Below, in pieces: positions 1-29,954 of a stretch of 29,954 bases of DNA. The translations under genes and the position numbers were made by a program. The first letter of the stretch is position 1; every line of letters begins with the position of its first letter. The notes below the pieces were generated by a model that saw only the letters and a list, made by a program, of their open reading frames with translations, made no database searches and had not been told where the DNA came from. The stretch is from a virus. Location: IMG/VR virus record IMGVR_UViG_3300027631_000093, positions 1-29,954 of that record. One strand, 5' to 3'.

Positions 1-108
1 CACTCTTACATTGAGGTTAAAATTTCTTTCTTTTCGAGTTGCTTATCTTACCGATATAAATTAAAATTGCAACACCTAAACAAAAATATTTTTTAAAAAG
101 GAAAAACT

Positions 109-279
109 ATGCTCACCCCAGATGAAATAATCAATAAATTAAAGCCCATGAATTTATCAGCAGTTAGTATTGCTATTGATGTTAATTACAATATTTTATG
201 GAAGTTTGCTAACCAAAAATTGAAACGTGTACCTTATGATTTAGTCAAAATTTTAAGTGACTATTTCAATGCTAAATGA
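109..279 (+). CDS. Small helix-turn-helix DNA-binding protein (56 aa)
   Basis: This short ORF starts at an ATG preceded by a good ribosome binding site (AAAAAGGA, about 6 bases upstream) and encodes 56 residues. From about residue 14 the pattern of a Cro/XRE-like helix-turn-helix can be read: an LSAVSIAIDV helix, a turn, then a helix beginning NYNILWKFAN, followed by a basic segment and a closing helix ending in DYFNAK. There is no further domain, so it is probably a small repressor or an accessory DNA-binding protein acting on phage DNA. Its 3' end overlaps the ATG of the primase-helicase gene, so the two are likely cotranslated. The HTH call rests on residue pattern only; the specific target is unknown. 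Confidence 0.7.
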   Translation: MLTPDEIINKLKPMNLSAVSIAIDVNYNILWKFANQKLKRVPYDLVKILSDYFNAK

Positions 280-2161
280 ACTTAATGACGCAATAAAAGC
301 GGTAGGCTATACTCCTCCACACCATATTGGTATTGGTAAAGTTACTAGGTTTTCGACTAACAACAAGCAAGCTGATAGGTCTGGATGGGTATTAGTTTTT
401 GACGATGGGAAAGGTGCAGTATTTGGATGTTGGCGCAGTGGAGAGCAACACCAATGGCAAGCGCATAGAGATTATGCGCCAAGTATTACTGAGCAGGAGG
501 CAATGCGTCAGCAATTTGAAGAAGCTAAACGCAAAGCAACACTGCAACGTGATGAAGATTATGCAGTTGCGGCTAGAGAAGCAAAATCATTATTTGATGC
601 GGCAGTTGTTGTTAAGGAACATGATTACTTAACGGATAAAGGAATCAATCCAAACATGGCTAAAGTGTTTGGCGGTAAGCTCCTAATACCTGTTTATGAT
701 GAACTTGGCAATATACAGTCATTGCAATCTATATTCAGTGATGGAGCTAAAAGATTTCATTCTGGCGGTAAAATGCAAGGCGGTCATTGTTGGATAGGAG
801 ATCCAATCGCCAGTGAAACATTATTGGTAGCAGAAGGTTTTGCAACTGCGGATAGTTTATACCAAGCTACTAATTTAGCTGTGTGTATAGCATTTAACGC
901 AGGAAATCTTAAAGCTGTTACTGACATGTTAAAAATACAATACGATAAGAAGCGTATTGTTATTTGCGCTGATAATGATGTTAGCGGCATCGGTATTGAT
1001 AAAGCAAATCTATGCGGTGTTGATGTTGTCTATCCTGACATTCATGGCGATTTTAATGATGTTATGAAGAAACATGGCATTGATGCTGTTCGTGACATTG
1101 TTTTTGGCAAAATAAAACATGAAGGATTGTTTGTATCACTAACTGAAATGATGAGCAATGTCACCACACCACAATGGTTGATCAAAGGAATACTTGAGCG
1201 TGGATCAAATAATTTACTGTTTGGTGAATCTGGTGCAGGTAAAAGTTTATTCGCTATGGATTGGGCATTTTGCGGTGCGATTGGTAAAGATTGGCATGGT
1301 CACAAGGTAAAAGAAGAGCTGAACACCCTTATCATCATGGGTGAAGGTTTGCGTGGTGCTACATTTAGATTTAAGGCATTGATGCAGAAGTATAGTGGAA
1401 GCAGTATAAATGGAGATCGTATACGTTTTAGCAGAAGATCTATTAATTTACTTGATGCTCGTGAAGCGGAGAATATTTGTAAGTTGGTAGAGGATATGGA
1501 TTTCAAACCAGACATTATTATTATTGATACTTTGCACAGAAACATGGTTGGTGACGAAAATAGTAGTGAAGATATGGCAATGTATTTTAAGTCTATAGAA
1601 TTGCTCGCTAGACGATTAAATGCAGCGATAATTACTGTCCACCATAGCGGTCATGGGGACAAGGGAAGATCAAGAGGATCGTCGTCAATTAAGGCTGCTA
1701 TGGACGCAGAGTTTTGTGTCAGTAAGGACGGTAAGGATGTTGTTAAGTTTGCATGTACTAAGTCTAAAGATTTTGGAGCTGGTTCGGACATGAAGTTTAG
1801 CATTGAAGAAGTTGATCTTGATGGAGAAATGTTCTATGACGTTGATGAAAAGAAGCAGATTACTTCTGTTTATTTAAAGTATGAAGGTGTTGCTTCTAAA
1901 AAAGAAAAAGAGTTGACAGAAAATCAACAAAAAACAATTGATTCTTTAGTTGAAGCATTAGAAGTTCATGGCAAAAAAGATTGCGTTATGGATAATGAAG
2001 GTGGGTACTATACCACTGTGCATTATGATGAGTGGTATCCCTTTATTAAAGAGGTATTTAAAGGTGCTCGAAACGTATCAAAAAACTTTATACGTTGTAA
2101 AAACTCCTTGTTAAAACAAAAGGTTATAAGTAATAATGGTAGCTATTGGTGGCTGGTATAG
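269..2161 (+). CDS. Phage primase-helicase (Toprim plus RepA/RecA-like ATPase)
   Basis: The protein is 630 residues from the ATG at 269; a GTG at 257 is also in frame but the ATG fits the overlap with the upstream HTH gene. The N-terminal part resembles phage primase N-domains. A Toprim fold follows, with the catalytic Glu near residue 189 (VAEGF) and the DxD pair near 235-237 (ICADND). The C-terminal half is a RepA/AAA_25-type RecA-fold helicase: Walker A GESGAGKS at about 319-326, Walker B IIIID at about 416-420, and a conserved HHSGHG motif downstream. It should make primers and unwind DNA at the phage fork. No zinc-binding cysteine set is evident at the N-terminus, so template recognition may differ from DnaG. 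It is the only clear replication enzyme in the window. The bifunctional assignment is well supported by motifs. Confidence 0.9.
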   Translation: MLNELNDAIKAVGYTPPHHIGIGKVTRFSTNNKQADRSGWVLVFDDGKGAVFGCWRSGEQHQWQAHRDYAPSITEQEAMRQQFEEAKRKATLQRDEDYAVAAREAKSLFDAAVVVKEHDYLTDKGINPNMAKVFGGKLLIPVYDELGNIQSLQSIFSDGAKRFHSGGKMQGGHCWIGDPIASETLLVAEGFATADSLYQATNLAVCIAFNAGNLKAVTDMLKIQYDKKRIVICADNDVSGIGIDKANLCGVDVVYPDIHGDFNDVMKKHGIDAVRDIVFGKIKHEGLFVSLTEMMSNVTTPQWLIKGILERGSNNLLFGESGAGKSLFAMDWAFCGAIGKDWHGHKVKEELNTLIIMGEGLRGATFRFKALMQKYSGSSINGDRIRFSRRSINLLDAREAENICKLVEDMDFKPDIIIIDTLHRNMVGDENSSEDMAMYFKSIELLARRLNAAIITVHHSGHGDKGRSRGSSSIKAAMDAEFCVSKDGKDVVKFACTKSKDFGAGSDMKFSIEEVDLDGEMFYDVDEKKQITSVYLKYEGVASKKEKELTENQQKTIDSLVEALEVHGKKDCVMDNEGGYYTTVHYDEWYPFIKEVFKGARNVSKNFIRCKNSLLKQKVISNNGSYWWLV

Positions 2162-2280
2162 TATATACCTACCACTAAAATACCTAGGGTATATGATACC
2201 TGTTAGTGGAATGATCTAGGATATACCTACCATACCCCCTCTCTATAAGAGGGGTATAGTGGTATGTCATTTGGTATGGG
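2155..2280. repeat. Cluster of TACC/GGTA inverted and direct repeats
   Basis: Several short dyads lie back to back. They are GGTATA-gta-TATACC (2155-2169), TACC-TAG-GGTA (2181-2191), GGTAT-ATG-ATACC (2188-2200), a longer CCACTAA...TTAGTGG pair (2172-2209), and a strong hairpin of CCCCTCT (2236-2242) with AGAGGGG (2248-2254), loop CTATA. ATATACCTACCA occurs twice (2163-2174 and 2221-2232), and GGTATG recurs at 2261-2266 and 2273-2278. The cluster sits right after the primase-helicase gene. It could be an origin with iterons, an operator array, or an RNA structure. The hairpin has no T tract, so it is not a typical terminator. Confidence 0.75.
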
Positions 2281-2287
2281 ATTGTGG

Positions 2288-2437
2288 ATGGATAAAATAA
2301 ATGAGTTTTTAACAATGGTACAAAAACAGTTTGGTATAAGTGCTGTTGCGATTAAGGAGGATGGTAAGGTTGTATTGCATGAAGGTAAGTTTCAGCAGAA
2401 GAGAAATGGAGTTGTTGATGAAAAGAAAAATGACTAA
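2288..2437 (+). CDS. Small hypothetical protein (49 aa)
   Basis: This is a 49-residue ORF from the ATG at 2288; in-frame ATGs at 2264 and 2276 would give 57 or 53 residues. The 2288 start has a GGGA about six bases upstream. For the 2264 start, the purine-rich AGAGGGG lies inside the right arm of the hairpin at 2236-2254, so that start could be controlled by RNA structure. The product is hydrophilic, with a beta-like central stretch (ISAVAIKEDGKVVLHEGKF) and a charged tail. No family is recognised. Its 3' end overlaps the next small gene by 20 bases, in line with the packed arrangement of this cluster. Confidence 0.5.
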   Translation: MDKINEFLTMVQKQFGISAVAIKEDGKVVLHEGKFQQKRNGVVDEKKND

Positions 2438-2516
2438 ATGGTACTTAATGCCTGTTGCTTTAGTGATAGGAATGTTTATAGCGTTATTTGGAATATTATT
2501 ATGGGTGATGCGTTAG
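2418..2516 (+). CDS. Single-span membrane micropeptide (32 aa)
   Basis: This 32-residue ORF has a clear ribosome binding site, GGAG, six bases before the ATG at 2418. The product starts with a basic MKRKMTK segment and continues with one hydrophobic stretch (about residues 9-30), predicting an inner-membrane peptide with its N-terminus in the cytoplasm. An internal ATG at 2430 would remove the basic head. It overlaps the gene before by 20 bases and the next by 16. The function is unknown. A holin role cannot be inferred, as no endolysin or spanin lies nearby. Support is the start signal plus the membrane-peptide composition. Confidence 0.5.
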   Translation: MKRKMTKWYLMPVALVIGMFIALFGILLWVMR

Positions 2517-2584
2517 CAGTAATACCGTATAGTGGTTGTGTTATTATTTTTATTATTGTTTTGTGGAATGAATGGAAAGAGTAA
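2501..2584 (+). CDS. Membrane micropeptide (27 aa)
   Basis: This is a 27-residue ORF with a hydrophobic core (about residues 5-22, rich in Ile and Val) and a charged WNEWKE end. The start at 2501 overlaps the 3' end of the preceding membrane micropeptide gene, and a weak GGA lies about eight bases upstream. Its TAA overlaps the following gene region. It could be a real overlapping gene or chance hydrophobicity in AT-rich DNA. The overlap pattern, which continues through the whole cluster, is the main argument for it. Confidence 0.35.
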   Translation: MGDALAVIPYSGCVIIFIIVLWNEWKE

Positions 2585-2802
2585 TGGATGCGTTAGATGT
2601 TAGTGATTTAATTGAAGAAGGGATTTTAGAGAAATTACTACTGAATATACACAACAAAGCGATTAAGATTAATATTAATGGGGATGGGGCTTGTTTAACT
2701 TGTGGGCTAGATGTAGAACCTATAATTTTTAAGGGGAATATCACTGTACCTAGATGGTGCAGTGATGGTTGTCGATTAGCATGGGCATGGGATAATGACT
2801 AA
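2572..2802 (+). CDS. Small Cys4 zinc-binding protein (76 aa)
   Basis: The protein is 76 residues from 2572, or 72 from an in-frame ATG at 2584 that overlaps the stop of the upstream micropeptide. The N-terminal half is a helical acidic stretch. The C-terminal half holds a CLTCG pair (Cys 41 and 44) and a WCSDGC pair (Cys 63 and 67), giving C-x2-C-x18-C-x3-C, a likely zinc knuckle or treble clef. The layout is reminiscent of DksA/TraR-like phage proteins (helix, then Cys4), which modify RNA polymerase, but the spacing and last pair differ, so this is only an analogy. It overlaps the following gene by eight bases. Confidence 0.6.
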   Translation: MERVMDALDVSDLIEEGILEKLLLNIHNKAIKININGDGACLTCGLDVEPIIFKGNITVPRWCSDGCRLAWAWDND

Positions 2803-3028
2803 ACATAAACATTACTACAAAGATGTACGACATTTAGATGCGGTTGATGTGTATCGTGTACTGGAGTTGTTTAACGTGACAGATGCTTGTATTCAACATG
2901 CGGTAAAGAAGTTGTTGTGTGCAGGAACAAGAGGAAGTAAAGATGTAGAGCAAGATGTAGAAGAGGCTATTGATACATTGGGGCGTTATTTGGACATGAG
3001 AGTGGAAGAGGAGCTTAAACATGATTGA
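2795..3028 (+). CDS. Small helical phage protein, DUF3310-like
   Basis: This 77-residue protein begins with a His/Tyr-rich HYY segment, followed by DVYRVLELFNVTDACIQHAV, KKLLCAGTRG and an EEAIDTLGRYL helix. This arrangement (HY head, helix with a basic K-K-L-L-C-A-G-x-R-G turn, then D-x-x-E-A-I-x-T-L-x-R-x-L) matches the widespread small phage protein family annotated as DUF3310, which some have linked to nucleotide metabolism. The role is unproven. It starts eight bases before the stop of the Cys4 gene and ends eight bases into the next micropeptide gene, so it belongs to the same transcript. Confidence 0.65.
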   Translation: MTKHKHYYKDVRHLDAVDVYRVLELFNVTDACIQHAVKKLLCAGTRGSKDVEQDVEEAIDTLGRYLDMRVEEELKHD

Positions 3029-3104
3029 AGTAATAGTTTGGCTAGGGGTTGGGTATATCGTTGCGTCATGGGTGTTTTTCGAGCTGTATAAGGATTTATT
3101 TTGA
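3021..3104 (+). CDS. Membrane micropeptide (27 aa)
   Basis: This is a 27-residue ORF with a strong ribosome binding site, AGGAG, seven bases before the ATG. The product is almost entirely one hydrophobic helix (about residues 3-21) followed by a short charged ELYKDLF tail. It overlaps the upstream DUF3310-like gene by eight bases and the next gene by a TTGA overlap. No family is recognised. The start signal is among the best in the cluster, so translation is likely, while the function is unknown. Confidence 0.55.
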   Translation: MIEVIVWLGVGYIVASWVFFELYKDLF

Positions 3105-3229
3105 AATTGGTAGAATGTGAACATACTCATTGGTTAATGCTTTATTCAATGAGGCAAAAATGGTGTTACGGAAAAGGATGTAATGAGAAAAGGAATATTG
3201 AAAACGATATGCCAGTACATACAAGATGA
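3101..3229 (+). CDS. Small Cys/His protein with TTG start (42 aa)
   Basis: This 42-residue ORF begins at a TTG overlapping the TGA of the upstream gene (TTGA). An AAGGA sits six bases before the TTG, an ideal ribosome binding site, which decides the start. The product has CEHTHW near residue 6 and WCYGKGC near residues 21-27, so Cys and His residues are spaced as in a small zinc-binding unit. No family is recognised with certainty. The stop overlaps the ATG of the next gene (ATGATG). The TTG start would be missed by ATG-only gene callers. Confidence 0.5.
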   Translation: MKLVECEHTHWLMLYSMRQKWCYGKGCNEKRNIENDMPVHTR

Positions 3230-3345
3230 TGAAACCAAAGATTAAATTCGTAGGGAATTATTGGAAATGTTATAGTTTAGATAGAGTTGCCTATGGTGAA
3301 ACGCCAAAGGCGGCATGGGTTAATTGGGTCAGTCAATATTTTTAA
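3226..3345 (+). CDS. Small conserved-type phage protein (39 aa)
   Basis: This 39-residue ORF starts at 3226, or at an adjacent ATG at 3229. The product reads as a short beta strand ending in YWKCYS, then GETPKAAWVNWV. The pattern W-x-C ... G-x-T-P-x-x-A-W-x-x-W is familiar from tiny ORFs in many phage early regions, where the TP-AY/AW-W segment is a helix start, but no function is known. It closes the micro-gene chain and is followed by the ribosome binding site of the next gene. Confidence 0.5.
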   Translation: MMKPKIKFVGNYWKCYSLDRVAYGETPKAAWVNWVSQYF

Positions 3346-3357
3346 AGGAAAAATGTA

Positions 3358-3936
3358 ATGAGCATAAGTTCACACAATAACAATCAGACGTTAGATAATG
3401 GTGCAATACCTGTTAGAACTGTGTTTGGAGCAGTACCAACATCGCCTACTTATACAGCGACTAGGGCTGATGTTACTCCTGCTGCTACGCCAACGGATAT
3501 TATTTTGTTGATGGGAAGTGCTACCAAAACAATTATAGTGACTAAGTTTGAGATAACACCAACAGCTACAGCCAACGGAACTTTAGATTTTTATATCTAC
3601 AAAAGAACAACTGCAAATACTGGTGGTACATTTGCTACAGATGGTATAGCAAAGAATGATAGTTTAAATGCAAATTCAACAGCCACTATTAAGTTATATA
3701 GTGCTAACCCATCATCATTGGGTACAGGACAATTGATTAGAGGTAGAAGAATGTCATTGGCTTCTAAAACACCTAATGGCATTCCTGTCCAAGAATGGGT
3801 AGAAGAGTTTGGTAATAACAACCAACAACCTATGGTGTTACGTGGTGTAGGTGAATCTTTATGTATTAACATGAATGGTCAAGCAATGCCTAGTGGAACA
3901 GAGTTTTATTTTACTTTTGAATGGGTGGAGTTGTAA
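3358..3936 (+). CDS. Beta-rich virion-type protein in the early region (192 aa)
   Basis: This is a 192-residue protein with AAGGA eight bases before its ATG. The composition (many Thr, Ala, Asn, Gly; no long helices) is that of a phage structural or receptor-binding domain. There is a strand-rich core with KTIIVTKFEITPTATANGT followed by DFYIYKRT, and a late segment with EWVEEF and FEWVEL. The layout loosely parallels the small protein encoded at 29138-29539, which also has a T-K/D-I-x-I strand followed by an (F/Y)IY strand. Such proteins normally sit with late tail or capsid genes, so its place after the replication micro-genes is unusual. The exact role (decoration, fibre tip, other) cannot be told. 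Confidence 0.55.
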   Translation: MSISSHNNNQTLDNGAIPVRTVFGAVPTSPTYTATRADVTPAATPTDIILLMGSATKTIIVTKFEITPTATANGTLDFYIYKRTTANTGGTFATDGIAKNDSLNANSTATIKLYSANPSSLGTGQLIRGRRMSLASKTPNGIPVQEWVEEFGNNNQQPMVLRGVGESLCINMNGQAMPSGTEFYFTFEWVEL

Positions 3937-3971
3937 GGGAGCTTGCTTGCACGAACTTGCTTACAAACTAC

Positions 3972-3987
3972 TATGTATATTTACATA
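3972..3987. promoter_or_regulatory. Short dyad upstream of the KGG gene
   Basis: TATGTA (3972-3977) and TACATA (3982-3987) form a perfect inverted repeat around TATT. It lies in the 68-base gap before the KGG gene, which also holds three copies of TTGC. It could be an operator or part of a weak promoter; no well-spaced -35/-10 pair is visible. Confidence 0.25.
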
Positions 3988-4004
3988 AACATTAGGAGAA
4001 GAAT

Positions 4005-4185
4005 ATGATTAAAGGACAGGCTGGGGGGCGAAGCTAGGGCTAAGATACTTAGTCCGGAGCGCAAGGAAACTATTGCTGGTGAAGGGGGTGATGCAAGAGC
4101 ATCGTCATTAACACCTGAAAGACGGCATGAAATAGCGGTAGAAGGCGGTAAAGCATCGCATGGTAGCCGATTTACAAAAAAGTAA
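4005..4185 (+). pseudogene. KGG-repeat protein gene with an apparent one-base frameshift
   Basis: The ATG at 4005 has an excellent ribosome binding site (AGGAG, six bases). The frame stops after ten codons (TAG at 4035). Skipping one G in the G6 run at 4023-4028 restores an open frame to a TAA at 4183. The rejoined product is about 59 residues with two typical KGG-type units: GEARAKILSPERKETIAGEGG and a second with SLTPERRHEIAVEGG, ending in KASHGSRFTKK. Such short repeats are found in stress-related bacterial proteins (KGG family) and in many phages, with unknown function. The lesion may be a true mutation, phase variation in the G tract, a +1 frameshift, or a sequencing error in a homopolymer. 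Confidence 0.65.
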
Positions 4186-4213
4186 GGTATAGATATAGAT
4201 ATAGGTTTGATGA

Positions 4214-4254
4214 GAACGTGGCTTATAAGTAAAATTCTTGGCTACGTTTTTTTT
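4214..4254 (+). terminator. Rho-independent terminator of the early rightward operon
   Basis: The stem is formed by AACGTGGCT (4215-4223) and GGCTACGTT (4240-4248), with two G-U pairs, and is followed directly by a run of eight T (4247-4254). It lies just after the KGG gene and ends the rightward early block; the next genes run the other way. Confidence 0.8.
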
Positions 4255-4780
4255 GTGCTTGGGATTTAGGGATGTTGGATGTTGCGTGTTGCGTGTTGGG
4301 ATTTAGGGATGTTTTGTGAATGGTGTGGAATGTTGGCTAGGTTGGAATTGTTGATTTTTAAGGCAAAATTGCAGAAATTGCACATTGAATACAAATGATT
4401 CTCATTTACAATGATTTTAGGGATTTTACCTCAAAAAATTATCTAAAATAAAACTTTTTAGGGATTTTACATCACTTTTAAAATATACGTTTTAAGGCGT
4501 TTAAATAAAAAGTAATGGTACTATATAGGTAAACTGTAAAAGAGCTTTAAAACGTGTTTTTAAAGGTTTATTGATAATATAATCAATAACTTGAATAGAT
4601 TATAGGCGTTTATTGGATAGGATATAATGTGGTGTATTGTCACGTTATAACTATATAGATTTATAGGCGTTTTAAAGTATTAAATAACTTTATAGTTGAA
4701 TGATTTTATGATGGGTAATAGTAGGCTAGCTGGTAAGCTTTAAAAGTAGCTTATAATGGGTAATTAGGGATATTTTAGGC
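4255..4780. repeat. Gene-free AT-rich region with direct repeats
   Basis: No convincing gene is visible in this 526-base stretch, which lies between two terminators pointing at each other. Direct repeats include GGGATTTAGGGATGTT (4261-4276 and 4298-4313, with GTTGCGTGTTGCGTGTT between them) and TTTTAGGGATTTTAC (4415-4429 and 4456-4470). A third pair is ATAGATT(T)ATAGGCGTTT (4595-4611 and 4655-4672), and GGGTAAT recurs near 4713 and 4758. The right part is very AT-rich. An origin of replication, a partition-like site or an operator region are possible; an attachment site cannot be excluded but no integrase is in the window. Confidence 0.6.
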
Positions 4781-4808
4781 AAAAAAAAGCCATCGGTTAA
4801 GATGGCTT
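4781..4808 (-). terminator. Rho-independent terminator of the leftward operon
   Basis: Read on the minus strand, AAGCCATC (4808-4801) and GATGGCTT (4794-4787) form a perfect 8-bp stem with a 6-base loop. The run of eight A on the plus strand (4781-4788) gives the T tract. It lies 22 bases after the stop of the last leftward gene. Confidence 0.85.
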
Positions 4809-4830
4809 ATAGGGTTATTGGGTTATGGGG

Positions 4831-4995
4831 TTATAATTTAAAGTGTTTAATTAATAAATATTGAATCAATTTGCTTTTGTTGCGCTCTATTTTTAACCTA
4901 TTAACAAGGATAACGGGTAACGATATCATTACGCCCTTGTTTTTCAAATCATCCGGTATAGTTGGTCTGCCTGGTGGTTGTTTGTAGTTTTTCAT
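4831..4995 (-). CDS. Small basic protein, possible ribbon-helix-helix regulator (54 aa)
   Basis: This is a 54-residue ORF on the minus strand. Its ATG overlaps the stop of the upstream small gene as ATGA, so translation is probably coupled. The N-terminus is basic and proline-rich (KNYKQPPGRPTIPDDL). Next come a short strand (GVMISLPV) and two helices with ERNKSKLIQYLL. A strand of alternating hydrophobic residues followed by two helices with a K/R-N-K-S turn is typical of MetJ/Arc-type regulators, and the GRP segment resembles an AT-hook-like minor groove contact. It is the last gene before the terminator at 4781-4808. It could regulate the phage early region; this is inference from pattern alone. 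Confidence 0.55.
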   Translation of the reverse strand: MKNYKQPPGRPTIPDDLKNKGVMISLPVILVNRLKIERNKSKLIQYLLIKHFKL

Positions 4996-5123
4996 AATGG
5001 ATAAGTAACAGTTGATTGATGAATTTTTGCAAACCGCGTGGCGGTATCTAAGTAATCAAATAACATAGATGTTAAATAAGCGCCAACAATGGGGCAAGAT
5101 TGCCAATAATAGACTTTATACAT
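4992..5123 (-). CDS. Small hypothetical protein (43 aa)
   Basis: This is a 43-residue ORF on the minus strand, beginning five bases after the stop of the clamp-like gene and sharing an ATGA overlap with the last gene of the operon. The sequence is rich in Tyr and Thr (MYKVYYWQS, LTSMLFDYLDTATRFAKIH) and probably mainly helical. No family is recognised and no signal peptide or zinc motif is present. The support is the overlap and spacing, which match the other genes of this leftward block. Confidence 0.45.
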   Translation of the reverse strand: MYKVYYWQSCPIVGAYLTSMLFDYLDTATRFAKIHQSTVTYPL

Positions 5124-5127
5124 AATC

Positions 5128-5679
5128 TTATAACCTACAAGGCGCGATTACATAAATAATGTCATCGGATGGCATAAAATACCCCGCCTGATTAAAACTA
5201 TACAAGCGTTTTGGCGCGGTATCACCAAAATATATACATAGTGATTTATTTGCTAATGATATGTAATCCCAATCAAATTGATGTTGTATAGCGTTTAAGT
5301 TTTTATCATGGTCATTAACTTTTATAGGATCAATTATCTTTTTAAACTCAGGGTATTTATGATCTATTGGCGTGAATACTTCAACCTGGTTCATACATTG
5401 CAATTGGTGTTGGTCATTAATTAAAAATATACCAACTTCAAAATTATCACACATTTTACCGCCAACTTTCTTCAATAAAGCCTTAACAGTTTCTACTGGG
5501 ATAATAATATTATCGTGATTATCTGGAATATCATTTTTATAGGTATTTATATGGCATAACATATGACCATTTGATACTGTAACGTGAGTTTTGGTGATGT
5601 TAAGGCCGTTTAAATAATATCTGATATCTGCTTTTTTTGGGGTTGCGCTTAGTGCAAGCCTTAGATCTTTTAGTTTCAT
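5128..5679 (-). CDS. Sliding-clamp-like protein (DnaN middle-domain pattern, 183 aa)
   Basis: This 183-residue protein has the landmarks of one DNA polymerase III beta-subunit domain in order. VSNGHMLC (residues 36-43) corresponds to the A-T-D-G-H-R-L strand-turn of DnaN. IIIPVETVKALLKKV (59-73) corresponds to the i-v-P-r-k-x-l-x-e-l helix. FTPIDHKYPEFKKIID (102-117) corresponds to the l-i-d-G-k-F-P-d-Y-x-x-v-i-P segment. DnaN is about 370 residues with three domains, so this is roughly half length. It might assemble into a phage clamp as a multimer, or bind host polymerase or clamp. The ATG has AAAAGAG about eight bases upstream inside a 20-base leader that is repeated before another gene of this operon. 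The clamp-fold call is by motif only. Confidence 0.55.
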   Translation of the reverse strand: MKLKDLRLALSATPKKADIRYYLNGLNITKTHVTVSNGHMLCHINTYKNDIPDNHDNIIIPVETVKALLKKVGGKMCDNFEVGIFLINDQHQLQCMNQVEVFTPIDHKYPEFKKIIDPIKVNDHDKNLNAIQHQFDWDYISLANKSLCIYFGDTAPKRLYSFNQAGYFMPSDDIIYVIAPCRL

Positions 5680-5680
5680 T

Positions 5681-5700
5681 TTATATACTCTTTTAGTTTA
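5681..5700 (-). repeat. Leader repeat, copy 1
   Basis: On the plus strand this reads TTATATACTCTTTTAGTTTA, identical to 6313-6332. It lies just before the ATG of the clamp-like gene and holds its AAAAGAG binding site. On its right (5695-5716) a run of AGTTA-type units continues. Confidence 0.8.
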
Positions 5701-5717
5701 GTTAAGTTAAGTTAAAA

Positions 5718-5909
5718 TTAATTCTCTTTTATATAGCGAGCTAATTGATCTCTAAAGTTTTGAACATCTATATTCCTATACTCTTTTACTACTCTTAGAC
5801 AATACGGCGGTTTTAAACTATCATTAATTGATGATACGTTACCAGTTACACCAGCCAAGTATTGAGCGATTTTAAAAGTTTTGCATTGAGTTTTATATAC
5901 TGAGTTCAT
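5718..5909 (-). CDS. Small hypothetical protein (63 aa)
   Basis: This is a 63-residue ORF on the minus strand. The ATG at 5909 has AAAGGTG six bases upstream and is preferred over an in-frame GTG nine bases earlier that lies within that binding site. The protein is basic and mixed, with KTFKIAQYLAGVTGNVSS near the start and a helical end NFRDQLARYIKEN; a PPYCLRVV segment is central. No domain is recognised. It lies between the gene for the 129-residue F-AF-EQF protein and the clamp-like gene, with an 11-base gap after the former. It probably shares their promoter. Confidence 0.6.
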   Translation of the reverse strand: MNSVYKTQCKTFKIAQYLAGVTGNVSSINDSLKPPYCLRVVKEYRNIDVQNFRDQLARYIKEN

Positions 5910-5920
5910 TTTATACACCT

Positions 5921-6310
5921 TTAAAAATAGTCGTTATCAATACAGTTTTGATAATAGCTAGCCCATTCTTTTTTAATATCATCTTCTGTTATTCCATAAG
6001 GTTTTAAAGCTTCGCAAGCGTCGCTGTAGTCGCCTGTTATTTGACACTCATAATTAGCCAATGAGTCCCAAATAATATCTTTTAAGGTATTGTTCTCTAA
6101 TTCAAATTTAATTTTAAAGTTATAAGAATTTTTTAATTGAGCTTGTAATGAGTCAATATTACATGATGGGCAATATAATCCGCCCCCTAGATTGCTATAA
6201 GCTACCGGTTGATCGGCGCAAGTATTAAATTGCTCATTGCCGAAAGCAAAAAAAGCCCCGTTAATAGTTAAAATTTTTTCTTGTTCTAGTTCTATATTGC
6301 AATGTTTCAT
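5921..6310 (-). CDS. Small conserved-type phage protein with FFAFGNEQF motif (129 aa)
   Basis: The protein has 129 residues from the ATG at 6310. An upstream in-frame ATG at 6352 exists, but 6310 has AAAAGAG eight to nine bases before it and starts right after the preceding gene. The N-terminal half contains NGAFFAFGNEQF, then a DQPVAYSNLGGGLYCPSCN segment, so Phe/Gly-rich strands with two cysteines (C-x2-C). The C-terminal half is acidic and helical (ITEDDIKKEWASYYQNCID). Small phage and plasmid proteins with the FFAF-x-x-EQF pattern exist, from memory, without known function. No enzyme motif is seen. Confidence 0.6.
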   Translation of the reverse strand: MKHCNIELEQEKILTINGAFFAFGNEQFNTCADQPVAYSNLGGGLYCPSCNIDSLQAQLKNSYNFKIKFELENNTLKDIIWDSLANYECQITGDYSDACEALKPYGITEDDIKKEWASYYQNCIDNDYF

Positions 6311-6312
6311 GG

Positions 6313-6332
6313 TTATATACTCTTTTAGTTTA
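6313..6332 (-). repeat. Leader repeat, copy 2
   Basis: This is the second copy of the 20-base leader (see 5681-5700), placed before the ATG at 6310. It also contains the stop codon of the upstream membrane peptide gene (6325-6327). Shared leaders suggest a duplicated translation signal or a shared regulatory site. Confidence 0.8.
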
Positions 6333-6438
6333 AAGTTGATAGAATGATGCAAATTACCCGTATACCACCAATAAAAAAAATTGATGCAATACCGGAAAGG
6401 ATATAAATTTTGTAGCTTGTTTTAAGTAGGTCATTCAT
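6325..6438 (-). CDS. Membrane peptide, first gene of the leftward operon (37 aa)
   Basis: This is a 37-residue ORF on the minus strand with AAAGAG eight bases before the ATG at 6438. After a short polar head (MNDLLKTSYK) almost all the rest is one hydrophobic stretch (about residues 11-35, including SIFFIGGIRVICIIL), so a single-span inner-membrane peptide is expected. It is the first gene after the leftward promoter and would therefore be strongly and early expressed. The function is unknown; small early membrane proteins in phages can act in exclusion or takeover, but nothing here shows that. Confidence 0.55.
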   Translation of the reverse strand: MNDLLKTSYKIYILSGIASIFFIGGIRVICIILSTLN

Positions 6439-6475
6439 TTTATTAATCTCTTTGGTTTGTTGTTGGTATGATTAA

Positions 6476-6503
6476 ATTATACAGTTTTAATAATTAAAAT
6501 CAA
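6476..6503 (-). promoter_or_regulatory. Leftward sigma70-type promoter
   Basis: On the minus strand, TTGATT (6503-6498) is followed 16 bases later by a perfect TATAAT (6481-6476). Transcription would begin near 6469, about 30 bases before the first leftward gene. The match to the -10 consensus is complete and the -35 is four of six. Confidence 0.75.
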
Positions 6504-6537
6504 TAACTTTATTAATTGTTTTTAAACTATTTTGTAT

Positions 6538-6583
6538 TTGATAATTATTGATGATATATTTTGATAATGTTTAAACTTGATGA
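6538..6583. promoter_or_regulatory. TTGATRAT repeat cluster between divergent operons
   Basis: TTGATAAT (6538-6545), TTGATGAT (6548-6555), TTGATAAT (6561-6568) and a partial TTGATGA (6577-6583) lie close together. A perfect palindrome GTTTAAAC (6569-6576) is in the middle. This gap separates the leftward operon from the late rightward genes and is a plausible operator region. A weak rightward promoter (TTGTAT at 6532, TATATT at 6555, 17-base spacing) overlaps it. Confidence 0.45.
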
Positions 6584-6653
6584 AATGGTGTAAATTATGG
6601 TTAAAAAATCGACTCTAAGCCACGCCACGCCACGCTTTATAGAATAACGCCCC

Positions 6654-7070
6654 ATGCATTGCCAAGCAAAAAGTAAACGTACAAAAGAGCAATGCAATAG
6701 CCACGCAATGAAGGATAAAACTAAATGTCGCATGCATGGCGGTAGACTTGAAGGCATAGCAAACAATAACAAAAATGCAAAAAAGGAAAATGGCGTGTAT
6801 AGCAAATTCTTAAGCGATGAAGATCTGCAACTGGAAAAAGATTCTGGCAGTCTTTTAGGTAAACTTGATCACGAGTTATCCATAGCCAGAATACAACTTG
6901 CCAGGGCATTAAAAGCGCAAACAAATGACCCTGATAGTTTGAAAGATCTACCTAAAACAATAGATTTGTTTTTAGGACGTATAAATTCATTAGAAAAAAC
7001 CCGTAAAGAACTATTGCATGATGATAGCCAAGATAATGTTTTGACTATTATTGGCGGCTTGCCTGATTAG
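6654..7070 (+). CDS. Small terminase subunit-like protein with HGG motif
   Basis: This 138-residue protein begins with a compact Cys/His set: Cys3, Cys14, Cys25 and His28, the last within CRMHGG. The signature C-x-A-x-x-K-x-T-x-x-Q-C...C-x-x-H-G-G-x-x-x-G is that of the HGG-type protein encoded just before the large terminase in many phages, which is taken as the DNA-recognition small terminase. The remainder is charged and helical (LGKLDHELSIARIQLARALK, and an LEKTRKELLHDD segment), suitable for oligomer assembly. There is no good ribosome binding site before the ATG. The next gene is the large terminase, in support of the role. Confidence 0.75.
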   Translation: MHCQAKSKRTKEQCNSHAMKDKTKCRMHGGRLEGIANNNKNAKKENGVYSKFLSDEDLQLEKDSGSLLGKLDHELSIARIQLARALKAQTNDPDSLKDLPKTIDLFLGRINSLEKTRKELLHDDSQDNVLTIIGGLPD

Positions 7071-7136
7071 GTTATATTGTATTTTTGACTTGCCTGATTA
7101 GTACATTGATGTTTTGGGGGTATATTTGGGGGTATA
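7058..7136. repeat. Duplicated 3' end and tandem TTTGGGGGTATA
   Basis: CTTGCCTGATTAG, which ends the small terminase gene (7058-7070), recurs at 7089-7101, also preceded by TTTTGACT. A 12-base unit TTTGGGGGTATA is then present twice in tandem (7113-7124 and 7125-7136); the second copy runs into TATAAT (7133-7138), a possible -10 element without a clear -35. The spacer to the large terminase holds no gene. Confidence 0.75.
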
Positions 7137-7212
7137 ATTTTATTTTAAAACTTAACAAGCCAGCAAAACTGCACTCTACAGCCTATCATTCTATTGATGG
7201 CATATCCTTATA

Positions 7213-8493
7213 ATGTCGAAAGAGCTTTATCTACCCACGTTCCACGCTGGACAGTTAGCCGCTTATAATAACCGTTCACGGTTCACTGTTTTACGTTGCG
7301 GCAGGCGATGGGGTAAAACCGATTTGCTCAAAATACTCGCCGGAAACTATTCTGCTAAAGGTTTAAACATCGGTATTTTTGCGCCTGATTATCGTATATT
7401 AAGAGAAGTTTATAACGAATTGCTGGATATGCTATCCCCTATAGTCAAAAATGCTAGTAAAACTGAGGGCGTTATAAGAACGGAAACGGGCGGGCGTATA
7501 GACTTCTGGAGTTTAGAAAATGAACGTGCAGGGCGTTCAAGAAAGTACAATCATGTTTTTATCGATGAGGCGGCATTTGCAAAAAATAACACAATGGCAG
7601 ATATATGGGAACGTGCCATAAAGCCAACATTACTAGATATGACCGGCAGCGCATGGGTATTTTCCACACCCGACGGCATTAATGAAGCAAATTGGTTCTA
7701 TCGTATTTGTACTGACAAAAGTCTAGGTTTTACAGAATTCCACGCACCCAGCGCAACAAATCCCTACCTGCCAGAATCAGAGTTAATCAAACTCGAGGCT
7801 GAAAACCATCCTGCCGTATATAGGCAAGAATACCTGGCAGAGTTCGTAGACTGGAGCGGTGAGTGTTTTTTCAACCTAGAAAACCTTTTAGTAAATGGGA
7901 ATGGCTATATATACGATGATATACCAACTTATACAGTATTTGCAGTTGTTGATAGCGCCGTAAAATCTGGCAGCCAGCACGATGGCACGGCGGTTTTATA
8001 TTGTGCTATCAACAAACACTATGGCACGCCATTATTGATCCTAGATTATGACATTATACAAATAGATGGCGCATTACTTGAAACGTGGTTACCGACTGTA
8101 TACGAAACCCTCGAAGCATTATCAGTTCAATATAAAGCCCGCATGGGTTCAGCAGGTGTTTTTATTGAAGATAAAGCTAGTGGTATGATTTTACTTCAAC
8201 AAGCCCTTAGGCGTGGCTGGAACGCTACCGCTATCGACTCCAAGCTAACAAGCGTGGGAAAAGATGAACGGGCGTTATCTGTATCCGGTTATGTATATCG
8301 TGGAATGGTAAAACTCACAGAACAAGCTTATAACAGACAAGTTACTTTTAAAGGCGTATCACGGAATCATTTATTATCACAAGTGCTATCATTTAGACCT
8401 GGTGATAAAGATGCTTATAAGCGGGCAGATGACCTTTTAGACGTTTTTAGTTATGGGATAGCCATTGCACTAGGTAATGATGCTGGATTTTAA
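7213..8493 (+). CDS. terL: Terminase large subunit
   Basis: This 426-residue DNA-packaging motor has both expected activities. The ATPase domain shows Walker A GRRWGKT (residues 30-36), Walker B VFIDE (115-119, with catalytic Glu119) and the coupling motif VFSTP (149-153). The RNase H-like nuclease domain shows an Asp in AVVDSA (near 247), an acidic IEDKASG segment (near 320) and a late Asp pair in RADDLLDVFSYG. It would cut concatemeric DNA and pump it through the portal encoded next. No clear ribosome binding site precedes the ATG. The first 100 codons look richer in G+C than the neighbouring genes. Confidence 0.93.
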   Translation: MSKELYLPTFHAGQLAAYNNRSRFTVLRCGRRWGKTDLLKILAGNYSAKGLNIGIFAPDYRILREVYNELLDMLSPIVKNASKTEGVIRTETGGRIDFWSLENERAGRSRKYNHVFIDEAAFAKNNTMADIWERAIKPTLLDMTGSAWVFSTPDGINEANWFYRICTDKSLGFTEFHAPSATNPYLPESELIKLEAENHPAVYRQEYLAEFVDWSGECFFNLENLLVNGNGYIYDDIPTYTVFAVVDSAVKSGSQHDGTAVLYCAINKHYGTPLLILDYDIIQIDGALLETWLPTVYETLEALSVQYKARMGSAGVFIEDKASGMILLQQALRRGWNATAIDSKLTSVGKDERALSVSGYVYRGMVKLTEQAYNRQVTFKGVSRNHLLSQVLSFRPGDKDAYKRADDLLDVFSYGIAIALGNDAGF

Positions 8494-8544
8494 AATAATA
8501 TGATATATTACATTAACAACGGCATAAAAGCAGGATAAGGAATA

Positions 8545-10014
8545 ATGTCAACTCTTGAAATAGGCGGTAGTGCACTAGATAGCCCATTACAGCAATTACT
8601 TATGGCGGATTTTATCCAGCCAGGTAGTGAACCAAGCTATCAATTATGTAAAACAATATATACCTATCATCCGATGGGTAAAAAGTTAATTGATGCGCCT
8701 ATATCATTGGCGTTATCAAAAGCCCGAGAAATATCCGTTCCAGATAGTCCAGAAGATTTAGTTACAGAATCATTTGAACGTCAATGGAAGTTGATGAAGT
8801 GCGATAAGTATATTGAGAACGTTGCTAGACTTGCCTCCATCTATGGTGTTGCTACATTAGCATATGATGTTACCGGAATTAATCCAGATACTGATTTGCC
8901 TTATAAGCGTTCAGATATTATTCCACCAGATAGATTGCATGAACTGGAAATAATATTTCATACTTTTGACCCAATGAATACCGCTGGTTCATTAGTGCTA
9001 GACCAAAATCCTGCATCAAAAACATTTCAAACGCCCGTTTCTGTTTCGGTAGCTGGGGAAGCTTATCATCCGTCACGCTGTTTAGTGGTGATGAATGAAG
9101 ATCCAGTGTACATTCAATTTACAAGCTCTGCTTTTGGTTTTGTAGGCAGAAGTAAATATCAACGTGCCTTGTTTCCGCTAAAATCATTTATCAGATCAAT
9201 GATTACCGATGATTTGGTGCAGGATAAAGCTGGTTTGTTAGTAGCCAAGATGAAACAAGCTGGTTCTATTGTTGACAATATAATGAGCAAAGCCGCTAAC
9301 ATAAAACGCCAAGTATTAAAAGATGCTAGAACAGGTAATGTGTTTAGTATGGGATTGGAAGAATCTGTTGAATCAATAAACCTTACAAATATTGAAGGTG
9401 CGGTATCAATTACCCGTAAAAACATTATAACCAATATTGCCACATCCGCAGAAACGCCAGCGCAGTTATTGACGCAAGATAGTTTTGCTGAAGGTTTTGG
9501 TGAAGGCACAGAAGATGCCAAAGCAATTGCACAGTTTATAGATCGTGTGCGTATGGACATGGAAGAGTCATTTGAGTTTATGACTAAGATTGTGCAACGC
9601 AAAGCATGGACTCCAGATTTTTACGCAACGCTACAACAACAGATGCCAGCGGAATATGGTGCTATAGACTATATGACTGCGTTTTATCGTTGGGCAAATA
9701 GTTTTATAGCAAAATTTCCTGATTTAATAGATGAACGTAAAGAAACAATATTAAATTCTGAAAAAGTAAAGTTAGATGGCATACAGGGTATAGTTGATAA
9801 ATTAGTATCTCATCTTGACCCGCAGAACAAAGCAGTATTGCTTGAATGGGCTGCTGAAAACGTCAATGAATTAAAAATGACATTCCCTAATAAGTTAAAT
9901 TTTGATATGGAATTATTAATGGCGTACGATCCACAGCCAGTAATGCAATTTGGGCAAACTGAACAAGAGCAAACTGAACAACAAGCGCAACCTTTTGGTA
10001 GCAATGAAGTTTAA
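8545..10014 (+). CDS. Portal protein (DUF1073 type)
   Basis: This 489-residue protein forms the ring through which DNA enters the capsid. Recognisable segments of the DUF1073 portal family are YHPMGKKLIDAPISLA near the N-terminus, a SAFGFVGRSKYQRAL stretch in the middle, then SITRKNIITNIATSAETPAQ and the highly characteristic FAEGFGEGTEDAKAIAQFID. The C-terminus is Gln-rich and probably disordered. The ATG has AAGGA three to four bases upstream. The last 11 bases overlap the Mu F-like gene, the usual order of terminase, portal, head morphogenesis. Confidence 0.88.
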   Translation: MSTLEIGGSALDSPLQQLLMADFIQPGSEPSYQLCKTIYTYHPMGKKLIDAPISLALSKAREISVPDSPEDLVTESFERQWKLMKCDKYIENVARLASIYGVATLAYDVTGINPDTDLPYKRSDIIPPDRLHELEIIFHTFDPMNTAGSLVLDQNPASKTFQTPVSVSVAGEAYHPSRCLVVMNEDPVYIQFTSSAFGFVGRSKYQRALFPLKSFIRSMITDDLVQDKAGLLVAKMKQAGSIVDNIMSKAANIKRQVLKDARTGNVFSMGLEESVESINLTNIEGAVSITRKNIITNIATSAETPAQLLTQDSFAEGFGEGTEDAKAIAQFIDRVRMDMEESFEFMTKIVQRKAWTPDFYATLQQQMPAEYGAIDYMTAFYRWANSFIAKFPDLIDERKETILNSEKVKLDGIQGIVDKLVSHLDPQNKAVLLEWAAENVNELKMTFPNKLNFDMELLMAYDPQPVMQFGQTEQEQTEQQAQPFGSNEV

Positions 10015-10795
10015 AGAAGTATTGACCAAAGCAGTTATAGACATTGCCATTAATGGCTTTGATAGCCAATCTCGCATTGATAGGTGGATGAAGGCTCTAC
10101 GCAATGCACTCATTCAAGAAATGCAACCAGATCATGTTATTAAGCAAAAACTTGATGACGCTATGGGTGATATATTTAAACGCCTAGTAACAAGCCCTAC
10201 TGCTATTACCAAGCATAAAGGCGTATCCAAATTTACCATTGATAAAGTTAAGCCAGAACTGCGTGGCGAATTAACCAGACGAATTGCGACATCTGCTAAT
10301 TTGATTACGTTAAATCGTGAGCAAATGATAGAGCGTACTATGCAACGCTTTCAAGGTTGGGGATCATCTATTCCTAATGGCGGATCTGATGTTGTCGCCA
10401 AAAGAGAAGTTAAAGCAAACATTGCAAAACCATTAGCATCATTGCCTTTTGAAGAAAGAAGGGTGATGATAGATCAAGGTCATAAGTTGACTGCTAATAT
10501 TAATGCAGTTGTTGCTGAAGGTGGTGGAGCAATTGCGGCTATATGGCACTCACGTTTCAGACAAGCAAATTATAATTATCGTGCCGATCATAAAGAACGT
10601 GATGATAAAATATATGCAATACGGGGAAATTGGGCTATGGAAGATGGCTTAATGAAAGTTGGTGTTGCAGGATATACTGACCAAATAACAATGCCAGCCG
10701 AAGAAATCTATTGTCGCTGTTCTTATGAATATATCTATAGCTTAAGAAAGTTACCTAAAGAAATGTTGACGAAAAAAGGATTGGAGTTGATATGA
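10004..10795 (+). CDS. Mu F-like minor head protein
   Basis: The protein is 263 residues from the ATG at 10004; an in-frame ATG at 9950 lies inside the portal gene and is less likely. The C-terminal third has the Mu F signature: AIWHSRFRQANYNYRADHKE, a middle with DDKIYAIRG, then a Pro-containing loop and IYCRCSYEY. The His/Asp/Cys-rich layout is shared with head morphogenesis proteins of Mu gpF and SPP1 gp7 type. It probably binds the portal inside the capsid and may travel with the DNA. The last base triplets overlap the next gene (ATGA). Confidence 0.85.
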   Translation: MKFKEVLTKAVIDIAINGFDSQSRIDRWMKALRNALIQEMQPDHVIKQKLDDAMGDIFKRLVTSPTAITKHKGVSKFTIDKVKPELRGELTRRIATSANLITLNREQMIERTMQRFQGWGSSIPNGGSDVVAKREVKANIAKPLASLPFEERRVMIDQGHKLTANINAVVAEGGGAIAAIWHSRFRQANYNYRADHKERDDKIYAIRGNWAMEDGLMKVGVAGYTDQITMPAEEIYCRCSYEYIYSLRKLPKEMLTKKGLELI

Positions 10796-12237
10796 ACGAA
10801 TTGGATGTTGCTAGAGCTATTATTTCTGGGGATTTAGATAGCCCTCAACAATATGGTAATATGTATCTTTATGCTTTACGCATTACAGGTACTGGCGTTG
10901 CTTTTCGTGATGAAAAAACAAATGATGCTGGAAATATCATACAAAAACCTGAATACGTTTATCGTAATCCAGATAATTACCTCAACCAAGATTTTTTAGA
11001 CCGATGTGCAGGACTACCTGTAATTTGGTTTCATCCTGACGCACAAATATTAGATACAGAAGAATTTTCCAAACGTGTCATCGGCTCAATAATGCAAGCA
11101 TATATTATTGATTCTGAAGTTTGGGGTATTGCAAGAATTTATGATGAAAACGCCATACAGGAAATGGAGAGCAAACAGCTTTCAACATCACCAGGCGTGA
11201 TACTAGCCAAAGCAGTATTGACAACATTAAAAGACAATGATAGTGTGATAAGTGAAATGCAACGCAATAATATTGCAGAGGATGAGGCTTATCCATTGTT
11301 AATTGAAGGTGAACCAGCTTTACTTGACCATCTTGCAATTTGTTTGCAAGGCGTTTGGGAAAAAGGCGGTGAACCGTTAGGCGTTTCCACACAACAACCA
11401 GTAAGGATTGATTCAATGAGCGACATCGTAGAAGCAGTACCAACGGCTTCACCTGAACCCAGTTTGGGTGATTTATTTAAACTCGTGCAAGGACTAGCCG
11501 CTGATGTTGCTACCTTGAAACAAGCCGAAGCAAAAGCTGCTGAAGGTCACGAAGAAGGAGTTTCTTTACTTGGCGACCCAGAACTAGGCGGTGAGCCTAT
11601 TGTTCCCGTTGTCGACTCGAAAGAAGATATGATTCGCAACAAAGCACAAGCTAATGACATGTGCGATGAAGATATGTGCGATGACGATGCAAAAACTCGT
11701 TTTGATGGTGAAGGTAATGAAGAAAGTGATAACAAAAAGGAAATGGAGGCTAAAGTGGTAGCTGATTCTATTATGAAAGAAAATGCGGCAATGAAAGCTA
11801 AAATAGCATCTATTGAAGCTCGTATGCCAGCTATCTTGTCTGATGCTGATCTTAATGAGCTATCTGCGGCACAAGCTAAAGCTGATTCAGTTGCCCACGC
11901 ATTTGGCGACAAAGCTCCTGCTCCTATGATGGGTGAAAAACCTTTGTCATATCGCAGAAGAGTAGCTGACATGTTTAAAAAATACAGTGCTGATTGGAAA
12001 GATATGGACTTGTCTGTATTGGGAAACTCACTCGGTATAGCTGAACGTGCTATTTATGCTGACGCTATGTCTGCCGCTAATATGCCAGCTTCTTATGGTG
12101 AAGGCGTACTGCGTGAAAGCACTACTCGTATGCGTGGCGGTACAGAAATCACTACTTTCTCTGGCGACTCTAATGCTTGGATGGGACAATTTAAATTGCC
12201 CGGTTCTAAACTTGTCGGCATCAACACTAAAGGATAA
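10792..12237 (+). CDS. Prohead protease fused to scaffold-like region (DUF2213 type)
   Basis: This 481-residue protein starts at an ATGA overlap with GGAG upstream. Residues 1-200 resemble the DUF2213 protease domain: FLDRCAGLPVIWFHP, a likely Ser in LSTSPGV (Ser131 or Ser133) and a likely His in LLDHLAIC (His180). From about residue 210 a low-complexity acidic region follows, with MCDEDMCDDD near residue 290 and a coiled segment rich in Ala, Lys and Glu, as in scaffold proteins. A Gly/Thr-containing end (about 440-481) could be the capsid-binding tail. Protease and scaffold in one chain means the scaffold is likely self-cleaved in the prohead. Cement and capsid genes follow. Confidence 0.8.
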   Translation: MNELDVARAIISGDLDSPQQYGNMYLYALRITGTGVAFRDEKTNDAGNIIQKPEYVYRNPDNYLNQDFLDRCAGLPVIWFHPDAQILDTEEFSKRVIGSIMQAYIIDSEVWGIARIYDENAIQEMESKQLSTSPGVILAKAVLTTLKDNDSVISEMQRNNIAEDEAYPLLIEGEPALLDHLAICLQGVWEKGGEPLGVSTQQPVRIDSMSDIVEAVPTASPEPSLGDLFKLVQGLAADVATLKQAEAKAAEGHEEGVSLLGDPELGGEPIVPVVDSKEDMIRNKAQANDMCDEDMCDDDAKTRFDGEGNEESDNKKEMEAKVVADSIMKENAAMKAKIASIEARMPAILSDADLNELSAAQAKADSVAHAFGDKAPAPMMGEKPLSYRRRVADMFKKYSADWKDMDLSVLGNSLGIAERAIYADAMSAANMPASYGEGVLRESTTRMRGGTEITTFSGDSNAWMGQFKLPGSKLVGINTKG

Positions 12238-12242
12238 TAGAT

Positions 12243-12839
12243 ATGTCATTAAGTATTAACCCAATGCAAACCACCAATGCTCTTGGTGGATTTAGTATTT
12301 CTTCAACTGGTTATGTTCAGGGTGAAGCAATTGACGAACCAGCCGTTCGCTTTCAATTAGCTGGTGGCGTTATTGCTAGTTCTGAAACATTGCCAATGTG
12401 GGGTGCTATTGCACTTTATGAAAACTTACCAACAGATGCTAATTATGTATTAGGAAGCACTGTAGGTAGAGCATTAACTAATGCGGCTGTTGCTGGCTTC
12501 TCAGTATTCAATCAAGCACATGCTTGGATAAATACTCCGCAATCACCAGTACCAACTGGTCAAGTTGGTCAAACTGCAAATTTCTATCGTTTTGGTTCGT
12601 TGGCTAAAATTCCAGTAGCTATTGAAGCGGCACTAGCGGCTACTCTATTAACTGGTGCAACTAATGTACAAGTTAGCTGGGACTTTACTAACCAAAAATT
12701 GATTGCATACAGTGCTGGTATCGGTGCTTTACCATGTAAAATCATTGGTTTAAACATTGGTAACAGCAAAACAGTTTCGTACAGTGGTGGTAACACTACT
12801 TGGAACAATTCTGGCTCTGTAGCCCTAATTCAAATCTAA
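12243..12839 (+). CDS. Structural cement / capsid decoration protein
   Basis: This 198-residue protein lies directly before the major capsid gene with AAAGGA upstream of its ATG. The N-terminus, NALGGFSISSTGYVQGEAIDEP followed by RFQLAGGVIASSETLPMWGA, is typical of the Gp24-like cement proteins that accompany DUF2184 capsids. The rest is beta-rich with many Asn, Gly and Ser residues, as in outer-surface trimers that clamp capsomers. No transmembrane segment is present. Confidence 0.75.
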   Translation: MSLSINPMQTTNALGGFSISSTGYVQGEAIDEPAVRFQLAGGVIASSETLPMWGAIALYENLPTDANYVLGSTVGRALTNAAVAGFSVFNQAHAWINTPQSPVPTGQVGQTANFYRFGSLAKIPVAIEAALAATLLTGATNVQVSWDFTNQKLIAYSAGIGALPCKIIGLNIGNSKTVSYSGGNTTWNNSGSVALIQI

Positions 12840-12851
12840 AGGAATTTAACA

Positions 12852-13874
12852 ATGGCTGGAAATATTACTCCAAGTTGGATTCAGGTTAACCCATCGCTGG
12901 TACTACCTGAGTTACTTCTTCAATATCAACAAGCATCGGGTGCTTTTGGTATGTTGCCAGATGGCGCACCAATGGTACGTTTGTCTGAAGGCGATCTTCA
13001 AGTTTACATCAAGAAAGTTGACGTAAGGACTAAAGTTGCCGCTGGTACTAATGCTTATAATGTATTGCCTGGTGTTGCTATAACAGCACAACAAATCAAT
13101 ACACCAACTTATCTTATCCGTACGCAAGCTGATTACGATCACCATGATTTGGCTGCGGCTGGCAACTGGGGTATTTCACTTCCAGAAGCGCAAAGATTAG
13201 GTATGCGTCAAGGTATTTTCCAACAAATGCGTAACGCTTTATTGTACGGTTTTAGCCCTGCAAATGGCGAAGGTATTTTAAATGCCACTGGTGCTACTGC
13301 TGTTAACCTTCCTGCTGACTCTAATGGCAACACTACTATTGTAACTTATGATAATGGTCAATTAGGTCAGTTTTTGCTAGGTCAAATTGGAGCATTAAAA
13401 ACTCGCATGATGCAAGTTGGTATGCCAGGTAAAATCACAATTACTACTCCACAACGTATTCAAGTTGCATTGACTTATACTGGCATCGTTCAGTTAACTC
13501 AATTCCAACGTGAAGGTGCTGGTACTGCAACTATCGCTGAAATGGTAGAAAAAGTAGCAAGCCTACATGGTGATGATGTTGAGTGGTTGTTGGATGATAC
13601 TTTGATCGGTCAAGGTGCTGGCGGTACTGATGCTATCATTATCTCTGCTCCAACCATCAAAAAACCAGTTGGTACTCCAAACACCAACGAATTTGCAAAA
13701 CTATCCCCAGGCTTAGATGCAACTATATTAATGTTATCTGATATGGCAGCTCCGAAAGAAATTGTTTCTCCACTACCACAAGGTGGCACAAACATTATTT
13801 CTGAACTGCGTATTACTTCTGGTTGGGTATTGCGTCCAGAAGCAGTCAGCATAATTTCATGTGCATATCAATAA
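12852..13874 (+). CDS. Major capsid protein (DUF2184 type)
   Basis: This 340-residue protein has a good AAAGGA before its ATG. Typical pieces of the DUF2184 family are the N-terminal LPELLLQYQQASGAF, a middle RTQADYDHHDLAAAGNWGIS followed by EAQRLGMRQGIFQQMRNALLYGF, and a late LPQGGTNIISELRITSGW then LRPEAVSIISC. HK97-fold capsid proteins of this group pack into hexamers and pentamers. Codon use is regular with few rare codons, in line with high expression. Hairpins after the gene (13876-13960) may set its transcript end or stability. Confidence 0.88.
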   Translation: MAGNITPSWIQVNPSLVLPELLLQYQQASGAFGMLPDGAPMVRLSEGDLQVYIKKVDVRTKVAAGTNAYNVLPGVAITAQQINTPTYLIRTQADYDHHDLAAAGNWGISLPEAQRLGMRQGIFQQMRNALLYGFSPANGEGILNATGATAVNLPADSNGNTTIVTYDNGQLGQFLLGQIGALKTRMMQVGMPGKITITTPQRIQVALTYTGIVQLTQFQREGAGTATIAEMVEKVASLHGDDVEWLLDDTLIGQGAGGTDAIIISAPTIKKPVGTPNTNEFAKLSPGLDATILMLSDMAAPKEIVSPLPQGGTNIISELRITSGWVLRPEAVSIISCAYQ

Positions 13875-13875
13875 T

Positions 13876-13960
13876 TTGTACTACTTATTAGTATAATATC
13901 TAGTTAGGACAGTAGTACAATAAGGATGTTTTGGGCGAGGTCGAGTTAAAATCCGACCTC
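13876..13960 (+). terminator. Two hairpins after the capsid gene (attenuator or mRNA end)
   Basis: The first stem is TTGTACTAC (13876-13884) with GTAGTACAA (13912-13920), nine perfect pairs around a 27-base loop that contains TATAAT. The second is GAGGTCG (13937-13943) with CGACCTC (13954-13960), seven perfect pairs. No long T run follows, so readthrough into the neck genes is likely; partial termination or mRNA protection after the capsid gene is the usual reason for such a pair. Confidence 0.5.
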
Positions 13961-13995
13961 AATCTTCTAATTAAAATAACCAAAACATAAATAAA

Positions 13996-14469
13996 ATGAA
14001 ACTTTACGTTGCTAATAGCAAAAAACAAAATGAGCATTTTCACTACCGTGTAATTGGCTCTAGTAAATTAATGAATCAGCATATTTCTGCTGGTCAACAA
14101 ATTCAAATCTATGGGGATTTACAGCCCGAAGAAGTAAGAAGCATTATTGAACAACATGAGCAGTATGGATTTATTGATGCGTCAAAAATCAAAGCCCAAC
14201 GTGATTTTGTTGGCTTATGTTATAGTGTAGATACGCCAGTAAAATTAGACTATATTAAATTGGCGTTTGATCTAAACGACAAAGTTTTAGATGAGCGTGG
14301 TCAAGAAATTAGAAAAGCAGCGGCTATTGCGGCTGACCAATATATTGACCAGTTAACACCGGGTGCTGTAAATAATACTCGATCTTCAGTAATTGAAGCA
14401 GTTAGCCAAGACAAAGACCCTTCTATATCAGAAGGATTTGAAGTATCTCGTGGACGTAAGAGAAAATAA
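13996..14469 (+). CDS. Conserved-type phage virion protein of unknown role (157 aa)
   Basis: This 157-residue protein follows the capsid gene. It begins MKLYVANSKKQNEHFHYRVI, then has IYGDLQPEEVRSIIEQHEQYGF and a CYSVDTPVKLDYIKLAF stretch, and ends in a basic VSRGRKRK tail that could contact DNA or the capsid interior. Similar proteins occur after the capsid gene in related myoviruses, from memory, without assigned function. There is no clear ribosome binding site before the ATG, so the upstream hairpins may affect its translation. The stop abuts the next gene without a gap. Confidence 0.6.
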   Translation: MKLYVANSKKQNEHFHYRVIGSSKLMNQHISAGQQIQIYGDLQPEEVRSIIEQHEQYGFIDASKIKAQRDFVGLCYSVDTPVKLDYIKLAFDLNDKVLDERGQEIRKAAAIAADQYIDQLTPGAVNNTRSSVIEAVSQDKDPSISEGFEVSRGRKRK

Positions 14470-14907
14470 ATGCCATCACTAGCAGGATATATCAGTTATT
14501 TACGCAATGTTGTTGGGATAAGCACTGTTTACTTACCTGATAATAATCCTGTTATTGCTAGTTCTTATGCTATTTCTATTGAGATAGTTAATATTACATT
14601 GGCATCTATAAGCGCAAATATATACGAATTATGCGTATATAACTTGGCAACAGATAATTTAATTAATTTTGCTCAGGATCAATCCGGTCAATCTTATTTT
14701 ATTGATCTACGGGCAAGTTTTAAAATAAATAGTTTTGTGCCAGGGGTAATATCAGATTCACATGACGAAACTACAGGTCAATCTTTATTAAACCCAGAGT
14801 TTATGAAGAATTTAACTATGGCTAACCTTCAAATGCTCAAGACTCCTTATGGACGTAACTACATGGGATTAGCGCAATCCTACGGCACTTTGTGGGGCTC
14901 TACATGA
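14470..14907 (+). CDS. Probable neck/connector protein (145 aa)
   Basis: This is a 145-residue protein with ATG directly after the preceding stop. It has a helical N-terminus (SLAGYISYLRNVVGI), a beta-rich middle and a C-terminal YGRNYMGLAQSYGTLWGST. Its place between capsid and sheath genes, size and composition suggest a head-tail connector component. The family name is not certain. The stop overlaps the next ATG (ATGA), typical of cotranslated neck genes. Confidence 0.5.
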   Translation: MPSLAGYISYLRNVVGISTVYLPDNNPVIASSYAISIEIVNITLASISANIYELCVYNLATDNLINFAQDQSGQSYFIDLRASFKINSFVPGVISDSHDETTGQSLLNPEFMKNLTMANLQMLKTPYGRNYMGLAQSYGTLWGST

Positions 14908-15311
14908 TAAAACTTCACATGGGTGTTATTGATGTATCTTATGCCGATACTGACAATGCAACAACAGGTGAAGTGGCTCAAGATTTAGAAGGGCGTTATG
15001 GTATTCTTGACTTTTTTACCAGAAAATATGGTCAAGAAATAGCCGATGATGCAATAGAAACTTATCTTTATATGCTTGATGGAAAAACCCATAAGCAAGA
15101 AGAAGGTTTTGAAGTGTTGGGAGCAACTGGTGAAAAGTTTAGAAGATTCCTTGAAAACAAAGAAATGGATGGCTCTGCTAAAGGTATTCCTACTAAAGCG
15201 TCATTAATGGGCGTAAGTAGTCGCTTTAAGAAAAAACGTGGCGCACCAAGACCAAGTTTTATTGACACAGGCTTATATTCTGCAACCTTTACTGCATGGA
15301 TTGAACAATGA
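14904..15311 (+). CDS. Probable neck / head-completion protein (135 aa)
   Basis: The protein has 135 residues from the ATG overlapping the previous stop (an upstream ATG at 14892 is inside that gene). It starts IKLHMGVIDVSYADTDNATT, continues GEVAQDLEGRYGILDFFT and ends with PSFIDTGLYSATFTAWIE. The SFIDTGLY-x-x-x-F end is a pattern I associate with neck proteins of related myoviruses. A role in joining tail to head is likely but not proven. It overlaps the next gene (ATGA). Confidence 0.5.
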   Translation: MIKLHMGVIDVSYADTDNATTGEVAQDLEGRYGILDFFTRKYGQEIADDAIETYLYMLDGKTHKQEEGFEVLGATGEKFRRFLENKEMDGSAKGIPTKASLMGVSSRFKKKRGAPRPSFIDTGLYSATFTAWIEQ

Positions 15312-16240
15312 GCATATTAGAGCAAGCAGGAACGCAAGGCTCACAAATGAGTGCGTCATTGCTTTCTGGTTTAACCACTTTATCAGAAAATCAACTAATA
15401 ACATTTAATTTGTACAGGCAATTAATTTTACCGCTTGATGGATTTGTATTTTGGGTTCGTGCTGACTTATTAGCTGAAGTGCCACCAAGCCCTATAACTA
15501 TTCAAGTTGAAGGCTCATTGCATTACAACTCTAATCAATCTCAAAATGAAGATGAAACTATAGCTGTTCAAAAGGTTATATTTACTACAAATCAGGAAGT
15601 TGAATCATTTAATTATGTAGAATCAACCTCCATGTATTTGGGAAGTTTTGAAAACTTAGAGTTTAGCTTTACCGCTCGAACAATGTATTACAAACAATCT
15701 GGACTGTATCACTATTATGGTGATGCTGTATTCCCAGCTATGCGATCACAAATCATTAATGATATATCGCAGTTATCTAATACAACACAAGTTGTTTCTA
15801 ATAGTTTACCTCTTTGGTTGGCACAAAATGCGCTAATGCCTATGTATCCAGCATATCTTGTTCCGACTAACTTAATACCACCGTATGCGGTTATAAATAT
15901 TCTTAGTAATACACAAAAAGCATTACAGTCATTTCCTTATCTTGACAGCACTTCAAATCATTCGCAGTTGATTCAAGAAACTGTTAAGATAGTTATATAT
16001 GGATTGCGAAATAACGTGGCTTTGGATTTTCAAGACTATGTTTTATCAAATAGTTTGAATGATAAATTTGGCATTATGAATATGCCAATTATTAAGGATG
16101 AAGTAAGAACGCAATCTGAATTAAATGTTAGAGGTATGAAAAAATCAATTGAGTTTGAAATAAGCTATTATCAATCTGTTGCTCAAGATATAGCTCGTCA
16201 ATTGATATTATCATCAATTCCAACCTATACTTTTATTTAA
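15308..16240 (+). CDS. Conserved-type virion protein, probable tail terminator/neck region (310 aa)
   Basis: This 310-residue protein has a hallmark LITFNLYRQLILPLDGFVFW near residues 30-50 and an NVRGMKKSIEFEISYYQSVA stretch near the end. Strands dominate in between (VEGSLHYNSNQSQNEDETI, SMYLGSFENLEFSF). From memory, similar proteins sit between neck and sheath genes in phages of this type, often annotated only as virion protein. No enzyme motif or membrane span is present. Tail terminator or connector function is inferred from position. Confidence 0.5.
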   Translation: MSILEQAGTQGSQMSASLLSGLTTLSENQLITFNLYRQLILPLDGFVFWVRADLLAEVPPSPITIQVEGSLHYNSNQSQNEDETIAVQKVIFTTNQEVESFNYVESTSMYLGSFENLEFSFTARTMYYKQSGLYHYYGDAVFPAMRSQIINDISQLSNTTQVVSNSLPLWLAQNALMPMYPAYLVPTNLIPPYAVINILSNTQKALQSFPYLDSTSNHSQLIQETVKIVIYGLRNNVALDFQDYVLSNSLNDKFGIMNMPIIKDEVRTQSELNVRGMKKSIEFEISYYQSVAQDIARQLILSSIPTYTFI

Positions 16241-16262
16241 TAATCAACACAAGGACAAGGCA

Positions 16263-16619
16263 ATGCCACAATCTCCATATTATGTATCAAAAAACCAATC
16301 TAACGCATTAGCACCACTTGTATTAGATGCTAACGGTAAATCTTTATTAGCTGCTGGAAGCCTTAGTTCTTCTTTAAACGTAACTGCATTGGATTTAGTT
16401 AAAGTTGGCGTAGGTAGAGTAGCTAAAGTTGTTGTATTAACTGCTGGTTCAGCACCAGGTAAAATAAGCGATGTTGCTACTACTGGTGGTGTTGCAGCGG
16501 CTAATTTAATATTCAACATTCCAAACACTGTTGGTATTTATGAGCTTGATTTTCCAATTGCTCTTGGCTTAGTTGTAACACCTGGTACTGGTCAAGTTCT
16601 TTCCATCTCTTACGTCTAA
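16263..16619 (+). CDS. Small beta-rich virion protein (118 aa)
   Basis: This 118-residue protein has AAGG and AGGA elements right before its ATG. The middle reads VKVGVGRVAKVVVLTAGSAPG, a strand pair with Gly turns, followed by an YELDFPIALGLVVTPGTG segment. The pattern (a-G-r-l-x-x-v-v ... G-l-x-v-t-p-G-t-G-x-v-x-v-x-Y) is typical for small phage decoration or tail-associated proteins. It sits immediately upstream of the sheath gene. The exact location in the virion is unknown. Confidence 0.55.
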   Translation: MPQSPYYVSKNQSNALAPLVLDANGKSLLAAGSLSSSLNVTALDLVKVGVGRVAKVVVLTAGSAPGKISDVATTGGVAAANLIFNIPNTVGIYELDFPIALGLVVTPGTGQVLSISYV

Positions 16620-16629
16620 GGATTAGATA

Positions 16630-17928
16630 ATGAGTAATATAGTAAATGTAAATGTAAGCGTACAAGCGGCATCTGCCCCTAGTACCTTACAAGCAACCGG
16701 AGCGATAGTAACGCAAGGTGGAACTACAACTTCATCTGGTACTTATACTCTATTAACTAGCGCTTCATCATTAACTGCAATATTAGCCACACCTAAAGCT
16801 ATAACTTCAATGACTTGGGCTTTGGGAGTTGTTACTGCTACGGTATCAGGTGGTCATGGCTATCCAATTAGTGCAAATCCTATTTCAGCAACTATTGCTG
16901 GCGTTGCACCAACTGCCTATAACGGCACTTATAATATAACTGTTACAAGCTCTACAATATTTACTTATGCGTTGGCTGTAAACCCTGGAGTTTCTACAGT
17001 ACAAGGTACAGTAACTAATTATAATGCTGGTTTATTGACTAATTCAGTGGCTACATTTTTTGCACAAGGTACTGCTGGTAGTGTATATGTATTGGAATTA
17101 GGTTCTGGAACAGCGGCAGCTGGTGTAACAGCGTTACAAGCATGGATTACAGCTAATGCTAATATAGTTTATGCTTATTTGTTACCTGTATTATGGGACG
17201 CTGAAGCGACTACATTTGCTTTTGTAAATCAGTACACAAGCGTATCAACAGCGGTTTATTTCTTCTTACCAGTTACTGCTTCTACATGGGCAACTTATAA
17301 TGGAGTTAAATCAGTTGTTATGGTGTCTACTTCACCAACAGCGGCTTTAACGGAAGTATCCTCAGCCGCACCATTTCATTTAATGATAGGTTATGCTCCA
17401 AGTGCAACTAATTTAGTTACACAAGCGGCTTATCAATTCATGTATGGATTAACAGCATGGGGTGTAAATAGCACTTCTATTCCAACAATGGAAACTGCTA
17501 AAGTTAATTACATGGCTTCTGGTGCTGAAGGTGGTTTATCAAATGTTATACTGAAAAAAGGTGTAATGGCTGATGGTTCATCTATTCAACATAACTACTC
17601 GGTTGATTGGGTGTACATTAACGGTAAGATGGCATTAGCAGCGGCTATTATCAATGGCTCTAATAGTGCAGTTAATCCTTTGTATTATAATCAAAATGGT
17701 ATTAACAGATTACAAGCATCATTACAAAGTATTATTAATAATGGCGTATCTTTTGGTATGCTAGGTGGGACACCAGTTGTTAATGCTACTTCTTATGTAG
17801 ATTATACAACTGCCAATCCAGCAGATTATGCTAATGGTATATATAATGGATTATCAGTAACTATCAGTACCCAACAAGGGTTCTTGACGATTACATTTAA
17901 TCTTGTAATCTCTAACCTTGCACCATAG
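16630..17928 (+). CDS. Tail sheath protein with an inserted HGY/FCCH-like domain
   Basis: This 432-residue protein is identified as the contractile sheath by position (directly before the tube gene) and by its pattern: an ITANANIVYAYLLPV stretch, a TTAWGVN-like middle after AYQFMYG, VNYMASGAEGG, then SVDWVYINGKMALAAAI and LQASLQSIINNGVSFG near the end. An extra beta domain is inserted at about residues 56-130, with VTATVSGGHGYPI, AYNGTYNIT and FTYAL. The same HGY-x-N-G... layout recurs in the baseplate J protein. The insert would sit on the outer face of the sheath. Subtract it and the length is close to that of short sheaths. Confidence 0.75.
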   Translation: MSNIVNVNVSVQAASAPSTLQATGAIVTQGGTTTSSGTYTLLTSASSLTAILATPKAITSMTWALGVVTATVSGGHGYPISANPISATIAGVAPTAYNGTYNITVTSSTIFTYALAVNPGVSTVQGTVTNYNAGLLTNSVATFFAQGTAGSVYVLELGSGTAAAGVTALQAWITANANIVYAYLLPVLWDAEATTFAFVNQYTSVSTAVYFFLPVTASTWATYNGVKSVVMVSTSPTAALTEVSSAAPFHLMIGYAPSATNLVTQAAYQFMYGLTAWGVNSTSIPTMETAKVNYMASGAEGGLSNVILKKGVMADGSSIQHNYSVDWVYINGKMALAAAIINGSNSAVNPLYYNQNGINRLQASLQSIINNGVSFGMLGGTPVVNATSYVDYTTANPADYANGIYNGLSVTISTQQGFLTITFNLVISNLAP

Positions 17929-17940
17929 GACATATAAATC

Positions 17941-18387
17941 ATGGCAAGTAATCCTTTAATAGCTCAGGGTACGCTTAACAGATTACGGGGAAGTGTTGTT
18001 GTTACCAACATACCTAATCTAACTGTTACCGCTCCCTATCTTGGTAAAACAGGTATATCTTTAGCTCTGCAAGGTGTAGCAACAACTTATATTGATACAA
18101 TGACGGGTTCAGTTACTGCACCTGAACCATATCAATTGGTGACTGTTGTTATAAGCACTTTAAAAACAAATGGTATTGCATCTTTGTGGAAAACACAGAT
18201 GGAAAATACTACTTTGTTAGGTGATATTGTTGTATCTTCTGATACATTAGCATTTCCATCTTACAAGTTGGTCAATTGTGCAATAGAATCTATTGCTGAT
18301 ATGGCGTTCAATGGAACAACTGCTGAAGTTGCAATTACTGTAAAAGGTATTTACAACATCAACAATAACCTTTGGAATCTTGTATAA
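17941..18387 (+). CDS. Tail tube protein
   Basis: This 148-residue protein follows the sheath, the normal order. It begins with GTLNRLRGSVVVTNIPNLTV, then TAPYLGKTGISLALQG, an MTGSVTAPEPYQLVTV stretch and ends GIYNINNNLW. The MTG-x-V-x-x-P-x-P-Y segment and GxYxIN end fit tube proteins of phages with similar neck and baseplate genes. AGGA lies upstream of the ATG. It would form hexameric rings around the tape measure. Confidence 0.75.
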   Translation: MASNPLIAQGTLNRLRGSVVVTNIPNLTVTAPYLGKTGISLALQGVATTYIDTMTGSVTAPEPYQLVTVVISTLKTNGIASLWKTQMENTTLLGDIVVSSDTLAFPSYKLVNCAIESIADMAFNGTTAEVAITVKGIYNINNNLWNLV

Positions 18388-18389
18388 AT

Positions 18390-18950
18390 ATGAAAATCAA
18401 TAAGGCAATGAATATCGTTGTCCCTGTTGATATTGATGGTGTGGAGTGTTTTGTTCACTCTACACCTATCAGTTTTGAAGTTTTTGAAAAGTATTTTTTA
18501 GTTATATCAAAAACTTTTTCTGAGATATATTCGCAAGGTCTTAGTCATGTAGCTGCGCCTAGAGTGGCAGGGCTTTTATTAAAAAAATGTGCTAAGGACT
18601 TAGGCGAATTAGAAAGTGTTGAAAAAGGTCTAATTAACGAAATTAGACGATTAACAAATATCGTAATGCCATCGAATAAAGGTTGGGAAACTATCCCTTA
18701 TTATGATGCTTTACAACAAAATTTATTAAACGCACAAGATGCTGGGGAAATAGACGGTATCATAACTTATTTTATTGTAGCCTCGGCAATGCACAAGAAA
18801 GACAATTTGACCGGGGTCTTAGCGCTACTATCAATGTGGGGTGCGTCAATAGAATACTTGAATGTTTCGGAATATTGTCTTTCCTTGCCGATGTTGACAG
18901 GTCAAGAGAATTCTGGCGTGATGGGCAACATCTCGTTAGTGCCGTCTTAG
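18390..18950 (+). CDS. Tail assembly chaperone (frame-0 product)
   Basis: The protein has 186 residues from the ATG at 18390; an in-frame ATG at 18372 lies inside the tube gene. Recognisable parts are MKINKAMNIVVPV, CFVHSTPISFEVFEKYFLVI, GLSHVAAPRVAGLLLKKCA, and LSMWGASIEYLNVSEYCLSLP, ending ISLVPS. This set matches the protein found between tube and tape measure in related phages and is most likely the chaperone. A second ORF in the -1 frame overlaps its 3' end and runs to the tape measure, the usual arrangement for chaperone frameshift pairs (lambda G/GT). Confidence 0.65.
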   Translation: MKINKAMNIVVPVDIDGVECFVHSTPISFEVFEKYFLVISKTFSEIYSQGLSHVAAPRVAGLLLKKCAKDLGELESVEKGLINEIRRLTNIVMPSNKGWETIPYYDALQQNLLNAQDAGEIDGIITYFIVASAMHKKDNLTGVLALLSMWGASIEYLNVSEYCLSLPMLTGQENSGVMGNISLVPS

Positions 18951-19072
18951 ATTGGATTTCCGATTCAGGTTTTACAGAATATTTTGAAGAATACGATATA
19001 AAATACAGTTCTGCACAAGAGTTCAGGCAGAGGCATATTATTAATCAATTAAAATCAAGTAGGTTTTATTAA
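18707..19072 (+). CDS. Overlapping -1 ORF, probable frameshift extension of the tail chaperone
   Basis: The -1 frame is open from 18707 to the TAA at 19070-19072. No ATG lies in the part that looks coding, and the only initiator (GTG at 18836) has no binding site. The end reads SREFWRDGQHLVSAVLDW, then SSAQEFRQRHIINQLKSSRF, helical and charged. A perfect X-XXY-YYZ heptamer, A-AAT-TTA (18719-18725), lies in the correct frame; a shift there would give about 227 residues. Its weak point is that it is far upstream, where the -1 translation (18725-18830) looks like non-coding residue use; the true shift may be later, or the ORF may be reached by reinitiation. The TAA overlaps the tape measure ATG (TAATG). 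Confidence 0.55.
   Translation, partial: CFTTKFIKRTRCWGNRRYHNLFYCSLGNAQERQFDRGLSATINVGCVNRILECFGILSFLADVDRSREFWRDGQHLVSAVLDWISDSGFTEYFEEYDIKYSSAQEFRQRHIINQLKSSRFY
18719..18725 (+). promoter_or_regulatory. Candidate -1 slippery heptamer A-AAT-TTA
   Basis: In frame 0 the codons are CAA AAT TTA, giving the heptamer A AAT TTA. After a -1 shift the tRNAs would read AAA and TTT. It is downstream of the last -1 frame stop (18704), so a shift here would be productive. No clear downstream stem was found. Confidence 0.35.
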
Positions 19073-21030
19073 TGGCATTAAAAAGCATAGTTGAGATTGA
19101 TATTGATGATACCAAATTCAAAGAATGGTTAGCCAATGCCCATAAGTTAACCATTGGCATCAATGCGCCTACAGGTGCTACAACTTCTGCAACTACAACC
19201 ACATCTGCAACTACCACTTCCGATACTAAATTTAATGCTGAAAAAGAAAAACAGCATAAAAAAGATAAAAAGGAATGGTCAGAAACAGATACTCATAGAA
19301 AACAAGAAAGCAAATCTCGTAAAGATAGCCTAGAAGGTTTAAAAAACTTTACATCTTCTGTTGGGTCATTCAGTGCAACATTAGCAAAATGGAGTCTAGG
19401 TATAGGCACAGGTGTTGTTGCTGGTGCTAGTTTTGGCTATATGCGTGGTGCTAGAGAAACTCAAGACGAATTTAGGCGGTCAAAAGAGTTAGGCGTTAAT
19501 GTAGGGCAAATGAAAGCTTTACAAGATACATTAGCACCATTGTTGGATGTCAACACAACATTAGCTAATTTTGCTGAAGCGGCGACTAGCACTTTAAAAA
19601 ATGTATCATTAAACCTTCTTCCGCAAGGAGAACGAATAGGCAAAACCCCTGCTGAAATGATGCTTTCTATGATTCCCAGATTAAAAGCGGAATTAACTAA
19701 AGTAGGTGGAAATGATATTGCTTTACAGCAATTTATGGAAGCAAATAAGCTTACTGATTTATTTAGCATGGACGCTATTAAATCATTAAAAAATAATTCA
19801 AATGAATTTATTAATACTTTATTGGAGTTGGCTAAAAAAAATGAAAAAGCTTTAACTCTTACTGATAAAGAACAAGAAGCCTATGCTAAATTAAATACTA
19901 CATTTACATTGGAGATAGATAAATTTACCCAAGATTTAAAAAGATTAACTGCCGAACTTGCTCCTGAAATTAATACTTTAATAACTGAGTTTTCAACCTT
20001 TGCAAAAGAGGCAATGCACACTGGTACATTTAAAGAATCTATTGTTGCATTAGGTGAAGGAATTAAAGGTGTAGCTGATTACATTGCAACAGGACAATTA
20101 CTTAAATCTCTTAAAGATTTTGAAGCTGGCGTAAGAAGTGTTGCTGACTTTTTTGGCTGGACTACTGAAAAGAAAGAACCAACTGAATCAATAAAAGGTG
20201 GTGGAAAAGATTTAGTTGTATCTCCTGAAGGAAAAGCATTAGCTAAAGAAAAAGCACCAATGCTTGCGGAACTTGAAAAGCAGTACGGACTTCCTTCTGG
20301 TTATTTAAATGATGTTATTACTCTTGAATCACGTTGGATACCAACTGCAAAAAATCCAAAATCCACTGCTGAAGGATTAGGTCAATTTACAAAAGCTACG
20401 CAAGAAACTTATGGATTAACCGATCCTACTGATGTTGATTCTTCAATCATTGCTACTGCTAAAAAAGCCTCAGATGCACTGAAAAAATGGGGCGATCTAT
20501 CGTCAGCACAATTATACTATTATCACCATGAAGGTTTGTCAAAAACTGGAACTCCAAGCATTGAAGGTTCTGAAGGCATGGCGTACATGGGTAGAGATAA
20601 AGTAAATAAATTTACTAAAGATAATGAATTTACTAAAGTAAATGAATTTACTAAAAATAATGAATTTACTAAAGTAAATGAATTTACTAAAAATAATGAA
20701 TTTAATAAAGTAAATGAATTTAATAAAAATAATGAATTTAATAAAGTAAATGAATTTAATAAAGATAGTGGATCATCTAATAGAGCTAATATCCTTACAG
20801 AAGGAATGGTAGATATATCATCTGCATTTATTAGCAGTATTCTTAGGGGAATTACCGATCTTACAGTTGATCGTTATCAAAATGCGCCTGCAAATATGTT
20901 GCCTCCATTAAATTGGAAAAATAATGTTATCCAACAGCCTACAACAATCAACCTTAATGTAACATCGCAAATACCAGCTAATTATAATGCGACAGGTGCA
21001 ACAATTGCATCGCAAGTCAGAGGACAATAA
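19072..21030 (+). CDS. Tape measure protein with a transglycosylase-like domain
   Basis: This 652-residue protein is the longest virion gene product here. Residues 1-100 carry a Thr-rich linker (about 36-50) and a charged Lys/Glu region. A hydrophobic segment follows (about 105-125, KWSLGIGTGVVAGASFGYM). A helical stalk runs to about 370. Residues 400-495 look like a lysozyme-like transglycosylase: Glu419 in TLESRW as the likely catalytic acid, then AEGLGQF and YYYHHEG. Residues 512-565 are nine 6-residue repeats (NEFTKV/NEFTKN/NEFNKV type). The C-terminus binds the baseplate hub by position. It sets tail length and probably locally opens peptidoglycan during DNA injection. Confidence 0.85.
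   Translation: MALKSIVEIDIDDTKFKEWLANAHKLTIGINAPTGATTSATTTTSATTTSDTKFNAEKEKQHKKDKKEWSETDTHRKQESKSRKDSLEGLKNFTSSVGSFSATLAKWSLGIGTGVVAGASFGYMRGARETQDEFRRSKELGVNVGQMKALQDTLAPLLDVNTTLANFAEAATSTLKNVSLNLLPQGERIGKTPAEMMLSMIPRLKAELTKVGGNDIALQQFMEANKLTDLFSMDAIKSLKNNSNEFINTLLELAKKNEKALTLTDKEQEAYAKLNTTFTLEIDKFTQDLKRLTAELAPEINTLITEFSTFAKEAMHTGTFKESIVALGEGIKGVADYIATGQLLKSLKDFEAGVRSVADFFGWTTEKKEPTESIKGGGKDLVVSPEGKALAKEKAPMLAELEKQYGLPSGYLNDVITLESRWIPTAKNPKSTAEGLGQFTKATQETYGLTDPTDVDSSIIATAKKASDALKKWGDLSSAQLYYYHHEGLSKTGTPSIEGSEGMAYMGRDKVNKFTKDNEFTKVNEFTKNNEFTKVNEFTKNNEFNKVNEFNKNNEFNKVNEFNKDSGSSNRANILTEGMVDISSAFISSILRGITDLTVDRYQNAPANMLPPLNWKNNVIQQPTTINLNVTSQIPANYNATGATIASQVRGQ
20605..20766 (+). repeat. In-frame 18-bp tandem repeat array in the tape measure gene
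   Basis: There are nine copies of an 18-base unit, AATGAATTTACTAAAGTA and variants, coding NEF-(T/N)-K-(V/N/D). Odd and even units alternate between V and N/D at position 6, so the real period is 36 bases. The last four to five units change Thr to Asn together, pointing to block duplication. Unit length is a multiple of three, so copy-number change keeps the frame. Confidence 0.9.
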
Positions 21031-21681
21031 ATGAGTACAGCATTACGCACAGTATTTAGACTTGGTTATGAGATTTCACCTGTCATCTTAACAAATGGTA
21101 TTGCAAAATTAATACCAAATGGTATGTTGCCAATAGTAGCATTAACTGAAGCAACAGGTCTAATTGCAGGTTTATTGCAAGGTAATGGTTTAGATGCACT
21201 AACTAATATTGACCAGTATTTTGCTCACTGGATGCCACTAAGCGGCTCTACATTGATTAGAAATGAAATAGGAAGCTATCCGTTTGCCAATCAAATTATT
21301 GCGGCTAATGCGATCATTAAACAGCCTAATAACATATCTATGTTAATGGTATGTCCTGCACAAAAAACAGGTGGGTATGCTACTAAATTGGCAACGGTAT
21401 CTGCATTAAAGAAAACATTAGATTATCATCACCAAAGTGGTGGCACATACACAGTTGTTACACCATCTTATGTTTATACAGGTTGTATATTAAGTGCAAT
21501 GACTGATGCAACAAGTGGTGAATCTAATCAAGTGCAAACAGCATGGCGTTTTGATTTTGTACAGCCATTAATAACACTTGAAGATGCAGGAGCTTTTAGT
21601 GCTTTTATGCAATCTTTAGAAGGTGGATTACCGATTATTGGCAATCCAACATGGTCGGGATTACTTGGGGCAATAATTTAA
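21031..21681 (+). CDS. Conserved-type tail/baseplate protein (216 aa)
   Basis: This 216-residue protein starts right after the tape measure stop. It contains ISPVILTNGIAKLIPNGMLP, a middle LIRNEIGSYPFANQIIAANA, the Tyr/Thr-rich GGTYTVVTPSYVYTGCI and RFDFVQPLITLEDA. The YPFANQ-x-x-AANA and GGTY-x-V-x-TPs-x-x-Y pattern is widely conserved next to hub genes in myoviruses of this type; no enzyme motif is evident. The role is most likely in the inner baseplate, between tape measure and hub. Confidence 0.6.
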   Translation: MSTALRTVFRLGYEISPVILTNGIAKLIPNGMLPIVALTEATGLIAGLLQGNGLDALTNIDQYFAHWMPLSGSTLIRNEIGSYPFANQIIAANAIIKQPNNISMLMVCPAQKTGGYATKLATVSALKKTLDYHHQSGGTYTVVTPSYVYTGCILSAMTDATSGESNQVQTAWRFDFVQPLITLEDAGAFSAFMQSLEGGLPIIGNPTWSGLLGAII

Positions 21682-21953
21682 TGACGATCAATTACTTTAC
21701 CTTTAATCCAAATACACTTTCCAATTATAGTTTTCAACCTATTTTAGATGGTCAAACTTACACAGTGCTTGTTAATTGGAATGTGTATGGTCAACGGTAT
21801 TATATAAATATTAGCGATCTATATGGCACATTGATAGTTTGTTTGCCTTTAATTGGTTCGCCAGACACACAAGATATATCAATGACGGCTGGTTATTTTA
21901 CAAGCAAATTGGTTTATCGAAATAGCTCTGGAAATTTTGAGGTAACAAGTTGA
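21681..21953 (+). CDS. Baseplate plug protein (Pam3 gp18-like)
   Basis: The protein is 90 residues from the ATG at 21681, which overlaps the previous stop (TAATG); an ATG at 21651 lies inside that gene. The pattern FTFNPNTLSNYSFQPILDGQ, then YTVLVNWNVYGQRYYINISD, is typical of the short plug family described in the cyanophage Pam3 baseplate (DUF6983-like). The plug closes the hub channel. Its stop overlaps the TTG start of the hub gene (TTGA), so translation is coupled. Confidence 0.75.
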   Translation: MTINYFTFNPNTLSNYSFQPILDGQTYTVLVNWNVYGQRYYINISDLYGTLIVCLPLIGSPDTQDISMTAGYFTSKLVYRNSSGNFEVTS

Positions 21954-23020
21954 GATACTACAGTATTCAGCTTTTTAATTCTCAAGGCGTTCAATACAAA
22001 AGTTATAACAGCCAAGACAGCTTTGGCAATCCGCTCATGTCTGCTTTGAATGTAGAATTTGACTTGCAAGTTGTTAGTTATGATGTTGCTACAAATGCTT
22101 CTTATGTAAGAGTTTGGGGTATTCCAATTGAAGATATATCTCAAGCGGCACAATTAACTGGCAATAGTGTTTTAATATGGGCAGGATTTCAAAAAGGATT
22201 GCCATTAGCAAAGCCACAACAAGCTGGATTAATAGCTGGTGGTCGTGTTGTTCGTTCTTTTGCCAACTGGATTGGCACAGCTATGACACTTGATATGATT
22301 ATCGAGTCTGATACAGGTACTAAATATAATCCATCTAATATTGTTATTGAATGGCAAAAAGGTCAATCTTTAGCACAAGCATTAAAGCAAACATTAAATA
22401 GAGCTTACCCTGGGGTTTATCTTGATATTAATATTAGTTCTAAATTAGTATTGGGTAGCACTGTTACGCATTGTTGTGCAACATTAAATCAATTGGCGCA
22501 ATTTGTTACTGCCATTAGTTATGACATTTTAGGAAATGATTATAATGGAATAACCATAAGTAAAGTGTTAAATACTATAATTGTGTGGGACGATACAAAT
22601 AGCAATATCACCGGAAAACCTACAGTAAACCTTGATTTTACAGACCTTATGGGTCAACCCACATGGATTGATGCTCAAACTATACAAATAACCTGTCCAA
22701 TGCGAGCAGACATAGCCTTAAATAGTTATATTACATTACCATCAACGCCAATTATAACAATACCAGGATCTATCAATGCAACCATAACAGGTGGTATTAT
22801 GCAATCTAGTGTATTTCAAGGTCAGAATTTACGGGTAATAATGGTGCGCCATACAGGTAACTTTAGGAGTTCCGATGCTCACGCATGGATAACTGTTATA
22901 AATGCTACTTTGACTAGCCAAGAAAATATATTTACTCCTTTACCAGTATTATTGCCTTTAGGTTCTGTTACAGATATTCAATTGCCTCCATCTTTACCTA
23001 TTGTTAAAGAAATATTATGA
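21950..23020 (+). CDS. Baseplate hub protein (gp27/gpD-like), TTG start
   Basis: This 356-residue protein begins at a TTG that overlaps the plug stop; GAGG seven bases upstream supports this start. The sequence is beta-rich throughout, with segments such as YVRVWGIPIEDISQAAQLTG, a VIEWQKGQSLAQALKQTL helix near residue 130, and long strand-rich regions after. Proteins of this size and order (plug, hub, spike) are the trimeric hub of contractile tails, to which tube, spike and plug attach. The stop overlaps the spike ATG (ATGA). Confidence 0.7.
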   Translation: MRYYSIQLFNSQGVQYKSYNSQDSFGNPLMSALNVEFDLQVVSYDVATNASYVRVWGIPIEDISQAAQLTGNSVLIWAGFQKGLPLAKPQQAGLIAGGRVVRSFANWIGTAMTLDMIIESDTGTKYNPSNIVIEWQKGQSLAQALKQTLNRAYPGVYLDINISSKLVLGSTVTHCCATLNQLAQFVTAISYDILGNDYNGITISKVLNTIIVWDDTNSNITGKPTVNLDFTDLMGQPTWIDAQTIQITCPMRADIALNSYITLPSTPIITIPGSINATITGGIMQSSVFQGQNLRVIMVRHTGNFRSSDAHAWITVINATLTSQENIFTPLPVLLPLGSVTDIQLPPSLPIVKEIL

Positions 23021-23709
23021 GTGATAATACTTATAAAACACCGCTCAATAATTCATTAAATATATTTGCTGATGGCAAGATAGATGCCGCTAATTCAATG
23101 AACGGTAAATCATTGCCTTGCTCTGTTGTGTCAGTTCAAGGCGCAATGATTACTGTTAAATTTGAATTAAAAACCACCACTACTTATACATTGCCACAAG
23201 TAACAGTACCTTTAGCTGGTGCGGAATATATACGTTATCCTATTAAAGCAGGGGACAAAGGTTTTGTAACTAGTGCGTCAGCTAGTTTATCAGCCATGAG
23301 TGGACAAGGTGATAATGCTTCATCACTTGTTTTACAAGGAAATTTATCAGCATTAGTGTTTATTCCGTTTGGTAATGTTGATTGGAGTCAAGTAGATATA
23401 CATGCAGTTACTATTTATGCGCCAAATGGTGTAGTATTAAGAGATAGTGACTCAGAATGTATTATTACATTAACACCTGAAAATATAACAGGACATGCAA
23501 AAACAACAATAGCATTAACCGCTGGTACTTCTATAACTTTACAGTCTGATAAAACAATAAGTATTGATGCTACCAATCCAATAACAATAACTGCTCCAAC
23601 AATAAATTTAAACGCTTCATCAAAAATTAATCTTAATAGTGATGTTAGCATATCTGGAACTTTGGATGCACATGATGTAAATGTATCAGGTGTTTTGACG
23701 GTAACATAA
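23017..23709 (+). CDS. Baseplate spike protein (gpV-like, OB-fold plus beta-helix)
   Basis: In this 230-residue protein, residues 20-130 look like the OB-fold domain of Gp138/gpV-type spikes (SVVSVQGAMITVKFELKT, PLAGAEYIRYPIKAGDKGFV). The remainder is a repetitive strand-turn region (SITLQSDKTISIDATNPITI, INLNASSKINLNSDVSISGT), as in the triple-stranded beta-helix of membrane-piercing spikes. The stop overlaps the ATG of the PAAR protein (TAATG), which caps the tip of the spike. Confidence 0.85.
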   Translation: MSDNTYKTPLNNSLNIFADGKIDAANSMNGKSLPCSVVSVQGAMITVKFELKTTTTYTLPQVTVPLAGAEYIRYPIKAGDKGFVTSASASLSAMSGQGDNASSLVLQGNLSALVFIPFGNVDWSQVDIHAVTIYAPNGVVLRDSDSECIITLTPENITGHAKTTIALTAGTSITLQSDKTISIDATNPITITAPTINLNASSKINLNSDVSISGTLDAHDVNVSGVLTVT

Positions 23710-23981
23710 TGGATAATACAGCAATACTTGGAACAATGTCCTCTCATGGGGGAACAATGATTACTGCATCAAGCGCAACATTTTTAACAAGTGGAGGTGC
23801 AGTTGCATTATTGGGCGATTCACATTCATGCCCTATTCCTTATCATGGAATAACACCTATTATTTCAGGATGTGCAACAAAAGCAACAGTAGGTGGAGTT
23901 CCTGTTGCTATCTTAGGGGCTACTGCTGGTTGCGGAGCAATGCTAATTAGTAATTTTGCGTCTAATGTTGAATTAACATGA
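23709..23981 (+). CDS. PAAR-like spike tip protein
   Basis: This 90-residue protein has Gly-rich strands with the metal-site residues of PAAR tips: His in GDSHSCPIPYHG, a Cys in SGCATKAT, and another Cys in GATAGCGA. Such conical tips sharpen the spike and bind a metal ion through His and Cys. The N-terminal part is a short extension without the usual Pro-Ala-Ala-Arg text, which is common. It overlaps the gp25-like gene (ATGA), so spike, tip and wedge genes form one unit. Confidence 0.8.
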   Translation: MDNTAILGTMSSHGGTMITASSATFLTSGGAVALLGDSHSCPIPYHGITPIISGCATKATVGGVPVAILGATAGCGAMLISNFASNVELT

Positions 23982-24313
23982 GAACTTGGGGAAGAGTAGC
24001 TGGCTCATCAACTTGGCAAGAAATAACTACAGATAGTAATGGTTTAAATGATGCTGTTATGGTCACTACATTATGCCAGTGTTTAAAACTTAATATTAAT
24101 GAATCGCCATTTTGGGCTAATTACGGAATTAATGCACAGCAATCGGTGGTTACAAGTGTATTTCCTGATTTTTATGTAAATCAAACACAAGCGCAGTTTT
24201 CAGGGTATTTTGCTAGTTTAATTATTTCAAAAACTACAAGCCCTGTTCCTGTTTACAATGTAGCTATTACGCTTCATAATGGAGCTAAAATCAATACACA
24301 GGTTGCTCAATAA
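23978..24313 (+). CDS. Baseplate wedge protein, gp25-like
   Basis: This 111-residue protein starts MRTWGRVAGSSTWQEITTDS. It has the characteristic LCQCLKLNINESPFWANYGI, where the L-x-L-n-x-x-E-s-P-f motif is the gp25/gpW family core, and PDFYVNQTQAQFSGYFASLI. It links sheath to baseplate in contractile systems. Its stop and the next ATG overlap (TAATG), so it is coupled with the baseplate J gene, which is the normal neighbour. Confidence 0.85.
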   Translation: MRTWGRVAGSSTWQEITTDSNGLNDAVMVTTLCQCLKLNINESPFWANYGINAQQSVVTSVFPDFYVNQTQAQFSGYFASLIISKTTSPVPVYNVAITLHNGAKINTQVAQ

Positions 24314-25737
24314 TGTCAATACCTACAGTTGTTACAAAAGCAGGATTACAACCACAAACACCATCTGCTTTATTAGCTCAATTACTTGCTTTAGTAGCTT
24401 CAACAACACCAGGCTATACTGCTCAATTACCGGGCTCATTAATTGAAGATATAAGCTCTACCGATGTTGGAGCAGTAAGCATTATTGATGCGGCTAGGGT
24501 TGAGCTGGTTAATTCATTAACACCATACGGTGCAAATGAGTTTTTATTAAATCAGTTAGGTCAAATTTATGGCGTTCAAGCTGATGCTGTAACTAACACA
24601 AGCGTGAATGTTATTTTTACAGGTTCTGTTGGCTTTATTGTTCCGGCAGGATTTGTAGTTTCCGATGGAACATATCAATATGTAGTGCAATCAGGCGGTG
24701 TGATAGGCTCTGGTGGAGTAACTGTTGAATTATATTGTTTAGCAACAATAGCAGGATCATGGGCAGTACCTATCAATACTGTTAATCAATTGATTACGTC
24801 TGTACCTACCTATATTACTTTATCCGTTAATAACCTTATTGCTGGAACACCAAGTTCAGGTGAGCAAACAACTGATGATTACCGAGCGCAAGTTATTAAT
24901 GCAGGATTGGTTGCCGCTCAAGGTATGCCTACTTATGTAAAAACATTATTGAATAATGTAGCTGGCGTTCAATCTAGATTAATATCTATTCAACAGCAAA
25001 CTATTGCTAATGGTGGTGGTTGGAAAATATTGGTAGGGGGTGGTGATTTATACGCACAGGCTTATGCAATCTATCAAGGCTTGTTTGACGTATCTTTATT
25101 GGTTGGATCTGTACTTAATGTAACAGCAATTACCAAAGCAACTGCTGGCGTAGTAACAACTGATTTAAATCATGGCTATACCTCAGGTCAAATTGTTTAT
25201 ATCAATGGTATATTAGGCATGACAGCCTTAAATAACATTCCTTTGACCATTACTGTCATTAGCTTAAAAACATTCAGTATTGGCGTTAATACAACATCAT
25301 ATCCTACTTACATATCTGGCGGCATTTGTACGCCAAATCTAAGAAATAATGCTATATCAATTATTGATTCTCCTGATACTTATACAGTTACTTATGTAAC
25401 ACCACAACAGCAAATTGTAACTGTTGGTTTTGTGTGGAACTCAGTAGCTACTAATGCAGTTACCAATAATGCAGTATCACAATTAGCTGCTCCAGCTTTA
25501 GTGACATATATTAATAGCATTACTGTTGGACAGCCTGTTAATATTTTTACTATGCAATCGGTGTTTACTGCCTCAATTGCAACATTAATTCCTGCTAATT
25601 TAATAACTAGAATGGTTATTAACGTGTTTATTAATGGCATTTTGACTGCCCCTGATGCTGGTACTGGCGCAATATCCGGTGATATTGAAGGCTATTTCTA
25701 TGCGGCTTCTAATGCTATTACTATTCAACAGGGATAA
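24313..25737 (+). CDS. Baseplate J-like protein with inserted HGY/FCCH-like domain
   Basis: This 474-residue protein has the gpJ/gp6 baseplate family signature: IPTVVTKAGLQPQTPSALL, LPGSLIEDISSTDVGAV, AARVELVNSLTPYGANEF, VPAGFVVSDGTYQYV, GEQTTDDYRAQVINAGLVAA and AGVQSRLISIQ. At about residues 269-340 a beta insert interrupts the family: TDLNHGYTSGQIVYINGILG, MTALNNIPLTITVIS and TFSIGVNTTSY then YISGG. This pattern matches what is called an E1 FCCH-like domain in phage proteins, from memory. A similar insert is in the sheath. The protein forms the wedge ring around the hub. Confidence 0.85.
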   Translation: MSIPTVVTKAGLQPQTPSALLAQLLALVASTTPGYTAQLPGSLIEDISSTDVGAVSIIDAARVELVNSLTPYGANEFLLNQLGQIYGVQADAVTNTSVNVIFTGSVGFIVPAGFVVSDGTYQYVVQSGGVIGSGGVTVELYCLATIAGSWAVPINTVNQLITSVPTYITLSVNNLIAGTPSSGEQTTDDYRAQVINAGLVAAQGMPTYVKTLLNNVAGVQSRLISIQQQTIANGGGWKILVGGGDLYAQAYAIYQGLFDVSLLVGSVLNVTAITKATAGVVTTDLNHGYTSGQIVYINGILGMTALNNIPLTITVISLKTFSIGVNTTSYPTYISGGICTPNLRNNAISIIDSPDTYTVTYVTPQQQIVTVGFVWNSVATNAVTNNAVSQLAAPALVTYINSITVGQPVNIFTMQSVFTASIATLIPANLITRMVINVFINGILTAPDAGTGAISGDIEGYFYAASNAITIQQG

Positions 25738-25740
25738 GTA

Positions 25741-26439
25741 ATGCTAACTAAAATCCTGCCATCGTATTTATATACTCAGTATGCTGATGATGTAAACTTA
25801 CAAAGTTTTGTAAGTGCTTACAATACAATGACGCAAGAATATTTAGATTGGTTTAATACTATCAATCTACCTATTTATACTGTGCAATCAGGCACTATGC
25901 TAGATTGGGTGGCAAATGGATTATATGGCATACCTAGACCTACTATTGCTAATGGAATTTTGGCATGGAGTGCGCCATTAAATACATGGGCAATGAACAC
26001 TATACCTTTAAATGGTATTGATGAATCTCCTGCTGGTACTCCACAGTATGTAACTGATGATTTTTATAAACGTATTATTACTTGGTTTTTTTATAAAGGT
26101 GATGGTCAAGTATTTACAATAAATTGGCTAAAGCGAAGGATTATACGATTTTGTCTTGGTGTTGATGGTATATCTCCTTCTATAGCTACAACTCCAAATG
26201 TAAGCGTTGTATTTTCTGGAAGTCTTGTTATTATTACTATTAATACAAATATTTCAATTACTGCTTTAGTTTCCGCACAATATGGACGGGCGCAATATGG
26301 CGTTACTCATTATGGAGAAACTGAAGTTACTTCCGTAGCTTTTATTACAAGACCATCCGCTATAATGTTAAAAAATGCTATTGATAGCGGTATTTTGCCG
26401 TTACCTTTTCAATTCACTTATCAGGTAAATGTAATATGA
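25741..26439 (+). CDS. Baseplate wedge protein, gpI-like (DUF2612-like)
   Basis: This 232-residue protein follows baseplate J, the expected order for gpI (P2) or gp7-like wedge and fibre-anchor proteins. It has a helical N-terminus (DDVNLQSFVSAYNTMTQEYLDW), SGTMLDWVANGLYGIPRP, then DFYKRIITWFFYKGDGQVFT, an arrangement seen in DUF2612-type proteins. The C-terminal third is beta-rich (SVVFSGSLVIITINTN, QYGRAQYGVTHYGE). It bridges the baseplate and fibres. The last four bases overlap the first fibre gene (ATGA). Confidence 0.7.
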   Translation: MLTKILPSYLYTQYADDVNLQSFVSAYNTMTQEYLDWFNTINLPIYTVQSGTMLDWVANGLYGIPRPTIANGILAWSAPLNTWAMNTIPLNGIDESPAGTPQYVTDDFYKRIITWFFYKGDGQVFTINWLKRRIIRFCLGVDGISPSIATTPNVSVVFSGSLVIITINTNISITALVSAQYGRAQYGVTHYGETEVTSVAFITRPSAIMLKNAIDSGILPLPFQFTYQVNVI

Positions 26440-27581
26440 TCGGTTTAGAATTAACTTCTAATTTTGCTAAAACTGTACTAGCTTCTCCAATAAATGCAAG
26501 TGCTACAACTATTACTTTGTTCCCTGGTGTTGGTGCATTATTTCCTAATCCATCTGGTGGTAATTATTTTAGAATATTGATAACCGATGCGGCTACAAGT
26601 TCGTATAATGAAATTGTTTTTTGTACAGCTCGTAGTGGCGATGTATTAACAATAACTAGAGCGCAAGAAGGAACTTCAGCTAGATCATGGTTGGCTGGAG
26701 ATATAATTGAAAATGTAATGACGGCAGGGGCGTTTTCAGAATTAAGATCTCAAGGTTTATATAATAATACTGCTATTGGAGTATTATCATTAAATGCGGC
26801 TACAACTGGTTCTAATAATTCAGCAATCGGTACTTCTTCATTACAAAATATTACAACTGGTTCTGGCAATTCAACTATAGGTTATCAATCCGCTAGATAC
26901 ATTGCTAATGGTTCTACTGCCCTAACTATTGCAGCCAATTCAACTTATATTGGAACTAATACAAAAGCATCTGCTAATAGTGTAACCAATGAAACAGTGA
27001 TTGGATATAATACTATTGGTTCAGGTTCTAATACAATTACTCTTGGTGGTAGTGCAGTCACTGGAACTGTTATTCCTTATGGTAGTTTGGGGATTGGGAC
27101 GAGTAGTCCTGCACAAAAACTTGATATACTTTCTACAACTACAACTGTGGCAAAGTTAACAGGCGGCACTGGTTCAAATCAAGGATCGTATCTTAATGTA
27201 CAGGGAAATACGATTGGTAATTATTCTGCAATAATTGGTGGAGCATATAATGCCGATTTAATGGTTTATGGTGGTGGGTCAAATGTTTGGTATCAAAGTC
27301 CGGGAGCACATATTTGGAACGCTGGTGGCGCATTAGAACGAATGCGCATCAACTCCTCCGGTAACGTGGGGATTGGTCTTACTTCTCCTACAGGAAAATT
27401 AGACGTAGCTGGAACAATAAAAACTTTAGGGTATACAGTAGCCACATTACCAACAGGTGTAACTGGAGCGAGAGCCTACGTTACTAATGCTTTAGCGCCT
27501 ACATTTGGTGCAACAGTGGTTACAGGCGGTGCAGTCACCATACCTGTATTTTATAATGGTACAAATTGGATAGTAGGGTAA
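26436..27581 (+). CDS. Tail fibre with AIG/TTG repeats and two GIG-SP motifs
   Basis: This 381-residue protein has an N-terminal module (about 1-100) with VFCTARSGDVLTITRAQEGT, which is also present in the second fibre and probably anchors to the baseplate. Then come AIG-type repeats (TAIGVLSLNAATTG, SAIGTSSLQNITTG, STIGYQSAR...), followed by two copies of GIG-x-x-SP-x-x-KLD (residues near 217 and 315). The end is a small domain with PTGVTGARAYVTNALAPTFG. Such repeats are common in aquatic phage fibres; they form triple beta-helices, with the tip likely receptor-binding. There is no chaperone-type self-cleaving end. The last part (27340-27440) has a higher G+C, suggesting a swapped segment. 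Confidence 0.8.
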   Translation: MIGLELTSNFAKTVLASPINASATTITLFPGVGALFPNPSGGNYFRILITDAATSSYNEIVFCTARSGDVLTITRAQEGTSARSWLAGDIIENVMTAGAFSELRSQGLYNNTAIGVLSLNAATTGSNNSAIGTSSLQNITTGSGNSTIGYQSARYIANGSTALTIAANSTYIGTNTKASANSVTNETVIGYNTIGSGSNTITLGGSAVTGTVIPYGSLGIGTSSPAQKLDILSTTTTVAKLTGGTGSNQGSYLNVQGNTIGNYSAIIGGAYNADLMVYGGGSNVWYQSPGAHIWNAGGALERMRINSSGNVGIGLTSPTGKLDVAGTIKTLGYTVATLPTGVTGARAYVTNALAPTFGATVVTGGAVTIPVFYNGTNWIVG

Positions 27582-27585
27582 TAAA

Positions 27586-27915
27586 ATGATTACAAACACT
27601 TGGAATATCGTAGCGATGAACTGCAAACCTGATGTCAACGGTATGCTTGATTATGTCGTTACAGCGCACTGGACTCTTACAGCAACTGACGGTACTTACA
27701 CAGGGTCAGTCTACGGCACAGCGTCTTTTGAAGTTGATCCTGATAAGCCTAACTACACGCCTTATGCAGATTTAACTTTAGATGAAGTCATTGCTTGGAC
27801 ACAAGCCGCATTAGGCGCAGAACAAGTCGCTTCATATGAAGCAAACGTAGCAAGTCAAATTGAAGCACAAATTAACCCGACTATAGTAACTTCACCATTA
27901 CCTTGGGCAGCATAA
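27586..27915 (+). CDS. Small fibre-associated protein, DUF7936-like
   Basis: This 109-residue protein starts four bases after the fibre stop. It reads MITNTWNIVAMNCKPDVNGM, then YVVTAHWTLTATDGTY, GTASFEVDPDKPNYTPYADL and a helical end with DEVIAWTQAALGAEQVASYE ending in SPLPWA. From memory this matches a small family often next to fibre genes (DUF7936), function unproven; fibre folding or assembly is an idea only. Its codons are more GC-rich and more evenly chosen than those of its neighbours, a sign of transfer between phages. Confidence 0.65.
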   Translation: MITNTWNIVAMNCKPDVNGMLDYVVTAHWTLTATDGTYTGSVYGTASFEVDPDKPNYTPYADLTLDEVIAWTQAALGAEQVASYEANVASQIEAQINPTIVTSPLPWAA

Positions 27916-28011
27916 ATGAATATATATAACTACAAAGTATCTGATTTAAAGATGCTATTATATAATAGCTATATGCAATTATATATTTGTAAATAATAAG
28001 GACGCATTCAA
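27916..28011. other. Spacer with a perfect 16-base palindrome; possible 26-codon ORF
   Basis: GCTATTATATAATAGC at 27954-27969 is a perfect palindrome. The spacer also has a small ORF (27916-27996, 26 codons, start abutting the previous stop) without a binding site, which is not called as a gene. The palindrome may be an operator or a weak hairpin without a T tract. Nothing else is seen. Confidence 0.5.
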
Positions 28012-29136
28012 ATGGCAATGTTAGAAATATTTTCAAATAATGCAATAACAACTATTGCAACAGGTGGCTTGTCTATATCTGGTACTACGCTTAATTTAGC
28101 ATCTGGCACAGGTAATTTATTCCCTAATCCTGCTGTAGGCACTGAATTCTTTAGATTATCATTAACTGATGCTTCCACTAGAACTGCACATGAAATAACT
28201 TATTGTACAGCTAGAAGTGGCGATATTTGTACTATTGTAAGAGCGCAAGAAGGTACATCTGCTCAGGCATGGTTGATAAATGATATTGCAGGGCATTTTG
28301 TAACCGCTGGCACAATGACTAATACTACACAGCAAAGCGCAATTCAAAACAATACTTATATATCTGCAATTGATACAGGTACTGCTAATGTTTATAAAAT
28401 AGCATTAAATCCAGCCATGCAAACTAGCATTGAGTTTGCAGAAGTAATATTTAGAGTATTAAATACAAATACTGGGGCATCTACTTTACAAATTAATTCT
28501 GGTACTATTTATACTTTATATGGTTTAAATGGTACTGCATTACAAGGTGGTGAATTAGTTGCTGGTGGTGAATGTAAAGCTATATTTAATGGTACAGATT
28601 ATTATGTTGAGTTTTGCACGATAGGTTCTTTACAAATTGTTGATGCTACACAAACACAACAAGCATCTACCTTTGGTCAATTAATCACAGCCATTGCTGG
28701 TGTTGATACAGATATTACTAATGTAAAAACAGCCGTTCAGCAAAACGCTTATATTTATGGCGCAGATACAGGAACAGCTAATACTTATAAGCCAACTATT
28801 TCTCCTGCACCGACAATAACGGCTGGTTCTGAAATAATGTGGTCTGCGGCTAACGCTAACACTGGCGCATCTACTTTACAAATAAATGGTACAGGTACTA
28901 TTTATAATTTATATGGATTTGCTAATATTGCTTTACAGGGTGGAGAAATTGTTGCATCTGGTGAGTGCAAAGCAATTTATGATGGTGCTCGTTTTGTATT
29001 AGAATATTGTACTGGTGGAGCTTTACAAATAGCTGATGCCGTACAATCTCAACAAGCTTTAACTTTAAATCAAGCTAATACTATTATAGCAGCAAGCGTA
29101 CCTCCTCTCTTATTAATGGCACAAGGAATTATTTAA
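28012..29136 (+). CDS. Second tail fibre with an internal duplication
   Basis: This 374-residue protein has AAGGAC eight or more bases before the ATG. The N-terminal 110 residues are a paralogue of the first fibre: YCTARSGDICTIVRAQEGTS against FCTARSGDVLTITRAQEGTS. The rest is a tandem pair of about 95 residues each, sharing DTGTAN-x-YK, NTNTGASTLQIN or NANTGASTLQIN, ALQGGE(L/I)VA and GECKAI, near residues 115-215 and 245-345. A short hydrophobic end (VPPLLLMAQGII) closes it. It may form a separate receptor-binding structure or a heteromeric fibre with the first. Confidence 0.75.
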   Translation: MAMLEIFSNNAITTIATGGLSISGTTLNLASGTGNLFPNPAVGTEFFRLSLTDASTRTAHEITYCTARSGDICTIVRAQEGTSAQAWLINDIAGHFVTAGTMTNTTQQSAIQNNTYISAIDTGTANVYKIALNPAMQTSIEFAEVIFRVLNTNTGASTLQINSGTIYTLYGLNGTALQGGELVAGGECKAIFNGTDYYVEFCTIGSLQIVDATQTQQASTFGQLITAIAGVDTDITNVKTAVQQNAYIYGADTGTANTYKPTISPAPTITAGSEIMWSAANANTGASTLQINGTGTIYNLYGFANIALQGGEIVASGECKAIYDGARFVLEYCTGGALQIADAVQSQQALTLNQANTIIAASVPPLLLMAQGII

Positions 29137-29137
29137 T

Positions 29138-29539
29138 ATGTCAGCAACAGCACAATATGCTTCAACTCCCGTATTTGGAGCGGCACTACTAACAACCGCA
29201 GATACTTCATTGACTGCGCCTACAACAGTTGGAACAGTTTTAACGGCTGGAGCATCTGGAACTCGTATTGATTTTATAGATATTCAAGGTGTAGCAAACA
29301 CAGTGGCAGGTATTGTTAATCTGTTTATTTATGACGGTACTGCTTATCATTTATGGCAACAAATACCTATTGTAGCAGTAACATCAAGCACCACAGCAAC
29401 GGCTTTTAGCACTATAACATCAACTAATAATTCGCCTAATGTAATGCCAATGATTATTCCAACTGGATATTCTTTAAGAGCAACAACGACTATTGCTCAA
29501 ACAGGTGTAAAGGTTATTGCGTATGGAGGTAACTTCTAA
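29138..29539 (+). CDS. Small beta-rich fibre or virion protein (133 aa)
   Basis: This 133-residue protein is encoded between the second fibre and the Gly-rich gene; AAGGA lies about ten bases before the ATG. The core reads VLTAGASGTRIDFIDIQGVA and NLFIYDGTAYHLWQQIPIVA, then MIIPTGYSLRATTTIAQTGV near the end. Strand-turn pattern and Ala/Thr richness fit a beta-sandwich on a fibre or at the capsid surface. The early-region protein (3358-3936) has a loosely similar arrangement. The stop overlaps the next ATG (TAATG). Confidence 0.55.
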   Translation: MSATAQYASTPVFGAALLTTADTSLTAPTTVGTVLTAGASGTRIDFIDIQGVANTVAGIVNLFIYDGTAYHLWQQIPIVAVTSSTTATAFSTITSTNNSPNVMPMIIPTGYSLRATTTIAQTGVKVIAYGGNF

Positions 29540-29954
29540 TGAATAAAGGTTCGTATGGTTATCCTTTACCGCCTAATGGTTTTGTTCGTGTTGCTCCACC
29601 TGAATGGAGGCAATACAAGTTAATTACCACAACAACATCAACTGAAACTGTCCCTCAAAATGTGTTTCAAATTGGCGTTGCTGTATTTGGCGGTGGTGGC
29701 AATGGTTTTCTTTATTCAGGCGGTGGCGGTGGTGGTTTTGCATTTGGTATTGTTGATGTAATACCAGGTCAATTATTGCCAACAATTACAATAGGCGCAA
29801 TAGCAGGGACTTCATCATTTGGTACATTGTTATCTGCAACAGGAGGATCAACACCAACAGGATTAACTGGTGGAGCAGCTGGAACTGGTGCTGGCTCATC
29901 ATTATTGCGTGGGTTTATGACAGCTTCAGGTGGAGTTGGGGGAACGTCTGTAAG
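29539..29954 (+). CDS. Gly-rich receptor-binding-like protein, cut by the window end
   Basis: The ORF begins at an ATG overlapping the previous stop and remains open to the end (138 codons plus two bases). The N-terminus has GYPLPPNGFVRVAPPEWRQY. Long glycine runs follow (FGGGGNGFLY, SGGGGGGFAFG) and further Gly/Ser-rich stretches (GGAAGTGAGSSLL), with a strand region LLPTITIGAIAGTSSFGTLL. Gly-rich domains of this kind in tail tips fold as packed glycine helices or thin collagen-like parts and carry host specificity loops (compare S16 gp38). The 3' end is not in the window. Confidence 0.7.
   Translation, partial: MNKGSYGYPLPPNGFVRVAPPEWRQYKLITTTTSTETVPQNVFQIGVAVFGGGGNGFLYSGGGGGGFAFGIVDVIPGQLLPTITIGAIAGTSSFGTLLSATGGSTPTGLTGGAAGTGAGSSLLRGFMTASGGVGGTSV

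Follow-up and report, generated by a model that had tools for sequence, protein, structure and literature searches.

Eight overlapping small phage genes of nin-like character and an adjoining putative origin cassette

Downstream of a phage primase-helicase gene, a row of very short open reading frames overlaps head to tail, and the question that this locus raises is whether the frames are genes at all and, if they are, what sort of region they form. The window, by which we mean the whole stretch of DNA analysed, comprises a linear virus record of 29,954 bases (IMG/VR IMGVR_UViG_3300027631_000093, positions 1 to 29,954) that encodes terminase, a DUF1073-type portal, capsid and tail genes. The nearest cultured-phage portals are 48% identical to that of the window; a terminase search returned distant MAG contigs only, and alignment of the primase against species genomes found no relative. 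The primase-helicase lies at 257–2161 on the + strand (634 aa; Pfam AAA_25, 1.5e-29, and Toprim_3, 1.1e-7).

Eight + strand frames, here called A to H, were found at 2264–3345, as the earlier note had described. Their limits as called are 2264–2437 for A, 2418–2516 for B, 2438– or 2501–2584 for C, 2572– or 2584–2802 for D, 2795–3028 for E, 3021–3104 for F, 3101–3229 for G, which has a TTG start, and 3226–3345 for H. On the called starts the successive overlaps are 20, 16, 13, 8, 8, 4 and 4 bases, in agreement with the 4–20 bases given before; the B/C overlap becomes 79 if C starts at 2438, and the C/D overlap becomes 1 if D starts at 2584. E has 77 residues, one more than the largest size stated previously, and the starts of A, C and D had to be corrected. 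A chain of eight is far from what composition would give: in 1000 dinucleotide-preserving shuffles of the stretch the mean chain length was 1.45 and the maximum 4, and on the reverse strand the value was 1. The strong ribosome-binding sites that had been noticed were also seen, as Shine-Dalgarno-like sequences upstream of 2418 (-5.9 kcal/mol), 3021 (-8.3) and 3101 (-6.0).

To judge the frames by comparison we used 47 related viral contigs retrieved with a primase query, and frame conservation was assessed by tblastn together with ORF clustering. The frame of A was kept in about 37 loci, those of B and E in 34 each, that of G in 20–33 and that of H in 25–30; C and F were kept in eight close loci each and D in six, with remoter D relatives elsewhere in the block. 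Conservation of the frames in relatives had been named as the check to make, and the frames are indeed kept for the block as a whole, with no blockwide loss. Pairwise dN/dS across the block frames was mostly 0.06–0.48. In a permutation test, the observed substitutions were placed at random and the amino-acid changes were counted against expectation; for seven of the frames (A to E, G and H) one relative or more gave p<=0.003. This pattern of substitutions reveals purifying selection on these seven, F being the exception. In F the amino-acid changes are at chance level, and the frame is unbroken where 1.3–1.5 stops would be expected in two diverged comparisons. The comparison confirms A to H as real small genes, F being the weakest of the eight because its count of amino-acid changes is not below chance.

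The same comparison led to three corrections of starts. A was moved to 2288, where the methionine is invariant among its relatives; the ATG at 2264 lies by a hairpin arm inside a repeat array, it is not conserved, and in locus L003 it lies in another frame. C was moved to 2501, the upstream part (2438–2500) showing no coding selection (p=0.46–0.93) and being a shadow of B. The start of D is probably 2584. An extra ORF at 3183–3245 was rejected by the substitution test as a shadow of G. In some relatives single genes are damaged: L025/L026 have an interrupted H, and in L028/L029 the middle part of G is missing, which suggests that both genes are probably dispensable. Such damage, and the fact that ORFs of 27–57 codons are common by chance, are what could be said for regarding the frames as shadows that arose by chance in non-coding or decaying DNA. 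The substitution pattern refutes this for seven of the eight, with F the weakest case, and neither the kept frames nor a chain of eight against a shuffle maximum of four agrees with it; we regard it as hardly credible. Comparative analysis by itself can establish dense phage micro-gene chains, most of whose members are shorter than gene callers accept.

When all eight proteins were searched against Pfam, NCBIfam, PADLOC and PHROGs, the sole significant match was that of E. The 77-aa product of this gene (2795–3028, + strand) matched phrog_2452 over residues 2–75 (E 5.9e-31), and the family (PHROG 2452/13223) was matched in 860 phage records, either stand-alone or fused with other domains. The AF2 model of E (pLDDT 83.8) shows a predicted three-helix, DUF3310-like fold. 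A Foldseek search of the model in BFVD ranked members of its own family highest, and most of the next matches were DUF3310, SaV-like and 'nucelotide kinase' (sic) proteins; the matches beyond the family, between predicted models on both sides, had a probability of 1.00, E of 0.006–0.05 and 15–30% identity. The slot of E is held by DUF3310 in L102, L127, L128, L134 and L137 and by DUF6378 in L104 (5.9e-5), and in Idiomarinaceae phage 1N2-2 a MazG-like gene (7.9e-4) follows the primase-helicase. The BFVD matches and, independently of them, the presence of DUF3310 in the same slot show that E resembles DUF3310 proteins both in its predicted fold and in its place among the genes.

The resemblance to DUF3310 and T7 gp1.7 (PF11753) lies in the predicted fold and the gene slot, whereas a significant Pfam profile match is absent for E and its family: PF11753 gave no match for the window E at E<=1 or, at E<=5, for five further proteins of the family, and hhalign of E with DUF3310 was weak (probability 11%, E 0.0027). 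A PDB sequence search with E gave nothing significant, and VIA-align on the model gave only middling matches to unrelated helical proteins (Z up to 4.2). DUF3310 has been connected with T7 gp1.7 and its nucleotide kinase activity (PMC10700055), which none of the sources consulted assigns to the DUF3310 domain itself. These comparisons point to a putative role of E in nucleotide metabolism, and they connect the fold of DUF3310 with PHROG 2452, a family known from hundreds of phage records.

Gene D (2584–2802, + strand; 72 aa, or 76 aa from 2572) encodes a predicted zinc protein with four cysteines (C4) and an N-terminal DxxDxS motif; it showed 3 amino-acid changes against 17.2 expected (p=0.0005). 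Both aspartates of DxxD and the four cysteines are invariant in 12/12 aligned sequences, and the spacing C-x2-C...C-x3-C is found in all 12 but L038. The motif reads DALDVS in the window and DExDxA in most same-block relatives. PHROG 54 (DksA-like zinc-finger protein) matched relatives of D in L102 (2.7e-8), L006 (6e-8) and L186 (9.1e-10); the window D itself gave no match to PHROG 54 at E<=1, and it matched a profile built from three of its relatives (E 0.0037). The AF2 model, of moderate pLDDT (70.9), has a helix at residues 7–28, strands and a second helix at 65–75. Among PDB chains TraR (6n57_M) ranked first, weakly (Z 2.7, rmsd 11.6), and the zinc half of the model also fits the gyrase inhibitor YacG (Z 2.1, rmsd 2.3 over 34 residues).

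TraR and lambda Orf73 cannot act on RNA polymerase without the N-terminal DxxDxA motif, which reaches the RNAP active site, and with Orf73 the yield of lambda is three- to four-fold higher (PMC9239242). D is similar to TraR, lambda Orf73 and P2 Orf82 in length, in the N-terminal DxxD and in the C4 zinc motif, and its model suggests a comparable helix-zinc-helix layout; it differs from them in its spacing (C-x2-C-x18-C-x3-C) and in the last motif residue, which is S and not A. On motif and model, the best reading of D is a putative, divergent RNA-polymerase-binding protein of the TraR/DksA type.

The remaining six genes, all on the + strand, are smaller. Gene A (2288–2437, 49 aa, 52 viral loci) carries the motif A-x-A-I...H-E-G-x-F-Q-Q and showed 8 amino-acid changes where 17.3 would be expected (p=0.0005). 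Gene H (3226–3345, 39 aa, 42 viral loci) has the motif K-P-K-I-K ... Y-G-E-[ST]-P-K-x-A ... N-W and 13 changes against 18.7 (p=0.003). The families of A and H had no counterpart in the libraries searched (Pfam, NCBIfam, PADLOC and PHROGs), and H gave no matches among phage records. Gene G (3101–3229, 42 aa) encodes a predicted zinc-binding peptide with 8 changes against 17.3 (p=0.0005), in which C-x-H, C-(x2 or x4)-C and a late H are invariant in 14/14 aligned sequences. With its three cysteines in the window and the four of D, it accounts for the two Cys-rich peptides noticed before. Likewise, the three single-span hydrophobic peptides proved to be B, C and F, whose best 19-residue Kyte-Doolittle means are 2.77, 2.45 and 1.97. 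B (2418–2516, 32 aa) was found in 34 loci and had 7 changes against 12.9 expected; C (2501–2584, 27 aa), found in eight close loci, had 7 against 12.5 (p=0.0005 for both). F (3021–3104, 27 aa), preceded by a strong Shine-Dalgarno site, is an open frame in eight close loci.

The earlier note had taken the block for a store of undescribed proteins. This stands for most of the eight, for which Pfam, NCBIfam, PHROGs and PADLOC gave no matching family; E, a member of the very widespread PHROG 2452/13223, and D, whose relatives match PHROG 54, are not wholly undescribed. It had further suggested inhibition of host functions or exclusion; on such a reading the membrane peptides would block superinfection and the cysteine peptides would inhibit host enzymes. 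The presence of three single-span and two Cys-containing peptides would suit such a store, and D, if TraR-like, would be in its spirit, as it would reprogram host RNA polymerase and repress host rRNA promoters in the way lambda Orf73 does (PMC9239242); a DUF3310 protein is also toxic in mycobacteria when overproduced (PMC10700055). However, there were no PADLOC matches, B, C and F have no detected homology to known exclusion proteins, E points to nucleotide metabolism, and nothing tested ties the membrane peptides to exclusion. The suggestion is borne out in part at most, and we consider it rather unlikely that the block is mainly an anti-host store.

A second possibility for B, C and F is that they are holin- or spanin-like and that the block belongs to a lysis cassette. 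They are single-span and hydrophobic, and in L102 a block of this kind is closely followed by the genes for a lysozyme and a GTA_holin_3TM holin. Inspection of the window genes, however, recognised no endolysin beside the micro-genes; in relatives that have an endolysin and a holin, these are encoded beyond G by larger genes of their own, and B comes straight after A, in the replication region. A lysis role is therefore very unlikely in our estimation.

The gene order in relatives points elsewhere. They contain extra small genes, X7 (45 residues) before E and X9 (28 residues) before H, and D-like genes occur at three positions, i.e. after A (L102/L019/L023), after E (L186/L201) and after H (L006/L091). 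Distant relatives of A and G were found in phages with another primase (DUF7146/Toprim). After that primase come NinB (6.5e-20), YbcO (1.7e-31), a RusA-like gene (2.1e-10), the E slot and G, with lysozyme and holin further on, and some of these phages add a 43-residue membrane peptide after G. Because the order varies by insertion and exchange, and because NinB, YbcO and RusA-like genes are neighbours in relatives, the block appears to be a reduced nin-like accessory region. As in the lambda nin region, small genes, many of them overlapping, are tightly packed between the genes for replication and those for lysis or packaging; unlike that region, the window copy is without recombination genes and has only micro-genes of 27–77 codons. 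Free-standing HNH endonuclease-like genes were also seen downstream of the primase-helicase, at differing block positions, in L010, L022, L033 and L088.

It seems likely that the whole locus is a coupled operon of eight real nin-like genes together with an adjoining putative cassette of origin and protein domain. The chain would most likely be transcribed together with the primase-helicase and be translationally coupled, and it may serve to adjust the infected cell, with E acting in nucleotide metabolism, D on host RNA polymerase, G by zinc binding and B, C and F in the membrane. Promoter and terminator scans gave counts not above those of shuffles, and Rfam had no matches at positions 1–6000. 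The micro-gene block belongs to a known class, and of the two parts of the locus the cassette is the less usual.

Between the primase-helicase and A lies an iteron-like array (2162–2287), a putative replication origin, with nine non-overlapping ATACC/GGTAT words. It overlaps the first ORF start as originally called (2264) and closes with a strong hairpin at about 2222–2265. Nine words compare with a shuffle mean of 3.9 and a maximum of 7, and this is the densest ATACC spot in the window; a composition profile had no clear skew turn at the array. In loci without an insert, the interval from the primase-helicase to A is 122–126 bases and the hairpin stands 19–22 bases before the start of A. Seven word types were distinguished, namely ATACC (window), TGTCC, CATCC, CATACA, ACCCAC, ACCTC and reversed GGATG (L008); the CATCC count of L012 alone is not significant, being reached by 84/1000 shuffles. 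Arrays follow the homologous gene also in the cultured phages Idiomarinaceae 1N2-2 (GGTACA), Alteromonas PB15 (GGTTCA) and Salicola CGphi29 (GGGACA), and were not seen after it in two other records examined.

We also scanned the viral collection for the patterns on DNA alone, which returned many contigs already known by protein. Dense arrays with a known upstream flank lay nearly all just after a primase-helicase with a matching C domain, and sparse hits of 1–4 words resembled chance. Two exceptions, L246 and L251, have eight TGTCC words after a distant primase-helicase with a C-terminus unrelated to the TGTCC-type domain. These scans found no array without a primase-helicase, and hence no sign of satellites using these origins.

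What changes together with the words is the end of the primase-helicase. Residues about 545–634 form a lineage-specific, swappable C-terminal domain, which can differ between proteins with a nearly identical N part. L007 and L008, whose words differ, are 99% identical over residues 1–540 and 37% over 545–634; L007 and L019, which share a word, are 75% and 78% identical over the same parts. The borders are sharp: DNA identity of L007 and L008, mostly 90–100%, falls to 28–56% from about 250 bases before the stop to 100 after it and is back to 96–100% in A. Among 32 distinct loci, array similarity correlated with that of the C domain at r 0.92, and still at a partial r of 0.92 after control for the N part, whereas its partial correlation with the N part, the C domain being allowed for, was -0.11. 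Word type changed 12 times on the N-part tree and 6 times, the minimum, on the C-part tree.

Another explanation of the array is that it is an operator or attenuator of the micro-gene operon and not an origin. Its place directly before A and the strong hairpin close to the start of A would fit this. Yet the word follows the C domain, the hairpin was not flagged as an intrinsic terminator, and A and B DNA is nearly identical across word types. The upstream HTH protein, moreover, is an unlikely reader of the words, since it is nearly identical in L006 and L007, which differ in word. We consider control of the operon from the array unlikely.

The simplest account of the covariation is that the array is probably a replication origin with iterons, that it would be read by the C domain of the primase-helicase, and that the two move as one cassette, with the micro-gene operon as its conserved flank. 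As the domain adjoins the array, joint exchange alone would also link word and domain; the constant geometry under changing words favours recognition and does not prove it. A PDB sequence search with the C domain gave nothing significant. We are fairly confident that these phages change origin specificity by swapping about 90 C-terminal residues together with an array of about 125 bases, with at least seven words on backbones up to 99% identical.

Phage P4 alpha protein acts with a repeat-containing origin. The window protein is similar in having primase and helicase in one polypeptide (Toprim_3, AAA_25) and, putatively, an origin-binding C-terminal domain; it differs in its helicase family (AAA_25, RecA-like). 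A parallel in terms of exchange is offered by the PLE satellites of Vibrio cholerae, which have modular replicons (RepA_N and an iteron origin) of proven cognate specificity; selection there was proposed to favour escape from a nuclease directed at the origin (PMC8263062). In both cases one domain covaries with the iterons or iteron-like words and has been replaced several times over in an otherwise conserved protein, the C domain described here being a presumed DNA-binding domain. Unlike PLE, this is a whole-phage lineage, the domain is at the C terminus of a primase-helicase, and seven word types occur in one family. Switching of the origin might perhaps allow escape from satellites, co-infecting phages or origin-directed nucleases. 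If the array is an origin, these phages offer natural matched pairs of domain and repeat in genomes whose backbones hardly differ, and both the recognition of DNA and the reason for the switching could be tested in them directly.

Some further genes were observed downstream of the block. Right after it, at 3358–3936, a structural-looking protein of 192 residues is encoded, which also occurs in L002, L004, L088 and L089, other genes being found there in most relatives. A short KGG-repeat-like gene at 4005–4185 has its frame broken near the start in the window and in L002 and is intact in L004 and L088. On the - strand, the product of 5128–5679 has a weak match to the central domain of DNA polymerase III beta (sliding clamp; E 0.0029), and near this clamp-like gene, at 5921–6352, also on the - strand, there is a gene for a DUF7659 protein (4.2e-23).
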